64,000 bases of DNA from Algoriphagus aquaeductus (GTDB lineage: Bacteria; Bacteroidota; Bacteroidia; Cytophagales; Cyclobacteriaceae), in assembly GCF_003253485.1 (NCBI RefSeq), contig NZ_QKTX01000004.1:1-64000 (forward strand), written 5' to 3'. Shown piece after piece: positions 1-64,000 of the stretch. The notes beneath the pieces are model-generated. The model saw only the letters and a program-made list of their open reading frames with translations, searched no databases and was not told where the DNA came from. The first letter of the stretch is position 1. Every line of letters begins with the position of its first letter. Position numbers and translations under genes: made by a program.

Positions 1-414
1 GTTTGCCCAAGAGAAGAACCTCTGGCTCATGTATGCCCGATGGAATTTATTAATGAATGTTGAACCAAACGGTCAACGCTATTTAGGGAAGGTCAACATT
101 CGGTGTTCATCATTCGATGTTCGGTATTCGATATTTCTTGGATATTAGGAGTTTATGAGATTTTGAGATTAATAAAACTGATTATACGCTATTCTGCCAG
201 TTGACGAATATTCCACTGATTTTGGGCTGGAAGACCGATGACCGAAGACCGAAGATTCCCCAAAATATGGCGTTAACTTGGTCTTCTGACCTTCAGAAAT
301 GCTACTTGCAAGATTCCGTATATTCATTTTAATAAAATAGAAAGATTGAACTAGCAAGAGAGTCAAAATTCGCTCTCTATGTCATAAATCGCACTTCGTA
401 AATCGTACTTAAAA
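1..414. other. intergenic stretch with degenerate repeat
   Basis: No convincing gene is visible. Positions 95-141 carry a run of short imperfect repeats built from ATTCG and GTTC words. This block is related, in inverted orientation, to the block at about 2540-2601, so the two copies flank the sugar-catabolism genes between them. The remainder is AT-rich with no clear hairpin terminator. A promoter for the downstream dehydrogenase may lie here but no confident element was found. Confidence 0.5.
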
Positions 415-1443
415 ATGAAAGCATTTTTCCTTACCGAAATCGGTAAAACAGAAGTGAGGGAAATCGAAAAACCCAGCCCAAAATCCGGAGAAGTGCTGCT
501 CGAAGTCGGCAAGGTCGGATTTTGCGGCGGTGACCTCAATGGGTTCAAAGGCCTTTTTCCCCTGCAGGAATACCCCAACGTACTCGGCCATGAAGTCGGG
601 GCGACCATTGTGGAAAAAGGAAATGAGGTACCGGAGACCATCCAAATCGGCACCCGCGTCACCCTCTATCCATACCTCGCCTGCGGCACCTGCGTGGCCT
701 GTCGCAAAGGCCGCCCTAATGCCTGCAAAACCAACAAAACCATGGGCGTGCGCCGTCCGGGTGCCATGACCCGATACATCACCGCCCCTTGGCAGGATGT
801 GTTTCCTTCCGACAAACTCAGCCTCAGCGAACTCGCCTTGGTGGAACCCTTGACCGTAGGTTTCCATGCCGCAAGTCGGGGCCGGGTCAGTTACGAGGAC
901 CGGGTAGCCGTGATCGGATGCGGCATCGTGGGTTTGGGTGCAGTAGCCTCAGCGGTCAACAAAGGCGCTCAGGTCATCGCAGTGGATCTGGATGATTCCA
1001 AACTTGACATTGCCAAGCAAATCGGAGTGGCCCATACCATCAATCCCAGTAAAGAAGACCTTCATACGCGACTCCAGGAAATTACCAATGGAGACGGACC
1101 GAATGTAATTATCGAGGCCGTCGGCAGTCCGCAGACCTATCGCAGTGCGGTGGAAGAAGTAGCCTTTTTAGGCCGGGTGGTCTGCATCGGCTATGCCAAG
1201 GCTCCGGTGGAGTTCAACACCTCCCTCTTTGTCCAAAAGGAAATCGAAATCCTCGGCTCCAGAAACTGTGTGGGCAAAACCGACTTTCCCGAAGTGATCG
1301 CCTACCTCGAAGCCGGAAAATTCCCCGTGGATGCCGTCATTTCCAAAGTGATCCCGATCGATGAAGCACCCGAAACCATGGACGCTTGGGCCAAAAACCC
1401 GCAGGGAATCATCAAAATCATGCTCAACCTCGAAGACCAATGA
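415..1443 (+). CDS. zinc-dependent alcohol/polyol dehydrogenase (MDR family)
   Basis: Medium-chain, zinc-containing, NAD(P)-dependent dehydrogenase of 342 residues, the usual family length. Catalytic zinc ligands are Cys37 and His59-Glu60 in GHE. The structural zinc loop has Cys90, 93, 96 and 104 (CGTCVAC...C). A Rossmann glycine motif GCGIVGLG lies near residue 168. The family oxidises secondary alcohols of sugars or polyols (sorbitol, threonine, 2-keto-3-deoxy-fuconate dehydrogenases). Its stop overlaps the next gene's ATG by 4 bases, and a mutarotase of the rhamnose/fucose type lies downstream, so a role in L-fucose- or L-rhamnose-like catabolism is inferred. The exact substrate cannot be read from sequence. 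Confidence 0.88.
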   Translation: MKAFFLTEIGKTEVREIEKPSPKSGEVLLEVGKVGFCGGDLNGFKGLFPLQEYPNVLGHEVGATIVEKGNEVPETIQIGTRVTLYPYLACGTCVACRKGRPNACKTNKTMGVRRPGAMTRYITAPWQDVFPSDKLSLSELALVEPLTVGFHAASRGRVSYEDRVAVIGCGIVGLGAVASAVNKGAQVIAVDLDDSKLDIAKQIGVAHTINPSKEDLHTRLQEITNGDGPNVIIEAVGSPQTYRSAVEEVAFLGRVVCIGYAKAPVEFNTSLFVQKEIEILGSRNCVGKTDFPEVIAYLEAGKFPVDAVISKVIPIDEAPETMDAWAKNPQGIIKIMLNLEDQ

Positions 1444-2258
1444 TCCGATCCGCCGTCACGCTCAACCTGATTGAAAGCATGTCCCAAGGTCCATGGATCT
1501 TTTGGCATAACCTGGAGGAAAGCCTGAAAAAGGCCGCCCAGCTCGGTTTTGATGGAGTGGAGCTCTTCACCCGATCCGGCGCAGACCTCGATGTCCCTCA
1601 CCTGAAAGAACGACTCCATCACTACGGGCTGCAACTCGCCGCTGTGGGTACCGGTGCAGGTAAAGTACTTCATGGCTTGACCCTCACCGACCCCGATGCT
1701 GCGATCCGCCAAAAGGCAATTGACTTTATCAAAGAAATGATCACGTTTGGCGCCCAATTCGGTGCTCCTGCGATTATCGGTTCCATGCAGGGAAATATCC
1801 TGCCCTCAGGAAACCGGGAAGAAACCTTCGCGCTATTGGCCGAAGGCCTGAAGATTCTCGGTAATCATGCCGGATCTCTGGGAGTGTCCCTCATTTACGA
1901 ACCGCTCAACCGCTACGAAACCAACCTGTTCAACACCTTGGAATCAGGAAGTGGTTTTCTGGAAAGAAACGACCTGAGCAACGTCAAACTCCTGGCAGAT
2001 CTTTTTCACATGAATATCGAAGAAGACAACCTGGCCGAATCCATTCGGAAATTTGGAAAGGACATCGGGCATTTTCACTTCGCCGATTCCAACCGAAAAC
2101 CCATGGGTTTTGGTCATACCGAGATGGCTCCGATTGCCGAAGCCTTGAGGGAAACCGGATATGAGGGCTATGTCTCTGCCGAGGCATTCCCTTTCCCCCA
2201 TCCCGATGCCGCCGCAGAGCAGACCATCAAGGCGTTTCAAAGGTTTTTTAGGCATTAG
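1440..2258 (+). CDS. sugar (keto-hexose) epimerase/isomerase, TIM-barrel
   Basis: 272-residue protein of the xylose isomerase-like TIM-barrel family. The start is the ATG in an ATGA overlap with the dehydrogenase stop, implying translational coupling. Residues expected of D-tagatose/D-psicose 3-epimerases line up: Glu154 (YEPLNRYE), Asp187 (ADLFHMN), His213 and Glu248 (SAEAFPFP), which would bind the divalent metal and do acid-base catalysis. It is therefore probably a cytoplasmic 3-epimerase of a ketose or a related sugar acid. Hydroxypyruvate isomerase-like activity is an alternative. An earlier in-frame TTG at 1386 is less likely as start. Confidence 0.85.
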   Translation: MIRSAVTLNLIESMSQGPWIFWHNLEESLKKAAQLGFDGVELFTRSGADLDVPHLKERLHHYGLQLAAVGTGAGKVLHGLTLTDPDAAIRQKAIDFIKEMITFGAQFGAPAIIGSMQGNILPSGNREETFALLAEGLKILGNHAGSLGVSLIYEPLNRYETNLFNTLESGSGFLERNDLSNVKLLADLFHMNIEEDNLAESIRKFGKDIGHFHFADSNRKPMGFGHTEMAPIAEALRETGYEGYVSAEAFPFPHPDAAAEQTIKAFQRFFRH

Positions 2259-2640
2259 TAAAAATTACGATTTACGAGGTCTTGGGAAAGTGTTGAGGCT
2301 TGTGACAAGGGATGCTTTTTCTTGTTTCAAACTTTATAAAAATCGAATATCAACTGCTGAACACCGAACGCAGGACCCAGAACGGCGAACACCAAAGAAA
2401 GGGACAATCCGCAACCAAAATCCCAATAATCTCAAAAGATTGCTTCGGGGCTTTGAAAATTTATCGTTAATCTCAGGTTTGAAAAATGCCCCTCGCAATG
2501 ACGAGACAACTCGACAACGCGTAGCGGACCACCCGACAACCAAAAAATATCGAATCCTGAACGCTGAATATTGAACGCGGAATATATCGAACACCGAAGT
2601 TTTACAAATCCGAAATCAACAATCCGAAACCCGAAATCCC
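2259..2640. other. intergenic region with GAAC/CGAAT repeats
   Basis: A 382-base gap inside what otherwise looks like one functional cluster. It holds several degenerate copies of a GAAC(N)CGAA-type word at about 2353-2400 and 2540-2635, the second block being the inverted relative of 95-141. A stretch near 2440-2530 resembles common intergenic filler of this group. An open frame across it shows no protein-like features and was not called. No terminator hairpin is evident. Confidence 0.5.
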
Positions 2641-2982
2641 ATGAAACGCTTCTGCCTAGCCCTTGACCTGATCGATGACGCCGAATCCATCCGTGTCTAT
2701 GAAGCCCACCACGCCCCCGGTGCCGCATGGCCCGAAGTCACCCAACACGACATTGACTGTGGGATTCTGAACATTGAGATTTTCCGAACCGGCAACCGGA
2801 TGTTTATGATTCTGGAGACGGTGGACGACTTCACTTTTGAGAAAAAGGCCGAAATGGACGCCGCCAATCCCATTATTGCCAAGTGGGAAGCGCTGATGTG
2901 GGGATTTCAGCAACCCCTCCCCTGGGCCAAACCCGGCGAGAAATGGGTACTGATGGATCGTATATTCAAATCCGGGTTATAA
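2641..2982 (+). CDS. L-rhamnose/L-fucose mutarotase-like protein
   Basis: 113-residue protein of the RhaM-type mutarotase family (ferredoxin-like fold, family length about 105). The characteristic N-terminal segment is visible as YEAHHAPGAAWPEV (residues 20-33), where the Tyr and His act in interconverting sugar anomers. The C-terminal WALMWG/LPWAKPGEKW-like region also fits the family. Mutarotases of this type feed beta/alpha anomers into L-rhamnose or L-fucose pathways. Together with the upstream dehydrogenase and epimerase it suggests catabolism of a deoxyhexose; upstream pathway genes would lie left of the window. Confidence 0.82.
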   Translation: MKRFCLALDLIDDAESIRVYEAHHAPGAAWPEVTQHDIDCGILNIEIFRTGNRMFMILETVDDFTFEKKAEMDAANPIIAKWEALMWGFQQPLPWAKPGEKWVLMDRIFKSGL

Positions 2983-2985
2983 GTT

Positions 2986-3223
2986 TTAACCACACAGAAC
3001 ACGGGGATTTTATAGAGCACCCAAAGAGGAAAGGCTTTTCTTTTTTTGATCAGCCGACCAAATAATAGTCTCATTGAACTACGAGAATCCCTTCTTTGTG
3101 AACTCTCCATTTTCCTCCGTGCACTCTGTGGTTAAAAAGTCCATTTAAAAGTAAACTCAGTGCTCACTTAGGAGATCTTCTTTGTGAACCCTCCTTTTTC
3201 CTCCGTGCACTCTGTGGTTAAAA
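2986..3223. repeat. AACCACAGAG-type interspersed repeat, two direct copies and one inverted
   Basis: Two near-identical copies of a 46-47 bp sequence occur at 3091-3136 and 3177-3223, both ending CTCTGTGGTTAAA. A related block in the opposite orientation (TTAACCACACAGAACACGG) starts at 2986. The set can form long imperfect stems. A similar inverted pair lies at 38368-38444. No coding signal is present. Confidence 0.6.
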
Positions 3224-3252
3224 TCCCGATATTCGCCCCAAAATCGAACCCC

Positions 3253-3588
3253 ATGACCTTATCCGAAAAAATAAACCAAGCCCCAGAGACCATCACGTTT
3301 CCGGAAGTCATCGCCTATATCGATGCCCACTACGACTTCACTCCCACCCGCTTCACCAACGGCACGGCAATCAACGAGGCGGGACAGAACAACGGCAGCT
3401 GCAAGATATTTTCCTTTGCCAAACTTCTGGGCTTAAGTCAAGCCCAAACCCTCGAGCTTTTCGGTGATTATTATCGAAAAGATGTCCTTGACTATCCTTT
3501 CGGCTCCGACCACCAAAACATCCGTAACTTTATGCAAAGCGGCTGGGAAGGGATCCAGTTTGAAGGAGAGGCGCTGAGGAAAAAGTAA
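3253..3588 (+). CDS. HopJ-family protein
   Basis: 111-residue cytoplasmic protein matching the HopJ type III effector-like family, which is widespread in bacteria without type III secretion. Recognisable family segments are YDFTPTRFTNG (about residues 28-38), NEAGQNNGSCKIFSF (42-56) and a C-terminal GSDHQNIRNFMQ...GWEGI...GEAL. The ATG at 3253 gives the normal family length; an upstream in-frame ATG at 3184 lies in repeat DNA and is rejected. Its function in free-living bacteria is unknown. It is single-standing, with a terminator right behind it. Confidence 0.85.
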   Translation: MTLSEKINQAPETITFPEVIAYIDAHYDFTPTRFTNGTAINEAGQNNGSCKIFSFAKLLGLSQAQTLELFGDYYRKDVLDYPFGSDHQNIRNFMQSGWEGIQFEGEALRKK

Positions 3589-3605
3589 AAAAGTTGCCGC
3601 TCTAC

Positions 3606-3646
3606 AGACCTTCCAGGTTTTTGAAAATCTGGAAGGTCTTTTTTTT
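3606..3646 (+). terminator. rho-independent terminator after HopJ-family gene
   Basis: An 11 bp perfect stem (AGACCTTCCAG, 3606-3616, with CTGGAAGGTCT, 3629-3639) encloses a 12-base loop and runs into a T-tract ending at 3646. It lies 17 bases after the stop. Confidence 0.85.
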
Positions 3647-3649
3647 CCT

Positions 3650-4088
3650 GGATCAACAAGCAACATTCAATGGGGTATGGGATTTATCAACTAACTCACT
3701 ATTCCTGTTTTATGATTATCCCCTTTCTCTCATTTACAAAGTTGAAAGCAACACAAAACTTGTAATTCCTGTGAAGTGGCTCCGAAGGAGCCAAACAATT
3801 CATGCACCTGTACGAAGTGCAGGGAAAACAAGCTATTGATTATCCTTGAGCCCTGGAAGGGTGAAACATCAAAGATCCGACCCTTCCTTTTACAGTTTTT
3901 TACTTTAATCCCCGGCTTCACAGGGGATCATAAATTGTTTCAATCCTTCGAATCTTGGTCAGACTAAAATTTGTCTACTTGCCAAATGCATGGTTTTAAT
4001 TCTATGAAAGGCTTGATTGCGGATATCCGTTTCCTATTTTATTTTCAAGCCAGATTCTTTAGATTCCTATTCACTTTTAGATCATGCT
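3650..4088. other. gap before the recombinase with small hairpins
   Basis: No gene is supported. Several short hairpins are present: GGCTCC-GAA-GGAGCC at 3778-3792, GCACCTG...GTGC shortly after, an AAGGGT/ACCCTT pair around 3857-3890, and CCCC...GGGG near 3911-3927. Their style, short stems with 3-5 base loops set in a row, resembles the tandem hairpin array at 15.95-16.85 kb and may be a decayed unit. The recombinase promoter presumably lies in 3930-4088; no confident element was found. Confidence 0.4.
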
Positions 4089-5303
4089 ATGAAACAGATT
4101 TTTGTCAAAAGTGGCATTTGGAAAAAACAAGGGTTGGTTTTGATCGAGTTCCCATTCGATCAAGAGCTTATAAAGCTCGTCAAAACCATTCCGAATATCC
4201 TGTGGAACGCCGGGAGAAAAGCCTGGATTCTTCCTTATCGAGACGAAACTTTGAACCAAATCTTGGACACTTTCAAGGGAAAAGCCTGGGTGGATTACAG
4301 TCAGTTCCAAAAAATATTACCCGAAGCGCTTCCTCCGGTTTTACCCAATCTAAGCCCCCACCTCACTCAGGAAATCGATGAATTCACCGCATGGATGCAA
4401 AACAGGCGCTATGCAGCATCTACAGTCCATACCTATTCACAGTGCCTGAGTTTGTTTTTCAGGTATCTCCAAAACAAAAATCCGGAAGAAATTACCAGCG
4501 TAGATTTGGAAAATTTTCATCAATCCTATATTCTTAAGAGAAAATACTCCGCTTCTTTCCAATCTCAGGTAATCAATGCGGTGAAATTGTATTTTTCGAC
4601 CAAACTAAATAGGAAACTCAACCCCGTCACAATCGAACGGCCAAGACAACCCAAGCTTTTACCCCATGTACTCAGCAAAGAAGACGTGAAACAGATCCTC
4701 GAAGCCCATACTAATATCAAGCATAAGACCATGCTGAGTCTCACGTATGCATGCGGACTGCGAAGAGGGGAACTGCTTGGACTGAAGCTAACTGACATTG
4801 ACTCGAAACGGGAACTCCTCCGAATCAATCAGGGCAAAGGGGCAAAAGACCGGATAGTGCCGATCAGTCCGAAGGTAATCGAGATGCTGAGGGAGTATTA
4901 CTTAGCAGAAAAGCACAGGGTATATTTATTTGAGGGGCTGGTAGCAGGACATCCTTATTCTGAAAAGAGCCTGGAAAATGTCATGAATCAAGCAGTGAAG
5001 AAAGCAGGACTTAAAGAAAAAGCTACCCTCCATTGGCTTCGACACTCCTATGCCACTCATCTGCATGAGGGAGGTACAGATCTAAGGCTTATCCAGGAAC
5101 TACTCGGCCACCGCAGTAGTAAAACAACCGAAATCTATACGCATGTTTCGACAAAATCTTTACAAAAGGTAAAATCACCGTTTGATGATTTATGGAAAAT
5201 AACCGCCACAAAATCTGGCCATTTATGGCGCTTAGCGACCCAAAAAAAAAACACTAAGCCCAAGTTTAAGGCGGTAATAAACAAGTTAGCATACATTAAA
5301 TGA
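4089..5303 (+). CDS. tyrosine recombinase, integron-integrase-like
   Basis: Tyrosine recombinase, 404 residues from the ATG at 4089 (an in-frame ATG at 4017 would add 24 residues). An extra N-terminal domain (about 1-80) precedes the SAM-like core-binding domain and catalytic domain. Catalytic residues are Arg225 (GLRRGEL), Lys250 (GKGAKDR), His315-x-x-Arg318 (HWLRHS), His341 (LLGHRS) and Tyr350 (EIYTHV). The segment after Tyr, YTHVSTKSLQKVKSPFDDL, resembles the IntI ending YTHVL...GVRSPLD. The IntI-specific insertion before HxxR is absent. It reads in the same direction as the cassettes. The final codons (LAYIK) and stop lie beyond the presumed crossover at 5285/5286, so they are cassette-derived. 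Confidence 0.9.
   Translation: MKQIFVKSGIWKKQGLVLIEFPFDQELIKLVKTIPNILWNAGRKAWILPYRDETLNQILDTFKGKAWVDYSQFQKILPEALPPVLPNLSPHLTQEIDEFTAWMQNRRYAASTVHTYSQCLSLFFRYLQNKNPEEITSVDLENFHQSYILKRKYSASFQSQVINAVKLYFSTKLNRKLNPVTIERPRQPKLLPHVLSKEDVKQILEAHTNIKHKTMLSLTYACGLRRGELLGLKLTDIDSKRELLRINQGKGAKDRIVPISPKVIEMLREYYLAEKHRVYLFEGLVAGHPYSEKSLENVMNQAVKKAGLKEKATLHWLRHSYATHLHEGGTDLRLIQELLGHRSSKTTEIYTHVSTKSLQKVKSPFDDLWKITATKSGHLWRLATQKKNTKPKFKAVINKLAYIK
5198..5294 (+). other. attI-like site inside the 3' end of the recombinase gene
   Basis: The first cassette boundary GTTAGCATAC sits at 5285-5294 and is exactly complementary to the left box of the first hairpin (5931-5940). To its left, AACCGCC (5201-5207) can pair with GGCGGT (5270-5275), and GCGCTTAG (5228-5235) with CTAAGC (5254-5259), giving an attC-like fold ending in AACAAGTTA. 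The site encodes the recombinase's C-terminal tail. It is the presumed insertion point for new cassettes; the fold is weaker than that of the downstream sites. Confidence 0.6.
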
Positions 5304-5917
5304 ACAGAAGCAAGATTTACAGTATCCTTTCATTTTTATTGCTAGTCATGGCAATTATCCAGGCTCCTTTATTCTATTACTACACCTTTGGAATGATAGC
5401 AATATTAATTATTGCTCCATATGTAGTCTTTGGATTTGGATTGACAATTTGGCTTCTGGTCATAATGGTTAAAAAATCAGATCAGATAAAAAGAACGCCC
5501 AAAATTATCCTTGGATTAACATTTTTAATTGGAAGCTTGACCTTGGTTTTTGGTGAATCGCTGATAGAAAAATTAGACTGGAGTTTAAGGAAAAAAGAAA
5601 GAGAAGAGATAATTGAATTAATAAAACAGGGCAAGATCCAACCAAATGGAGAATTTAATAATGGAATAGCAAAATTAAGCACTTGGAATTTCCCTCCGAT
5701 TTCTAATGGTGGAAATGAAATCTTAATTTATCAGTCAAGCGAAGGATTTTTTACAGTTAAATTTTTCATAAATAGAGGATTTTTAGATCATTATTCAGCA
5801 TTTATATATTCAGAAGATAAAGATGAAATAAAAGAAATAGAGGAAAGAATTACCTATTCAAATGGATTACACAAAAACAAAAAAATAGATAATAACTGGT
5901 ATAGAGTATCTTATTGA
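5300..5917 (+). CDS. hypothetical membrane protein (cassette 1)
   Basis: 205-residue protein of unknown family. Three hydrophobic segments are seen (about 10-28, 32-58 and 73-90), followed by a charged soluble part of about 110 residues (EKEREEIIELIKQGKI...). It has no recognised motif. The start ATG overlaps the recombinase stop (ATGA), so translation may be coupled to the recombinase. The coding region is strongly AT-rich compared with chromosomal genes in the window, consistent with acquisition. It is the only gene of the first cassette. Confidence 0.65.
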   Translation: MNRSKIYSILSFLLLVMAIIQAPLFYYYTFGMIAILIIAPYVVFGFGLTIWLLVIMVKKSDQIKRTPKIILGLTFLIGSLTLVFGESLIEKLDWSLRKKEREEIIELIKQGKIQPNGEFNNGIAKLSTWNFPPISNGGNEILIYQSSEGFFTVKFFINRGFLDHYSAFIYSEDKDEIKEIEERITYSNGLHKNKKIDNNWYRVSY

Positions 5918-5930
5918 AAAAAGGGAAAAC

Positions 5931-6067
5931 GTATGCTAACATCACCTTGGAAGACAGCGGGCGGTTCCGAGTAAATTGAAAGTTTAGTATCTTTAAGAAG
6001 TTAGGAGTAGGCTGGAAGAGAACGGCTCCGAATGCCCGCCGTCTCCAAGCTGAATCCCGTTACCTGC
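5931..6067 (+). other. attC-like site A
   Basis: Imperfect hairpin of 137 bases. The left box GTATGCTAAC (5931-5940) is complementary to 5285-5294. Arms such as TTGGAAGAC...GCGGGC pair with GCCCGCCGTCTCCAA on the right (about 6034-6049), with bulges. The right box GTTACCTGC at 6059-6067 starts the next cassette. Confidence 0.8.
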
Positions 6068-6095
6068 AAGCGTAGAACGACACAACATCGAGACA

Positions 6096-6983
6096 ATGAC
6101 CAAGAAAATAATCATCGGAATAACTATTTTAGCACTAACAATAACAGTATTTTCAATGGGACTTTTTGACAAATTATACGGCAAGACAAATCCTACACAA
6201 ACGACATCAAATTCTCAATCCAAAGTTGGACATCAAGAAGAATGGGAGTTTTATTTCAGTAACGTGAATGACAAGTTAGGTTCAATATATGTTAACCTTG
6301 GGCTTCGTAAAGTAGCCCCAATTGCAGACAAACCAAATGTTGTTTGGGTTTCTATCAAAATGAATAACCCAAGAGAAGACGGACTTTCATCACAAGAAGA
6401 AAGCGGTTTGTTGGGCGATATTGAAGATGCTTTGGTTGAGAAAATTATTTCTAAACATAACGCTATTTACGTTGGACGGCTTACATCAGCCGGTGACAGA
6501 GATTTATATTTTTATTTTGGTGACACAACACTTTACGATAAGACAATTTCAGAAGTTATGGTCGCTTATCCAAAATATCAATTTGACTTTGGTTCAAAGG
6601 AAGACAAAGAATGGGGTGGCTATTTTGACTTTCTCTATCCCTTACCGCAACAATTTCAAAGCATTCAAAACAGAAGAGTAATTGAACAATTAGAAAAAGG
6701 TGGTGACAACCTGACAAAAGAAAGAGAAGTATTTCATTGGATTTACTTTAAATCGGAAAGTGACCGAGAAATTTTTTTAGAGAAAATTAAAAATGATAAT
6801 TTTTCAATCGTTGACAAAGGAAGCGACAAATCTTATGGCGAGTTTGCTTACCGACTTCAACTAAAACGAGTTGACAAGGTTGATCAAAACAGCGTTGATG
6901 AATATGTTATTTATTTATGGAAACTAGCTAATGAAATTGGTGGTGATTATGACGGTTGGGAAACATCAATAGAAAAAGACTAA
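6096..6983 (+). CDS. DUF695 and RraB-like domain protein (cassette 2)
   Basis: 295 residues. An N-terminal hydrophobic segment (about 4-24) acts as membrane anchor or signal. Then comes a DUF695-like region (about 48-185: EWEFYFSNVND, later YPKYQFDFGSKEDKEWGGY). The C-terminal part (about 205-295: LTKEREVFHWIYF, then NEIGGDYDGWET) resembles the RraB fold, known in Escherichia coli as a protein inhibitor of RNase E. DUF695-RraB combinations occur in Bacteroidota; no molecular function is established for them. It is the single gene of an AT-rich cassette between sites A and B, with no promoter recognised. Confidence 0.75.
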   Translation: MTKKIIIGITILALTITVFSMGLFDKLYGKTNPTQTTSNSQSKVGHQEEWEFYFSNVNDKLGSIYVNLGLRKVAPIADKPNVVWVSIKMNNPREDGLSSQEESGLLGDIEDALVEKIISKHNAIYVGRLTSAGDRDLYFYFGDTTLYDKTISEVMVAYPKYQFDFGSKEDKEWGGYFDFLYPLPQQFQSIQNRRVIEQLEKGGDNLTKEREVFHWIYFKSESDREIFLEKIKNDNFSIVDKGSDKSYGEFAYRLQLKRVDKVDQNSVDEYVIYLWKLANEIGGDYDGWETSIEKD

Positions 6984-7006
6984 CTATGACGATAGACAAA
7001 ACGCCA

Positions 7007-7143
7007 GCAGGTAACAGCCGTTTTGCAAAAGCGGGGGTTTCGTGCTTCTATGACAGTGAAGTGCAAAATTCAAGCTTTGTGCTTCTAATGATGTTTAGTG
7101 CTGAAAATCCCCGCCTTCGCAAAGCGGCAAAACGTTATAAGCC
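7007..7143 (+). other. attC-like site B
   Basis: 137-base imperfect hairpin. The left box GCAGGTAAC (7007-7015) is the exact complement of GTTACCTGC at 6059-6067. The left arm GCCGTTTTGCAAAAGCGGGG pairs with CCCCGCCTTCGCAAAGCGGC on the right. The right side has an extra CAAAAC before GTTATAAGCC (7134-7143). This strand asymmetry is like the extrahelical and spacer bases of true attC sites. Confidence 0.88.
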
Positions 7144-7176
7144 ATTTTAGGACGACGCTACATAAAACAATAAAAC

Positions 7177-8907
7177 ATGGAAATCAAAGACATCTCAACT
7201 TTTTTTAAAGGCCCTTTGGAGAAATTGACAACATTAGTTGGAAACGAAGTTCAACAGACTTTTTCAAATCGCCTTTTGGAGTATCAAGTGGAAGAATATA
7301 AAAGGAATTTTTTCTCAAAAACAATTCTTCATAGAGCCGAGCCTAAACCACTCAATGAATTTTATCAACCATTATTCATAAGACTTCATAAGAAAAACAT
7401 AGAAGACAAAAGAGTTTCTACAGCATCAGCTAAAAAACTCCTGAATAAGTATAACTACATTACAATAATTGGAAGTGCTGGTAGCGGTAAAAGTACGATA
7501 GTTAAATACCTCTACACAAACTGCTTTAAAGAAGGATATAAAATTCCAATAAAAGTTGAATTAAGGTATTTGAATGAATTTAAAGGTTCAATTAACGACT
7601 ATATTTTCAATGAAATATTTCATTTTCAAAAACTTGGTTTTTCTAATTCAATTATTGATAGACTATTAAGTTCAGATGGTTTTGTGTTTTTCTTTGATGG
7701 ATATGATGAATTAAACTCAGCTATAAAATCTAAAACGACTAAAGACATAGATTCATTTGTTCAAAAATACCCATCAAACAAGTATGTTATAACTTCAAGA
7801 CCTTATACAAGTGTAGACCTCCTTCCTCTTTTCTCAAACTTTTATGTTTGTGACCTTGAACCTAATGAAATTGCATCTTTTGTTAAAAAACAAATTCCAG
7901 AATCTGAATCAGAATTAGCAGAGAAAATTATCAAGGCTATAAACAAGTCAGAGAATCGCTCTTACGGAACATTTCTGAGTAACCCTTTATTACTTTCAAT
8001 GTTCATATTGACTTTTCAATCATACTCTGACATACCTCAAAAGAGAAGTGAGTTTTATGACCAAGTGTTCGATACATTATTTTCAATTCACGATGCAGTA
8101 TCTAAACTTGCTTATGTTAGAGAAAAAACATCTGGACTTTCAAAAGACCAATTTGAAGAAATACTACAATTGTTTTCATTCCTATCTTATTTCGAAGAAA
8201 AATTCATTTTCCCTAGTAATTATCTAACAGATAAACTAGATATTATTAAGTCGAAAAAGAAAAATCTGACATTTGACAATGATAAATTCATTGAAGATTT
8301 ACAAGTTGCAATCGGAATTCTTAATAAAGAAGGGTTAGACTATACTTTTCCTCATAGGTCGTTGCAAGAATATTTTGGAGCATTATATATAAGCAAAGTT
8401 AGTTCTGATAACAAAAAAGTTTTATACGGCAAATTGAAATTAGAAATAGAAGAGAATCTAGGGAGTTTAATGTCTAAAGACCATTTTTATGGTTTGCTTG
8501 CTGAAATGGATTATAACAACCTAAGTTCACTTGTTTCAATTCCATTAATTGAAAGCATACATAATGAACTTAAACAAATTGAAGATATAACTGACAAAGT
8601 TGCTTACCAGTATTACGGCAAACTCTTACTACCTTTTTACATTTTATTAAAGTCACCGACAAATCATAAAGAAATTCACGAAGAATTGGTTGACAAAAAT
8701 ATAAGATATACCTTTTTTGGACATCGTAAAAACAGATTTGAAATGCCGAAAGATTTACCAAAAGAGATTTACGAATCAATGAATTTTAAACTTATGAAAA
8801 GTAAAGTTCTAAATTTTAAAAATTGCGGTGATAGAATCATTCAAGCATTAAGACAAACTATCATAGACAATGAAAAAAGTGACAGTGAAATAATTGGACT
8901 GATATAA
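7177..8907 (+). CDS. NACHT-domain NTPase (cassette 3)
   Basis: 576-residue STAND-type NTPase. Walker A is GSAGSGKS (99-106) and Walker B is FFFDGYDEL (171-179). A sensor-like TSRPY follows, and the NACHT/STAND winged-helix signature PHRSLQEYFGA lies at about 392-402. The N-terminal 90 residues could be an effector or oligomerisation domain; the C-terminal 170 residues are probably a helical sensor. Bacterial NACHT proteins (bNACHT) are established anti-phage proteins, so a defence role is plausible but inferred. It is the only gene in the cassette, starting 42 bases after the junction and ending 4 bases before site C. Codon and base use is very AT-rich. Confidence 0.85.
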   Translation: MEIKDISTFFKGPLEKLTTLVGNEVQQTFSNRLLEYQVEEYKRNFFSKTILHRAEPKPLNEFYQPLFIRLHKKNIEDKRVSTASAKKLLNKYNYITIIGSAGSGKSTIVKYLYTNCFKEGYKIPIKVELRYLNEFKGSINDYIFNEIFHFQKLGFSNSIIDRLLSSDGFVFFFDGYDELNSAIKSKTTKDIDSFVQKYPSNKYVITSRPYTSVDLLPLFSNFYVCDLEPNEIASFVKKQIPESESELAEKIIKAINKSENRSYGTFLSNPLLLSMFILTFQSYSDIPQKRSEFYDQVFDTLFSIHDAVSKLAYVREKTSGLSKDQFEEILQLFSFLSYFEEKFIFPSNYLTDKLDIIKSKKKNLTFDNDKFIEDLQVAIGILNKEGLDYTFPHRSLQEYFGALYISKVSSDNKKVLYGKLKLEIEENLGSLMSKDHFYGLLAEMDYNNLSSLVSIPLIESIHNELKQIEDITDKVAYQYYGKLLLPFYILLKSPTNHKEIHEELVDKNIRYTFFGHRKNRFEMPKDLPKEIYESMNFKLMKSKVLNFKNCGDRIIQALRQTIIDNEKSDSEIIGLI

Positions 8908-8911
8908 AAAC

Positions 8912-9049
8912 GGCTTATAACAGGCGTTTGGCTCAATGGCGGGTGAAGTGGTTAATTGAACATTCTACCTCGCATCAACTTTTGTGGTGTATTGACAGTT
9001 TTGTGCTCCGAAATCCGCCACTGCGCCAAGCGCCAAAACGTTACCTGCC
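8912..9049 (+). other. attC-like site C
   Basis: 138-base imperfect hairpin. The left box GGCTTATAAC (8912-8921) is the exact complement of GTTATAAGCC at 7134-7143. Left arm AGGCGTTTGGCTCAATGGCGG pairs with CCGCCACTGCGCCAAGCGCC. The right box GTTACCTGCC is at 9040-9049. Confidence 0.88.
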
Positions 9050-9070
9050 ATTTTAAAATAACAACTTCTA

Positions 9071-9931
9071 ATGATATACAAGGGACAGAATAACGAATTT
9101 ATTGAATTAACCGACCTTCAAAAAGGCAGTTCGTTATTTTTTGACAATACGGTTTCTTTTCCACTAACATTTGTTTGGATTAGAGGGCAAAAGTCCGAAA
9201 TAAATTTTGAGGGAATTAATTTAAACCTCAATAATAACTCTATTATCTGTCTTACATCTTTTCATAAAGTTGAATTCAATATAATAAAATCTGCAAGAGC
9301 TATAAAATTTAACAGAGAGTTTTATTGTGTCAAAGACCACAACAGTGAGGTAAGTTGTAAAGGTCTTTTATTTTATGGTGCAAATCAACTGCCATACTTT
9401 CAAATACCAGATGACGAAATGGAAAAGTTTGAAACATTTTGGCGAATGTTTCAAATTGAAATGCAGTCAAAAGACGACCTGCAATTAGAGATGCTTCAAA
9501 TGATGCTAAAAAGGTTTATCATACTATGTACCCGTATCTATAAAACACAAATGAATCTTACTAAATTAGAATTTAAAGAGGTAGATATTGTCAGAGAATT
9601 TCAATTTTTAGTAGAACAACACTTCAAAACAAAACATTCAGTTCAGGAATACGCAGACCTCTTAAATAAGTCTGTAAAAACCCTGGCAAATACTTTTTCA
9701 AAGGCTTCGGATAAAAGTCCTTTACAAATCATACACGAAAGAAAGGTTTTAGAAGCAAAGAGAATGCTTAGGTTCACGGATAAGCCTATAAAAGAAATAG
9801 CCTACGAACTTGGCTTTGAAGACATACAGACATTCAGCCGTTTTTTTAAAAAAATGGAAAGTCTAAGCCCTACCGATTTCAAAAAAATGCTTTTGGGAAG
9901 TATTGCCAACTCATCGGGAACGATGACCTAA
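9071..9931 (+). CDS. AraC-family transcriptional regulator (cassette 4)
   Basis: 286 residues. The N-terminal 150 residues form a cupin-like sensing domain typical of AraC-type regulators. The C-terminal 100 residues carry two helix-turn-helix motifs, the first around KSVKTLANTFSKASDKSP and the second around IKEIAYELGFEDIQTFSRFF, ending with the usual SPTDFKK. It probably activates the genes directly behind it, an AhpD-like protein, membrane protein, thioredoxin and OsmC, which suggests a reactive-compound or peroxide-related signal. Carrying its own regulator makes this cassette more self-sufficient than normal promoterless cassettes. Confidence 0.88.
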   Translation: MIYKGQNNEFIELTDLQKGSSLFFDNTVSFPLTFVWIRGQKSEINFEGINLNLNNNSIICLTSFHKVEFNIIKSARAIKFNREFYCVKDHNSEVSCKGLLFYGANQLPYFQIPDDEMEKFETFWRMFQIEMQSKDDLQLEMLQMMLKRFIILCTRIYKTQMNLTKLEFKEVDIVREFQFLVEQHFKTKHSVQEYADLLNKSVKTLANTFSKASDKSPLQIIHERKVLEAKRMLRFTDKPIKEIAYELGFEDIQTFSRFFKKMESLSPTDFKKMLLGSIANSSGTMT

Positions 9932-10000
9932 CATAACCCTCCTTAATCGCCCCATCTTTGCATCGTAATTAAATCATTAACATTTTAAAATTTAAAAACG

Positions 10001-10534
10001 ATGACAAAGTTCACTGTTCCTACCCGAGGAGAAGTATCGGAAAACAATCAAGCTATTTTTGATAACTTGCAAAAAGGCTTAGGATTTGTGCCAAATTTGT
10101 ATGCTTACTATGCCAAAAATGAAACGGCATTGGGCGATTATCTTGCTTTGCAAAATCGCAAATCAACACTCAAAGCCAAAGAGAGAGAAGTTATCAACTT
10201 GGTAACAAGCCAAATTAACGGTTGCCGTTATTGCCAATCGGCTCATACTGTTTTGGGCAAAATGAACGGATTCACGGATGAGCAGGTAATTGAAATGCGT
10301 AAAGGGTCTGCATCTTTTGATACTAAATTAAATGCTTTGGTGAAATTTACAGCCTCCGTGTTGGAAAATCGTGGAAGAGCAACCGAAGAAAGCAAGGATG
10401 CCTTTTTTGAAGCAGGTTACACAGAAGCCAATTTGATAGATGTGGTAATTGCAGTTGGTGATAAAACCATCAGTAATTACATACATAATGTGGTTGACTT
10501 TCCCATTGACTTTCCAATTGCCCCTGAGCTTTAA
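10001..10534 (+). CDS. carboxymuconolactone decarboxylase/AhpD-like protein (cassette 4)
   Basis: 177-residue all-helical protein of the CMD/AhpD superfamily. The redox motif is CRYCQSAHT (C-x-x-C-x-x-x-H) preceded by REVINLVTSQING, the arrangement of AhpD-like peroxidase-associated proteins. Such proteins use the CxxC pair and His to reduce peroxides or partner enzymes. It begins 69 bases after the AraC gene; an imperfect Bacteroidota -7-like sequence CATCTTTG lies at 9953-9960, so a regulated promoter here is possible. Context with thioredoxin and OsmC supports organic hydroperoxide or electrophile detoxification (inference). Confidence 0.85.
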   Translation: MTKFTVPTRGEVSENNQAIFDNLQKGLGFVPNLYAYYAKNETALGDYLALQNRKSTLKAKEREVINLVTSQINGCRYCQSAHTVLGKMNGFTDEQVIEMRKGSASFDTKLNALVKFTASVLENRGRATEESKDAFFEAGYTEANLIDVVIAVGDKTISNYIHNVVDFPIDFPIAPEL

Positions 10535-10560
10535 ATTATTAACTTTTAAAATTTTTCAAG

Positions 10561-10986
10561 ATGAACACAAATAAAATAAATTGGAAAAACGCCATTATTG
10601 GCGGCGTCTTAGGTACAATTGCCTTTGATATCATTGGTTTCTTTTTTACAGGAACTTGGTGGGATATACCCGGTCTTTTGGGTGAAAAAACAGGTTTAGG
10701 CTTTGCCTATGGAGTTTTTGGCCATTTTTCAAATGGAATTCTATTAGCTATTTTATATGCAGGCATAGCTCCATCTTTGTGGGGACCTACTTGGCTTAGA
10801 ACTCTCTTTTTTGTTACAGCCGAAACAGTTGCACTTGTTTGGTTTTTTATGTTTCCGCTATTAGGTGCGGGTATCGCAGGTACTAAAATGGCGGCAATTA
10901 TTCCACTTGTCTCTTTGGTGAGACACATAGCTTATGGGGTGCCTGTTTGGTATTTTGTTCATAAATTTCAAAATAAAGAAAATTAA
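10561..10986 (+). CDS. hypothetical membrane protein (cassette 4)
   Basis: 141 residues with four predicted membrane segments (about 10-30, 50-68, 78-100, 106-132). It resembles small integral membrane proteins often found near oxidative-stress genes, but no function is known. It begins 26 bases after the AhpD-like gene and ends 2 bases before the thioredoxin-like start, so it is part of the same transcript. Confidence 0.7.
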   Translation: MNTNKINWKNAIIGGVLGTIAFDIIGFFFTGTWWDIPGLLGEKTGLGFAYGVFGHFSNGILLAILYAGIAPSLWGPTWLRTLFFVTAETVALVWFFMFPLLGAGIAGTKMAAIIPLVSLVRHIAYGVPVWYFVHKFQNKEN

Positions 10987-10988
10987 AG

Positions 10989-11434
10989 ATGCCAAGTAAA
11001 ATAGTTATAGCATTTTCAGCCATCGCAATGGTGGCTGTTTATGCCTTTGCAAATCCAAAAGTGGATTTCAAAGCCGACACAGAAGAGGGTATTCAGTTCC
11101 ATAACGGAACTTGGGAAGAAGCCATACAGATTGCAAAAAAAGAAAACAAATTGATTTTTTTAAACATTTACGCCACTTGGTGTGACCTTGTAAGCAACTG
11201 AAAAAGAATACTTTTTCAAGTGCAGAAGTTGGAACATTTTACAATGAAAAATTTGTGAATGTGGCTCTTGATGGTGAGCAAGGTGAAGGCAAGATGCTAA
11301 TGCAAAAATATGCTCTTAGGAGTTTTCCTTCATTGCTTTTCATAGACGGAAACGGAAAAGTGGTTGGTCAAACTGTTGGTTATCATAACCCGAGTCAATT
11401 CCTTGAATTAGGTCAAATATTTTCAAAAAAGTAA
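10989..11434 (+). pseudogene. thioredoxin-fold protein, frameshifted at the active site (cassette 4)
   Basis: The first frame encodes a signal-like N-terminus and a thioredoxin-fold lead (FLNIYATWC), then runs into a stop at 11198-11200 after CDLVSN. If one G is restored after 11183 (TGT-GGA-CCT-TGT), the reading becomes ATWCGPCKQLKKN and stays open to TAA at 11432-11434, with the normal FPSLLFIDGNGKVVGQ segment. So a single-base deletion removes the CGPC redox motif. It is either a real inactivating mutation or a sequencing error. The intact form would be a periplasmic thiol-disulfide oxidoreductase of about 149 residues. Confidence 0.9.
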
Positions 11435-11437
11435 ATT

Positions 11438-11848
11438 ATGGCAACAGTAATCAAAATAAAAAACTTACCCGAAGGCTACCAAAGCATTATCACCAATGGC
11501 ACACATACCATAGTAGGTGATGAACCAGTAAAAAGTAAAGGAACTGATTTAGGTTTAAGTCCTTCCGAATTGGTATTGAGTGGATTGGCAATGTGCAAAG
11601 TAGCAACCGTTCGTTTTATTGCTCGAAAGAATAATTGGGGAATAGGCGAAGTAAGAGCAGAACTTTCACAAGAAGTTAAAAGGGACAGCAGTGGTTTAAA
11701 AACCAACATCAAAGTCGCTATTTATATTGAAGGTGATATTTCGCAGGAGCAAAAAGACGAACTACTTAAAGAAGCCAATGCCTGTTATATACATCGCCAA
11801 ATAATGGGAGAATGGAATATTGAACACGCCACCGAGTTGCAACAATAA
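11438..11848 (+). CDS. OsmC-family protein (cassette 4)
   Basis: 136-residue OsmC/Ohr-like protein. Seen are GTDLGLSPSELVLSGLAMC (about 35-53), with the first conserved cysteine in the GLAMCK helix, and a second Cys in ANACYIHRQI (about 115-124). The family reduces organic hydroperoxides with a reactive cysteine pair. It lies 3 bases after the thioredoxin pseudogene and ends 6 bases before site D, so it closes the multi-gene cassette. Confidence 0.85.
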   Translation: MATVIKIKNLPEGYQSIITNGTHTIVGDEPVKSKGTDLGLSPSELVLSGLAMCKVATVRFIARKNNWGIGEVRAELSQEVKRDSSGLKTNIKVAIYIEGDISQEQKDELLKEANACYIHRQIMGEWNIEHATELQQ

Positions 11849-11854
11849 ATAAAC

Positions 11855-11995
11855 GGCAGGTAACAGCACCTATACGCAAGTGGGGGTTCAGTGCTTCGGT
11901 TGACAAATTTTCGTATATTTGAACTGTAGTTCTTCGTAGGAAAGTTTAGTGCAAGAAAGCCCCCACCTGCGTATAGCTGCAAAACGTTAGCGGTA
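11855..11995 (+). other. attC-like site D
   Basis: 141-base imperfect hairpin. The left box GGCAGGTAAC (11855-11864) is the exact complement of GTTACCTGCC at 9040-9049. Arm CTATACGCAAGTGGGGG pairs with CCCCCACCTGCGTATAG. The right side again has extra GCAAAAC before GTTAGCGGTA (11986-11995). Confidence 0.9.
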
Positions 11996-12018
11996 ATTAA
12001 TAGAAACAAATAGTAGCA

Positions 12019-12942
12019 ATGGATAATCCAACAGCATTTATCTCATACTCACATGATGATGAGGAACATAAAGGATGGGTATTAAAACTTACAAACAGGT
12101 TGATAAGCAATGGCGTGAATGCGGTTCTAGACCAACACAATTTATCCTTAGGAGGCGACTTGCCAAGTTATATGGAAAACGGCCTTTCTAATGAAAATAG
12201 AATTATTTGTGTATGCAGTGAACGATACACTGAAAAAGCTAATAAAGGTCAAGGTGGTGTTGGTTACGAAAAGATGATTATGACCGGAGAACTCCTGCAA
12301 AACATAAACACAAAGTGGATTATACCAATTATTAGAAAAAATCCAGGATCCAAAGTACCCAAGTTTTTGACGGGAAAAATTTATGGGAACTTTAACAACG
12401 ATGATTCATTTGAGCACGAATATGAAAAGCTTCTAAGAGAGCTTTTAAATATCCCGCTCCACCCTAAACCTAAACTAGGTCAAAGCCCCTTTATCACAAT
12501 AAAGGAAACTGGAAGAATAATTTTCAAACCTAAATCTGAAAAATATCACTCCCCAGCCTACTCAGGTATTGTCAAATTTGACTATTCAAATAATAACGGG
12601 AGCTATTCAATAGGAGAAGGTGATTTATTGTTTGAAACAAAATGGTCTGGCGCAGGTGCAGACTCAATCCATGCCTATACTGATTCATCATCAATTGATT
12701 GTCTGGCATTAGTCACAAAACATGAAAAGATTGAGGATATAATCAATGTCGATGAATTTGATTACTCATCAAGAGTGAGAACACCTGCTATTGGTGACAT
12801 TGTGATATGGCAGAACCGTAATGGTTACTTCGCTGCAACACAAATAATTGACGTAAAACATATGAGAAGAAATGCTGACTTTGATGAGCTGACATTTAAA
12901 TACGTAATCTTAACTAATGCAACATCTGACTTTTCAAAATAA
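12019..12942 (+). CDS. SEFIR-domain protein (cassette 5)
   Basis: 307 residues. The N-terminal domain (about 1-150) begins TAFISYSHDDEEHKGWV and contains VLDQHNLSLGGDLPSYME and ICVCSERY, matching the SEFIR branch of the TIR-like superfamily. The C-terminal half (about 155-307) is of unknown family, with repeated aromatic/glycine segments. SEFIR and TIR domains in bacteria occur in immune and signalling proteins, several of which hydrolyse NAD+ or mediate assembly. A defence role here is inferred from family and cassette context. It ends 2 bases before site E. Confidence 0.82.
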   Translation: MDNPTAFISYSHDDEEHKGWVLKLTNRLISNGVNAVLDQHNLSLGGDLPSYMENGLSNENRIICVCSERYTEKANKGQGGVGYEKMIMTGELLQNINTKWIIPIIRKNPGSKVPKFLTGKIYGNFNNDDSFEHEYEKLLRELLNIPLHPKPKLGQSPFITIKETGRIIFKPKSEKYHSPAYSGIVKFDYSNNNGSYSIGEGDLLFETKWSGAGADSIHAYTDSSSIDCLALVTKHEKIEDIINVDEFDYSSRVRTPAIGDIVIWQNRNGYFAATQIIDVKHMRRNADFDELTFKYVILTNATSDFSK

Positions 12943-12944
12943 AA

Positions 12945-13082
12945 TACCGCTAACAGCACCTAAGAAAACATGGGGCGGACAGTGGTATCTTCAAGGTTCA
13001 TTCTTTGTAAGTACCTTTGTCATGGCAGACAGGTAATCGCTTCGAAAGCCCCACGTTTCTTAGCTGCAAACCGTTAGCGGTC
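12945..13082 (+). other. attC-like site E
   Basis: 138-base imperfect hairpin. The left box TACCGCTAAC (12945-12954) is the exact complement of GTTAGCGGTA at 11986-11995. Arm CCTAAGAAAACATGGGG pairs with CCCCACGTTTCTTAG. The right box GTTAGCGGTC lies at 13073-13082. Confidence 0.9.
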
Positions 13083-13143
13083 ATGCTATGACGACAGTGC
13101 AAACTCAAACGGACAAGCATAAAACAAACGAAAATCACAAACA

Positions 13144-13404
13144 ATGGCAAAACTTTTCTTCTCACGATACACTATTACATCGGGCGGACAATACACCGAC
13201 AAGTTTGACTTTCTTTTGAACGGTTTAAAGAACGAAGCAAGCACAACTTACCGCAGCTATGTGTATCGCTTTTTTGACACAGAAGTTCTTGAGGTTATTG
13301 AAAAATATTGGGACAAAGGGATCGAGTGCAATTTACAAACTAGGAGTTGGCTCATAGTTGGCTCAGTTGGCTCACAATGGGCTCAAGGTTGGCTCAAAGG
13401 ATAA
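13144..13404 (+). pseudogene. truncated hypothetical gene (cassette 6)
   Basis: An 86-residue open frame starts MAKLFFSRYTITSGGQYTD and looks protein-like for about 65 residues (..YRFFDTEVLEVIEKYWDKG). It then enters a short tandem repeat of TTGGCTCA words (13347-13400) that translates to a low-quality tail. The left box of the following site (13431-13439) does not complement this cassette's left end. The sequence is therefore best read as a 5' gene fragment joined to another cassette's end. The family is unrecognised. Confidence 0.5.
13347..13400 (+). repeat. TTGGCTCA short tandem repeat
   Basis: At least four copies of TTGGCTCA, separated by 1-12 bases, occur between 13347 and 13400, with a variant GGGCTCA. 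They lie at the suspected rearrangement point of cassette 6. Confidence 0.6.
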
Positions 13405-13430
13405 AACAAATGAGCAGAAAAGAACACCGA

Positions 13431-13570
13431 AGCGATAACATCACCTATACGCAAGCAAGGGTTTCGTGCTTCGTAGGACAGGAAAGTGGAGAATTTAAAG
13501 TTCAGTTCTTCGTAGGAAGTTCAGTGGTAAAATGCCCTGCCTGCGTATAGCTGCAAACCTTTACCAGCAA
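13431..13570 (+). other. attC-like site F, right box mutated
   Basis: 140-base imperfect hairpin closely similar to site D: CTATACGCAAGCAAGGG pairs with CCCTGCCTGCGTATAG. The left box GCGATAAC does not complement the start of its own cassette (GTTAGCGGTC, 13073). The right box reads CTTTACCAGC instead of cGTTA, so the presumed cleavage G is T at 13560. The site is probably inactive. Confidence 0.8.
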
Positions 13571-13639
13571 TGTTAGAAGACCACACAACCACCTAAAACG
13601 ACTGGTAAATGCTTGACAAAACCAAAACTTGCAATTTTT

Positions 13640-14104
13640 ATGATAAAAGCAGTACGTAAGATGATAAAACAATTGTCCTCAGAACCCAAAAAACTCTTTC
13701 TAATAGACAGCATAGGAGCTTTGACTACTGCATTTTTATTGTTTGTAGTACTGAGAAATTTCAACGAATACTTTGGAATGCCTGAAAGTATACTGACTTA
13801 TCTTTCAGTAATTGCTGTTTTTTTCTGCATTTATTCTACGACTTGTTTTTTTGTCATTAAAGCAAACTGGACACCTTTTATTAGGATTATTAGCATTGCA
13901 AATCTGCTTTATTGTGTCTTGACTATTGGCCTTGTAATGTTCTATAACCCTCAACTTACCACTATTGGGACAGCTTACTTTTTAGGGGAAATAGCCATTA
14001 TTATTGGACTTGTTTACATTGAACTAAAGGTTGCAACTGAAATAAAAAATACCAGAATAGTTAAATACAAAAACGACTGCGAAGGAAACACAGAAAACCG
14101 GTGA
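13640..14104 (+). CDS. hypothetical membrane protein, last cassette-like gene
   Basis: 154 residues from the ATG at 13640 (a TTG at 13613 would add nine). Four predicted membrane segments (about 20-40, 54-74, 81-101, 110-132) and a short charged tail ending EIKNTRIVKYK. The family is not recognised. It lies directly after site F, is AT-rich like the cassettes, but no attC-like hairpin follows it, so it may be the decayed end of the array. Confidence 0.6.
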   Translation: MIKAVRKMIKQLSSEPKKLFLIDSIGALTTAFLLFVVLRNFNEYFGMPESILTYLSVIAVFFCIYSTTCFFVIKANWTPFIRIISIANLLYCVLTIGLVMFYNPQLTTIGTAYFLGEIAIIIGLVYIELKVATEIKNTRIVKYKNDCEGNTENR

Positions 14105-14284
14105 GGTTTTTATGAGAATGGAATCGGGATACCCGGAGGGACTTTACCCAACCTATACGTTGAGGCTTTTTCATGATGCTCCTTTCCCGATTTCTCAGTA
14201 AATCTGTAGCATCAAATCACCCGAGCATGAAATGCCCATGAGTAAATGCTTCTCACACAGGGGGATGATTATCTAAGGCATTGC

Positions 14285-14329
14285 CCCGATGAAAGATCGG
14301 GACAGGCTACCTGCCTGCGGTAGGCAGGT
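14285..14329. repeat. two short intergenic hairpins
   Basis: CCCGAT...ATCGGG (14285-14301) and ACCTGCC-TGCGGTA-GGCAGGT (14309-14329) stand side by side upstream of the peptidase gene. Similar hairpin words recur in the array at 15.95-16.85 kb. The rest of 14105-14358 holds nothing recognisable. Confidence 0.5.
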
Positions 14330-14358
14330 CTGACCATTAAAAATTACGTTATAAACAG

Positions 14359-15876
14359 ATGAAATATTTCCCCTTACTCCTCGCCTTCCTGATTTCCTCT
14401 GGACTTTTTGCACAAGCTCCGGATCGCGCCCGTTTGGAATCCCTCACAGAGCAACACTGGCAAGCAGGCTTACGACTCCTCAACGAGATCGTTTCCATGC
14501 CCAACGATGCCGTCTTTCCGGAGCAAATCGAAGTCAATATCCAATGGTGCGAGCAGGTTTTTGCTGCCCGGACCTGGACCACCGAGCGATTGGAGACAGG
14601 AGGAATCCCCTTGCTTTTGGTGGAGAAAAAGCAGCCCAATGCCGCCAAAACCGCCCTGTTCTACTTCCACGTCGACGGGCAGGCCGTGGATATCAGCAAA
14701 TGGGATCAGCCCAACGCCTACGAACCTGTACTAAAAGCACAGGCTGCAAACGGAACTTGGGAAGCACTTCCCATGGAACGACTGCGAACCGAATACCATC
14801 CCGATTGGAGGATTTTTGGACGCTCCACATCGGATGACAAAGGGCCCTTGGCCATGCTGATCACCGCTTGGGACGCCTTGACGGAAGCGGGGATTTCTCC
14901 GGATTACTCCGTGAAAATCATCCTGGACTTCGAAGAGGAACAGGGTTCGCCCCGACTTCCGGCTGCAGTCATCCAATACCAAGACAAGCTCAGCGCCGAC
15001 CTGATGCTGATCATGGACGGCCCACGCCACACCTCCAATCTTCCTACGCTCAGTTATGGTGCCAGAGGGATTTCTGAGCTTTTTCTCACCACCTACGGTC
15101 CCAAACTCCCGCAACACAGCGGCCACTATGGCAATTATGCCCCCAATCCTGCCCTGCTGATGTCCCAACTGTTGGCTTCCATGAAGGATGAAAACGGTCG
15201 GGTGGTCATTCCCGGATTCTATGATGGGATCACTTTTACAGAAGCAGAGCAAAAGATCTTTACTGCGGTGCCGGACAATGAACCTGCGGTAAAAAAACAA
15301 TTGGGGCTAGGCCGGACCGACCAAGTCGGCAAAAGCTATCAGGAAAGCATCAATTATCCATCCCTGAATATCCGGGGAATGTCTGCCGGATACACCGGAG
15401 CGCAGGCTACCACGATCATCCCCGCCACGGCAGTGGCCGAACTGGACATGCGCCTGGTCCCCGAGTCCGATCCCCTGAGGCTATTTGGGCTGATCAAAGA
15501 TCATATCCGGAAACAGGGTTTCCATATCGTGGATAAGGACCCAACGGACGAGGAGCGCATGACTTTCCCCAAAATCGTAAAGGTAAACACCTCGATTTCC
15601 TATCAGGCCTTCCGCACACCGATGGATTCACCGACAGGGGCCTGGCTGAGAAAAGCCATGAATCGGGCCTTTGGTCAGGATCCGGTGCAGATTCGGATTT
15701 CCGGAGGATCGATTCCTATTTCCCCTTTTGTGGATGCCTTGGGTATTCCTGCCGTCACTATCCCCACCGTCAATGCCGACAACAACCAACACAGTCCAAA
15801 TGAAAACCTCCGACTGGGCAATTACAAAGAAGGGATATTGACCATCATGAGTGTGCTGAGTGAGAAGATGTATTAA
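14359..15876 (+). CDS. secreted M20-family metallopeptidase
   Basis: 505 residues with a Sec signal peptide (1-19, ...SSGLFAQ). M20 di-zinc centre residues are visible: His104 with Asp106 (FHVDGQ), Asp160 (STSDDKG, bridging), Glu193/Glu194 (DFEEEQG, base and ligand), Asp220 (LIMDGP) and His478 (NNQHSP). The length and the insert between the halves fit M20 peptidases with a dimerisation domain, which cleave dipeptides or small peptides. Location should be periplasmic. It is single-standing and returns to the higher-GC codon use of the chromosome, marking the right edge of the accessory region. Confidence 0.9.
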   Translation: MKYFPLLLAFLISSGLFAQAPDRARLESLTEQHWQAGLRLLNEIVSMPNDAVFPEQIEVNIQWCEQVFAARTWTTERLETGGIPLLLVEKKQPNAAKTALFYFHVDGQAVDISKWDQPNAYEPVLKAQAANGTWEALPMERLRTEYHPDWRIFGRSTSDDKGPLAMLITAWDALTEAGISPDYSVKIILDFEEEQGSPRLPAAVIQYQDKLSADLMLIMDGPRHTSNLPTLSYGARGISELFLTTYGPKLPQHSGHYGNYAPNPALLMSQLLASMKDENGRVVIPGFYDGITFTEAEQKIFTAVPDNEPAVKKQLGLGRTDQVGKSYQESINYPSLNIRGMSAGYTGAQATTIIPATAVAELDMRLVPESDPLRLFGLIKDHIRKQGFHIVDKDPTDEERMTFPKIVKVNTSISYQAFRTPMDSPTGAWLRKAMNRAFGQDPVQIRISGGSIPISPFVDALGIPAVTIPTVNADNNQHSPNENLRLGNYKEGILTIMSVLSEKMY

Positions 15877-15954
15877 GAGTAGGGGGTAAGGAGGTATGGG
15901 AGTTAGGAGGTTGGGACTGACGAGTGACGATTTACGACGGGCAGCGTGAAGATT

Positions 15955-16850
15955 ATGACCACAACCGGTTCAAGTTTAAGCCTTCCGACTTGGACCCACC
16001 TGTTTGCTGTCTGCAGACTGCTTTTTATTTTAGTACAGATCGCGCCTTCAGCGCTCTTGTCATCCTTCCTTATCATCCAGCCCAGAATTGAATTCTGGGT
16101 TTTTACAGAACCTGCCTTTGGCAGTAACAACGACTGGTTCAAGTCTTCAGACTTGGACCCACCTGTTTGCTGTCTGCAGACTGCTTTTTATTTTAGTACA
16201 GATCGCGCATTCAGCGCTCCCTTCATCCCTCCTTATCATCCAGCCCGAAATTGAATTTCGGGTTTTTACAGAACCTGCCTTTGGCAGTAACAACGACTGG
16301 TTCAAGTCTTCAGACTTGGACCCAACTGTATGCAGTCTTCAGACTGCTTTTTATTCTATTACAGATCGCGCATTCAGCGCTCCTCTCTTCCGTCCTTTAC
16401 ATCCAGCCCGAAATTGAATTTCGGGCTTTTACAGAACCTGCCTTTGGCAGTAGACCACAACCCGTTCAAATCTTCGGGCTTGGACCCAACTGTATGCTGT
16501 CTTCAGACTGCTTTTTATTCTATTACAGATCGCGCATTCAGCGCTCTTCTCATCCTTCCTTATCATCCAGCCCAGAATTGAATTCTGGGTTTTTACAGAA
16601 CCTGCCTTTGGCAGTAACAACGACTGGTTCAAGTCTTCAGACTTGGACCCAACTGTATGCAGTCTTCAGACTGCTTTTTATTCTATTACAGATCGCGCAT
16701 TCAGCGCTCCTCTCTTCCGTCCTTTACATCCAGCCCGAAATTGAATTTCGGGCTTTTACAGAACCTGCCTTTGGCAGTAGACCACAACCCGTTCAAATCT
16801 TCGGGCTTGGACCCAACTGTAAGCAGTCTGCGGACTGCCTGGTCACCCAT
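15955..16850. repeat. tandem array of ~164 bp units made of small hairpins
   Basis: About five and a half copies of a ~164 bp unit. Each unit strings together hairpins: CAAGTC-TTCA-GACTTG, GCAGTC-TTCA-GACTGC, GCGC-ATTCA-GCGC, CCCGAAATT-G-AATTTCGGG and CTGCC-TTT-GGCAG. Units starting at 16295 and 16622 are identical over roughly 190 bases, giving a 327 bp dimeric higher-order repeat. Overlapping open frames cross the array only because 327 is a multiple of three. The flanks 15877-15954 and 16851-17036 show no gene. Confidence 0.85.
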
Positions 16851-17036
16851 ATAAAACAAATGGTTTGGAGGCAAGGAATTTAGGAGGTTGGGAAGTTGGG
16901 ATTGACGATGGGCAGCTCTTCAGTGCTTTTTGAAGCTTGATTTAAGATCAACAATTCATCTTTTTGTGACCTTTTCTTTACTCTTTGTGAGCTCCGCGGT
17001 ACAGAAAAAATTTCTTTCCCAAGTAGTAAATCCCGC

Positions 17037-19292
17037 TCATTCCTCACTCCCGCTATACAGCACCAGCCTCAGCGTGCCGAAGTCGTATTTCCCACCGAAA
17101 TGTTCGAAATAGGCCTTGAGTGAATCAAGCTTTTCTTCCACATGTCGGATTTCCTGGATGGTTTTTGAATCAATCAAATCTTCGAGCTGTAGTTGCCCCA
17201 ATTTGACGCCATGGGCCAGGTGGCCCATGATGGTGGAAACGGTATAGCCCCGCTCTTCCGCGATCTGCTCAGGAGTCTTACCTTCCAGAAAAAGACGGAT
17301 ACTCCAGGCTTTGGTATCTTCTTTCTTTTCTTTTGGAGGCTTGGGTTCCTTTGATTTTTTCCGGCCGGATTTGTTTTTGGAGGAAGTCTTTTCGGGTAGT
17401 TCTTTTCGAATCTGTTCCACCAGATTGATCCGGACTTGCCTGACCCGAAAGTCGATTGCTTCCATTTTCTCAGCCACTTCTCCTTTGAGGATGGCTTGGA
17501 TCAGATTTCCGCTTTTGGCAATGGCGGTATATTTTCGGAGTAGCTCTATTTCGAGTTCTTCGATCCCGTTTTGATAAGTTTTGATACGGGCAAAGTCTTC
17601 AATTCTAAGCTGATGTCTGAGGAGAATTTCCAGGGCTTTGACCAGCAAATCGAGGTAATAGGCTGTTCCTTTTTCGACCCGTTCCAGCAATTTTCCCTCC
17701 TGCCCGGCCTGGATGAGTAACTGGAGTTGCTGCCGAAACTTGCGGGTATTTTCCCGCTCCTTTTCCATGATCTCAAAAATCACCGGCAGATCCTTTCTCA
17801 AATCTTCCTCCTCAAACTCCATCGAAGTCTCCTGATCCCGATCAAACTGAGTCAGAGAAGCCATCAAGGTATCAAACTCAAAAGTCGAATCGATAAGCTG
17901 ATGGAGGTAGGCTTGCTGGTTTTGATAAAGAAGTGCGACCAAGTCTTGGGAAGCTGACTTGTATTGGGTGAATTCGACCACCTTGGCATCCGAATAGATC
18001 ACGTCTGTCTGCACCCGAGTCCTCAGGACCAACCCCTCCAAACTTCGCAATCGGCTGAGTGCGACATAGACTTGGCCGGGGGCAAAGGCTTGTCCCACAT
18101 CCACAATGGCCCGATCAAAGGTCAAGCCTTGGCTTTTGTGGACCGTCACGGCCCAGGCTAGTTTGATCGGAAACTGCGAAAAAGTGCCGATCACTTCCTC
18201 TTCGAGCTCTTTGGTGTCGGGATGGATTCGGTACTTTTTATTTTCCCACAGCTCCTTTTTCAAAGTAAACTCCTCTCCGGAATCATCCATCAAGACCACC
18301 ACCTGATCGGATGTGAGTTTGCTGACTGTCGCCAGCTTTCCATTGAAGTATGAGGAAAGCCCCGAAGTGTCATTTTTGATAAACATGACCCGGGCACCGA
18401 CTTTGAGCTCGATCGACTGGGGTAAAGGATACAAGTGCTCGGGAAACTCCCGCTCAATCTCTGCATCATAGAACAAGGCCTCCCCTTCCAGACTTCGGAG
18501 TTCGCGGAGGTTGATCTCATCTGCCTTGTAATTATGCGTAGTCAGTGTGATGCAAGGGGGAAGATCCCGGATTTCATCGAGGGTTTTGTAATGCTGATTG
18601 AGGATGCGGACATCCTCGGAGGTGGAGCGATTGTCGCGAAGGTTGTTGAGAATGCGGATAAAGGTCTCATCCTGCTGACGGAAGATCTTATCCAGCTCAA
18701 GGTAAACCAAGCCGGAGTTTTGAAGCGCCTTGGCCTCAAAGAAGTGCATGGATTTGTAAAATCGGCTCAGTACGCTCCACTCCTCATCTTTCACCACCGG
18801 AGGCAACTGATACAAGTCCCCGATAAACAAGACCTGAACCCCGCCAAAAGGAATCTGGTAATTTCGTTTTACGCTACGCATGCGGTAGTCGATGGCATCC
18901 AGGATATCTGCCCGAAGCATACTCACCTCATCAATCACAAGCAAATCGATGGATTTGAGGACATTTCGACGAAACTGATTCAGCGGATGCCTTCGAGCGA
19001 GCGTCTGTTGGGTGAAAAAACCGTGTCGGTCCGTGTAATTGCCCTCCGGCTCACGCACCGGGAGAAAAGTCCCGAAAGGCAACAGAAACTGGGAATGAAT
19101 GGTGACCCCTTTGGCATTGAGTGCGGCAATACCGGTGGGTGCCAAAATCACAAATCGCTTGTGCGTGTGCTGGGCAAGTGCCCTGAGAAAAGTGGTCTTT
19201 CCTGTCCCTGCTTTTCCCGTTAAAAAAATGGGAGCACTGGTGTTGTTCACAAATCGTGCCGCCAACGCCAGCCGGTCAGTGGATGTATTCAT
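17037..19292 (-). CDS. PIF1-like helicase with C-terminal HTH_40-type domain
   Basis: 751-residue superfamily 1 helicase of the PIF1/RecD2-like group common in Bacteroidota. Motifs: Walker A GKAGTGKTT (26-34), Walker B VIDEVSM (about 118), motif III GDLYQLPPV, and near residue 410 VTVHKSQGLTFD followed by VYVALSRLRSLEG. The C-terminal 250 residues contain a basic linker (SSKNKSGRKKSKEPKPPKEK) and a helix-turn-helix region (TPEQIAEERGYTVSTIMGHL) typical of the domain fused to RecQ or PIF1 helicases. It likely unwinds DNA in replication or repair. It stands alone on the minus strand. Confidence 0.9.
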   Translation of the reverse strand: MNTSTDRLALAARFVNNTSAPIFLTGKAGTGKTTFLRALAQHTHKRFVILAPTGIAALNAKGVTIHSQFLLPFGTFLPVREPEGNYTDRHGFFTQQTLARRHPLNQFRRNVLKSIDLLVIDEVSMLRADILDAIDYRMRSVKRNYQIPFGGVQVLFIGDLYQLPPVVKDEEWSVLSRFYKSMHFFEAKALQNSGLVYLELDKIFRQQDETFIRILNNLRDNRSTSEDVRILNQHYKTLDEIRDLPPCITLTTHNYKADEINLRELRSLEGEALFYDAEIEREFPEHLYPLPQSIELKVGARVMFIKNDTSGLSSYFNGKLATVSKLTSDQVVVLMDDSGEEFTLKKELWENKKYRIHPDTKELEEEVIGTFSQFPIKLAWAVTVHKSQGLTFDRAIVDVGQAFAPGQVYVALSRLRSLEGLVLRTRVQTDVIYSDAKVVEFTQYKSASQDLVALLYQNQQAYLHQLIDSTFEFDTLMASLTQFDRDQETSMEFEEEDLRKDLPVIFEIMEKERENTRKFRQQLQLLIQAGQEGKLLERVEKGTAYYLDLLVKALEILLRHQLRIEDFARIKTYQNGIEELEIELLRKYTAIAKSGNLIQAILKGEVAEKMEAIDFRVRQVRINLVEQIRKELPEKTSSKNKSGRKKSKEPKPPKEKKEDTKAWSIRLFLEGKTPEQIAEERGYTVSTIMGHLAHGVKLGQLQLEDLIDSKTIQEIRHVEEKLDSLKAYFEHFGGKYDFGTLRLVLYSGSEE

Positions 19293-19407
19293 TTAACTAA
19301 ATTAGCCTTTTACTCTGGAATTTTCTGAATTTGAGGAAAAAGTAAGGGTAATTTTTGTGGGTTGAGGAAGTTTGGGCAACTTTTGAAGTTTGTAATTTGA
19401 TTCACTC

Positions 19408-20025
19408 ATGTATATCCATCCTCTCAATGCTTGGGAAAGCGAACCTGAAGTCATCGAATTTATCCGGAAAAATGCCTTCGGCAGTCTGATTTCCATGGCC
19501 GACGGTCGTCCTTGGGCCACCCACCTGCCTTTGGTACTGGATCAAAATCCAAACGGTCAGGCCGTTTTACATGGACATCTTGCCAAGGCTAACGCGCAGT
19601 GGAAACAGCTTCCTGAAAACGAAGATGTGTTGGTCCTTTTCCAAGGGCCCCATGCCTATATTTCTTCCTCCTGGTACAACCATGAAAATGTCCCAACCTG
19701 GAACTACCTCGCTGTGCATATCTATGGTAAAATCCGGATGATCGAAGGAGAAGAATTGATGCATCACCTGAAGACCCTGGTGAATATCTATGAACAGGGC
19801 CGTCCCAACCGGGTACAGGTAGAAACCATGAGCGAAGCCTACGTAGAAAGTCAGATTCGAGCCTTGGTAGGAATAGAAATCAGCATCACCGAAGTCCAGG
19901 CAAGCGCCAAGCTTTCTCAAAATCGGGATGAAGTCAACTATCAAAATATCATTGCCAAGCTTGAGGAAAGTGAGCTGCCGATGGATCAAGAAGTGGCTGC
20001 TGAGATGAGAAAAAGAAGGCCTTAG
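19408..20025 (+). CDS. PaiB-like FMN-binding protein
   Basis: 205-residue member of the FMN-binding split-barrel family that includes Bacillus subtilis PaiB. It starts MYIHPLNAWESEPEVIEFI and contains DGRPWATHLPLVL, HGHLAKANAQW and ISSSWYNHENVPTWNY (about 90-106), all family hallmarks. The family is annotated as a negative regulator but may act as a flavin-dependent enzyme. It is divergent from the helicase gene with a 115-base spacer. Confidence 0.9.
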   Translation: MYIHPLNAWESEPEVIEFIRKNAFGSLISMADGRPWATHLPLVLDQNPNGQAVLHGHLAKANAQWKQLPENEDVLVLFQGPHAYISSSWYNHENVPTWNYLAVHIYGKIRMIEGEELMHHLKTLVNIYEQGRPNRVQVETMSEAYVESQIRALVGIEISITEVQASAKLSQNRDEVNYQNIIAKLEESELPMDQEVAAEMRKRRP

Positions 20026-20325
20026 CTTCGGTTTTCAAAAAAATCTGAAAAACCCATGGTTTTCCGCAATAGCATCACCAACCAAATTGGCTTTGATTAA
20101 TGGGTCAGATGCTTCAGACTTCCCGACTCTCGTCGGTAAGGTGCTCGGCACAGGCGACCGATACTTCGACAAGCTCAATACAAGGACCGAAGAATTCTTG
20201 ATTTCAACCTTTTTGAGAAAATTCATAAGCTCGGTAAGCGTACTGGTAAGAAAGCAGATAATCCTTAAAAAACAGGGCAAGTTTTGAAAACCTGTCATGT
20301 TTAAAGCTGGGAAAAAGGACAAAAA
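20026..20325. other. intergenic region without a called gene
   Basis: About 300 bases between the PaiB-like gene and the subtilase terminator. It contains common intergenic filler (ACTTCGACAAGCTCA-like words around 20162-20180) and no credible gene or promoter. Confidence 0.4.
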
Positions 20326-20347
20326 AAGAGCCCCAATCGGGGCTCTT
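20319..20347 (-). terminator. terminator of the subtilase gene
   Basis: Stem GAGCCCC (20328-20334) with GGGGCTC (20339-20345). On the minus strand the stem is followed by a T-tract (A-run 20319-20327 on the plus strand), 27 bases after the subtilase stop. Confidence 0.85.
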
Positions 20348-20373
20348 CAGCTATTAATACCTATTCAATGGGT

Positions 20374-21765
20374 TTAAAATCCTGATACATTGAGGCGGCC
20401 ATTAGTCACCACCCGGCCTGAAAGTGAAGCAGTAGGGGTGGCCGAGCTCAAGATGGCATTTTTGATCTGGGCAGCCGTGGCCGAAGGATTCAATGAAGCA
20501 TACAAGGCTGCTGCTCCGGACACATGTGGAGTGGCCATGGAGGTACCGTTGTAGCTGGCATATCCGGATCCGATTGAGGCATTCTTTCCTTTGCCTACAG
20601 CCACCGGCACGGTAGACCAAATCCCTGAACCAGGAGCTCCGATATCAACTGAAGTGGCTCCATACTGAGAAAACGAGGATAACGCACCAGAACTGGTAAT
20701 CGAAGCCACGGCAATAATGTTGGGAGAAGTATAACTGGAAGGATAGCTGGGTGTGGCATCATTGTTTGTGCCGGAGTTACCTGCTGCTGCGATAAACAAA
20801 ATGCCTGCGGCATCTGCCCGGTCTATGGCGTCCTTCAGGGCTTGTGAAAAGCCTCCTCCACCCCAGGAGTTGTTGGTGGCAACAATTTTCAAACCATGAC
20901 GAGTCTTCAAATCGGTGAAGTAATCCACCGATTTGATGGCATTGGCTGTAGTGCCGCCTCTGGATCCCAAAAACTTGGCACCGATCATTTTCACATTCCA
21001 AACCACACCGGCCACTCCTTTTCCATTACCGCCTACACCACCGATCGTACCGGCTACGTGAGTACCATGATCATCGCCTGTACCGTCGAAAACGGTATTG
21101 TTGTTTCCGTCAAAATCCCAACCATAGACATCATCCACCAGTCCGTTTCCATCGTCATCTACACCGTTTCCGGCGATTTCACCCGGATTAACTCCGGCAT
21201 TGGCCGCAAGGTCTTCATGATCATACATGTATCCTTCATCGATGATACCGATGTAAACTGTAGCCGAACCCAACTTATTTTCAGCCCAGGCCTCATTGGC
21301 CCGGGAGCCAAATTGGTTATTATTGGCAGACATTCCCCAAAGCTGACCGCTGGAAAAATAGGTGTCATTTGAAGTGGCGAAGTGCTGGTAAACCCAGTTG
21401 GGTTCGGCATATTCCACTTCCGGCATATTGCGCAGACGCTCAATGGCCTCCAACGTACCCAGGTTACTTTGGACTAAAAGAAGGTCTCCATTGGGACCGC
21501 CTTTCCGGGCATTTGCCAGTTCCATGGCTCCGGTTTTGATTTCCTCCACTACTTCAGCCTGAATCATCGAAAGGATGTCCTGTGAAAGCCGGGTTCCAAC
21601 AGTGGTAGTCTTATACTTGATCAATAATTGACCCGGAACGAATTCCTGATGGGTAACGCGCTGAACCGCGTCAGACACGGCTACTTCATTTTCGATGATT
21701 TCACCGCAAGAGGCTGCTACACCCAATAGGGCGGAAAAAGACAGCACAGAATAAAGTTTTCTCAT
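20374..21765 (-). CDS. S8 subtilisin-like serine protease, lipoprotein
   Basis: 463 residues. A lipoprotein signal is followed by lipobox Cys20 (GVAASC), so the mature protein is membrane-anchored. Residues about 40-125 form a propeptide-like region (FVPGQLLIKYK). Catalytic triad: Asp176 (IIDEGYM), His233 (DDHGTHVAG) and Ser409 (NGTSMATPH); oxyanion Asn330 (AAAGNSG). An acidic loop DDDGNGLVDD (203-212) could bind calcium. No C-terminal secretion domain is present; the protein ends soon after the protease fold. It probably degrades extracytoplasmic protein. A promoter is proposed at 21793-21823. Confidence 0.93.
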   Translation of the reverse strand: MRKLYSVLSFSALLGVAASCGEIIENEVAVSDAVQRVTHQEFVPGQLLIKYKTTTVGTRLSQDILSMIQAEVVEEIKTGAMELANARKGGPNGDLLLVQSNLGTLEAIERLRNMPEVEYAEPNWVYQHFATSNDTYFSSGQLWGMSANNNQFGSRANEAWAENKLGSATVYIGIIDEGYMYDHEDLAANAGVNPGEIAGNGVDDDGNGLVDDVYGWDFDGNNNTVFDGTGDDHGTHVAGTIGGVGGNGKGVAGVVWNVKMIGAKFLGSRGGTTANAIKSVDYFTDLKTRHGLKIVATNNSWGGGGFSQALKDAIDRADAAGILFIAAAGNSGTNNDATPSYPSSYTSPNIIAVASITSSGALSSFSQYGATSVDIGAPGSGIWSTVPVAVGKGKNASIGSGYASYNGTSMATPHVSGAAALYASLNPSATAAQIKNAILSSATPTASLSGRVVTNGRLNVSGF

Positions 21766-21792
21766 AAGGTAAATTTGGTTAATGGTATTTTG

Positions 21793-21823
21793 GAAATGTA
21801 GCCGTTCATCAGAACATTCACAA
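21793..21823 (-). promoter_or_regulatory. putative Bacteroidota-type promoter of the subtilase gene
   Basis: On the minus strand a TTG (21823-21821) is followed after 20 bases by TACATTTC (21800-21793). This is close to the Bacteroidota consensus of TTTG and TAnnTTTG. The -7 element lies 27 bases upstream of the start codon. Confidence 0.5.
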
Positions 21824-22023
21824 TACCTTCATCCACCTTTCAATAAATATTTTTTTTGGATAAACAAAACAGCACTTTATTCCTAAAATCTTACCGTTTA
21901 TTTCAATTTGAACTAATTTTTAAATTTTATTTTTAGAATAATTATTCCCAGGAATCCTTTTCTATGGTTGATTAACCCCTTGATCGGTAAAAAATAAGGA
22001 TAAACAGCTCTGATTTAGAAAAC

Positions 22024-23631
22024 CTATTTCTCAGAGGATCTTAAAATATCCTTCGCTGCACCCCCGGGCACGATATTCAACATCCCTTCTTTGGTGCTTT
22101 GCCACATCAGGTAAAAAGGTCCCCGATACACATTCCTTCTCAGCGTATAGGAAGGAGTCAGGTACTTTCGGTCCCCCGGCATATTGGAGTGATTCAATGC
22201 CAGATTGGCCACTGAGGAGAGCAATTTGTTTTTCTTTTGGGTTCCCTTCTTAAAAAGTTCAATTTTCAAATCCGTGTAGTCGAAAACAAAATTGACACGT
22301 GCTTCCCGGGGATTGGCGTGGATATCCAGATTCATCCGGTGGAGTTGACCATCGACAATATCCCCATTCATGATGGGCTTGAGGATCGCATTGATCTCGG
22401 TCAATTTAAAATTTCTGAAATCGGCGGAAAGCCGAAATTCATCCCGGTCGTAGGGAACCTGAAGATCCATATCCAGATTTCCTTTCCCTTCGATTTTTCC
22501 CTTGATTTTCGCATCAAAATGGGAGTAGATCATTTGATATTCCGGAATGGAAGTAATTCGGGTCACCGTCCCTTCCAAGTGAGTAAAATGGATATCCCAA
22601 TGCTCTCCCGATGGGGGCACATTTTCACCATAGGTAATATTCCCGTTTCGAATCAAAAGCGTGTCGAGCTTGAGTGGAAATCCGATTTTTTGGATCATAC
22701 CCTGAAACATGGGTTTCGCCTCCTCAACAGGTCTGGGCTTGAATTTATTCCTGAAATCCGTCAGCCTAAATCCTGCTAATTCCAGCTTTTGCGCTCTCAA
22801 GTCCAAATCCGAATAAAAATTGCTGGTGGCTTCAAAGCCCTGAAAATACAAACTGTCCAAATGGACTTCGATCAAATCTGTCTGAAAATCCAACTTTCGG
22901 GAAGCGGCTTCCAATCCTTCCGGAAACCTCAACATCACGTCCTCCACCAAAAAAGTCTGGGCTTTGGTATCAAAATTCACCTTTCCGATTTTCAGTTCTT
23001 GCCCATTGGTCAGCAGGTATCCCAGACTATCAATAGACATCCTGATTCTGCCGTATTCAAAAGGAATAGGGTGGCTCCATTGGACAGAATCTGTACTCAG
23101 ATCATTGGCTACAATATTCAGATTAATGACGCTTCCGATCACCTCATCACCCAGAAAAATAGTCGAATGGGCATTCCCCAATTGAAAATTTCGTATCCCT
23201 CCTCTGGAAAGAATATCTCCAAAAAGACTTTGAAATGCCTCTCCGGCCTGATCCTCCTCAGGGGTATCCACCGGGATGAATACCTGAAAAACCGGTTGGT
23301 AAAAGCGCAATTCCTGAATGTCCAAAATCCTCCTAAAAAACAGTTTGGTGATGTCGAATGAACTCAAAAATGCCTGAGCCACCTCTCCTTCCACAAAGGT
23401 GCCGGATGGCTTTCCCACAGGCCGAATCCGTAACCCATTGACGGAGATCACCCGCCTGAAAAGATCGTATTCCACTTTTTCAAAGCTGATGTCGTAGTTT
23501 CGGTCCGGATTGGCATTGATTATCCCCACGAGATTTTTATTGATCCACCGTTCTCCGAGATAAACTCCCAAGTAGAGACCGAATCCAATCAGAAAAATCA
23601 GAATCAAAAGAACACTAAAGAGTTTTTTCAT
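22024..23631 (-). CDS. AsmA/DUF748-like membrane-anchored protein
   Basis: 535 residues with one N-terminal membrane anchor (about 4-26) and a long periplasmic part rich in beta-strand patterns (e.g. IRNGNITYGE near 325, then LDIHANPREARVNFVFDYTDLKIELF). This layout resembles AsmA-like/DUF748 proteins, which are involved in outer-membrane lipid transport or biogenesis in other bacteria. Assignment is by architecture only, without a diagnostic motif. It stands alone with a 220-base gap to the divergent phosphatase gene. Confidence 0.55.
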   Translation of the reverse strand: MKKLFSVLLILIFLIGFGLYLGVYLGERWINKNLVGIINANPDRNYDISFEKVEYDLFRRVISVNGLRIRPVGKPSGTFVEGEVAQAFLSSFDITKLFFRRILDIQELRFYQPVFQVFIPVDTPEEDQAGEAFQSLFGDILSRGGIRNFQLGNAHSTIFLGDEVIGSVINLNIVANDLSTDSVQWSHPIPFEYGRIRMSIDSLGYLLTNGQELKIGKVNFDTKAQTFLVEDVMLRFPEGLEAASRKLDFQTDLIEVHLDSLYFQGFEATSNFYSDLDLRAQKLELAGFRLTDFRNKFKPRPVEEAKPMFQGMIQKIGFPLKLDTLLIRNGNITYGENVPPSGEHWDIHFTHLEGTVTRITSIPEYQMIYSHFDAKIKGKIEGKGNLDMDLQVPYDRDEFRLSADFRNFKLTEINAILKPIMNGDIVDGQLHRMNLDIHANPREARVNFVFDYTDLKIELFKKGTQKKNKLLSSVANLALNHSNMPGDRKYLTPSYTLRRNVYRGPFYLMWQSTKEGMLNIVPGGAAKDILRSSEK

Positions 23632-23858
23632 AGAAAAAGAAGTGAAAAAGTAGCCCTTGGATATCCCATAGAAGTGCCACTAGAAGGTAAGATAATCAAA
23701 CAAACTGAAAATTGGCAGAGGCGAACCGGTAGCTTCACCCAACCTGACAGTCTGATAATAAAAAATGCCCCCTGATCAAAAACCTTACGGTCCTGAAGGA
23801 ATTTTACCCGTTTGAAAAATTTGCAGCCGCTATAGAGTACAATTTTTTACATTTGGAA

Positions 23859-24653
23859 ATGAAGCAATCCTTACTCTTATTCTTGTTTTCCTGGATTTGG
23901 TTTGGCAATACCAACGCTCAGGAAATCAAAATTTTAACCTACAATATTTTTCATGGCGAATCTCCGGATAAGCCGGGTACTCCAAATCTTGAAAAAATCA
24001 GTGACCTTTTTGTTTTGATGCAACCCGAGGTCATTGCCCTTCAGGAGGTGGATTCGCTCACAGGGCGTTACCTCAGCATCTACCCGGATTCCCTGGACCT
24101 GATCAAGCGAATGATCCGAGATACCGGCTATCGGGGTTACTTTGCCAAAGCCATGGATTTTGATGGGGGTGCCTACGGAGAGGGACTTCTGGTCAAAAAA
24201 GGATCTCAATATCATACCCAAAAACTACCCAATCCAGCCGGTGGAGAACCCAGGGCTGCAGCTTGGGTAAAAGCGGAGCTCAAAACTTTAGAGGAATTTT
24301 ACTTTGGGGGCACCCACCTTTGTCATGAATTCGAAGCCAATCGTATCGCCCAGGTTGATTCGCTTTTCACCTATGCCGAAACCTTGAACAAACCTGTAAT
24401 TCTGGCTGGAGACTTTAATTTTACGCCAGATTCACCCGAATACAGCCGAATACCCAGTCATTGGAAAGAAGCCGGTGCAGAAGCCGGAAACACTCAACAC
24501 ACCTATGGAACTGCCGAATCCGGTGCAAGAATTGACTACATCTGGTATGATTCCCGAAAATTTGAACTAGTAGAATACAAAGTTCTGGACTTGCCCTACT
24601 CCGACCACTATCCGGTTTGGGCCGTTCTCAGGATGAAAAAAGAAACCCCATGA
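23859..24653 (+). CDS. secreted endonuclease/exonuclease/phosphatase-family protein
   Basis: 264 residues from the ATG at 23859; a TTG six bases earlier is rejected. A signal peptide (about 1-20, ending NTNAQ) precedes an EEP fold: LTYNIFHG (strand with Asn), ALQEVDS (metal Glu), GGTHLCHEF, AGDFNF (Asp and Asn) and the terminal YSDHYPV (Asp-His catalytic pair). EEP members cleave phosphodiesters or phosphomonoesters in nucleic acids, inositol phosphates or sphingolipids; the substrate here is unknown. The stop overlaps the ATG of the following DUF1080 gene. Confidence 0.88.
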   Translation: MKQSLLLFLFSWIWFGNTNAQEIKILTYNIFHGESPDKPGTPNLEKISDLFVLMQPEVIALQEVDSLTGRYLSIYPDSLDLIKRMIRDTGYRGYFAKAMDFDGGAYGEGLLVKKGSQYHTQKLPNPAGGEPRAAAWVKAELKTLEEFYFGGTHLCHEFEANRIAQVDSLFTYAETLNKPVILAGDFNFTPDSPEYSRIPSHWKEAGAEAGNTQHTYGTAESGARIDYIWYDSRKFELVEYKVLDLPYSDHYPVWAVLRMKKETP

Positions 24654-25489
24654 AAAACAAACTGCTCGCCATCGGAACCCTACTCCTAGCTGCTTCATTT
24701 TTCCATTTTTCTGTCAAAAAGGATGAACACAAATGGATCGAACTTTTCAATGGTAAAGACCTAACAGACTGGACTCCCAAAATCCGAACTCACGAATTGG
24801 GAGTCAACTTTGCCAATACATTTCGGGTAGAAGATGGTTTGATGAAAGTCCGCTATGACGGGTATGAGAAGTTTGATCAACAATACGGACATATTTTCTA
24901 CAAAGAGCCTTTTACCTACTACCTGTTGACGGTCGAATATCGGTTTGTCGGCGAGCAATGCCCCGGAGGCGAAGGCTGGGCTCTACGAAACAGCGGGGCC
25001 ATGCTGCACGGGCAAGACCCAAAGACCATGCTGAAAGATCAGGATTTCCCGATCTCGATCGAGGCGCAGTTTCTCGGTGGAAATGGGACAGACAAGCGCA
25101 GCACTTGCAATCTCTGCACCCCTGGAACCCATGTGGTCATGGATGACAAGCTTTTCACTCCTCATTGCATCAATTCCCAATCGGAAACCTACCACGGCGA
25201 TCAATGGGTAAAAGCCAATTTTATCGTCTTGGGAGACCGGGAAGTTCACCACCTAGTCGGAATGGACACGGTCATCAGTTATTACCAACCTCAAATCGGC
25301 GGAGGGAATGTCTCTCCTGTGGACCCTGAGGTGAAAAAAGATGGCAAACTCATCGAAGGCGGCTACATCAGTCTGCAAAGCGAAAGTCATCCGATTGATT
25401 TTAAAAGAGTGGCCCTGATTGATTTGTCACCGGTAAAAGACCAGCCGGAACAACTCAAAAAATGGGTAAATGAAGGGCTGAAAGACTGA
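24650..25489 (+). CDS. DUF1080 (3-keto-disaccharide hydrolase-like) protein
   Basis: 279 residues from the ATG in the ATGA overlap with the upstream gene. An N-terminal signal or anchor (about 1-20) is followed by the typical DUF1080 opening WIELFNGKDLTDWTPK and a concanavalin-like fold: LTVEYRFVGEQCPGGEGWALRNSGAMLHGQDP, shown in parts, near 85-117. The family includes 3-keto-glycoside hydrolases; many members act on oxidised disaccharides in the periplasm. A Cys pair (CNLC) is noted near 144. Coupling with the EEP gene suggests a joint extracytoplasmic function. Confidence 0.85.
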   Translation: MKNKLLAIGTLLLAASFFHFSVKKDEHKWIELFNGKDLTDWTPKIRTHELGVNFANTFRVEDGLMKVRYDGYEKFDQQYGHIFYKEPFTYYLLTVEYRFVGEQCPGGEGWALRNSGAMLHGQDPKTMLKDQDFPISIEAQFLGGNGTDKRSTCNLCTPGTHVVMDDKLFTPHCINSQSETYHGDQWVKANFIVLGDREVHHLVGMDTVISYYQPQIGGGNVSPVDPEVKKDGKLIEGGYISLQSESHPIDFKRVALIDLSPVKDQPEQLKKWVNEGLKD

Positions 25490-25513
25490 AAAGCATCCCA
25501 TTCAAGCACGTTT

Positions 25514-25556
25514 GCCCGTCTTGCTGAATTCAGATTTGGCAGACGGGCTTTTTTTT
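25514..25556 (+). terminator. terminator after the DUF1080 gene
   Basis: Stem GCCCGTCT (25514-25521) with AGACGGGC (25541-25548), followed by a T-run to 25556. Confidence 0.85.
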
Positions 25557-25721
25557 AAGGGAAACCAAGGCAAAACGAAATATTTTGGACCATTTCAAGA
25601 ATAAAATTTGGAAAAATTCCAGAGAATCTAAATTATTTCCCTAAACCCATACCTTTTTCCGACATTTTTTAACTTATCTTCCATGAAAGGATCCGAATGC
25701 TAACTAAATAGCCCTTTCGAA

Positions 25722-27923
25722 ATGAAGCTGCTAAAATTTCTAGCCATGATATTTAATATTTTTAGAAAAAAGCGAGATAAAAAGTCCAAAAACGGGACTC
25801 CAAAAGAACCACTGCTCAGCACTTCACGGGAGGAATTTGAAGGCACACTTGAGGTAAAAGAGGGGAAACTTCCCGAGGACATCCACGGTGTATTTCATGT
25901 TTCTTTTCCTGTGGGTTCGGTCAACTCCGGAGGTCTCCCCTTTCCCAAGAAAAAGGCCAATGGGGAAGACAATCCCGAATATGGAAGTCCCATCATGAAC
26001 GGAGACGGATTTGTGATTCAACTGGATTTCAACCCAAATCCCAATCCAAAAGTTAAAACCAAACTGATGAAAACCCCTTGCTACTATGCCGATGAAGCGA
26101 CTAAGGAAGGGACCAAACACCATGGTTTGATGGGCTTTCACAACATGGGAATCACCCGAATGAGCATGGTACTGGGCGGAAGAAACCAACTGAACACTGC
26201 TACACAGCCTATAAAATTTAAAAACCAAATCAATGGTAGCCTTCTCGCCACCTACGATGTGGGCCGACCCTATGTCCTCGATCCCAAAACCCTGGAATTG
26301 GTCACACCCGTAGGCCGTGCAAGGGAGTGGATGACGGCACAGCCCCCGATGGTCCCTTGGCCATTTGGCTTGATTCAGACCTCGGCCCACCCGGCCTTTG
26401 ATCCGATCACCCAAGAGCTTTTCACCGTCAACTATTCCAAAAACAAAGGTTCCTACACCCACTTAGAACAATCCCTCCACCACCTCAAGCATAATCGACA
26501 CCTCTTCAAATCCAAGCTGGAAGCGCTTGCCAATGAACTCGTGGATCATGAAGACACCGAGCAGGTCAAGTCTCGGGTCAATCAGTTTTTTCACCATCTC
26601 AATGACCACGTCGGCGGAAAAAAACACGATCCCGAAGAACCAAAGGGAGATGTTTTTATGAATCTCTTGCTTTGGAAAGGAGAAGGAGCCCTTACTTCCT
26701 GGACGCTAAGTGACCAAGATGGAAGTAAACTGGCCATCTATGAGTGCATGCATCAAATGGGCCTCACCGAAGACTACATTATCCTGACTGACTGCTCCTT
26801 TAAGTTTGCCATGGACATGCTTTTTGACAATCCATTTCCCGAAAGCAAAATCATCGAGCGTCTGATCCGAAGATTGGCTACCGTCAAAATGGAGCCTTTT
26901 ACCACCACTTATATCATCAAGCGAAGGGAACTCAAGCCTCAGGGAGGGTTTGCGATTGCTTACCGATTGGATCTGCCGATCCCTTTGGAGACGATCCATT
27001 ACAGCTGCAACTACGCAAATCCCAACGGGGTGATCACACTGGTAGGTATTCACAATGCAGCCACCTGCATCGCCGAATGGGTGCGAACATTTGACATCAG
27101 AGCTTTGGACAAGCGACCTGTAGATCCGGATTATTACAGCCTTTTTGCGGTAGGAAGCATGGATATCAGCCGAATCGGCAAGTGGAAAATAGATGCGGAA
27201 AAACTAACCCTCCTCACCGATCAATCGCAAGTATACGGCGATGCCGGTAAGTACAATGAAGAAAACTTAGGACCCAATACCTGGGCAATCTCTCTCTATG
27301 GCTATCGTGGAATTTTGTCTGCGGATGAGCCGGTCCGGGAAATCAAGCAACTCTGGTACCTCAGCGACGGGACTACAAAAAATCTGCTCACCCAGTTTAT
27401 TTACAACCTGTACAAAGATTATAAGCATCGGGAAATCGACCTGGAGCTTATCAAAAAACTCACTGAAAAAGAATTGCCTTTTGGCATGACCCGGCTCAAC
27501 GTGGAGACCATGCAACCGGAAGAATATTTCCAGTTTGACCGGAATGTATTCCCTCGTGGAGTTCATTTCATCCCCAGAAAAACACCTCGTCCAACCCTTG
27601 ACCCGGAGCTAGACGGCTATCTGGTCTGCCCGGTACAGGTTGGCAATTCCCCGGTGAATCCGACTGCCTACCGCTCTGAATTTTGGATTTTTGATGCCCA
27701 AACCATAGCCAAAGGTCCTATTTGCAAGCTGTCTCACCCCAAAATCAAATTTGCATTTACCCTCCACACCTCCTGGATCCCTGAAGCCCAGCCTTCAGAC
27801 CAAAAATTCATCATTCCGGTCAGATCGGATTATGACGAAGTGTTGAAAAATCTTGAACTTGGAGTGGATCGGAAAATGCTCGAAGAATTCTTCGAAACCC
27901 ATGTGTACCCCCACTTCAACTAG
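25722..27923 (+). CDS. carotenoid oxygenase (RPE65/CCD family)
   Basis: 733-residue member of the carotenoid cleavage dioxygenase family, longer than typical bacterial enzymes (about 480-550) through inserts such as residues 245-310. Four His expected to bind the catalytic iron are visible: His223 (TSAHPAFD), His344 (CMHQMG), His426 (ETIHYSC) and His682 (TLHTSW). The family splits carotenoids or stilbenes with O2 to aldehydes such as retinal. There is no signal peptide; the N-terminus is basic. The next gene, a giant kinase-cyclase, follows 6 bases later, so a signalling function for an apocarotenoid product is conceivable. Confidence 0.87.
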   Translation: MKLLKFLAMIFNIFRKKRDKKSKNGTPKEPLLSTSREEFEGTLEVKEGKLPEDIHGVFHVSFPVGSVNSGGLPFPKKKANGEDNPEYGSPIMNGDGFVIQLDFNPNPNPKVKTKLMKTPCYYADEATKEGTKHHGLMGFHNMGITRMSMVLGGRNQLNTATQPIKFKNQINGSLLATYDVGRPYVLDPKTLELVTPVGRAREWMTAQPPMVPWPFGLIQTSAHPAFDPITQELFTVNYSKNKGSYTHLEQSLHHLKHNRHLFKSKLEALANELVDHEDTEQVKSRVNQFFHHLNDHVGGKKHDPEEPKGDVFMNLLLWKGEGALTSWTLSDQDGSKLAIYECMHQMGLTEDYIILTDCSFKFAMDMLFDNPFPESKIIERLIRRLATVKMEPFTTTYIIKRRELKPQGGFAIAYRLDLPIPLETIHYSCNYANPNGVITLVGIHNAATCIAEWVRTFDIRALDKRPVDPDYYSLFAVGSMDISRIGKWKIDAEKLTLLTDQSQVYGDAGKYNEENLGPNTWAISLYGYRGILSADEPVREIKQLWYLSDGTTKNLLTQFIYNLYKDYKHREIDLELIKKLTEKELPFGMTRLNVETMQPEEYFQFDRNVFPRGVHFIPRKTPRPTLDPELDGYLVCPVQVGNSPVNPTAYRSEFWIFDAQTIAKGPICKLSHPKIKFAFTLHTSWIPEAQPSDQKFIIPVRSDYDEVLKNLELGVDRKMLEEFFETHVYPHFN

Positions 27924-27929
27924 TCCCAT

Positions 27930-30900
27930 ATGATCATCGATTCCCCCCAAATCACAGATCTCGAATTAATTCATGAGAGCTCGCGCAGCCGTATTTTCAA
28001 AGGTCAGGCGACTCATGAGGAAGTCTTGATCAAAGAGGATCTAACGGGGGATCAAGGCAGACTCTTCAACGAATCGAGTATTACGGTCAAATCCTTTCAT
28101 CCTGAGATGAATTCCGGTGTAGTACTCCATCAGGGAAGGTTGGTCATGCTCCGAAAATTCATCTTCGGCAAAAGCCTGAAGGAACTGATTCCAAGCGGAG
28201 GAATGGACTCCCATGAATTTCTCCAAATCGCCCTCTTACTGGCCGAAGAACTCCAACACCTTCACCAGAAAAATATCCTTCACAATGATGTCAACCCCCG
28301 AAATTTTATCTGCAACTTGAAGGAGCAGTCAGTCACGCTGATTGATTATGAGTTTGGCTCTACCATCGAAAATCTGGAGCTTCAATACGAGCAAAATCCC
28401 CAGCTCATCGGCACCATGGAGTACATCTCCCCGGAGCAGACCGGGAGAATGAACCGCAAAATTGACTACCGGAGTGATTATTATGGATTGGGGGCCACTT
28501 TTTATGAAATGATCTGCGGTCGTCCTCCTTTTCTGGAAGAAGATCTGTTGAAATTGATCCATTGCCACCTGGCGATAGCTCCGCTCCCTCCTTCTGAATT
28601 GAAAAGGAGTATCAGCAAGCCGATAGACCAAATCATCCTCAAGCTGCTCTCCAAAAATGCAGAAGACCGATACCAATCCATTGCAGGCCTGCTTTCCGAT
28701 CTCAATCTGGTTCTGGATTTGGAAACCTCCCATACCCGAATCAAACATTTCAGGCCGGGACTCCAGGACATCTCTTCCCGACTCACGATATCCCAAAAAC
28801 TATACGGAAGAGAAGCTGAAGTCAAGACACTCGAACTGGCCTATGCCAAAGCGCTGAAAGGGGAAAAAGTATTGCTGACCATTTCGGGACAAAGCGGGGT
28901 TGGAAAAAGTATTTTATGCCAGGAGCTATACCGCAAAATCAGCGGTAACAGTGGGTTTTTCCTTAGTGGAGCGTTTGATGTGATGGACAGGCAGACCCCC
29001 TATTTGGCATTTGAAAAAGCATTCCGCCAATTTGCGGATTGGCTCTTGATCTCTTCTCCGGAAACCCAGCAACTCTGGGCCGACCGAATCAGAAAAGAAA
29101 CCAAGGGTCTCGGCCGAATTCTTTTTGACTTAGCTCCCAACCTCGAACTGATCCTGACCGATCAGCCTGAACTCTTGCCACTCAAAGGCTTTGAAAATCA
29201 GCAACGCCTCCAGTTTGCCATCAATGCTTTCCTCCAAAGTATAGCCCGGGAAGATGCTCCCGTGGTCTTGTTTCTGGATGATTACCAGTGGGCCAATGAA
29301 GCCGCAGTGGAACTGCTCAATTCGCTTCTGAGCAATTACGGATTGAAACACCTACTTTTGATTGTTGCCTTTCGGGATCAATCCGGGCATTTTGATAATT
29401 CGCTCAAAACCACGCTGGACCAACTGCTGAGCGGAAATGAACCCTCGGCCCAGGTCCACAGCTATCAACTCCAACTTCAGCCTCTTCTGAGAGAAGATGT
29501 CATCCAATTGCTGTATGACACGCTGAAAGCCAGCGAGGAAGAAGTCCGGGAGTTTGCCGTTTTGGTACATTCCAAAACCAAGGGCAATCCTTTCTCCATC
29601 ACCAAACTCCTCGAGCTGCTTTACAGCCAAAAGCTATTGACATTTGATTACCCCAAAAACCGCTGGACCTGGAATCTTCACCTGATCTATTCCCTCAACC
29701 TCAGCGATGAAGTCGTCGATCTACTTTTGGATAAAATCAGGGAATTGGATCAAGATGCCTTGACCATGGTCAAAATTGCTTCCGTATTTGGACTGGAGTT
29801 TTCCATTCACCAGCTCGAAATGATCTCGGGTCAGGAGGCAGCGGCTATCCACCGGTTTCTCTGGCCTCTGATTCAGGAGGGATCTTTGGTGCCCGTAGGC
29901 AATGATTACCGATTTATACCCGAATACTATTCTGAACAGGGAAAAGATGTCAGGTTCCGCTTTGCTCATGCGAGGATCCAACAGGCGGTCTATTCCCTTT
30001 TGGAAGGAGAAGAAAAAGAAAAGCGGCATTTTGAAGTGGGAAAGATCTTTCTCGATCGGTTGACCGACAGAGAATTGACTGAAAAATCCATCGAAATCGG
30101 CACCCACCTCTCTCTGGGCTATTCCTTTCTCAAGGATTCGGCCCACAGCGAAAAAGCAGCCCGGATTCTCCTCCAGGCAGGAAATAAATCTGCCTCTTCG
30201 GCAGCTTTTGAATCCGCTCTTCAGCTGACTATCAAAGGACTTGACCTCCTAGAATCGAAACTTCCTCCGGCTGAACGATTCTCCATTTCTCTCAATCTGC
30301 TGGAGTATGCTTTTCTCATCAAAAACGAAGAAAAACGACAACTCTTCGAAAACCAAGCCTTTGGTTTGGCCCAAAGTCAGACCGACCGGATTTTGGTCTA
30401 TGAGGTCATTGTGAGATCACTCTCCTACGCCAATCAGCCCCATAGTGCTATTTTGATCACGCAAAAAGCGCTGCAAGAATCCGGATATCAAATTCCGGAC
30501 AAAGCTTCGACCCTGCAGATCATCTGGGAAGCGGTCAAAATGCAGTTTAAGCTTCCTTCCGGAAAAATTGCCAAACTCAGCACCCTGCCCCGAGCTGAAG
30601 ATCCTCAAATCATCGCTTTGTTTAAATTGATTTCGGCCGCTTTCCCTGCCTATTATTTTGCCAATATCGAGACTTATCCTTTGCTGATTTTCCTGATGCT
30701 CAAGCTGACCCTGAAGCATGGCTTGAGTCCGGAATCCCTGGTCGGCATCGCCAGTTATGGGATCATTCGGGCATCAGCAATGAACAAACCGGCAGACGGA
30801 TACCGGATTGTACAAGAGTGTCGAAAACTGGTAGAGCATGAGGATTTGAAAAAATTTGCAGCCACAGTCAAATTCATCCATGTTTTTTTTGTCGGCTATT

Positions 30901-33056
30901 TATTGGAAAACTCCAACGACTCCATTCCAGTTGCTGCCGAAGGTTATCAAAATGGCATTGCAACCGGTAATATGGAGTATGCCTGCTGGAATCAATTCTT
31001 CCAGGTGGTGGTGGATTTTCATATCGGAAAAGATTTCAAAAGCCTCCACCAAGATACCGAAGAGCTGATCAGATTCTTGAGGCAATACAATTTTTCGAGC
31101 CAGGAAGACATGATCAAAGGGATTCTGAACAGCATCGCAGTACTGAAAGCCGATGCCAAAACCTATCCCGAAAAACTCGATGAACTACTCCAAAACAAAG
31201 AGCCTGAATACATCAAAGCCAAGGAGGAAAAAAACAAAGTGTTCCTCTATACCTACCATGGGTTCAAAGGAATTACTACGCTATGGTTTGGAAAAAACGA
31301 AGTAGCGTTTGAACATTTTCAAAAGGCAAAGGAGTTTTCCAAAAATCAGCCACTGGATGTTTCCCTTCAATATTTCGAGCTATGCCGGGGGCTAAATGCC
31401 GCCTATTTGCTCTGCCAGTATCATCCCTTAGTCAAGCGGGAAGCACTGCAAAAGGTGCTCAAACAAAGCCTGAATCATTTCAAAAAGATTGAGGCCATCA
31501 ACCCGGAATTTGGAAAGCCGGTAGGACAGTTTTTACAGGCTATTCTCCGTGGACAACACACCGGATCTGTCAACCAAACTCTGGTCGAGGAGGCCATCCG
31601 CCATTTTGAAAAACTGAATCAGCCTAGGTATTTGTTGTTGCTCCACGAAGTATACAGCCTTCAATTGGCCCGACAAAACCATCCCAAAAGTGAAGTCCAC
31701 CGAAATCAGGCAATTAAGCTGGCCAACCTACTCCAGTCACCTGGAAAAGTCCATCAGTTGATTTTGGAGGATCCACAAGCGGAAAATACGCAGCAGACGA
31801 ACTCCGGATTTTCCGGGCAAAAAACCTCAGGCTCTATCGAACTCGCCTCCATCGATACTCTGACCCTGGTCAAAACCATGGATGCCCTGATCAGTGAAAT
31901 CAAACTGGAATCCTTGCTGGAAAAACTGATCACCTATGCCATGGAAAATTCAGGGGCACAGGAAGGTCATTTTTTGATTAATCGAAACGGGGAGTGGATT
32001 GTAGAAGTATCTACCTTGGCCAATCACAGTCTGCACACCCATTTTCCCAAAACAAAACTCGAATCCTATCCTGAAGTGAGCACCGGCCTGGTCAATTTTG
32101 CCAAAGCTTCCAAAGAGCCGGTACTTTTAGGAGATGCAATCCACACCAAACCCTATGATTCAGATGAGGTCGTACAGCGAAAAAATCTCAAATCTGTTCT
32201 TTGCATTCCTTTCATCAGTCAATCGAAAATTTCCGGGATGATCTACCTAACCCATAGTCAGACCGGCAATGCCTTTCAAAAAGGGCATATCAGTCTAATG
32301 AGGCTGATGGCCGGGCAAATTGGAGGAATCATAGAAAATGCCCTCTTGTATGAAAACCTGGAAAACCTGGTCCAGGAACGGACTCGGCAATTAGAGGAAG
32401 AAAAGCAGAAAAGTGACTCCCTGCTCCTCAACATTCTTCCTAAAGAAATCGCCTCCGAATTGATGATCAATGGAGAGGCTGCAGCAAGGCACCATGAAAA
32501 TGTTTCGGTGATGTTTATCGATATCAAAGACTTTACTACGGTGGCCCAGGCGATGACTCCCGATCATTTGGTAAAAAATCTCCACCAGTTTTTCACCAGG
32601 TTTGATGAAATCATGGAAGAATATGGATTGGAAAAAATCAAAACCATCGGTGATGCCTATATGGCAGCCGGGGGAATCCCCACCCCCTCTGCTGACCACG
32701 CAATTCGGATGGTCAAAGCAGGTTTTAAAATTCTGGAATTTGTTGATGCTTATAATCAGGAGCGGAAAACGATCGACCAAGCACCATTTGCCATCCGAAT
32801 AGGCATTCATTCCGGCCCTGTAGTGGCAGGAGTGGTGGGGACCAAAAAATTTGCCTATGACATCTGGGGTGATACTGTCAATATCGCTTCCCGAATGGAG
32901 AGCAATTCTGAACCGGGAAAAATCAATATCTCCGATGACCATTACAGGGCAATTGCCGGCCATTTTGAATGCCAGCACCGGGGAGAAATACCCGTAAAAA
33001 ACAAAGGGGCGATGCACATGTATTTTGTGAATCACCCCCAATCAAAGCTCTCCTGA
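27930..33056 (+). CDS. protein kinase-AAA-GAF-adenylyl cyclase fusion
   Basis: 1708-residue multidomain sensor. Residues 1-270: Ser/Thr kinase-like domain with Lys35 (LIKED), Asp120 (HNDVNPRN; the usual HRD Arg is Asn) and Asp139 (IDYEFG). Then an ORC/AAA-type ATPase with Walker A GQSGVGKS (320-327) and Walker B LFLDDYQWA (about 447). A long helical TPR-like stretch covers about 700-1290, a GAF domain about 1315-1475, a short coiled coil about 1476-1500, and a class III cyclase 1525-1700. The cyclase has metal Asp1531 and Asp1575, Lys in KIKTIGD, Asp1644 and NIASR, pointing to ATP as substrate. It is translated right behind the carotenoid oxygenase. Confidence 0.9.
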   Translation: MIIDSPQITDLELIHESSRSRIFKGQATHEEVLIKEDLTGDQGRLFNESSITVKSFHPEMNSGVVLHQGRLVMLRKFIFGKSLKELIPSGGMDSHEFLQIALLLAEELQHLHQKNILHNDVNPRNFICNLKEQSVTLIDYEFGSTIENLELQYEQNPQLIGTMEYISPEQTGRMNRKIDYRSDYYGLGATFYEMICGRPPFLEEDLLKLIHCHLAIAPLPPSELKRSISKPIDQIILKLLSKNAEDRYQSIAGLLSDLNLVLDLETSHTRIKHFRPGLQDISSRLTISQKLYGREAEVKTLELAYAKALKGEKVLLTISGQSGVGKSILCQELYRKISGNSGFFLSGAFDVMDRQTPYLAFEKAFRQFADWLLISSPETQQLWADRIRKETKGLGRILFDLAPNLELILTDQPELLPLKGFENQQRLQFAINAFLQSIAREDAPVVLFLDDYQWANEAAVELLNSLLSNYGLKHLLLIVAFRDQSGHFDNSLKTTLDQLLSGNEPSAQVHSYQLQLQPLLREDVIQLLYDTLKASEEEVREFAVLVHSKTKGNPFSITKLLELLYSQKLLTFDYPKNRWTWNLHLIYSLNLSDEVVDLLLDKIRELDQDALTMVKIASVFGLEFSIHQLEMISGQEAAAIHRFLWPLIQEGSLVPVGNDYRFIPEYYSEQGKDVRFRFAHARIQQAVYSLLEGEEKEKRHFEVGKIFLDRLTDRELTEKSIEIGTHLSLGYSFLKDSAHSEKAARILLQAGNKSASSAAFESALQLTIKGLDLLESKLPPAERFSISLNLLEYAFLIKNEEKRQLFENQAFGLAQSQTDRILVYEVIVRSLSYANQPHSAILITQKALQESGYQIPDKASTLQIIWEAVKMQFKLPSGKIAKLSTLPRAEDPQIIALFKLISAAFPAYYFANIETYPLLIFLMLKLTLKHGLSPESLVGIASYGIIRASAMNKPADGYRIVQECRKLVEHEDLKKFAATVKFIHVFFVGYLLENSNDSIPVAAEGYQNGIATGNMEYACWNQFFQVVVDFHIGKDFKSLHQDTEELIRFLRQYNFSSQEDMIKGILNSIAVLKADAKTYPEKLDELLQNKEPEYIKAKEEKNKVFLYTYHGFKGITTLWFGKNEVAFEHFQKAKEFSKNQPLDVSLQYFELCRGLNAAYLLCQYHPLVKREALQKVLKQSLNHFKKIEAINPEFGKPVGQFLQAILRGQHTGSVNQTLVEEAIRHFEKLNQPRYLLLLHEVYSLQLARQNHPKSEVHRNQAIKLANLLQSPGKVHQLILEDPQAENTQQTNSGFSGQKTSGSIELASIDTLTLVKTMDALISEIKLESLLEKLITYAMENSGAQEGHFLINRNGEWIVEVSTLANHSLHTHFPKTKLESYPEVSTGLVNFAKASKEPVLLGDAIHTKPYDSDEVVQRKNLKSVLCIPFISQSKISGMIYLTHSQTGNAFQKGHISLMRLMAGQIGGIIENALLYENLENLVQERTRQLEEEKQKSDSLLLNILPKEIASELMINGEAAARHHENVSVMFIDIKDFTTVAQAMTPDHLVKNLHQFFTRFDEIMEEYGLEKIKTIGDAYMAAGGIPTPSADHAIRMVKAGFKILEFVDAYNQERKTIDQAPFAIRIGIHSGPVVAGVVGTKKFAYDIWGDTVNIASRMESNSEPGKINISDDHYRAIAGHFECQHRGEIPVKNKGAMHMYFVNHPQSKLS

Positions 33057-33063
33057 AATACGA

Positions 33064-34470
33064 TTACACTCTTACTTTGGTTGTCCCTCCTCCATTAAGC
33101 GTAATATCGACCGGCTTGTTGGTTTTCCAGTTCCCTCCTGTAAAATCCGGCACATCGATCGAGTTGGATCGATTGGCCACCGACCACTCACTAAGCGGAG
33201 TGATACAGCTCCAAAGTGCGGCATCATACACGTCCTGATCAAGCGGAAGGCCATTTCTCAGGCAGTCAATCAGTCTCCAATCCATCATAAAGTCCATTCC
33301 ACCGTGTCCGCCGATTTGTTTGGCAAGCTCGCCTACTTTTTGGACGATTTCGGGCGTATATTTTTCTTTTAGCGCCATCATTTCGTCTTCTTTCATCCAA
33401 TTATGGCCTTTGGATACTTTTTGATCGGGGTACTTTTGGGCATAGCCTTCTGTCCCGCTGACCACATGAAGTCTGGAATAGGGACGAGGTGAAGTCACAT
33501 CATGCTGGATCATAATCGATTTACCCTTTTTGGTCTTCACCACCGTAGTATTCATGTTACCTCGATAGTTTTTGGTGGCGTAGTCATTCCAAAACACATC
33601 CTGCTCGGCCAGTTCTTGTGCCTTTTTCTTCATTTGAAAATCTGCTGAAGAGACCGAAGTCAGGTAATCCATCTGATCTCCCCGATTGATATCCAAAATC
33701 TGGCAGATCGGACCCAGGCCATGCGTGGGATACAAATTTCCATTTCGGAAGTTTTCCTCCAGTCTCCACATGCCCTGATAGCCTTTTTCCTTTGCAAAAT
33801 TGAGCGAAAGCAAATCATGGATATAAGCTCCTTCGACATGCAGTACTTCCCCAAAAAATCCCTCTCGGGCCATTTTCAGGGTCATGATTTCAAAAAAATC
33901 GTAACAGCAATTTTCCAACTGCATGCAATGCTTTTTGGTGCGCTCAGAAGTCTCTACCAATTGCCAGCATTCGTCCAGCGTACGGGCAGCGGGCACTTCT
34001 ACGGCGGTATGCTTTCCGGTTTCCATGGCAAAAACTGCCATCGGCACGTGCCATTCCCAAGGGGTGGCGATATAGATGAGATCCAGATCAGGACGCTCAC
34101 ACATTTTTTTCCAGGCAAAGGCACTTCCCGAGTAGAGTTCCGGCTTATGGATGGTGCCTTCGAGCGATTTTTTGGCCTTTTCGGCCCGCTCGGGCAAAAG
34201 GTCACAGAGGGCTTTGATCTCTACCCCTTCGATTTTGCTCAGTCGATCTACTGCTCCAGGGCCTCGCATACCCAAACCCACTACTCCAATTCGGACCGTC
34301 TCGATCTTTGGCGCAGCAAATCCGCACATATTGAAGGATTGAACCCGACTCGCTCCATACTTTGCTTCCAAAGGAAGCTGTTGAAACCCATCGGCCAAGG
34401 CACTGCCTGCTCCAAAAAGTCCTAATCCCGCCAAACCGGTGGACTTCAAAAATTCTCTTCGTTTATTCAT
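33064..34470 (-). CDS. GH109-like Gfo/Idh/MocA oxidoreductase/glycosidase
   Basis: 468 residues. A twin-arginine signal (NKRREFLKSTG, then a hydrophobic stretch to ALA) implies Tat export. The Rossmann motif GVVGLGMRG lies at about 62-70. Family segments match glycoside hydrolase family 109 (alpha-N-acetylgalactosaminidases using NAD+): ALCDLLPERAEKA, YIATPWEWH, QLENCCYD, EGAYIHDL, NLYPTHGLGP and SPRPYSRLHVVSG. It would remove GalNAc from glycans in the periplasm through transient oxidation. It converges with the cyclase gene with 7 bases between stops. Confidence 0.88.
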   Translation of the reverse strand: MNKRREFLKSTGLAGLGLFGAGSALADGFQQLPLEAKYGASRVQSFNMCGFAAPKIETVRIGVVGLGMRGPGAVDRLSKIEGVEIKALCDLLPERAEKAKKSLEGTIHKPELYSGSAFAWKKMCERPDLDLIYIATPWEWHVPMAVFAMETGKHTAVEVPAARTLDECWQLVETSERTKKHCMQLENCCYDFFEIMTLKMAREGFFGEVLHVEGAYIHDLLSLNFAKEKGYQGMWRLEENFRNGNLYPTHGLGPICQILDINRGDQMDYLTSVSSADFQMKKKAQELAEQDVFWNDYATKNYRGNMNTTVVKTKKGKSIMIQHDVTSPRPYSRLHVVSGTEGYAQKYPDQKVSKGHNWMKEDEMMALKEKYTPEIVQKVGELAKQIGGHGGMDFMMDWRLIDCLRNGLPLDQDVYDAALWSCITPLSEWSVANRSNSIDVPDFTGGNWKTNKPVDITLNGGGTTKVRV

Positions 34471-34550
34471 AGCACTGGAATATTTTTTGGTGTTTTGCAG
34501 TGGCTATTTACTAAAAATTTTAAAAAAGTCCGTACCGACTGTCAGAAAGA

Positions 34551-34583
34551 AAAAAAGCCGGAAGCAATTACCTCCGGCCTTTC
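34551..34583 (-). terminator. terminator of the DUF2892 gene
   Basis: Stem GCCGGA (34557-34562) with TCCGGC (34573-34578). On the minus strand it is followed by a T-tract (A-run 34551-34556). Confidence 0.75.
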
Positions 34584-34628
34584 CCTCAATTTGAAAGCAC
34601 TATCAATTATCTATATTCCAAACCACCC

Positions 34629-34838
34629 TCAGGCGGACTTAGTCTTGCAGGTATTAATTCCAAACAGGGCATAAAGCGGACAAAAACTGATGACACTGGT
34701 CAGGACAAAAACCCCGACAATCACCAGCGCAACAACACCCAGAGTACCGTCGACGACGCCAAGAAAATACAGGGCAGTTAACACGGCCGCAACCAAGAGA
34801 CGGATCGACTTATCGATATTTCCCATGTTCTTTTTCAT
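34629..34838 (-). CDS. DUF2892 (YgaP-like) membrane protein
   Basis: 69 residues. It begins MKKNMGNIDKSIRLLVAAVLTALYF and has two membrane helices with a C-terminal FCPLYALFGINTCK, the signature of the small DUF2892 family, often fused to or encoded near rhodaneses. It likely forms an inner-membrane hairpin; the Cys pair in the tail may take part in sulfur or thiol chemistry. Start could also be the Met at codon 5. Confidence 0.88.
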   Translation of the reverse strand: MKKNMGNIDKSIRLLVAAVLTALYFLGVVDGTLGVVALVIVGVFVLTSVISFCPLYALFGINTCKTKSA

Positions 34839-34961
34839 GGCGTCGTGAGCTTAGGTAAAGAAAGGACTGTTTGGCTTTAAATCTGAAGTAAAGCTACGCC
34901 CAACCACCTTAAGCAACCATGACAAAAGTCACAAAGAGGGGTGATTTTCAATGGAATTGAT

Positions 34962-35291
34962 TCAACCTAATTCCTCAGAAATTAGAGATTTTATCTTCTC
35001 TAGCGAAATTGAGCTTTGTTCGCTTTTATCGTAAATAGATAACAAAAAAATCTTGAAATCAGGAAAAAGGACGAAAGTGATCACTCTAGCTCCGGCTGAT
35101 TTCCCTCTGCCTTTGGATTGGATAGCCATGCGAATTTTAAAAATATCACCCCCGAGGGAGGTACCCATTTCGGGATTTTCTTTTAGATTTTTCGCCAAAA
35201 TCCTTATCTCGTTTTTAAGAGAAGGATATTTTTTCGAAAGTCTTTTTGCTTCCTTTTTGAAGTTTGAAGAAACTAAAACTTCAAAGCTCAT
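34962..35291 (-). CDS. RelE/ParE-superfamily toxin
   Basis: 109 residues with the RelE/ParE-type pattern: N-terminal FEVLVSSNFKKEAKRLSKKYPSL, then a middle beta region (FKIRMAIQSKGRGKSAGARVITFV) and a C-terminal FLLSIYDKSEQSS. Members of this type are toxins of type II systems, often acting as ribosome-dependent mRNA nucleases. It overlaps the preceding antitoxin-like gene by 11 bases. Activity is inferred from family and pairing. Confidence 0.8.
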   Translation of the reverse strand: MSFEVLVSSNFKKEAKRLSKKYPSLKNEIRILAKNLKENPEMGTSLGGDIFKIRMAIQSKGRGKSAGARVITFVLFPDFKIFLLSIYDKSEQSSISLEKIKSLISEELG

Positions 35292-35514
35292 TTAAAAAGT
35301 CTTCAACAGGTGTTCCTTTTACTTTGCCTGCTTTAATTTCCTTAAGTTCCTGAAAACCATTTTTCAGATTTTCCACAACTTCCTCATCTGAATCTCCTAA
35401 TTCAGATCTAACAGAGTCGAACCCAAGGCTATGGACAAGCTCCATAAAGAACTTATACTTTTCCTCAGGCACTTTTATGATTACCTCTTTCATTGATTTG
35501 CTCGTTGGATTCAT
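35281..35514 (-). CDS. putative antitoxin of the RelE-type pair
   Basis: 77 residues. An N-terminal strand (EVIIKVPEEKYKFFMELVHSLGF) is followed by an acidic helical tail ending GTPVEDFLNEL, as in many antitoxins cognate to this RelE subgroup in Bacteroidota. It precedes and overlaps the toxin gene by 11 bases. The start may also be the Met at codon 8. Confidence 0.75.
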   Translation of the reverse strand: MNPTSKSMKEVIIKVPEEKYKFFMELVHSLGFDSVRSELGDSDEEVVENLKNGFQELKEIKAGKVKGTPVEDFLNEL

Positions 35515-35552
35515 AACTGGAATTTAGTCGAAAATGTCTCAAAAATTAAAAT

Positions 35553-36590
35553 TCAATCCGAAAAATACGCTTTCATCACTTTTTCCGCCTCCTTCCCTTG
35601 AGGAGTAAAATCAGGTTCGCGATCATGTCGCTGCGGATACCACTTCCAAAAAAATACCCCAGCCAACCAATCCTTTTTCCAGGCAGTTTGAAAAAATGCC
35701 TCATAACAAAGCGCCTGAACTTGCTCCGAAAACTCAGTCTCACGGCGTTCATTAGGCCACACCCAGGGTTGTACAGCGGCATCAACCGTATTGCAATAGC
35801 CGATTTCGGTGAAAAGAACCGGTTTTTTGAATTTTCGGATTACCTTTTCGATCGATGGAAGGTGGGAATTCCAAGACTGAGTAAGTTCCTGAAGCGACGG
35901 GTTATGATTTTTGGACAAGGGAAAATAGGCCTGCACCCCAATATAATCCAGCGCATCCCAGAATTTGACCTGCTCAAACTCGGTGAAGTTGGCGGCATAG
36001 GTCAATTTTCCGGAATACACTTTTCGAACTTCAGCGATCACAGCCCTCCATTCTTTTTCCTTGGTCGAAGTCTTTTCAAGCTCTGTTCCCACACACAGCA
36101 TAGGCATTTTCAGCTCCTCCGCCAATCGGGCATAGTCCAGAATAAACGCTTGATAGTTGGCAAACCAGCTTTTCCAGTCTTCTTCGGATTGCATCTCGAT
36201 CTCTCCTACCCAGCCTTCCCTCACCCAGAGATGGGGCTTCATCATATTCATCATTCCAAATTGGGAAGTAGAATCAATGGTTGATTTGATTCCAAGCGGA
36301 GACTCTCCCCACCAGCGGCGCTCATTGCTCATGTCCCAACGGATTTCCGGGGAATGCTTTTCAGATTGCCAACCGAAAGGGGTTTGAGAGAGGGCATTTG
36401 CACCTGTGGCAGATAAGGTTGCCACTTCTCCCCCGGCAAGCGGCTGCCTGCTGCCTACCCAACAGACGCCTTTCCACTTTTCTTCTGCCTTGATCAATTC
36501 TTCTTCGGGAAGTGCCCACCAACCTAGGGCAAACAAAAAAACAAAGCCCACTGAGCTGAACAGGTATTTTGCATGTGCGGGCTTTGACAT
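35553..36590 (-). CDS. GH113-like beta-mannanase-type glycoside hydrolase
   Basis: 345 residues with an N-terminal membrane segment (about 9-27), then a TIM-barrel hydrolase of clan GH-A. The likely acid-base is Glu170 (LCVGTELEKT) and the nucleophile Glu262 (VLFTEIGYCN), as in family GH113 mannanases. Other family features are GANALSQTPFGWQ and DYIGVQAYFPLS. It would act on beta-1,4-mannan-like glycans at the cell envelope; true substrate unknown. The next gene in the same direction, a lipoprotein, ends 3 bases upstream, so they may be cotranscribed. Confidence 0.78.
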   Translation of the reverse strand: MSKPAHAKYLFSSVGFVFLFALGWWALPEEELIKAEEKWKGVCWVGSRQPLAGGEVATLSATGANALSQTPFGWQSEKHSPEIRWDMSNERRWWGESPLGIKSTIDSTSQFGMMNMMKPHLWVREGWVGEIEMQSEEDWKSWFANYQAFILDYARLAEELKMPMLCVGTELEKTSTKEKEWRAVIAEVRKVYSGKLTYAANFTEFEQVKFWDALDYIGVQAYFPLSKNHNPSLQELTQSWNSHLPSIEKVIRKFKKPVLFTEIGYCNTVDAAVQPWVWPNERRETEFSEQVQALCYEAFFQTAWKKDWLAGVFFWKWYPQRHDREPDFTPQGKEAEKVMKAYFSD

Positions 36591-36593
36591 CGA

Positions 36594-37346
36594 TTAATTT
36601 TTAGGAAGGGCTTCGACTCGGATATTTTCCAGGTTGATTTCAGAAAGTTTCTCTAAGCTTCCCGCTTCAAAGAGCTCCTGCATCCTGTCGAGTGGGGTGT
36701 CTTTATCAGCAGGTTTGTAATTGAGGTAGTTTTGGAATCGGATTCCACCCACTTCCTGTACTCCACTGACTTCACGAAGCCTCACTCCACCCCCATCGGT
36801 AAAGTACAGGTACGCCATGTAATCCATCAGGTGATCTTCCTTGCCAAACCAGTACAAAAACTCATCCTCGTAGTGATCTCCTCCGCCTTCAGCTTTGAAT
36901 GTTACCCGGATGAGGTCGTATTTCTCTCCTTTGATCTCAGTCTCACCAACCAGAGTTTTGACCGCAGCAGGGTCATTGAGTCCGTAAGGTAAAAAAGCAA
37001 AATAAGCTACGGAATTGACCGAACGCGAAAATGCTCCGATTCGCTCTTCGGTAAGTGTATCTATTTTCACACCATTGACTGTTCGGGTAAATCCGGTGTT
37101 GTTTAATACATCTCGCACTGTCCCAGTAGAGTCGGTAAACTCACGGATGTATTCATAAGCAGTAGGAGACTTGAAAATGGTGTAATGTATGTTGCGAAAA
37201 TCAAAGTCGATTTTCACCTGCTCGTAGGTGTCGCCACCATGCGCTTCAATGGCGGCATCGACGATTTTTTCTGCTTCTGTTCGCTGCTTGCAGGAAATAG
37301 CTGAAGCAACAATAACCAACAAGAAAAGAAATTGGGTGATTTTCAT
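36594..37346 (-). CDS. DUF6503-like lipoprotein
   Basis: 250 residues with a lipoprotein signal and lipobox ending SAISC (Cys19). The mature start KIVDAAIEAHGGDTYEQVKIDFDFR is the typical opening of a periplasmic lipoprotein family seen in Bacteroidota (DUF6503-like), with a beta-rich body. Related to the protein at 37521-38252 through the (I/A)EAHGG segment and overall layout. Function unknown; the fold may resemble LolA/LppX-type lipid carriers (inference). Confidence 0.72.
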   Translation of the reverse strand: MKITQFLFLLVIVASAISCKQRTEAEKIVDAAIEAHGGDTYEQVKIDFDFRNIHYTIFKSPTAYEYIREFTDSTGTVRDVLNNTGFTRTVNGVKIDTLTEERIGAFSRSVNSVAYFAFLPYGLNDPAAVKTLVGETEIKGEKYDLIRVTFKAEGGGDHYEDEFLYWFGKEDHLMDYMAYLYFTDGGGVRLREVSGVQEVGGIRFQNYLNYKPADKDTPLDRMQELFEAGSLEKLSEINLENIRVEALPKN

Positions 37347-37520
37347 AGTCTTAAAGATAAGGGGAAATATGCTGGAAATTCAGTTGAAATACATAGAGAT
37401 AGAATTGAAATAATAACTCCTTCAGAGTTAGAAATGCTTAAAAATATCTCGCGAAGTATATTTCACCGACCGAAGGGAGGTGTATCTCCAGTGTATCTCA
37501 CTAGTATTTCAATCTTCTTT

Positions 37521-38252
37521 CTACTGTTTTTCAACCTGATACTCTAAATACCGATACTCTGCCCGGAGAAACAAGCGTTCGCCTTTTTCATTGACTCGCC
37601 AGCTTTCTCTGGTGCCGTGCAACTTGAGTCCCTCCACATCTTCTCCGGAAAGGTCATAGACCAAACTGCGGTGATCTTTGAGTTGAACTTCATTTCCGAC
37701 CATCAAGAAAGTTACGGGATCAAAAAAGTACCACCAGGTATCCGAATCCTGACCATAATCCACGCGGATGGATTCGACTTCGGCACCATTTTCAAGCGTT
37801 CGCTTTCCTTCATAAATCAGCTTTCCCCCTTTATCCATCAATTTCCAAGGCTGAGCTACGGTGTAAAAAGCAGCATCAAAATCCTTCTTTTTGGCCGCTA
37901 AAAAGCCCTCGTTTTGCACCTCATTACCGCCCATTTGATAGCGGATTTTAGCTCCATCCCAGTGAATTTCGTGCTGAATGCTATCCTTTTGCCAAGTGAT
38001 TTTTCCTTCGAAAAAGGGCTGAAACCGAAACTCATGCCACTGATCGAGTTCGGATTCTATGTTGCCGTTTTCGTCCAAAAGGCGGGTCCATTTCCGGAAT
38101 TTAAGTTGGGACAGATTCTCCCAAGCTTCCTGACCTCCATGAGCTTCGATGGATTTTTCCAACAGGTCTTGGGCTTGCTGCTCAGGGCTTTTGGTACAAG
38201 CAAATTGAAAGGCTAAAGTGAGTAGAAGAAGAGTTCGAAGGAATAGTTTCAT
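37521..38252 (-). CDS. DUF6503-like lipoprotein, paralogue
   Basis: 243 residues with lipobox FQFAC (Cys19). The mature part starts with LLEKSIEAHGGQEAWENLSQLKFRK, parallel to the neighbour at 36594-37346, and continues with beta-rich segments (KITWQKDSIQHEIHWDG, DTWWYFFDPVTFLMVG). Probably a periplasmic lipoprotein binding a hydrophobic ligand (inference). The 174-base gap to its paralogue contains no gene. Confidence 0.72.
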   Translation of the reverse strand: MKLFLRTLLLLTLAFQFACTKSPEQQAQDLLEKSIEAHGGQEAWENLSQLKFRKWTRLLDENGNIESELDQWHEFRFQPFFEGKITWQKDSIQHEIHWDGAKIRYQMGGNEVQNEGFLAAKKKDFDAAFYTVAQPWKLMDKGGKLIYEGKRTLENGAEVESIRVDYGQDSDTWWYFFDPVTFLMVGNEVQLKDHRSLVYDLSGEDVEGLKLHGTRESWRVNEKGERLFLRAEYRYLEYQVEKQ

Positions 38253-38367
38253 AAAGCGAAATTATAGGTTTTAATCATTTGAATTTTCTCAAAAAAGTAG
38301 CCTCAGAATAGTTGTCGTGATTTTTACAGACAGAAATTAATTCATATCAAAAGAACCGATTTTTTTT

Positions 38368-38444
38368 AACCACATAGGCACATGGAAAACATTGCATAAA
38401 GAATTAATAAAAAAGCTATGTGACTCCTATGTGTCTATGTGGTT
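38368..38444. repeat. inverted repeat AACCACATAGGCACAT
   Basis: AACCACATAGGCACAT (38368-38383) and its near-perfect inverse ATGTGTCTATGTGGTT (38429-38444, 15 of 16) flank an AT-rich 45-base centre. It belongs to the same repeat style as 2986-3223. Confidence 0.65.
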
Positions 38445-39760
38445 TTGTTCCTTTTAGAAAAGTAATCCAAATAGATTCCCAGAACTACCAGACCATACTC
38501 CAAAATCAGAAATATAGACTGCTCTTGGAAATCAACATTTCCATAGGCCTGATAGGAGAAGATCGCTCCTAAGCTCCAGAGCAAAACCGTCAATTTCCCC
38601 CGTATCACACTCAATCCCAAAGCCGGTAAAATATACCAAGGATGCACAACGGGCTGAAGCAGCAGATAAATCAGGTAAATCAGTACCATCAAATCAACGA
38701 GTTCGAAGAGGGATTTTGGTTGCCTCTTCCGGGAAAAATACCCGATCAGGATAACTGTAGACAAACTGAGGATTTTCGTCAAAAAAGCGATCGTATTATA
38801 TCCCTCAATCCAATACCCCACTTCACGAAGCAAGTAATAGATCGAGGCGTTAAACTCAAATTTGCCCTGATACAATTTGATACTTTGGGCAAAATTGACC
38901 CACGATTCATCGATCAAAATGGGAATGAAACAAACGATGACAGCAAGTGTAGTTCCAACCCAAAACCGGACCGATTTTCTCGATTTCTCAAAAGCCAAAA
39001 ATGCCGGACCTAGCATCAGGGGAAGTAGCTTCATCCCAATCGCCAAGCCCCAGAATCCACCGGATAAGCCCAATTTCCCTTTTTGTATTGCACAAATCGA
39101 TGCCAAAAGAAACAGCAGCACCAAGCCCTCAAAATGAAGATTTCCCGTGACTTCCATAATCACCAAGGGATTAAACCAATACCAGAAGATTCGTTTGACC
39201 GAAAACTGAAACGCCATCAACAACTTCCAAAGGAGTATAAAAACGCCGATTTCGCCCAACAGTAAAACTAGGCGAAGGACATAATACCCATTCCAAACAA
39301 AGCCCATCGAAACTTGGGCTCCCAACCAGAAAATCGCCTGATTGAGCGGTGGATAGACGGAATAATAATCGGGAGAATTCAGGTTCTCAAACAGAAGATT
39401 TCTGTAGGCATTATCAGGATCAACGTTTCCCTCTTGCCATTCCCGAGGTGTTTGAACGTAGGGATTCTGGCCGATTTTAAGCATTTCTCCATCCCAAAGG
39501 AATCGAACAAAGTCATCTGACCACTGAGGAGCAAATGGAAAAACAGCCAATCGAAGCAGCAGTCCTGCGAATAACACCTTACGAAACCTGAGCTTTTCTC
39601 CTGCTAAAAAAAACAGCCCGGCCATTCCTGCAAAAGCCATCGAAAACAGCAAAAAAGTCAAATCAAACGCCTCTCTCGGCACTTGTGAAAGAAAAAACAA
39701 GATTATTGCCATCGCTGTAACGATGGCGTATTTTAGACTTGTTTTGACTGATGAGATCAA
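38435..39760 (-). CDS. GT-C type membrane glycosyltransferase (mannosyltransferase-like)
   Basis: 441 residues with about 11 membrane helices. The first loop contains QWSDDFVRFLWDGEMLKIGQNPY, with the acidic pair typical of GT-C/GT87 polyprenol-phosphate-sugar-dependent transferases, and YYSVYPPLNQ follows. It likely transfers a hexose from a polyprenyl phosphate donor to an envelope glycan. A TTG start overlaps the stop of the upstream gene (TTGA), suggesting coupling; a later ATG at codon 17 is the alternative. The neighbouring GT2 at 41302-41994 is DPM1-like and could supply the donor. Confidence 0.78.
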   Translation of the reverse strand: MISSVKTSLKYAIVTAMAIILFFLSQVPREAFDLTFLLFSMAFAGMAGLFFLAGEKLRFRKVLFAGLLLRLAVFPFAPQWSDDFVRFLWDGEMLKIGQNPYVQTPREWQEGNVDPDNAYRNLLFENLNSPDYYSVYPPLNQAIFWLGAQVSMGFVWNGYYVLRLVLLLGEIGVFILLWKLLMAFQFSVKRIFWYWFNPLVIMEVTGNLHFEGLVLLFLLASICAIQKGKLGLSGGFWGLAIGMKLLPLMLGPAFLAFEKSRKSVRFWVGTTLAVIVCFIPILIDESWVNFAQSIKLYQGKFEFNASIYYLLREVGYWIEGYNTIAFLTKILSLSTVILIGYFSRKRQPKSLFELVDLMVLIYLIYLLLQPVVHPWYILPALGLSVIRGKLTVLLWSLGAIFSYQAYGNVDFQEQSIFLILEYGLVVLGIYLDYFSKRNKTT

Positions 39761-40683
39761 AGCCCCAAATCCTTTCTCAAAGGTTCGTACACTTTCTCAT
39801 TCTGCTTCCAATACTCAAGCAGCTGCATATTGGTACGGGTTGCCATGGTCACTTCCTGTTTTCCGTCTGATTTGGTCCAAGTTTCGGTGAAACCTAAGAT
39901 CTCGAAAGGAAAAAACTGCTGGTAGCGGATGGAGATTTTTCTTCCAATCTTGGAATAAATGACCTCGATTTCACCTTGATTAGACCCCAGATCTTTTTTG
40001 GAAAGTGTCGCTTCCTCAGCCTTGAGTGGAATGTGCGAAAAGCGCTGAAAAATCAAGCTTGGAATCAATTTGATATTTCCCATGGGCACTAGGTCCGGAT
40101 TTAACCGGATCAGATTGAAAAGCTCCTCTTCGGCTTTTGCATCTATTTTCGATTCCACATCGCCTTCCGATTCGAAATAGGAAAACAGCTTGGCGTTGTA
40201 TTTTCCGGATTTGAAATTGAGCTGGGTGAAGGACTGCCCGCACCATTCGGTTACCGAGGATGTCAATTTTGGGGAAGAAACTTCCTCATAGACAGGCGTA
40301 AAAACCGAAAGCATAGTGTGATAAGGATAGACTCCAGTTACAAAATCCCGGGTCATGTTCAGTTTCAACACCTTTTGAGCATCAGAAGGTCGATCCTGAG
40401 GATTATCGAGCTTGACTTGTTTGGATTTGGAAAAATCCTCCGTCACAAAGATCATCACCGCTTTTCCCGGCCGAATCTCTCCATAGCGACTTTGCTGCAG
40501 GTCAAAGACATTGATTTCCGCCTTTCCCTGATACCAATACTTGGCGAATTGCTCTTCTTCTACCCCTTCTCGGCCGGAGGAGCTGCATGCTGCAAAAAAT
40601 GAAAGAATAACCAAAGCCAAAATCGGCTTCAGGCCTTTAATCGTCTTTGGCGTCAAATTGCTTAATGAGTTGCTCGGTTTCAT
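39757..40683 (-). CDS. hypothetical lipoprotein (often mis-named Maf)
   Basis: 308 residues from the ATG at 40683; a TTG at 40656 is a good alternative. A lipobox ends FFAAC in SFFAACSSS. The body has conserved-looking segments KYWYQGKAEINVFDLQQSRYGE, AVMIFVTEDFSKSKQVKLDNP and EWCGQSFTQLN. Members are often labelled septum formation inhibitor Maf in databases, but none of the Maf nucleotide-pyrophosphatase motifs is seen. Function unknown; an outer-envelope lipoprotein is likely. The start lies inside the 3' end of the hepT-like gene. Confidence 0.75.
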   Translation of the reverse strand: MKPSNSLSNLTPKTIKGLKPILALVILSFFAACSSSGREGVEEEQFAKYWYQGKAEINVFDLQQSRYGEIRPGKAVMIFVTEDFSKSKQVKLDNPQDRPSDAQKVLKLNMTRDFVTGVYPYHTMLSVFTPVYEEVSSPKLTSSVTEWCGQSFTQLNFKSGKYNAKLFSYFESEGDVESKIDAKAEEELFNLIRLNPDLVPMGNIKLIPSLIFQRFSHIPLKAEEATLSKKDLGSNQGEIEVIYSKIGRKISIRYQQFFPFEILGFTETWTKSDGKQEVTMATRTNMQLLEYWKQNEKVYEPLRKDLGL

Positions 40684-40990
40684 CTTTGAGTTTAGGCAAG
40701 TTTTTAATGGAAATCCCCCAAATGGTTTCTGAAGAAACAGAGTCATAACCATGAATGATTCTATTTCTAGTATCCACAATTTTCCTTGAATTAGAAATTT
40801 CTATTTCAGGATGTGCTTTTAGGATTTGATTGACCGCTTCTCCGATGATCTCAATATTTCGCTCAACCGCCTTCTGGGTTTTGAGATCCTTTTTAAACTC
40901 AAAATAATCTCTGGGCATGGGCAAAAAATCAAAAATTTGGTCAACAGCCGTCTTTATATCCAACAACCTACTCAAGATCTTACCCTTCAT
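40637..40990 (-). CDS. hepT: HepT-like toxin (DUF86, HEPN RNase)
   Basis: 117-residue HEPN-domain protein. The catalytic R-x4-H-x-Y motif is intact as RNRIIHGY (Arg75, His80, Tyr82). Other family elements are AVERNIEIIGEAVNQI and DTRNRIIHGYD. In established systems HepT is an RNase toxin kept inactive through AMPylation of its Tyr by MntA. It overlaps the MntA-like gene by 11 bases, in the usual order antitoxin then toxin. Confidence 0.9.
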   Translation of the reverse strand: MKGKILSRLLDIKTAVDQIFDFLPMPRDYFEFKKDLKTQKAVERNIEIIGEAVNQILKAHPEIEISNSRKIVDTRNRIIHGYDSVSSETIWGISIKNLPKLKDETEQLIKQFDAKDD

Positions 40991-41282
40991 AGATCATCAT
41001 CTTGGAACGCTCGATTTCCTTTTTGACCACGGGATTCAAATCCGATCTCTCTTCCAACAAATCCACCGGTCTTCCAAGGATTTCTTCCAAACCGAACTTA
41101 AGATTGAAATATTTTTCGGAGTATTCCAGTGGATCATTCTCGTATAAATCCACAATCAAATCCACGTCACTTTCCTGCCCAAATCGATCAGTCAAAACCG
41201 AACCAAAGGCATAAAGAGACTTTACCCCTTGGAGTTTGCAAAGCTTTTGGATCGCCGGAAGGTAGGGTGAAAGATTTTGCAT
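40980..41282 (-). CDS. mntA: MntA-like nucleotidyltransferase antitoxin
   Basis: 100 residues from the ATG at 41282; a longer frame from 41348 would run into the neighbour. The minimal nucleotidyltransferase motif GS-x10-DxD is present: Gly27-Ser28, Asp39 and Asp41 in FGSVLTDRFGQESDVDL. MntA proteins add AMP to the Tyr of HepT. It forms a complete HepT/MntA pair that sits between glycosyltransferase genes without obvious functional tie. Confidence 0.88.
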   Translation of the reverse strand: MQNLSPYLPAIQKLCKLQGVKSLYAFGSVLTDRFGQESDVDLIVDLYENDPLEYSEKYFNLKFGLEEILGRPVDLLEERSDLNPVVKKEIERSKMMIYEG

Positions 41283-41301
41283 GGCTTGGATCAGTTGAGT
41301 T

Positions 41302-41994
41302 TTACCAATAACGAAATATCGTAAAAATAATCTTATACCCCGCCCCAATCACTCCTTTGACCGTGCCGCTGACTTTGGAGACTCCGATGCGCTTGCGATA
41401 GTTGACCGGAACTTCGGTATAGCGAAGGCCAGCTTTATGGGCTTTGATCTGCATCTCGATGGTCCAGCCGAAGTTTTGATCGATCATATTTATGTCTAAC
41501 AGTTTTTCCCATACAATCGCCCGAAAAGGACCCAAGTCGGAGAATTTAGCCCCTTGGATGAACTTCATCATCGTCGTTGCCAGCCAGTTGCCAAAGACCT
41601 GTGGAAAAGTCATGGAACCGCTTTCGCGTTGCCCCAAGGCTCTTGACCCGATGACCATATCGGCTTTTCCATCCAAAATCGGCTGCACCAAATCGCTCAT
41701 TTCCTCCGGAAAGTCGCTATAGTCTCCATCCAAAAACACCACGATATCCGGCTGGATTTCCTGATTTTTGATCCAATCCATGGCCGTCAGACATGCTTTT
41801 CCATAGCCTTTTTGGGCTTCGAAGACGACTTTGGCTCTTGCAGCTTCGGCTACTTTTCCGGTTTGGTCTGTCGAGTTGTTATTGGCCACGACTATGTGAC
41901 GGACAAACTTTGGAATCTCGGCAATGACTTTTGGGATGGACTTTTCCTCGTTGTACGCGGGAATAATGACGTCAATAATCGGCGGGTGATTCAT
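41302..41994 (-). CDS. GT2 glycosyltransferase, DPM1-like
   Basis: 230-residue soluble GT-A transferase. It starts DVIIPAYNEEKSIPKVI, with NNNSTDQT, the metal-binding FLDGDYSD (about 91) and RALGQRESGSM...GNWLATTM, typical of dolichyl/polyprenyl-phosphate hexose synthases. The probable product is polyprenyl-phosphate mannose or glucose, matching the GT-C enzyme a few genes downstream. It lies 8 bases from the next GT2 gene and is likely cotranscribed. Confidence 0.87.
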   Translation of the reverse strand: MNHPPIIDVIIPAYNEEKSIPKVIAEIPKFVRHIVVANNNSTDQTGKVAEAARAKVVFEAQKGYGKACLTAMDWIKNQEIQPDIVVFLDGDYSDFPEEMSDLVQPILDGKADMVIGSRALGQRESGSMTFPQVFGNWLATTMMKFIQGAKFSDLGPFRAIVWEKLLDINMIDQNFGWTIEMQIKAHKAGLRYTEVPVNYRKRIGVSKVSGTVKGVIGAGYKIIFTIFRYW

Positions 41995-42002
41995 GGAATG
42001 AT

Positions 42003-43472
42003 TTATCGACCGAGGCCGTAGGATTTAAAGGAGGAAACAAAGACCAAGGTATAGCCGAAGGCGAGCATGGCATGAAAGGGCAGGAAAAGGAAGTTTCCCT
42101 CACGGAAAGCTAATCCCACCATCACCCAAAATACCATTGCCAAAAGCCCTTCAAACCACGTGGTAATCGGCATGCGATGAAGGATGTATCGATTGGAGCT
42201 CAAAGAAACTTTCCCGGATTCAAGATTGAATTTTGGGGTGCGGATAAAGGGGGATTTTTTCCCGGTCAAACCTTCCCAAACCGCTTGCGCATTGTGCAAG
42301 GCGAGCCCCATAGAAACTGAAAGGAAAAGCGGCAATTGCCAAATCACACCGAAAAAGGAAGACAAAAATGACTTTCTGGCAATAAAATACGAGGCCAGAT
42401 ACACTCCGGCAATCAGGACAAATCCAATCAGAAAAATCCCCGAAAGTCGGACCATCCACTCGGGAATCAGCCCCTGCACTCCAGCCCACCAAACCCCAAT
42501 GCTACTCAAACTGGTCAGCAGCACCGCGATGAAAATCGTGGAATTGAACAGGTGGGCAAAGGAATGAAACTTGATCCGAAAGGGTAAATTTTCCTGACTC
42601 ACCTTTCCGGCATGCTTTACAGCACATTCGGCACCGCCTTTGGTCCAACGGAATTGTTGGGATTTGATGGCCGACATGATGGGTGGGAGTTCGGCGGGCG
42701 ATTCGATTTCAGGTCGATAGACAAACTTCCAGCCTTTTCTCTGAGCACGATAGCTCAAGTCCAAATCTTCCGTCAAGGTATCGTCGTGCCAGTTGCCCGC
42801 ATCGAGGATGCAGCTTTTTCTCCATATTCCTCCCGTGCCATTGAAATTGATAAAAGCTCCCTGCCGGTTTCTTCCCATCTGCTCAATGAAGAAATGCGCA
42901 TCCAAGGCAAAAGCCTGCAATCGGGTCAGGAGAGAATAGTCTCGGTTCAGGTGAGTCCATCGGGTCTGAACCATCCCGATTTTTTCGGAAGAGAAAAAAG
43001 GAATAGCCTTGAGTAGAAATTCCGGATCGGGTACAAAGTCCGCATCGAAAATGGCGATGAATTCTCCCGAAGCTTGCTTCAATCCTTCACGAAGTGCCCC
43101 GGCCTTAAAACCTTTTCGATCTGTTCGATGTAAGTAGCGGAAGTTGATTTCAGGGTATTCTTTGAGTTTGGCTTGGATCAAGTCCACCGTCTGATCGGTA
43201 CTGTCGTCGAGAATCTGGATTTCCAGCAATTCTTTCGGGTAATTCAGCTTTGCGGCAGCATCAATCAGGCGCTCGACGACATAGAGTTCATTAAAAACGG
43301 GAAGCTGAATGGTGACTTTTGGCCAAGTCGAAGGAATAACCTGAGGTGTGGAAGCCCATTCTTTTCGGGCTTTCAGAAAATGAAATAACAAATGCCCCTG
43401 GGCCAAACTGTAAATCAGGATAAATAGCATTCCCAAGAAATACAGTCCGCAGCCAATATAAAGGAAAATCAT
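42003..43472 (-). CDS. processive GT2 glycosyltransferase, cellulose/mannan synthase-like
   Basis: 489 residues. An N-terminal helix (about 3-28) precedes a GT-A domain with LDDSTD, FDADF (D-x-D), LTEDLDLS (TED, catalytic base) and QQFRWTKGG (QxxRW), which are the hallmarks of processive beta-glycan synthases. About four membrane helices follow. It may make beta-1,4-glucan, mannan or glucomannan; the nearby GH113-like mannanase is suggestive only. It abuts the polyferredoxin gene with no gap. Confidence 0.87.
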   Translation of the reverse strand: MIFLYIGCGLYFLGMLFILIYSLAQGHLLFHFLKARKEWASTPQVIPSTWPKVTIQLPVFNELYVVERLIDAAAKLNYPKELLEIQILDDSTDQTVDLIQAKLKEYPEINFRYLHRTDRKGFKAGALREGLKQASGEFIAIFDADFVPDPEFLLKAIPFFSSEKIGMVQTRWTHLNRDYSLLTRLQAFALDAHFFIEQMGRNRQGAFINFNGTGGIWRKSCILDAGNWHDDTLTEDLDLSYRAQRKGWKFVYRPEIESPAELPPIMSAIKSQQFRWTKGGAECAVKHAGKVSQENLPFRIKFHSFAHLFNSTIFIAVLLTSLSSIGVWWAGVQGLIPEWMVRLSGIFLIGFVLIAGVYLASYFIARKSFLSSFFGVIWQLPLFLSVSMGLALHNAQAVWEGLTGKKSPFIRTPKFNLESGKVSLSSNRYILHRMPITTWFEGLLAMVFWVMVGLAFREGNFLFLPFHAMLAFGYTLVFVSSFKSYGLGR

Positions 43473-45017
43473 TTACGCGTTGAGCTTGATGGAGTCATTG
43501 CCGATGAGGATCGGCAGGTCAGCAATTCGGTTTTCTTCAGGCCCATTTTCCAACTTCAACACCCCACGAGGACACACGGCAGAGCACACACCACACCCAA
43601 CACAGGACGAACGCACAATGTTCTGTCCACGCTGCGCATAAGCACGGACGTCAATTCCCATTTCGCAATAGGTCGAGCAATTGCCGCAGGATATGCACTG
43701 ACCTCCGTTGGTCGTGATTCGGAAACGCGACTTGAAGCGCTGCACGATCCCAAGGTAAGCTGCCAAAGGACATCCAAAGCGGCACCACACCCGGTTTCCC
43801 ATAAATGGATAAAATCCCGTCCCCACTACTCCTGCGAAAGCTGAGCCGATCGCAAAACCATAAAACGAATGTAGCTGATTGGTGACATTGCCCAAAAAGC
43901 TGAAGCCGGAAAAGTAGTTGGCTATCGTCACAGCAGTCATCACCACGGCCAAAACCAGGACGCTATGAATGATCCACCGCTCGTATTTCCAGGCTTTTAG
44001 CGATTTGTCTGAAAGTTGCCGAAAAGGATCTCCAACCGTCTCCGCCAAGCCTCCACAACCGCAAACCCAGGAGCAATACCAGCGCTTTCCATAGAAATAA
44101 GTGAAAACCGGCACGCCCACGATAATCAGCAAAATCCCCCAAATCAACATAAACATGCCCATTCCTCCACCGGAGAGAAATGTCGATATCTGGTAATCAT
44201 AAAAGAAATCGTAGTCGAGTGGCCAGATATTTTTGAAATCGTAATAAGGCTGATTGAGCAAAACCAAAATCTCGGGAATCAAGAAGGCAAAAGCAGTCTG
44301 AAAAAACATGACTGAAGCGGTGCGGAGCTGCTGGTATTTGTTGCCCCGATATTTTCGAAACATTCGCACTCCCATTACCAATATTGCGAGTGTATACACC
44401 ATTCCATACAAAAACCACTGACTGGCAGGACCGCCCGAAAGCATTCTGGAAATCGGCTCCACCATCCAAACCAAGTTGACCAAATAGGCTGGAAACCAAT
44501 AAAGCAAGATGTAAAACAGAATCAAGTAGCCTCCGGTAATCATCCCCAGCCAACCCCGATTTTTGAGTTTGGAGTGGAAAATTCCGTTGTTTTTAATTCC
44601 TGAAGGTTCATCGGAATACTGCCTGAAATTGTACAAATAACCTCCCAATACAGCCAATCCGATCGACAAACCCAACCAAAGCCAGGGATTCTCTGTGACC
44701 GGACTGCTTACCGAGGCTTTGGCCAAGGCAAATCCATAATCATCCCAAATCACCTGATCCCAGAGTTGCTGGGCTTTCAGGTTGTCATTGTAGGTGTTGA
44801 AGTTTTCTCCAAAAGCGGATAGGAATGAGAAATTGGAACCAAACTCCTGCCCATACATCGGAGCGAGGATCTCAGTCATTTTCTCCTGATGAATTTCTTT
44901 GGTATTGGCCAAAACCAATTCCTCAGAAAGCGTGTAGGTACCCAAAAAAGGAACCACCGTAAAGACAGTCAACCCGATCAGAAACAATCCCAACCCTATT
45001 TTTTCGATCGTCTTCAT
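43473..45017 (-). CDS. membrane 4Fe-4S polyferredoxin (NapH/NosR-like)
   Basis: 514 residues with about 8 membrane helices. Cys motifs of the NapH/NosR type are seen: WYCSWVCGCGG and WCRFGCPLAAY. The C-terminus has two 4Fe-4S ferredoxin clusters (CISCGNCSTYC and CVGCGVCSAVCPRG). Such proteins carry electrons between the quinone pool or NAD(P)H and periplasmic or cytoplasmic oxidoreductases. The start overlaps the stop of the FAD oxidoreductase gene (ATGA), so the two very likely work together. Its terminal acceptor is not encoded nearby. Confidence 0.85.
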   Translation of the reverse strand: MKTIEKIGLGLFLIGLTVFTVVPFLGTYTLSEELVLANTKEIHQEKMTEILAPMYGQEFGSNFSFLSAFGENFNTYNDNLKAQQLWDQVIWDDYGFALAKASVSSPVTENPWLWLGLSIGLAVLGGYLYNFRQYSDEPSGIKNNGIFHSKLKNRGWLGMITGGYLILFYILLYWFPAYLVNLVWMVEPISRMLSGGPASQWFLYGMVYTLAILVMGVRMFRKYRGNKYQQLRTASVMFFQTAFAFLIPEILVLLNQPYYDFKNIWPLDYDFFYDYQISTFLSGGGMGMFMLIWGILLIIVGVPVFTYFYGKRWYCSWVCGCGGLAETVGDPFRQLSDKSLKAWKYERWIIHSVLVLAVVMTAVTIANYFSGFSFLGNVTNQLHSFYGFAIGSAFAGVVGTGFYPFMGNRVWCRFGCPLAAYLGIVQRFKSRFRITTNGGQCISCGNCSTYCEMGIDVRAYAQRGQNIVRSSCVGCGVCSAVCPRGVLKLENGPEENRIADLPILIGNDSIKLNA

Positions 45018-46366
45018 ACGCTTGCTCCGAATAGTTTTTGGATAAATGATTTCTTGGCAGGCTGGAAGTTGCCTCCGAATTGCGCCTTGAAGGCTTTTTG
45101 AATCTCCAAGTAATAAGGAGCAAAAAACTCCGGATCGAAGTTGGCTTTATCCAACTTGGCGATCACTTTTTCTCCAGACCATTTTTCGCGGACTGCCTGA
45201 TCGAAAAACTCATGCCGAAGCCGGAATCCGAAATTATTGACACCTAGAATACGGCCATCTTGATCCATCAGCATTCTGAAGCAGACTTTTCCGGAGGAAT
45301 GCTCCCAATAAAAACTATTGACCTCCGAATCCTTCCAAGTCGAAGGAACTGTGCCATAGGTTTGGTATTCGATATCCAGGAATTTGGCCGAGTTGAACCA
45401 AATTCCGGGTTGGTAGGGAACAGGTTTTTTGCAAAGATTATGTGCCAAAGTCTCTCCGTGCATGCGTCCGGTATACCAAACTTGCTCGATGGTCCTTCGG
45501 TCTACAGCAGGCGGATTTTCAAATTCCGCACAGTCACCAATGGCATAGACATCCGGGATATTGGTTTGAAAGAAAGCATCCACTTTCACTCCTCGATTCA
45601 CCTTCAATTCGGTATTTCTCAGAAAATCCACATTCGGACTTACCCCTGCGGTCAATCCCACAAACTCACAGGAAATTTCTTCTCCTTTGGAGGTAATCAC
45701 AGCCCGAACCCTTCCCCCGGAATCTGAAAGAATTTCCTTCAATTCGGTCTCCAAACGTAAGTCAATATGATGCTCGCGAATGTGTCTACCGACCAATTCG
45801 GACTCTTCTTTGGGAAGAACATTGTCCCAAAATCCTTTTTCTCGCACCAAAAAAGTCACGGGGATTTTTTTGTAAGCCAGCATTTCGGCCATCTCAATCC
45901 CGATCAATCCACCGCCTACAATGACTGCCCGCTTCACTCCCTGATGCGTATTTTTCTCCATCTGATCCAAGTCCTGCCTGGAATACAAGCCCTGCACACC
46001 CTTTAAGTCTTGACCCGGCCAACCAAATTTATTGGGTTTGCTACCCGTGGCGATGACCAAAACATCATAGGTCAGCTTTTCACCTGAATCAAAAACCAAG
46101 GTCCTTTCACCAAACTCAACCTTCTGAACCCAAGCCTTCTTTAGCTCAATTCGATTTTTCTCCCAAAACCAAGACTCATAGGGTTGAGTATGTTCAAATT
46201 TCATGTGGCCCATGAAGACGTACATGAGGGCCGTTCTGGAGAAAAAATACTCAGACTCACCGGAAATGACCGTAATGCGGGTATCCGAATCCATTTTCCG
46301 AACGTGTCGGGCCAGGGTAATTCCGGAGATTCCGTTGCCGATAATAACAAGATGACGAGCAGGCAT
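45014..46366 (-). CDS. FAD/NAD(P)H-dependent oxidoreductase
   Basis: 450 residues from the ATG at 46366. Two Rossmann folds are present: FAD-binding VIIGNGISGITLARH at the N-terminus and NAD(P)-binding AVIVGGGLIGIEMAEML (about 150-166), followed by the FAD motif VYAIGDCAEF. Resembles NADH:rubredoxin/nitrite-reductase-type flavoproteins, with an extra C-terminal domain of about 110 residues. It has no visible redox-active CxxC. It is translationally coupled to the polyferredoxin and probably feeds electrons into it. Confidence 0.86.
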   Translation of the reverse strand: MPARHLVIIGNGISGITLARHVRKMDSDTRITVISGESEYFFSRTALMYVFMGHMKFEHTQPYESWFWEKNRIELKKAWVQKVEFGERTLVFDSGEKLTYDVLVIATGSKPNKFGWPGQDLKGVQGLYSRQDLDQMEKNTHQGVKRAVIVGGGLIGIEMAEMLAYKKIPVTFLVREKGFWDNVLPKEESELVGRHIREHHIDLRLETELKEILSDSGGRVRAVITSKGEEISCEFVGLTAGVSPNVDFLRNTELKVNRGVKVDAFFQTNIPDVYAIGDCAEFENPPAVDRRTIEQVWYTGRMHGETLAHNLCKKPVPYQPGIWFNSAKFLDIEYQTYGTVPSTWKDSEVNSFYWEHSSGKVCFRMLMDQDGRILGVNNFGFRLRHEFFDQAVREKWSGEKVIAKLDKANFDPEFFAPYYLEIQKAFKAQFGGNFQPAKKSFIQKLFGASV

Positions 46367-46405
46367 AAGGGTGAGTTGAAGGCAAAAGTTACCCAAAAAT
46401 TCGGG

Positions 46406-47170
46406 TTACTCGTTGAGGTTCCAGTTGTAATCCAAATGGGAAATCTTTGCGCTGGATTTGATTTTTACTTTGGAGTATTGATTGAGAAAATCGATGAGGC
46501 TTCCCTTCTTCGTGAAATCACCTTTGAACCAAAGGAAAATCGATGAGATCTGTACTGCATCTGGAGTGATTTTGTTCCGGGTAGGATCGTTAATAAATGC
46601 TACAGCGACCTTTTGCAGTTGGGAATCAAGCTTTTCGGGCACAAAAGCTTCATTCAGTAAAGGAGGACAAGAAACCGAAGCGCAGTTGATCGCAAAATGA
46701 ATTCTGGGCTCGTCAAATTCCTTTCGGATAATCGAGTGCTCAATTTCATCCAAGCTGGATTCTACTCCTCCGATTTTGAAAAATTTGTAGTGCCAGACAT
46801 CTTTGATTAGCGGTATTTTCAGTTTGGGTCCCAAATCCCGAATACTTTTCGTGGGGTAATTATCGACGATCAATTTGACCGTAAACGCATTATAGGCATT
46901 AATCCAGTAAGCAAGTTGCTGATTTTTAGACCAGGTTTTTCTGTCAGGGGCGTTTTCAGAAAGAAGCTTGGTGTATTGTTCCAGTTTTGCTTTGTCCTTG
47001 ATGAATCCTTTATAATCGACCATACCATTGGGCTTCACATGGGCCTTGACCAATTGATCCCAAATCTGATGACTTGGAGGAGTAGTGCCCGCCATGCCCA
47101 GGGAAGAGCTCTGGCAGGAAAGCAAAGCTGATAACAAGAACAGATAAATAAAATTGATAAGCAGTTTCAT
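46406..47170 (-). CDS. DUF547 lipoprotein
   Basis: 254 residues with lipobox SALLSC. The DUF547 core is seen: QLAYWINAYNAFTVKLIVDNYP (in parts, about 85-106), SIRDLG, HSIIRKEFDEPRIHFAINCASVSCPPL (in parts, about 146-172), with conserved Cys in NCASVSCP. The family is common but has no established biochemical role. It lies in the redox block, 39 bases before the flavoprotein start, so it may be part of that transcript. Confidence 0.85.
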   Translation of the reverse strand: MKLLINFIYLFLLSALLSCQSSSLGMAGTTPPSHQIWDQLVKAHVKPNGMVDYKGFIKDKAKLEQYTKLLSENAPDRKTWSKNQQLAYWINAYNAFTVKLIVDNYPTKSIRDLGPKLKIPLIKDVWHYKFFKIGGVESSLDEIEHSIIRKEFDEPRIHFAINCASVSCPPLLNEAFVPEKLDSQLQKVAVAFINDPTRNKITPDAVQISSIFLWFKGDFTKKGSLIDFLNQYSKVKIKSSAKISHLDYNWNLNE

Positions 47171-47256
47171 TGACTTTTAATTTCCTTGAAATACGAAGCT
47201 TAGGAAAGATAAGATGATCTGGTATCAGAAATTGTCAAACAGCTGACATTACCGAA

Positions 47257-47760
47257 TCAGTAGACTCGTTCCCCTTTCTCCAACCAGATCCCCCAGGTTT
47301 TCGAATAGGTATGGACTTTTTGAGTGGGCTTTCCATTGCTTACGACCGGTTTGCCTTCATTGACCCAATGGATGATGCCACCATAAAGGTTGTACACTTG
47401 TGCAAAGCCTTCTTGTTGGAGCTTTTTGCCGATATCCTGTGATCGAGCCCCTACTGTGCAGTAAATAATCACCGGCTTGGATTTGTCCAAACTTGCCACA
47501 TTGCTCAGGGAAAACGTATCATATCCTACCCATTTGGCACCTTGAATATGGCTCACCTCAAACTCACCCTTTTCTCTCGCGTCCAAAATTTGATAGTCGC
47601 TGATTTTTGTGACTTGTTCTGGCTTGATTGTAGGAAAATCCCCATCATAAAGTCCGGAGAGTAAGGTCCGATAGGCAAGAGATTGGCCCCAAGAAAATCC
47701 GGAAATGAAGCATAGCAGAAAAAATAAAATTCGGGTCTTCGGAATGACTTGATTGCTCAT
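47257..47760 (-). CDS. secreted rhodanese-like protein
   Basis: 167 residues from the ATG at 47760. A signal peptide ends around SWGQ. The rhodanese domain has LDAREKGEFEVSHIQGAKW and the active-site loop IYCTVGARS with the nucleophilic Cys, then YGGIIHWVNEG. Rhodaneses carry persulfide sulfur. With the polyferredoxin, flavoprotein and Crp regulator it suggests a sulfur-redox function, which remains inference. Confidence 0.88.
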   Translation of the reverse strand: MSNQVIPKTRILFFLLCFISGFSWGQSLAYRTLLSGLYDGDFPTIKPEQVTKISDYQILDAREKGEFEVSHIQGAKWVGYDTFSLSNVASLDKSKPVIIYCTVGARSQDIGKKLQQEGFAQVYNLYGGIIHWVNEGKPVVSNGKPTQKVHTYSKTWGIWLEKGERVY

Positions 47761-47811
47761 GCGATGAAAGTTCATAATCCGAAAACCCGAATTTGCTTGC
47801 TCAGGTTCTGA

Positions 47812-48525
47812 TCAGGCATAAAAATCTGAAAGCCTCGCCAGACCTCTCCGGTCCTTGACGATGATTTTTTTTCCATCGAGATCGATAAGATTGTCCTTTT
47901 TGAATTCGGAAAGCAATCGAATCACCGATTCGGTGGCCGTGCCGACGATTCCGGCAATTTCCTCACGACTGAGGATGAGGTCAATCTTCTGGGATTCTCC
48001 ACCTTCTACTCCATAGCTGGAAGCCAATTGAAGAAGCACAAAAGCCAATCGCTCCCGAATACTTTTTTGAGTGGCATCAGTGAGCTTATCCTCCATTACT
48101 CCGATTTCATGACTGAGTTGCTTAGTCACTCGCTTGAAGAATTCAGTATTTTTCAACAAGGTATTGAGGAACGATTCTTTGGGAATAAAGCAAATCTTGG
48201 CATCCTCAATGATCATGGAGGAATTAGTATAATTTTCCTCACCTAACAATGCGGCATAGCCTAGAAAGTCACCTTTTTTCGCCAGATGGAGGATTTGCTC
48301 TTTCCCGTTTGATGCGGTCTTATACACCTTCACCACACCGGAATTGATGCAGAAAATCCCCAAAGGTTTGGTTCCTTCATAGTAGAGGATTTGGCCCTTT
48401 CTGTGGGAAATCAGGTTTTTATGATCTGAAATCGTACAGAGCTGGGATTCAGGAAGTGCAGCAAACATTGAGTGCTTTCGGCTGACGCAAAGTTCGCAGG
48501 GAGTATTGTGTGAATGGTTACTCAT
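47812..48525 (-). CDS. Crp/Fnr-family regulator
   Basis: 237 residues. A cyclic nucleotide-binding fold (about 35-150: HRKGQILYYEGTKPLGIFCINSG) is followed by a long dimer helix and a winged helix-turn-helix (about 175-235: LSREEIAGIVGTATESVIRLLSEFKKD). Cys10, Cys13 and Cys30 at the N-terminus resemble a metal- or redox-sensing cluster, but the spacing is not that of E. coli FNR. It lies at the upstream end of the minus-strand redox block and may control it. Confidence 0.88.
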   Translation of the reverse strand: MSNHSHNTPCELCVSRKHSMFAALPESQLCTISDHKNLISHRKGQILYYEGTKPLGIFCINSGVVKVYKTASNGKEQILHLAKKGDFLGYAALLGEENYTNSSMIIEDAKICFIPKESFLNTLLKNTEFFKRVTKQLSHEIGVMEDKLTDATQKSIRERLAFVLLQLASSYGVEGGESQKIDLILSREEIAGIVGTATESVIRLLSEFKKDNLIDLDGKKIIVKDRRGLARLSDFYA

Positions 48526-48598
48526 ATCTTTAATTGCCGGGTAAAAATCACAGTTTTAATTTACTAAAACACTGATTAAAATCATAAAAACCAACTAA

Positions 48599-49075
48599 TT
48601 ACTTTGGCTTATGAGGTAAATCAGTGCTTTGAACCAATTTTTGTTCAGCTTCCACCCAGGAAAACACCAAATGCTTCAATCCATTGCTCAAAATAAGGTG
48701 TGGGCATTGGATTTTTTGGTGGTAAGTCATGGCTTGACGCAGTACATTTTCATTGAGACTGATCTCCGGTGCCTTACACTCAATCAGCAAATAGGCTTTC
48801 CCTTCCCGGTCAAAAACCACTAAATCGGTTCTTTTTTGAAGCTGATTGTATTTCATCCCTTTTTCTATCGAAACCAATCCTGCAGGATAATCGAGATGTC
48901 TGATCAAATAATGGATCCAATGCTGCCTGACCCACTCCTCAGGTGTCAACAATAGATTTTTTTTCCTCAAAGAATCAAAAATCAGAAGCCTTCCATTAGA
49001 TTCCTGAAGATTGGGCTCAAAAGAAGGAAGGTTGAGATGGGGTAATTTGACCAGTGGGTCCTGTCCGGAATTCAT
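48599..49075 (-). CDS. HsdR N-terminal domain-like protein (PD-(D/E)xK fold)
   Basis: 158 residues. The nuclease-fold core is visible as KRTDLVVFD followed by YLLIECKAPEI, matching the D...(E)xK pattern of the type I restriction enzyme R-subunit N-terminus. It opens PHLNLPSFEPNLQESNGRLLIFD, characteristic of a short standalone family that is conserved in Bacteroidota and is not part of a restriction system here: no hsdM or hsdS is nearby. The function is unknown. Confidence 0.82.
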   Translation of the reverse strand: MNSGQDPLVKLPHLNLPSFEPNLQESNGRLLIFDSLRKKNLLLTPEEWVRQHWIHYLIRHLDYPAGLVSIEKGMKYNQLQKRTDLVVFDREGKAYLLIECKAPEISLNENVLRQAMTYHQKIQCPHLILSNGLKHLVFSWVEAEQKLVQSTDLPHKPK

Positions 49076-49127
49076 AGCCCAAAGATGGCCAATTTACCAC
49101 TAGAAATCGCCAGAATCTGACTTGTAA

Positions 49128-49811
49128 TCAGTTAAAATCTAAGTAAGGTACAATTTTATCTACCCAATCTTTTTTGAAGATTTTTACTTTCAATAAATCA
49201 GAAGCCTTAGAAAAATCACCATTTTGTTTTCGATAAGCAAGGATCACTTTTGCTTCCTGATAACTGACATAGGGATGCTTGGCCAATTCCTCCAGCTCCA
49301 CGCGATTAATGGGTATTTTTTTGGTAATGACCGGAGAAAAATCAAAGTACTCCCAGATTGCTTCAATGGTTTCAGGTTTCAGGCCATAGATTTCCTCCAG
49401 TTGGGCAGGAGAAACAAATCCCCCCAGATTTTCCCGGTATTTGATTATTCTTCCTGCAGTAGATGGTCCGATTCCGGGTACAATTTGTAATGTAACTGAA
49501 TCCGCTTCTGCAAAGTCGATTCGGTTTATCCGTTCTGCCACCTTGGGAAGAGCCGCTTTTCTGGCAGTATCTTGAGGGTTGAAAGTGGGCAAGGGAGAAG
49601 CTACCAAGGTAAATCCGGCCTCCTCAAGACTGTCCAATTGGTGCAAGTATTGCCGGTATATCAATTCGGATTGCTGATGCTTAACGTAGCGAATCACATT
49701 TGGAATTAACCCGAGAATAACCATCAATGGAATCAATAAGACCAGCCCCCTGGACTCTTTTCCGGAAAATCCCAGATAGGTTTTAAACCAAAAGTACAGT
49801 CTGCTTTTCAT
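49128..49811 (-). CDS. helix-hairpin-helix (ComEA-like) protein
   Basis: 227 residues from the ATG at 49811. One membrane segment (about 25-42) follows a short basic N-terminus. Tandem HhH motifs are visible: DSVTLQIVPGIGPSTAGRII and the segment ending ALEEIYGL-like QLEEIYGLKPETIEAIWEY; then ELAKHPYVSYQEAKVILAYR. Such membrane-anchored HhH proteins bind DNA non-specifically, as ComEA does in DNA uptake; its role here is not shown. Confidence 0.83.
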   Translation of the reverse strand: MKSRLYFWFKTYLGFSGKESRGLVLLIPLMVILGLIPNVIRYVKHQQSELIYRQYLHQLDSLEEAGFTLVASPLPTFNPQDTARKAALPKVAERINRIDFAEADSVTLQIVPGIGPSTAGRIIKYRENLGGFVSPAQLEEIYGLKPETIEAIWEYFDFSPVITKKIPINRVELEELAKHPYVSYQEAKVILAYRKQNGDFSKASDLLKVKIFKKDWVDKIVPYLDFN

Positions 49812-49974
49812 AAAAAAGTGCAATAGATTTATTCAATAACGGATAAGTTAAGAATATTGGCATATTTCACCAAACAGCTGGAAATTTGAATTCTAAAGGC
49901 TAAAAAATTATTTAGATCGATTCCAAATTATACAAGGCTTACACGAAAGAAACCTTAAGGGTGGGATCATCTGT

Positions 49975-49982
49975 TAAATTTG
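49975..49982 (+). promoter_or_regulatory. putative -7 element of hemA
   Basis: TAAATTTG matches the Bacteroidota -7 consensus TAnnTTTG, 19 bases before the hemA start. No clear TTTG was found at the expected -33 distance, so the call is tentative. Confidence 0.4.
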
Positions 49983-50001
49983 CGGAAGTTATCGCGTAGA
50001 A

Positions 50002-51270
50002 ATGCAGATCAAGTTTAGGGCAATCAGTTTATCACACAAGACCGCACCTGTTCAGATCAGAGAATTGATTTCTCTTGATGAGCAGTCCATACAGCGTATT
50101 TTGCTGAAGCTTAAGGAGTTTTTCAGCCTGAGTGATGCCCTGATCATATCTACTTGCAACCGAACGGAGGTATATTATGGCCATGAATTAGACCTAAGTA
50201 CCGAAATCATCAAATTGGTCGGATTGGAACGAGGGATGACCGATGTGGTCAATTATCTGGAATACTTCAAAGTCATCGATGATGATTTGGAAGCAATCAA
50301 CCATCTCTTTCGGGTTTCTATGGGACTCGAGGCGCAAGTGGTCGGGGACATCCAAATCTCGAATCAAGTCAAAAGAGCCTATCAAACGGCTGCAGATATG
50401 GAATTGGCAGGGCCTTTCCTACATCGGCTGATGCATACCATCTTTTTCACCAACAAGCGGATTGTTCAGGAAACTGCATTCAGAGATGGGGCAGCTTCCC
50501 TGTCTTATGCAACCATAGAACTTATCGAAAGTCTGACTTCCAACACCTATCAGCCGCGCGTATTGTTAATTGGAGTCGGTGAAATCGGAGAGGATGTCGC
50601 CAAAAACATGGTGTACCTTCCCGAGGCTCAAGTCAAAATCACGAATAGAACTCAGTCTAGGGCTGAGGAAATCGCAGCCCCATTAGGATTTGAGGTCGTA
50701 CCATTCGATCAGTGTACCCAGGCTATGGAAGAAGCCGACGTGATTGTATGCTCCATTATGAAAAATGAGCCATTCATCACCAAAGAATTGGTCCGGAAAT
50801 TTGAAATCCCCAGTTACAAACTGTTTGTAGATCTTTCTGTCCCAAGAAGTATCGAAACTTCCATCGAGGATGTGCCAGGTGTGATTCTATACAACGTAGA
50901 CAATATCCGAAGCAAAGCTTCTGAAGCTCTTGAAAAAAGATTGGCAGCTATTCCCCAAGTAGAATCCATCATCGGGGAGAGTATCGAAGAGTTTCAAAAC
51001 TGGAAAAAAGAAATGATGGTATCTCCCACCATCAACAAGCTAAAACAATCTCTGGAGCAAATCCGACAGGAAGAACTGAGCCGATATTTGAAAAATGTAG
51101 GTGAAAAAGAATACGTGCTCATTGACAAAATCACCAAGAGCATGATGCAAAAAATCCTCAAGGTTCCTGTGGTTCAGTTGCGGGCAGCATGCAAAAGAGA
51201 CCAGGCTGAAGAAATGATCGAAATCATCACTGACCTTTTCGATCTGGAAAAAGTAACCGCCGAAAAATAA
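50002..51270 (+). CDS. hemA: glutamyl-tRNA reductase
   Basis: 422 residues, normal length for HemA, which reduces glutamyl-tRNA to glutamate-1-semialdehyde in the C5 pathway to 5-aminolevulinate and tetrapyrroles. Catalytic Cys52 lies in ISTCNRTEVY. The GLEAQVVGDIQI motif is at about 108-119, the NADPH fold LLIGVGEIGEDVA at about 188, and a C-terminal dimerisation helix follows. It stands alone on the plus strand with its own terminator; other heme genes are not in the window. Confidence 0.97.
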   Translation: MQIKFRAISLSHKTAPVQIRELISLDEQSIQRILLKLKEFFSLSDALIISTCNRTEVYYGHELDLSTEIIKLVGLERGMTDVVNYLEYFKVIDDDLEAINHLFRVSMGLEAQVVGDIQISNQVKRAYQTAADMELAGPFLHRLMHTIFFTNKRIVQETAFRDGAASLSYATIELIESLTSNTYQPRVLLIGVGEIGEDVAKNMVYLPEAQVKITNRTQSRAEEIAAPLGFEVVPFDQCTQAMEEADVIVCSIMKNEPFITKELVRKFEIPSYKLFVDLSVPRSIETSIEDVPGVILYNVDNIRSKASEALEKRLAAIPQVESIIGESIEEFQNWKKEMMVSPTINKLKQSLEQIRQEELSRYLKNVGEKEYVLIDKITKSMMQKILKVPVVQLRAACKRDQAEEMIEIITDLFDLEKVTAEK

Positions 51271-51291
51271 AAAGATTAAAATCTACCAGTT

Positions 51292-51332
51292 ATGACCAAA
51301 GGACTTTTTCAAAAGCCTTTGGTCATTTTATA
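51292..51332 (+). terminator. terminator after hemA
   Basis: Perfect 11 bp stem ATGACCAAAGG (51292-51302) with CCTTTGGTCAT (51316-51326), then a T-rich stretch. Confidence 0.8.
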
Positions 51333-51356
51333 TTTAGGCCCTAAGAAAAACGTCCT

Positions 51357-52916
51357 ATGAGGAATAAATACACCCTAGCATTGCTCACTTACATTTGTAT
51401 TTCCATATCGGCGTTGGCCCAGACTTGGGAAATCTACGATCTGAACGGAAACCTTACCTCAAGGGCCATTTATGATGAAATTCAAATCCTAGGAGAAACT
51501 GTCACGGTAGGCAAAAACTCCGATGGCTTGTTTTTACTTTCCTCAGATCTTCGTCCTATGCTAAATCTTCAGGGAGAGGCCGTATTTCAATATTTACAGC
51601 CTTGGATAATAGTACAAGGACCAAAAGGAATCGGTGCGTTTCATGAATACGGGCAGCTTTGTCTCCCATTGGAATACGAAGAAATAAAAACGTATACCAA
51701 TATTTTATTGGCCAGAAAAGGCAGTAGCTATTGGCTTTTTGAAAGAGGAAGTGGAAAAACAACCATCCTAGGACAAGCCGAAGAGGCAATCATTACACAC
51801 CATGGAATGATCATTCTTAAGAAAAACGGTTCTTTTTACCTCCCGCTCTCCAAAGATCCCGGAAAACCCTATCAATTGCTAAGTCCAAACGAAGGGAATT
51901 TTCTCTTGGCTAAGGAGGCTACTGGATATGGCTTAATTAATAGAGAAGGAGAATATGTTTTGGATCCGATTGTAGACCAACTGGAACATACCCGAGGAAA
52001 CTACTACTATGGATTTGATGAAAACCAATACCTTTTGATCCGAGGGGATGAGGTAAAAGCGCAAGTTACCTACAACTCCTATCATAAAATCACAAAGGAA
52101 GGCGATCTGATGCTGGAGTACATCCACGGGAAGCTACGGCGCGTCATGGAAGAAGACGGGATTTTGCTCGATGCGGTCGGAATCGAATCGGTTCAACTCA
52201 TTGGCAAAGACCTGTATAATGTCCATTTCAGAGAAAATAAAACCGGATTGTTGGGTAAAAAAGGTTGGTTGGTCCAACCGACATCTGAAGCAGATTGGAT
52301 TGGTCTTGGAAATGAAGGACTATTTCCTGCCAGAAAAGCCGGGAAATTCGGATACCTTGACACTTCCGGACAGTGGTCGGTTCCTCCTCAATTTGCAGAA
52401 ACCCTGCTTTTTTCAGAGCAAGTAGCCGCGTTCCGCAATTCTTCCACTTGGGGATTGATCAATTCAAAAGGAACCGTTTTATCAGAAAGCAAATGGGATG
52501 AAATCAAGCCCTATTCCAATGGCATCGCCGTGGCCTCCTTAGGAGGTGCATACTATCTTTTAAATAACACCGGAGAAGTGGTCAACCCATTGGGTTTTGA
52601 TAAAGTCTGTCGAATTAAAGAAGGGTATTTTCTAGTGGAGAAAGACCATAAAAAAGGGCTTTTGGACCAGCGGGGCAACATGCTGCTTCCTCTGGAATTT
52701 GATCACCTTCAGGTAGAGCAAAAAGATTTTATCATTGCTAACAAAGGTGGAAGCATGGGTGCCATCCGAGAAAATGGAGATATCATTTTCCCTTTTGAAT
52801 ACCAGCAAATTCAGGCAGACTGGATCGGCCAGAAAATCCTGGCCAAAGCCATGTACCATCCGGTGATTATTTCGATAGAAGAACCCGTTAAGGGTAAAAG
52901 AAAAAAGGGAGCTTAA
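51357..52916 (+). CDS. secreted WG-repeat protein
   Basis: 519 residues with a signal peptide (about 1-22, ending ISALAQ). The rest is built from degenerate WG repeats of 25-35 residues: GIGAFHEYGQLCLPLEYEEI, YGLINREGEYVLDPIVDQL (in parts), FGYLDTSGQWSVPPQF, WGLINSKGTVLSESKWDEI, and KGLLDQRGNMLLPLEFDHL. WG repeats form beta-propeller-like or solenoid structures of unknown role. Probably periplasmic or surface exposed. A short terminator hairpin overlaps its stop region. Confidence 0.85.
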   Translation: MRNKYTLALLTYICISISALAQTWEIYDLNGNLTSRAIYDEIQILGETVTVGKNSDGLFLLSSDLRPMLNLQGEAVFQYLQPWIIVQGPKGIGAFHEYGQLCLPLEYEEIKTYTNILLARKGSSYWLFERGSGKTTILGQAEEAIITHHGMIILKKNGSFYLPLSKDPGKPYQLLSPNEGNFLLAKEATGYGLINREGEYVLDPIVDQLEHTRGNYYYGFDENQYLLIRGDEVKAQVTYNSYHKITKEGDLMLEYIHGKLRRVMEEDGILLDAVGIESVQLIGKDLYNVHFRENKTGLLGKKGWLVQPTSEADWIGLGNEGLFPARKAGKFGYLDTSGQWSVPPQFAETLLFSEQVAAFRNSSTWGLINSKGTVLSESKWDEIKPYSNGIAVASLGGAYYLLNNTGEVVNPLGFDKVCRIKEGYFLVEKDHKKGLLDQRGNMLLPLEFDHLQVEQKDFIIANKGGSMGAIRENGDIIFPFEYQQIQADWIGQKILAKAMYHPVIISIEEPVKGKRKKGA

Positions 52917-52928
52917 CTCCCTTTTTTC
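52905..52928. terminator. bidirectional terminator between WG-repeat gene and floA
   Basis: AAGGGAG (from about 52906) pairs with CTCCCTT (ending about 52923), with A- and T-runs on the outer sides, so it can serve both converging genes. Confidence 0.7.
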
Positions 52929-52930
52929 TT

Positions 52931-53941
52931 TTATTTGTTTTCTCCTTTTCCTGGATTTTGTTCCTTGGTATTCTTATCCGAATTGGCGATCGAATCTCGC
53001 ATTGAGGTATCCGATTTGATGTTTTCCATTTTATAATAATCCATCACGCCAAGCTGACCACTTCGGAATGCCTCAGCAATTGCCTTGGGAACTTCTGCTT
53101 CTGCTTCAATTACTTTAGCTCTCATTTCCACATTTCTGGCTTTCATTTCCTGCTCCAAGGCTACCGCCATCGCACGTCTTTCTTCAGCTTTTGCCTCTGC
53201 CACTTTCAAATCCGCAGAAGCTTGATCGATTTGAAGTTTTGCGCCAATATTGGTACCCACATCTATATCAGCGATATCAATGGAGAGGATTTCGAAGGCA
53301 GTCCCAGCATCCAATCCTCTTTGAAGAACCAGTTTGGAAATTTTGTCGGGGTTTTCCAACACTGTTTTATGATTTGATGAAGAACCAATAGACGTCACGA
53401 TTCCTTCCCCTACACGAGCTAAAATCGTCTCCTCTCCGGCCCCACCCACCAGTTGAGCAATGTTTGCTCTAACCGTAACTCTCGCTTTTGCAATCAATTG
53501 AATCCCATCTGCAGCCACTGCTGCCACATTTGGCGTGTTGATCACTTTGGGATTTACCGAAATTTGTACCGCCTCAAACACATCCCGTCCGGCGAGATCA
53601 ATGGCGGTAGCCTGCTTGAAAGTCAGGCTGATGTTTGCTTTATCTGCTGAAATCAAAGCCCGGATGACCGCCGGAACGTTGCCCCCTGCCAGGTAATGTG
53701 TCTCCAAATCATTGGTGGTCAATTGAAGTCCTGCCTTGGTAGCGGTGATCATCGAGTTGACAATGACACTTGGTGGGACTTTTCGAATCCGCATCCCGAT
53801 CAATTCACCAATTCCCACCCGGACATTGGCAAATTGTGCGGTAATCCAGAGATTGACCGGTACGAAATATAAAAAGATGAATAATAGGACTATGCCCGCA
53901 AAGGCGGCTACTAATACGAACAATGAGCTGTCTGCTTCCAT
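52931..53941 (-). CDS. floA: flotillin-like protein FloA
   Basis: 336 residues, the usual length of FloA (YqfA/UPF0365). An N-terminal membrane segment (about 7-29) is followed by the SPFH-like domain: [45 protein letters not shown] and [15 protein letters not shown] are family segments. The C-terminal part is a coiled coil rich in Ala/Glu ([19 protein letters not shown]). FloA organises functional membrane microdomains. It is cotranscribed with nfeD, whose stop is 2 bases away. Confidence 0.94.
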
Positions 53942-53943
53942 AT

Positions 53944-54402
53944 TTATTTTACTATGATTTTATTATTTTCAATTTTTATGATTTCTACCGATTTCCCTAC
54001 TTCGATGAAACCTGATTCTGATTTGACTTCATAGAGTTCTTCTCCAAAGGCGACTTTTCCGAAAGGTTTGATGTCCGAAATGGCTATCCCTGTCATGCCG
54101 GGACTTAATCCATTCGTTCTTCCATCAAACGCTCCCCCGGTCAGAGAAGATTTCAGCGAAAACCGGTTCCAAACCCCCGAACTGAATCCATACCAGACAG
54201 CTGCCATGTTGAAGACCACAGCCAGTCCGGTAATCCAAAGGGCAATTGTGTAATCAAAAGTCAAAAACGCATACGCCACTCCGGCCAAACTCACCAGAAA
54301 TCCCAAGATTCCTACCACTGTCGTGCCCGGTATAAACAGGATTTCAACCAGCAAAAGAACCAGTCCTGTTAATAGCAGACTACTTAGAATCAATATCTCC
54401 AT
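53944..54402 (-). CDS. NfeD-family membrane protein
   Basis: 152 residues with three membrane helices in the first 80 residues ([18 protein letters not shown] at the start) and a C-terminal OB-fold domain (about 90-152: [25 protein letters not shown]). Short NfeD proteins are partners of flotillin/stomatin proteins; here floA follows after 2 bases, which is the conserved arrangement. Confidence 0.92.
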
Positions 54403-54464
54403 AGATTAGCGAGTGAAGTTGGTCCAAAATACAAGAATAAGCCGAATACTTGGCTTAGGAATAT

Positions 54465-54492
54465 AAAAAAACCCGGATAAATCCGGGCTTTG
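54465..54492 (-). terminator. terminator of proS
   Basis: CCCGGA (54472-54477) with TCCGGG (54482-54487). On the minus strand it is followed by a T-tract (A-run 54465-54471). Confidence 0.75.
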
Positions 54493-54494
54493 GT

Positions 54495-55976
54495 TTAATA
54501 AGCTTTCGCGAAAAGCACCCTGCCGTTTGAAGGCTTGCCTGTGAGGACGCAAGCACCGACTTCTTCTTTTCGATCCAAAGGAATACAACGGATGGTTGCT
54601 TTGGAAAGCTCTTTGATTTTTTCCTCAGTTTCGGTTGTCCCATCCCAATGGGCAGAGACAAACCCTCCTTTATTTTCCAACACCTCAATAAATTCTTCCC
54701 AAGAATTCACTTCTGTGGTTTTTTCGATTCTAAAATCGTTTGCTTTCTTGTAAATGTTAGCCTGAATATCCTCCAAAAGCCCTCCAATTTTTTCAACCAA
54801 AGACATCTCGGCAAGGACAAACGACTCTTTGGTCAAGGTATCTCTACGGGCAATTTCAATTGTTCCATTTTCCAGATCCCTTGGCCCCATCGCAATTCTC
54901 ACCGGAACCCCTTTGAGCTCGTATTCGGCAAATTTCCAACCTGGCTTTTGAGTATCCCGATCGTCATATTTCACAGAAATCCCTGCCTTTCTCAGTTGGG
55001 ACATGATCTCTTTTGCTTTCACGGAAATCGCTTCCAATTCAGCCTCTCCCCTGTAAATAGGTACAATCACCACTTGATGAGGAGCTAGTTTGGGAGGTAA
55101 AACCAACCCATTATCATCTGAATGGGCCATAATCAAAGCACCCATTAATCGGGTACTTACTCCCCATGAAGTACCCCAAACATAATCAAGACCTCCTTCT
55201 TTAGTGGCAAATTTCACATCAAAGGCTTTAGCGAAATTTTGACCCAAAAAGTGGGAAGTCCCGGCCTGCAAGGCCTTTCCATCCTGCATCATGGCTTCTA
55301 TGCAAAATGTCTCATCTGCCCCGGCAAAACGCTCATTCTCAGTTTTTCGGCCTTTTACCACAGGTAGAGCCATAAATTCCTCAGCGAACTGCGCATACAC
55401 ATTCATCATCTGGACAGTTTCATCCATCGCCTCTTTGGCCGATGCGTGTGCAGTATGTCCTTCCTGCCACAAAAATTCAGCAGTGCGGAGAAAAAGCCGG
55501 GTCCGCATTTCCCACCGCACCACGTTGGCCCATTGGTTCACCAACAAAGGCAGGTCCCGGTAGGATTGAATCCAATTTTTATACGTGCTCCAGATTACTG
55601 TTTCGGAGGTCGGCCTCACGATGAGCTCCTCCTCGAGTTTGGCTTCGGGATCTACTATGACTCCTGAACCATCCTCTGCATTTTTAAGGCGGTAATGGGT
55701 CACTACCGCGCATTCTTTGGCAAAGCCCTCGACGTGACTGGCTTCCTTGCTCAGGTAGGATTTTGGAATAAAGAGAGGAAAATAAGCATTGGTATGGCCA
55801 GTCTCTTTAAACATCCTGTCCAATTCTGCCTGCATTTTTTCCCAAATGGAATAACCATAGGGCTTGATCACCATACAGCCTCTCACCGCGGAGTTTTCAG
55901 CCAAATCGGCTCTTTTCACCAATTCATTATACCAGAGAGAATAATCTTCACTACGCTTTGGAAGTCCTTTACTCAT
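54495..55976 (-). CDS. proS: prolyl-tRNA synthetase, archaeal/eukaryote-type
   Basis: 493 residues. This class II synthetase has the short architecture without the bacterial editing insert: motif 2 region [24 protein letters not shown] (in parts, about 155-178), motif 3 near [19 protein letters not shown], then an anticodon-binding domain and a C-terminal zinc-binding-like extension with remaining Cys residues. It charges tRNA-Pro. This ProS class is normal in Bacteroidota. It stands alone on the minus strand. Confidence 0.95.
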
Positions 55977-56095
55977 AGAGTTGTTATCTATTAAAATGTG
56001 CTTATTTTTGCTTAATTAGGGTCGGCAAATATAATCCAAAAAGCACAACCTGAGGGTTATCGTCCCGTATAAGAAAGCAACAATCTACTTCAATT

Positions 56096-57496
56096 ATGAA
56101 GAAAATATCAATTATCCCCGCTTCAGTTCTCTTAGGATCATTAGTCATCGCATCGTGCAGCACCAATAAAATGGCGATGAACAGCGCAGATGACAACCTT
56201 TACTTTATGGCATCTGATGTGAAAATTGCCACGCAATATGCAGTTGCCAATAATAACCCTTCCACATTCCAAAATCTGACTCAAGATCAGACCGTGTCTC
56301 AAGAAAATTTCAGTTCCAGAAATGTGAATCCTGAATATATCTCCAGATATGGTCAGTCTACGACTCAGAGTGGTGACGAGGTGGTTTATTTCGATGATAC
56401 TCAAGATCAAGTTGCCCAAACTCAGCCTAATATTGATGTTTACAACAGTTTCTCTGTAAACAACTTCAATTCCGGATGGGGAAATTCCGCCTTTAATTTT
56501 GGAATGGGCATGGGCTTCGGAATGAATCCTTTCGGTATGGGTTTTTATGATCCATTCTTCAATCCTTTCTGGGGATTCAGGCCAGGGTTTAACGTCGGAC
56601 TCAACTTTGGCTGGGGAAGACCTTTTTACCGCCCAATGTGGGGAATGGGTATGGGAATGGGATTTGGAGGCTTCTATGATCCTTTCTGGGGAGGTGGATT
56701 CTATGACCCTTTCTGGGGTAGAGGTTTCATGGGATCTCCTTGGGGATGGGGTAGACCTGTATATGCCTACTCACCGGTATTTGTATTACCCGGAGGAGAA
56801 AATGGGGGCAGAAGGATAGCATCCGGTGCAAGACCTACCAGAGGTTCTGCTCTTACTTCAGGTTCACCTTCTATGGGACAGGCAGGAGTAATGCCAAGCA
56901 CAGCGAGAGCACAAGCCCGGGCTAATGCCTCAAATAATGGAACAGCCGGAACTTCTACCCGAAGCTTGGTATCATCTGAAAGTGCAAGGGGAGCAAGCAG
57001 AGATTTTAGCAGTTCTCAAAATGATTACTATAATTCAGGAAGAAGCAGAGTTGCCACGACAACCAGAAATATGAATTCGGCAGCAGCAGATCGGGGATCA
57101 TTATCAGGTAGCAGAGGTTCTGCAGTACCAAGTGCAAGACCAATGGTAACTTCTCCTTCTAATACAAGAACTTACAGTTCACCATCTAGAGGTGGTACCT
57201 CTTCAGGATTTGATCGAGCTACCAGTCCTTCCTACAACAGATCAACAGCACCATCATATAACAGATCAACAGCACCGTCATACAATCGAGTTGGAGGTGG
57301 TTCATCATCTCCGTCTTACAACAGATCCGTGACGCCAAGCAGATCAAACAACTCTTCAACCTTCAGTGCTCCAACTAGATCGAGCACGATTGGAGGGGGC
57401 AGTAGCTATTCTGCACCTAGCAGAAGCTCTGGCGGTTCAGTTGGGTCCTCAGGAGGTGGAGCTTCCGGAGGTTCCAGAGGAGGAAGGGGGAATTAA
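56096..57496 (+). CDS. low-complexity Gly/Met/Phe- and Ser/Arg-rich lipoprotein
   Basis: 466 residues. The lipobox ends SLVIASC (Cys21). Residues about 130-235 are rich in Gly, Met, Phe, Trp and Asn with recurrent GMGMGFG and FYDPFWG units. The C-terminal 220 residues are Ser/Arg/Tyr-rich and contain short tandem repeats (SPSYNRSTAPSYNRSTAPSY at about 379-398). Such composition suggests a disordered or aggregating surface lipoprotein. No family is recognised. It precedes the barrel gene in the same direction. Confidence 0.75.
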   Translation: MKKISIIPASVLLGSLVIASCSTNKMAMNSADDNLYFMASDVKIATQYAVANNNPSTFQNLTQDQTVSQENFSSRNVNPEYISRYGQSTTQSGDEVVYFDDTQDQVAQTQPNIDVYNSFSVNNFNSGWGNSAFNFGMGMGFGMNPFGMGFYDPFFNPFWGFRPGFNVGLNFGWGRPFYRPMWGMGMGMGFGGFYDPFWGGGFYDPFWGRGFMGSPWGWGRPVYAYSPVFVLPGGENGGRRIASGARPTRGSALTSGSPSMGQAGVMPSTARAQARANASNNGTAGTSTRSLVSSESARGASRDFSSSQNDYYNSGRSRVATTTRNMNSAAADRGSLSGSRGSAVPSARPMVTSPSNTRTYSSPSRGGTSSGFDRATSPSYNRSTAPSYNRSTAPSYNRVGGGSSSPSYNRSVTPSRSNNSSTFSAPTRSSTIGGGSSYSAPSRSSGGSVGSSGGGASGGSRGGRGN

Positions 57497-57576
57497 TTCC
57501 CCCCTTTTTTTTGCGCTTTTTTTATCCGCCCCAAGTCTTTCCTTCGTTTATTCCCTATAATCAACTATCATTTATA

Positions 57577-59091
57577 ATGAAGAAATTTTCTTCTTTATCG
57601 CTCGTTTTCCTCATTTCAGCAAGTGTATCCCTCGCTCAAAGTGGATATTTTGAGGACGCTTACAGGTTCAGCCGCACTGTACCGGCTGGTTCGGCAAGAA
57701 TAATCGGCGTGGGTGGTACTCAATGGTCCCTAGGAGGAGATGTATCCAATATTGCAGGCAACCCGGCAGGCTTAGGTTTTTTCAGAAAATCAGAGGCAAG
57801 TCTTTCCCTGGGATATAATAATTGGAATGTAGAGACCCTTTATCTCGACCAATCAAAAAGCTACAGCACTACTAATTTCTCCCTGCCAAACCTGAGTTAT
57901 GTGGGAGCGAATCCAAAAAGTGCGATGGAAACTAAACCATTTAAAGGTGGTGCTTGGGGATTCAGCTTTCAGAGGATAGCTAATTTCAATACTGAATTTG
58001 GTTATTTCTCCAATGAAATTGGCGAGAGCTCGATCATTGACTTTTACATTCAGGATGCTTTTGGAATTCCTGAAAGTCAAATTGAGAATCGCGGATTAAC
58101 AGGTTTGGCTTATCAAACCTACCAAATCAATCCAATCACCGAAGATTCGGAAGGCAGACCTATTGCCAATCCCAACTCCTATGATTCTTTTGTTTTAGGT
58201 TTTCCTTTCCAGGATGAGAATGTGAGACAGGAAGGAGGCGCAAATCAAGTTTCATTTGGTTATGGAGCCAATTTCAATCATAAATTATTTGTGGGTGGAA
58301 GCGTGGGGATAAGGACACTTAACTTTTCATCTTTTAAAGTATACAATGAGGAATTCTCGGATCAACCACTTTCCACCTCTTCCCTTCGGGAAAGTCTGTT
58401 TATCAACGGTACGGGAGTGAATGTGAATTTAGGATTGATCTACAAACCTATCGATCACCTCAACTTAGGTTTTGTCTTTCAATCCCCTACCTGGTTTGCT
58501 TTAAGTGAAGAATACGAGGCTGGCCTGACAGCCAATTACAACAACTACTATTTCGAGCCTGAAGATGTGACGTTGGGGAGAGAAGAAGCATTGACCGATG
58601 TCATCATCAGCAGCTACGGACTGAATACCCCCCTTAAAATCGGAGGCGGAGCCACGTATTTCTTTGGGAAATACGGCTTTATTTCAGCCGATGTAGATTG
58701 GGTTGATTACAGTACTGCAAGGATCAATTCCAATGATTTTGACGAGGGTCCCGACAACCAAGTCATCCGAAACATTTACACCAGTACAATCAATTACCGA
58801 TTGGGAGGAGAGGCTAGATTGAACAATTTTAGATTTCGGGCAGGATATTCCTTTTTAGGAGATCCATTCGGCAATTCCAACGGATTTGATCAGAGCACAC
58901 AAATTCTCTCCGGAGGAGTAGGGGTACGATTGAATTCCTTTTCGCTTGACTTTTCCCTCGTCAATCAAAACTTCAGCTCATTGTATAGAAGCTATCAGGT
59001 TTTGGATGACAACGGATTGAATTATGGGCCCGTGACGGAGGTGAAAAATTCTCTGACCTCCGGAATAATCACTTTGGGAATCAACTTTTAA
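57577..59091 (+). CDS. outer-membrane beta-barrel protein (OmpP1/FadL-like)
   Basis: 504 residues from the ATG at 57577; the longer frame from 57511 lacks a credible start. A signal peptide ends SVSLAQ. The mature N-terminus YRFSRTVPAGSARIIGVGGTQWSLGGDVSNIAGNPAGL (in parts) matches FadL/OmpP1-type proteins, which form a 14-strand outer-membrane barrel for hydrophobic compounds. Alternating strand patterns run to the C-terminal aromatic-ending GIITLGINF. It overlaps the end of aroK by 11 bases on the opposite strand. Confidence 0.85.
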   Translation: MKKFSSLSLVFLISASVSLAQSGYFEDAYRFSRTVPAGSARIIGVGGTQWSLGGDVSNIAGNPAGLGFFRKSEASLSLGYNNWNVETLYLDQSKSYSTTNFSLPNLSYVGANPKSAMETKPFKGGAWGFSFQRIANFNTEFGYFSNEIGESSIIDFYIQDAFGIPESQIENRGLTGLAYQTYQINPITEDSEGRPIANPNSYDSFVLGFPFQDENVRQEGGANQVSFGYGANFNHKLFVGGSVGIRTLNFSSFKVYNEEFSDQPLSTSSLRESLFINGTGVNVNLGLIYKPIDHLNLGFVFQSPTWFALSEEYEAGLTANYNNYYFEPEDVTLGREEALTDVIISSYGLNTPLKIGGGATYFFGKYGFISADVDWVDYSTARINSNDFDEGPDNQVIRNIYTSTINYRLGGEARLNNFRFRAGYSFLGDPFGNSNGFDQSTQILSGGVGVRLNSFSLDFSLVNQNFSSLYRSYQVLDDNGLNYGPVTEVKNSLTSGIITLGINF

Positions 59092-59611
59092 GTAAGTTGA
59101 TCAACTCGTACATCAACAGCTCAGCGGAAAAGTCTTCCCCGCTGAGCTTTATTTTTGCCTGATTGTAAAAAGACTCTCTGCTTACCAACAAAGACTTTAA
59201 TTTCAGGGTAATCTCTCCTTGGTCAAGCCCTTGAAACATGGGTCTGTTCTGAACTTTTGAGGACTGGAGCCTTCTTGAAATCGATTCTAAAGGAACGTCC
59301 AGGTAGACTGAGATTGCCTTGGAATTGATCAATTCCATATTGTCATTGAAGCATGGCGCCCCTCCTCCTGAAGCCAAAACAAAGGGTTGATCACGATCCA
59401 AAAGCTCTTCTAAAGTCTTGGATTCCCACTCCCGAAATTTCCCTTCTCCATAAATTGAGAAGATTTCCGGAATCTTGTTTTGGTATTTTTCCTCAATCAC
59501 CTGATCCAAATCCAGATAGGGGAAACCCAGTTCCTGAGCTAACTGCCTTCCAAACGTACTTTTACCAGAACCTGGAAGCCCGACTAAAACGACTTTCAGA
59601 TTTTTGCTCAT
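59081..59611 (-). CDS. aroK: shikimate kinase
   Basis: 176 residues, normal for AroK. Walker A GLPGSGKST (11-19), Asp36 in LDLDQVIE, Arg60 in FREWE, GGG (82-84) and the RPMF lid segment near 121 are all present. It phosphorylates shikimate in aromatic amino acid synthesis. Its ATG overlaps the stop of the upstream MauE-like gene (ATGA). Confidence 0.95.
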   Translation of the reverse strand: MSKNLKVVLVGLPGSGKSTFGRQLAQELGFPYLDLDQVIEEKYQNKIPEIFSIYGEGKFREWESKTLEELLDRDQPFVLASGGGAPCFNDNMELINSKAISVYLDVPLESISRRLQSSKVQNRPMFQGLDQGEITLKLKSLLVSRESFYNQAKIKLSGEDFSAELLMYELINLLKS

Positions 59612-60705
59612 AGGAAAAAATCTAAAACATCGGTGGCCTCAGGAGTATTGTTGTGGTGATATTTCTCTAGGACTACCCCATCTTTCATGATCATGATTCC
59701 GGGATTGGCTCTCATGATGGTCTTTACCACTGTTGCATCCGCTTGGAGACCAATAATACTCCATCCGTTTTTATTCAAAAATGCATCAATTTCCTCTTGG
59801 GTTGCTGCCGCCATAAAAACCACATCGACGGGTGCACCTTCCATTGATTTTACCAAAGCATTGAGGTCACCCTGATTGGCTTCACTCATTTTGGACATAT
59901 TCGAACTCAGAATGATCACTTTATTTCCCTGGAAAAGAAACTCGGTTTGATCCCCTTCCTGATTCCATGCTGCAAAATCCGAAATCTTTGGAAGGGCCTC
60001 CGGATTTCTTAATACCATTTCCACAAATTCATATCCTTCCTCGGAAGGATATTTATCCAAATAAACGGTCTCCTCTCCCTTTTTCATGACATAGGTATAT
60101 TCCAAAGTAGCCGAAGGCTGCATATTGACGGGAATATTTACGCCCACTTTGTATGCTCTAAAATCAATGAACGGAAGATTTTGGATTGCCCATATCCCGA
60201 TTCCTGTAGAAATGACCAAGCTTGCAATTGCGGCCATACCGGCCCACCTGGGAGTTTCCTCGGGGAGTTCCGCTCTGAAGATGAAAAGAAAGGAAATCAT
60301 CACCAAGAGGATGATGTCTTTATAGAAAGATTCCCATGGGGTTAGTTTGATTGCATCCCCAAAACATCCACAATCGGTCACTTTGTTAAAATAAGCAGAA
60401 TAAAAAGTTAGGAAAGTAAAGAACAAAATCATCAGCGCCAGGGCCCACACAGTCTGCCTGAGTTTTACTCCCAAAATCAGCATAATCCCCAAGACTACTT
60501 CAGAAACGACCAACACCAAGGCGATATAAAGAGCAAAAGGCTTGAAATAATAAAAGAATCCGGCGATGTCATTGGAAAAAACATCAAAATACTCCTCCAG
60601 TTTGATCGCTGTACCCACCGGGTCATTGACCTTGATCAATCCTGAGAAAATAAAAAGGCCGCCTACCAAGATGCGCAGTACCCAAAGAATCCCTTGCTTG
60701 TTCAT
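59608..60705 (-). CDS. DoxX/MauE-like membrane protein with thioredoxin-like C-terminus
   Basis: 365 residues. The N-terminal half has four membrane helices and a MauE/DoxX pattern (RILVGGLFIFSGLIKVNDP) with a CGCF motif near 113 (TDCGCFGDA). The C-terminal half (about 225-365) looks thioredoxin-like (FLFQGNKVIILSSNMSKM, MIMKDGVVL) but lacks a CxxC active site. The family (BT_3928-like) is conserved in Bacteroidota and may take part in periplasmic thiol redox. It is coupled to aroK by ATGA overlap. Confidence 0.82.
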   Translation of the reverse strand: MNKQGILWVLRILVGGLFIFSGLIKVNDPVGTAIKLEEYFDVFSNDIAGFFYYFKPFALYIALVLVVSEVVLGIMLILGVKLRQTVWALALMILFFTFLTFYSAYFNKVTDCGCFGDAIKLTPWESFYKDIILLVMISFLFIFRAELPEETPRWAGMAAIASLVISTGIGIWAIQNLPFIDFRAYKVGVNIPVNMQPSATLEYTYVMKKGEETVYLDKYPSEEGYEFVEMVLRNPEALPKISDFAAWNQEGDQTEFLFQGNKVIILSSNMSKMSEANQGDLNALVKSMEGAPVDVVFMAAATQEEIDAFLNKNGWSIIGLQADATVVKTIMRANPGIMIMKDGVVLEKYHHNNTPEATDVLDFFL

Positions 60706-60762
60706 ATCTGTTATATTTTTTCTAAACTCACACCTATTTCTGAAATGAAGTTGAAGGCTGAT

Positions 60763-61398
60763 TTAATTACTGACGGCTTCGTGATACCCCAATTTGATCA
60801 GACAAAACACCGAATAGTTGATCATATCCTGATAGTTGGCCTCGATACCCTCTGACACGATCGTTTTACCTGAATTATCCTCGATCTGCTTGACCCGGAA
60901 AAGCTTCATCAGAATGATATCTGTCATCGAACTCACCCGCATGTCCCGCCAAGCTTCTCCGTAATCGTGGTTTTTATTTTCCAAAAGTGCTTTGGTATCT
61001 GCGGCCCATTGGTCATAAAGAGGCTCCAGCTCCCCAAACGGTATTTCCATTCGGTCATCCTCTTTCAGAGAAATTTGAATCAACGCGATCAGGCAATAAT
61101 TGATGATTCCAACAAATTCATCCACGATAGGATCATTCACTTTTTGACTGCCCTTTTCCTGAATTGAGCGAATCCGCTGGGCTTTGATAAAAATCTGATC
61201 TGTTATGGAAGGCAACCTTAGAATCCGCCAAGCTGTCCCATAGTCTAAGGTTTTCTTGCGGAATAAATCTTTACATCGGGCAATTACTTGCTTATATTCG
61301 TTGCTGGTTTGAGTCTCCAAAATCTTTTTATTTAATGCTTCCCGGATCACTTCCGTCTTCTTCGACCGAAGATAAATTATTTCCCCAAAAATATACAT
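60763..61398 (-). CDS. DUF1599 protein
   Basis: 211 residues composed of two tandem DUF1599 units: RKKTLDYGTAWRILRLPSITDQI (about 46-68) and NKNHDYGEAWRDMRVSSMTDIIL (about 142-164), each with the DYG.AWR and R.SS.TD motifs. Length is normal. The fold is related to MazG-like all-alpha NTP pyrophosphatases, so nucleotide hydrolysis is possible (inference). Its 5' end overlaps the divergent folP coding region by 64 bases. Confidence 0.85.
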   Translation of the reverse strand: MYIFGEIIYLRSKKTEVIREALNKKILETQTSNEYKQVIARCKDLFRKKTLDYGTAWRILRLPSITDQIFIKAQRIRSIQEKGSQKVNDPIVDEFVGIINYCLIALIQISLKEDDRMEIPFGELEPLYDQWAADTKALLENKNHDYGEAWRDMRVSSMTDIILMKLFRVKQIEDNSGKTIVSEGIEANYQDMINYSVFCLIKLGYHEAVSN

Positions 61399-62219
61399 TC
61401 CAAATCAAGGGAAGGGTTTATTCCTTGGACAAACCCAAGGTAATGGGAATTCTCAACCTAACCCCTGATTCCTTTTATGAAGGGAGCAGAGTCAGTCAGG
61501 AAGGAAAATTGATTTTAGAAACTGCCGAAAAAATGATTTCCGAAGGTGCTGACTTTCTGGATATCGGTGGTTACAGTACAAGACCGGGAGCTGTCGATAT
61601 CCCTGCGGAAGAGGAGATCCTCCGGGTGGCTCCAGCAATTGAACTCATTAAAAAAGAATTCCCGGAGATCCTGATTTCCATCGACACATTCAGGTCAGAG
61701 GTCGCTAAGGCAGCCATAGGCTCTGGAGCGGATGTGATCAACGACATCTCAGCCGGCGACCTTGACCCGGAGATGTTAAATACTGTATCGAAGTTGAAGG
61801 TACCCTACATTGCTATGCACATGAAAGGAACACCGCAAACCATGCAGAACTATTCGGGTTATTCCGATATGTTGCCGGAAATTTTGAAATATTTCGCGGA
61901 AAAATTGGACCAATTCAGAAAACTTGGCATCAAAGATGTAATTCTAGATCCAGGTTTTGGATTTGCTAAAACGAAAGAACAAAACTTTGATCTTTTACGT
62001 GATTTAAAGTGTTTCAAAGTCATGGGTTTCCCGCTTTTAATCGGTGTGTCGAGGAAATCAATGATTTACAAAACTCTGCAAATCAGTCCTTCTGAAGCCC
62101 TCAATGGAACCACTGCATTGAATATGTTTGCGTTATTGCAGGGTGCCAATATTTTAAGAGTACATGATGTAAAAGAAGCAAAAGAAACAGTCACACTATT
62201 CGAACAACTTTACCCTTGA
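61335..62219 (+). CDS. folP: dihydropteroate synthase
   Basis: 294 residues. It joins p-aminobenzoate to the pterin pyrophosphate in folate synthesis. Motifs: MGILNLTPDSFYEGS (37-51), DIGGYSTRPG (about 76-85), DTFRSEVAKAA, DPGFGFAKT (about 205) and GVSRKSM (about 233), plus the terminal RVHDV. The ATG at 61335 gives an N-terminus about 20 residues longer than needed; no better start is visible. The start region overlaps the divergent DUF1599 gene by 64 bases. The stop overlaps the TTG start of cdaA. Confidence 0.95.
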   Translation: MLPGSLPSSSTEDKLFPQKYTFQIKGRVYSLDKPKVMGILNLTPDSFYEGSRVSQEGKLILETAEKMISEGADFLDIGGYSTRPGAVDIPAEEEILRVAPAIELIKKEFPEILISIDTFRSEVAKAAIGSGADVINDISAGDLDPEMLNTVSKLKVPYIAMHMKGTPQTMQNYSGYSDMLPEILKYFAEKLDQFRKLGIKDVILDPGFGFAKTKEQNFDLLRDLKCFKVMGFPLLIGVSRKSMIYKTLQISPSEALNGTTALNMFALLQGANILRVHDVKEAKETVTLFEQLYP

Positions 62220-63091
62220 GCCTACTATTCAAAATAGGATTTTTAGATGTATCCATCGTCAATATGATCGATATTGCGTTGGTAGCGGCTTTATTGTATC
62301 AAGTGTACAAGCTTTTGAAGGGGAGTGTGGCGATCAAGATTTTCTTGGGCTTCCTATCCCTTTACCTGATTTACCTGTTGGTCAGGGCGGTAAGAATGGA
62401 ATTGCTTTCTGCGATTCTCGGACAATTCATGGGCGTGGGTGTGATTGCGGCCATCATCATTTTTGCACCGGAGATCCGCAAGTTTCTTCTGATCGTGGGT
62501 CGGTCTTCCATTTTCTCGGATGACAATGTCTGGAAGGATATTCTCTTTTTCTGGAGAAAAAAAGAAAACTCCGCCTTCAACATCTCTCCAATCATCGACG
62601 CCGCTAAAGTATTGGCGGGTTCAAATACAGGAGCACTCATTGTCATTTCAAGTACAGTTGAGCTGAAATTCTATGCTGAAAGTGGAGACATTCTGGATGC
62701 GGAGCTATCCAAAAGACTGTTGATCTCCATTTTCAATAAGTACAGTCCTCTCCATGACGGTGCGGTAATAATTCACAAAGGACGCATCAAAGCTGCCCGT
62801 TGTATCCTGCCAGTCACAGAGCGTGAAGTTCCGGCCCAATTCGGGCTTCGCCATCGCGCTGGAATCGGCATGTCAGAGGCTACAGATGCCCTGATTTTGG
62901 TCATCTCTGAAGAAACCGGGCAGATATCCATGGCAAAAAACGGAAAAGTACTGCACAACCTTTCCTTCCAGGAAGTCAGGGAAATCATCAATGATTACCT
63001 CAACAACGAGGATTTGGATGATCGCTTTGAAAATCTCTCCGAATACGATCTGAATAAAAAGAAAAAGCTGGCCATGACCAGCAAGTCTTAA
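62216..63091 (+). CDS. cdaA: diadenylate cyclase CdaA
   Basis: 291 residues from a TTG start in a TTGA overlap with folP. Three membrane helices in the first 90 residues are followed by the DAC domain: LHDGAVII (DGA motif) and GLRHRAGIG (RHR motif), the two signatures for c-di-AMP synthesis from two ATP. Length fits CdaA/DacA. The folP-cdaA pairing is common in Bacteroidota. c-di-AMP controls potassium and osmotic balance and cell-wall homeostasis in other bacteria. A terminator follows. Confidence 0.95.
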   Translation: MSLLFKIGFLDVSIVNMIDIALVAALLYQVYKLLKGSVAIKIFLGFLSLYLIYLLVRAVRMELLSAILGQFMGVGVIAAIIIFAPEIRKFLLIVGRSSIFSDDNVWKDILFFWRKKENSAFNISPIIDAAKVLAGSNTGALIVISSTVELKFYAESGDILDAELSKRLLISIFNKYSPLHDGAVIIHKGRIKAARCILPVTEREVPAQFGLRHRAGIGMSEATDALILVISEETGQISMAKNGKVLHNLSFQEVREIINDYLNNEDLDDRFENLSEYDLNKKKKLAMTSKS

Positions 63092-63097
63092 ATTAAT

Positions 63098-63126
63098 AAA
63101 GGCCGGATTTGAACTCCGGCCTTTTC
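63098..63126. terminator. bidirectional terminator between cdaA and kbl
   Basis: GGCCGGA (63101-63107) with TCCGGCC (63115-63121), flanked by A-run and T-run, serving the converging cdaA and kbl genes. Confidence 0.8.
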
Positions 63127-63134
63127 CATTTCTG

Positions 63135-64000
63135 CTACTTGATCACTCCCAATTCCTTCCCCACCTCAATAAAGGCTGCAATCGCCTGATCAAGATGATG
63201 TCTTTCGTGGCCTGCTGATATCTGAACACGAATTCGAGCCTGACCTTTTGGCACCACCGGATAGTAAAAACCGATCACATAGATTCCTTTTGCCAACAGC
63301 TTCTCCGCCATCTTTTGTGAAAGCACGGCATCATACAGCATCACTGGCACAATAGGGTGTTTCCCCGGCTTGATATCAAAACCCGCCGCATTCATCTTTT
63401 CTCTGAAATAAGCTGTATTTGACTCCAATTTGTCGCGAAGTTCGGTAGTCTCAGACAGCAAATCCAACACAGCTATCGAAGCTCCGGTGATCGAAGGTGC
63501 CAAGGTGTTTGAAAACAGGTACGGTCTAGATCGCTGACGAAGCAACTCGATGATTTCCTTACGGCCTGAAGTAAAACCTCCCGAAGCACCACCGAGGGCT
63601 TTGCCCAAAGTACCTGTGATGATGTCGATTTTGCCCATCACACCACAATGCTCATGTACACCTCTGCCGGTTTTGCCCATAAATCCGGTAGAGTGGCACT
63701 CATCAGACATGATCAATGCCTCGTATTTCTCAGCCAACTCCACGATTTTGTCCAATTGAGCAATGGTACCATCCATAGAGAAAACCCCATCTGTCACGAT
63801 GATCTTTTGCTTGGCACCGGCTGCGATGGCATCCTGAAGCTGCTTTTCCAGGTCGACCATGTTATTGTGTTCGTAGCGATAGCGCATGGCTTTGCAAAGT
63901 CGAACTCCATCAATGATCGATGCATGGTTTAAGGCGTCGGAAATAATCGCATCTTCTGGACCAAATAGTGGTTCAAACACTCCCCCATTGGCATCAAAAG
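63135..64000 (-). CDS. kbl: glycine C-acetyltransferase (2-amino-3-ketobutyrate CoA ligase), 5' part outside window
   Basis: About 288 C-terminal residues are visible; the gene runs off the right edge, and full-length proteins have about 396. PLP-enzyme features of the alpha-oxoamine synthase family: [47 protein letters not shown] and the PLP lysine in [15 protein letters not shown]. The reaction links 2-amino-3-ketobutyrate and CoA to glycine and acetyl-CoA in threonine degradation. KBL rather than 8-amino-7-oxononanoate synthase is favoured by the overall sequence. It is the truncated last gene. Confidence 0.92.

Follow-up and report, generated by a model that had tools for sequence, protein, structure and literature searches.

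A putative integron-like cassette platform with a tyrosine recombinase lacking the IntI-specific domain in Algoriphagus aquaeductus and other Bacteroidota

The analysed window, a stretch of 64,000 nucleotides at the start of contig NZ_QKTX01000004.1 of Algoriphagus aquaeductus, carries a locus that is probably an integron-like platform, at which a tyrosine recombinase devoid of the IntI-specific domain would insert circular cassettes via a folded single strand (probability roughly 0.83). A sequence-only reading had proposed a separate recombinase branch with an integron-like cassette system, and this proposal is supported by tests of (i) the fold of the sites, (ii) their linkage to such recombinases, and (iii) the sharing of cassettes between genomes. 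The system appears to work like an integron, yet it fails two defining integron tests.

The window harbors six related hairpin sites (A–F), all 3′ of a single tyrosine recombinase gene, and the GTTA of the cassette starts falls at 5285, 6059, 7134, 9040, and 11986. The locus comprises the following features:

4089–5303, + strand: tyrosine recombinase P0001, 404 aa; conserved part up to 5192 (KSPFDDL)
5193–5294, + strand: attI-like platform; AATAAACAA is followed by GTTAGCATAC, with which cassette 1 starts
5285–6058, + strand: cassette 1; membrane-like protein at 5300–5917 (membrane call by eye), function unassigned
5926–6072, + strand: hairpin site A; left box 5931–5940, right box from 6059
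6059–7133, + strand: cassette 2; DUF695 + RraB-like protein at 6096–6983
6998–7147, + strand: hairpin site B; left box 7007–7015, right box from 7134
7134–9039, + strand: cassette 3; NACHT/STAND NTPase at 7177–8907
8906–9053, + strand: hairpin site C; left box 8912–8921, right box from 9040
9040–11985, + strand: cassette 4; AraC-type regulator at 9071–9931, AhpD-like protein at 10001–10534, DUF2938-like protein at 10561–10986 (below cut-off), OsmC-like protein at 11438–11848, and a thioredoxin-like gene split over two frames (identity by eye)
11850–12000, + strand: hairpin site D; left box 11855–11864, right box from 11986
11986–13072, + strand: cassette 5; TIR/SEFIR protein of the bSEFIR defence family at 12019–12942
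12940–13088, + strand: hairpin site E; left box 12945–12954, right box from 13073
13073–13560, + strand: degenerate cassette 6; start does not match its terminal site
13425–13580, + strand: hairpin site F, the last of the array; right box CTTTA, not GTTA

The cassette 5 protein is the sole strong match of the array to defence models (E 3.5e-73), and the NACHT protein of cassette 3 matches them weakly. Within the window, Rfam at gathering thresholds gave no match and a tRNA search found none. A terminator scan did no better than shuffles, and a sigma-70-type promoter scan, which does not cover Bacteroidota promoters, found 28 vs 28.6 in shuffles.

As the sequence-only reading had reported, five cassettes start with a complementary match to the left box of their own terminal site, in exact runs of 10, 9, 10, 10, and 10 nt for cassettes 1–5. 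Its claim that such agreement exceeds chance was borne out by permutation in two sets of related loci. A run of at least 8 nt is present in 50 of 75 neighbouring site pairs of the first set (2000 permutations: mean 2.4, maximum 9) and in 68 of 103 pairs of a set kept out of model building (permutations: mean 2.6, maximum 9). When both sets are pooled, a left box that fits the cassette's own start at this length, which is one criterion for an integron, is found in 118 of 178 neighbouring pairs. The control comparison of a left box with the right end of the same site yields 4/75 and 4/103, and the match breaks off sharply at 9–10 nt. Mirror matches on the opposite strand were removed by overlap before sites were counted (83 to 78 rows in one count; none in the 75- and 103-pair sets). 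The match is absent from 60 of the 178 pairs, some of which span missed sites while others are without explanation, and a Chryseobacterium plasmid has it in just 1 of 5 neighbouring pairs. Cassette 6 (start 13073) shares a run of only 4 with the left box of site F and is read as a candidate fusion of two cassettes. Some sites of loci L048, L085, L092, and L115 recur with an identical left flank and fail the own-start test.

The hairpins fold far better than shuffled or slid structures, which upholds the fold assumed at the outset. For sites A–F of the window, changes on both sides are seen at 14 of 23 stem pairs, and pairing holds in 91.3% of cells; 0/500 shuffles reach either value. Across 69 sites, 398 cells are changed on both sides vs 117 by shuffling, with a score of 0.673 vs 0.156, and two of the five measures are not above shuffles, namely pairs changed on both sides (342/500 shuffles as high) and further pair types (76/500 as high). 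The upper strand carries a near-invariant mismatch, with A in 69/69 and C in 67/69 sites. Because this A-C mismatch becomes a G-T pair in the lower strand, computed folding suggests that the lower strand is likely the one chosen. When folded as DNA, the lower strand is the more stable one in 5 of 6 window sites, in 188 of 234 site-arm pairs, and in 155 of 231 whole sites vs 117 of 231 shuffled whole sites. GTTR is found in 221 of 240 sites, a count that includes the 69 used to train site model R2, while the classical attC boxes GTTRRRY and RYYYAAC each occur in 12 of 240.

The strand bias bears on an unlikely alternative, according to which platform and recombinase are the same, yet recombination acts on double-stranded sites or extruded cruciforms through two ordinary exchanges as in Xer, the hairpin being a binding scaffold. 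A plain Xer/XerA core would fit such a route, as it lacks the IntI block that a passage of PMC4792948 says stops the second exchange. However, the left and right boxes of a site lie ~119 nt apart (median) and pair only upon strand folding, the boxes of an integrated site mostly match each other over 3–6 nt whereas the cassette's own start matches over 9–10 nt, and 188/234 arm pairs are biased in strand. These traits favor the folded single strand.

The proposed tie between hairpins and such recombinases likewise stands. The site model finds 105 sites in 47 stretches, mostly round relatives and an impure contrast in that a few carry other recombinases, vs no site in 19 control stretches round other tyrosine recombinases (237 kb; 19 of 20 controls were used because L102 overlaps an array). 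All 95 sites in 28 loci, including L086 with a short recombinase and the fragments L052 and L085, lie 3′ of such a recombinase on the same strand, as do 72/72 in a second set. No site was found in the stretches read round the long-type recombinases L075, L076, and L155, nor in 6 of 20 stretches with short recombinases (L128, L135, L136, L137, L140, and L141). Of 395 genomes sampled from the phylum, 180 contain sites. With recombinase presence called at a cut-off of E 1e-35, 107 of the 395 combine the two, 73 have sites alone, 19 the recombinase alone, and 196 neither. Sites also occur apart from a detected recombinase, as do the CALINs of classical integrons described in part of PMC9024848: besides the 73 genomes with sites alone, the genome of A. 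aquaeductus itself has two lone sites away from the array, neither with an own-start match of at least 7 nt within 1.5 kb.

These lone and site-only occurrences, together with the recurring, same-flank sites of L048, L085, L092, and L115 described above, would suit hairpins that are spreading miniature elements or repeats with the recombinase as a bystander. Such a view is very improbable in light of the strict strand and side of the sites, their absence near other recombinases, the cassette-specific own-start match, and shared cassettes with exact ends.

P0001 consists of a small extra N-terminal domain (residues 1 to ~80) and a recombinase part (residues 94–368), in which R225, K250, H315, R318, H341, and Y350, which we take to be the catalytic residues, are invariant in 16 aligned rows. 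The IntI-type insertion is missing, as previously noted from the letters: TIGR02249 scores 192.4 bits vs a cut-off of 265, the match skips profile positions 178–231, and the 31-column IntI1 block is empty in 21/21 aligned relatives. Among NCBIfam models, NF040815, “site-specific tyrosine recombinase/integron integrase”, matches best, with 208.2 bits, under the cut-off of 220. In a quick tree, the recombinase falls outside 19 XerC/XerD-like controls (SH-aLRT 96) and nearer IntI (90), which by this method places it beside IntI and apart from XerC/XerD. Before the tree, L081, L083, L085, L052, L091-L094, L087-L090, L009, L080, L145, and L050 were left out on account of stops, fragments, truncation, or being other recombinases. 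The KSPFDDL ending of the sequence-only reading is correct for the relatives, whose proteins end there, but not for the window protein, which runs 36 residues beyond, across attI and into cassette 1; given this abnormal C-terminus, the window copy may be impaired. For the N-terminal domain, a whole-protein fold search was swamped by the recombinase core, and a search with the domain alone returned tied, middling matches only, with no family named; the HARP / XPB damage-recognition domain was the candidate checked by sequence or fold. The gene has the same direction as the cassettes in the window lineage and is divergent in a second, shorter lineage (35 sites). The least credible reading, which the general likeness to attC might suggest, is that a classical IntI encoded elsewhere moves these cassettes in trans as ordinary integron cassettes. 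Against it, no protein of the own genome is above the IntI cut-off, the site model has 0 matches in a single class 1 integron stretch that holds two cassettes, GTTRRRY is present in 12/240 sites, and the attI-like start adjoins these recombinases.

Cassette 1 starts 93 nt beyond the conserved recombinase end, and the attI-like sequence ends in GTT. In 20 of 28 arrays, the first cassette starts 26–115 nt after the recombinase with a 9–10 nt match to the first left box. By sequence, the arrays thus have an attI-like site beside an integrase and cassettes in one orientation, as the definition of an integron demands. Two metagenome contigs, L004 and L006, end exactly at ATAAATAAGTT of attI, which may mean that the next cassette varied within the population.

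Cassettes recur with exact or near-exact ends in differing neighbourhoods, which speaks to the variation in cassette content asked for by the sequence-only reading. Cassette 1 is 92.2% identical to L167 over 5285–6069, with no further match in 600-nt flanks; cassette 2 is 84.9% identical to L166 over 6059–7136; and cassette 5 is 97.3% identical to L164 over 11939–12955, a match that begins inside site D. One 1.05-kb cassette is shared at 96.7–98.3% identity by three genomes whose recombinases belong to different lineages and which do not match 3′ of the cassette; it also recurs end to end on a Riemerella plasmid (99.8%). Site D has no match in phage records and cassette 2 none in plasmids. Riemerella and Bacteroides plasmids carry tet(X), aadS, ere(D), lnu(I), estT, and erm(F) in such hairpin-bounded cassettes.

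It is likely that this recombinase family moves these cassettes, and we infer that the array is driven by the adjoining recombinase. In the proposed route, the first 9–10 nt of a cassette would close the hairpin in the excised circle, where left box would pair with right box. The recombinase would then cleave the lower strand close to the G of GTT and join it to attI, and replication would resolve the junction, so that the newest cassette would stand first in the array. The added N-terminal domain likely aids recognition of the folded site, a task for which IntI has its own insertion.

Classical integrons share the one-orientation array, the attI-like site by the integrase, the hairpin at each cassette end, the GTTR core, and the match of cassette start to left box (over 6 nt in the single class 1 cassette examined). 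In contrast, the present system has (i) no IntI-specific block, (ii) an extra N-terminal domain in one lineage, (iii) a box of 9–10 nt rarely fitting GTTRRRY, (iv) a near-invariant A-C mismatch, (v) a spacer of 1 nt vs 5 nt, and (vi) in the window lineage, a recombinase co-directional with its cassettes. Classical intI is divergent from its array, and classical integrons have a promoter for their cassettes, Pc, and keep the integrase under SOS control. Archaeal XerA and bacterial XerC-XerD have the same recombinase core; XerC/XerD differ in that control stretches are without such sites and the recombinase groups elsewhere. Lower-strand preference (here from computed folding only) and arrays without integrase are further likenesses to classical integrons in passages of PMC4792948 and PMC9024848, respectively. 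CTX phage integration by XerCD, as outlined in PMC4792948, also involves a tyrosine recombinase without an I2-like domain and a folded single strand (here inferred); it differs in having no cassettes, no platform, and a borrowed host recombinase. A Riemerella multiresistance region with ermFU, aadS, and ereD, described in sections of PMC4481100, has a near-identical 199-bp junction and a 217-bp repeat round ereD, from which its authors inferred several recombination events and suggested an undiscovered CTnDOT-like element. By description, the kinds of genes are the same, whereas here, on other plasmids, they lie in hairpin-bounded cassettes. A full-text literature search, with preprints and subscription papers outside its reach, found no description of such a system.

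Taken phylum-wide, these arrays are rather probably a second kind of integron, an IntI sister lineage that captures folded single-stranded cassettes without an I2 domain, such capture having predated that domain or arisen apart. The same system may have assembled the resistance clusters of Bacteroidota (tet(X), erm(F), aadS, ere(D), estT, lnu) that are carried today by plasmids in bacteria of animals and humans. Statements in PMC9668308 regard the IntI-specific domain as necessary for integron recombination, and a passage of PMC4792948 asks how selection could have favored the domain before there were any attC sites, “a chicken-egg paradox”; the question becomes testable with a cassette system that does without the domain and stands beside IntI in the tree. 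For Bacteroidetes proper, IntegronFinder 2 names a single complete integron, that of Salinibacter (part of PMC9024848), and reviews count Bacteroidota among integron-bearing phyla (a portion of PMC8618304); sites in 180/395 genomes of the phylum may fill this gap. The system also offers a mechanism by which tet(X), aadS, ere(D), estT, and lnu(I) would come to lie side by side on plasmids.

The window stands at the beginning of contig C4 of the 4.9-Mb Algoriphagus aquaeductus genome (G000) and carries a tyrosine recombinase and, on the same strand, a row of cassettes that begins 93 nt past the conserved recombinase end, KSPFDDL:

4089-5303 (+), tyrosine recombinase, 404 aa
5285-13560 (+), cassettes 1-6, each ending in a hairpin site (A-F in order)

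The six sites, each about 150 nt long, share a pattern comprising (i) a left box with a YAAC end, (ii) one unpaired A, (iii) a stem about 19 pairs long, and (iv) on the right side, GTTR preceded by a spacer of five nt (mostly AAA[AC]C). Among them, 14 of 23 stem pairs show changes on both sides. In a larger collection of 69 sites (24 sources), pairing holds for 92.0% of cells vs 62.3% in shuffled sequence, with two of five covariation measures no higher than in the shuffles. Two lone sites elsewhere in the genome (G000:C1:376395-376542 and G000:C4:235950-236096) have no own-start match, i.e., agreement of first nucleotides with the left box of a terminal hairpin, within 1.5 kb.

In an integron, excision as a circle brings the start of a cassette opposite the left box of the site that ends it. 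The sequence-only reading had claimed exact own-start agreement of 9-10 nt for five window cassettes, which holds for five of the six; the sixth agrees over 4 nt. Neighbouring pairs of sites detected by a covariance model were then scored in two samples of loci. Matches of at least 8 nt occur in 50 of 75 pairs of the first set (2000 permutations: mean 2.35, maximum 9) and in 68 of 103 pairs of the second, 40 stretches from other genomes that are independent of model building (mean 2.63 and maximum 9 under permutation). Matches between a site's left box and its own right end number 4/75 and 4/103, respectively. Run lengths are bimodal, with 9 or 10 nt in 115 of 178 pairs and none longer; one class 1 integron cassette, taken as a control, matches over 6 nt. 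In loci L048, L085, L092, and L115, several sites share a left-box flank (GTGTGTGCC or GTTGAACTGACA in reverse complement). These sites are negative in the own-start test and are perhaps miniature mobile derivatives.

Computed folding favors the lower strand, which is more stable in 188 of 234 arm pairs and, for whole sites, in 155/231 vs 117/231 when shuffled. A near-invariant A (69/69) faces a C (67/69), a mismatch in the upper strand and a G-T pair in the lower.

Sites and recombinases occur together. In the first set, 95 of 95 sites (28 loci) are located downstream of the recombinase and on its strand, as are 72 of 72 second-set sites of the long type, whose recombinases have an extra N-terminal domain. 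Ten further first-set sites, in L092 and L094, on the opposite strand, are near distant recombinases lacking this domain. In 20 of the 28 arrays, the first cassette starts 26-115 nt past the recombinase with a match to the first left box; a looser search finds such a start in 27, some far off, probably because a site was missed. At the siteless loci L004-L006, L077, and L079-L083, the contig extends at most 1.2 kb past the recombinase; in L004 and L006 it breaks off at the attI GTT. Sites are also absent from L075, L076, and the broken copies L087-L090, where 9-12 kb of contig follows the recombinase. The former are two long-type recombinases of one 9-Mb genome, with no detectable sites within 12 kb downstream; the latter are a similar broken copy, siteless in four genomes of the genus. 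The surroundings of XerC/XerD-like recombinases in these genomes (19 stretches, 237 kb) are free of sites at E values up to 0.1. Among 395 genomes sampled across the phylum (recombinase at E 1e-35, sites at E 1e-6), 107 have both, 196 neither, 19 the recombinase without sites, and 73 sites without the recombinase.

A second, shorter lineage (L123-L142) lacks the N-terminal domain and is mostly divergent from its array, much as classical intI is divergent from its own. Its sites lie upstream on the opposite strand in 35 cases; 17 sites classed as short lie downstream, and L145, where the recombinase is a split copy, accounts for 16 of these. Six of the 20 short-recombinase stretches have no site.

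The nearest named relatives of the window recombinase are from Algoriphagus, in the Bacteroidota. Against the integron-integrase model it reaches 192.4 bits, below the cut-off of 265, and its match skips profile positions 178-231, bearing out the claim that the IntI-specific insertion is missing; a 31-column block of IntI1 is vacant in 21 of 21 aligned relatives. The suggested phylogeny, a quick tree of 100 proteins with some long-branched rows and SH-aLRT support only, places 70 Bacteroidota recombinases on one side of a branch (92), adjoining nine IntI, eight of them IntI1-like (90), and apart from 19 XerC/XerD-like controls (96). The N-terminal domain is modelled confidently by AlphaFold2 (mean pLDDT 92.1) and weakly resembles domains of XPB and SMARCAL1, level with eIF1; kinship to the former two may serve as a lead only. 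The stop that follows KSPFDDL in relatives is missing from the window gene (4089-5303), and the frame continues through attI into cassette 1.

Cassettes recur in different surroundings. Cassette 1 has a 92.2% identical counterpart in L167 across 5285-6069, and the 600-nt flanks are unmatched. For cassette 2, identity is 84.9% with L166 across 6059-7136, 91.1% with L165 across 6059-7012, up to the end of the L165 contig, and 87.6% with a cassette in L059. Cassette 5 shares 97.3% identity with L164 across 11939-12955; this match starts within site D and is therefore not cassette-exact. A 1.05-kb cassette, first in the array by coordinates, is shared at 96.7-98.3% identity by L056, L146, and L124, three genomes whose recombinases belong to different lineages. 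Their downstream flanks are unmatched, and the sole upstream match is 104 nt at 76% between L056 and L146. The product of this cassette is Lnu(H)-like (452.6 bits, under the cut-off of 540), and its full 1052 nt match the lnu(I) stretch of a Riemerella anatipestifer plasmid at 99.8% identity. In the window, cassette genes for a bSEFIR match (12019-12942, E 3.5e-73) and a NACHT protein (7177-8907) are likely anti-phage; a thioredoxin-like gene in cassette 4 (10989-11434) is, by eye, seemingly split over two frames.

Plasmids carry resistance genes in this form. Three adjacent cassettes of a Bacteroides thetaiotaomicron plasmid, with aadS, ere(D), and tet(X2), show 10-nt own-start matches, and a 4.8-kb Riemerella plasmid has an erm(F) cassette matching over 9 nt. 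Seven plasmid stretches scanned jointly give 9/14 matching neighbouring pairs. Matches occur in 9 of 11 intervals of Riemerella pRCAD0416RA-1, including those with tet(X) (two), lnu(I), estT, and phosphotransferases (two); the ere(D) and blaOXA intervals are without a match. A Chryseobacterium plasmid encodes a recombinase at 50.6% identity with sites downstream, where one of five neighbouring pairs matches.

No prior account of such a system was found in the literature covered, preprints and most subscription papers being outside its scope. Two features of classical integrons were sought in this system: the IntI block is missing and the GTTRRRY box is rare, so that it is not an integron by strict definition. 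It nevertheless works like one, and we infer recombination by the window recombinase, single-strand use, and replicative resolution.
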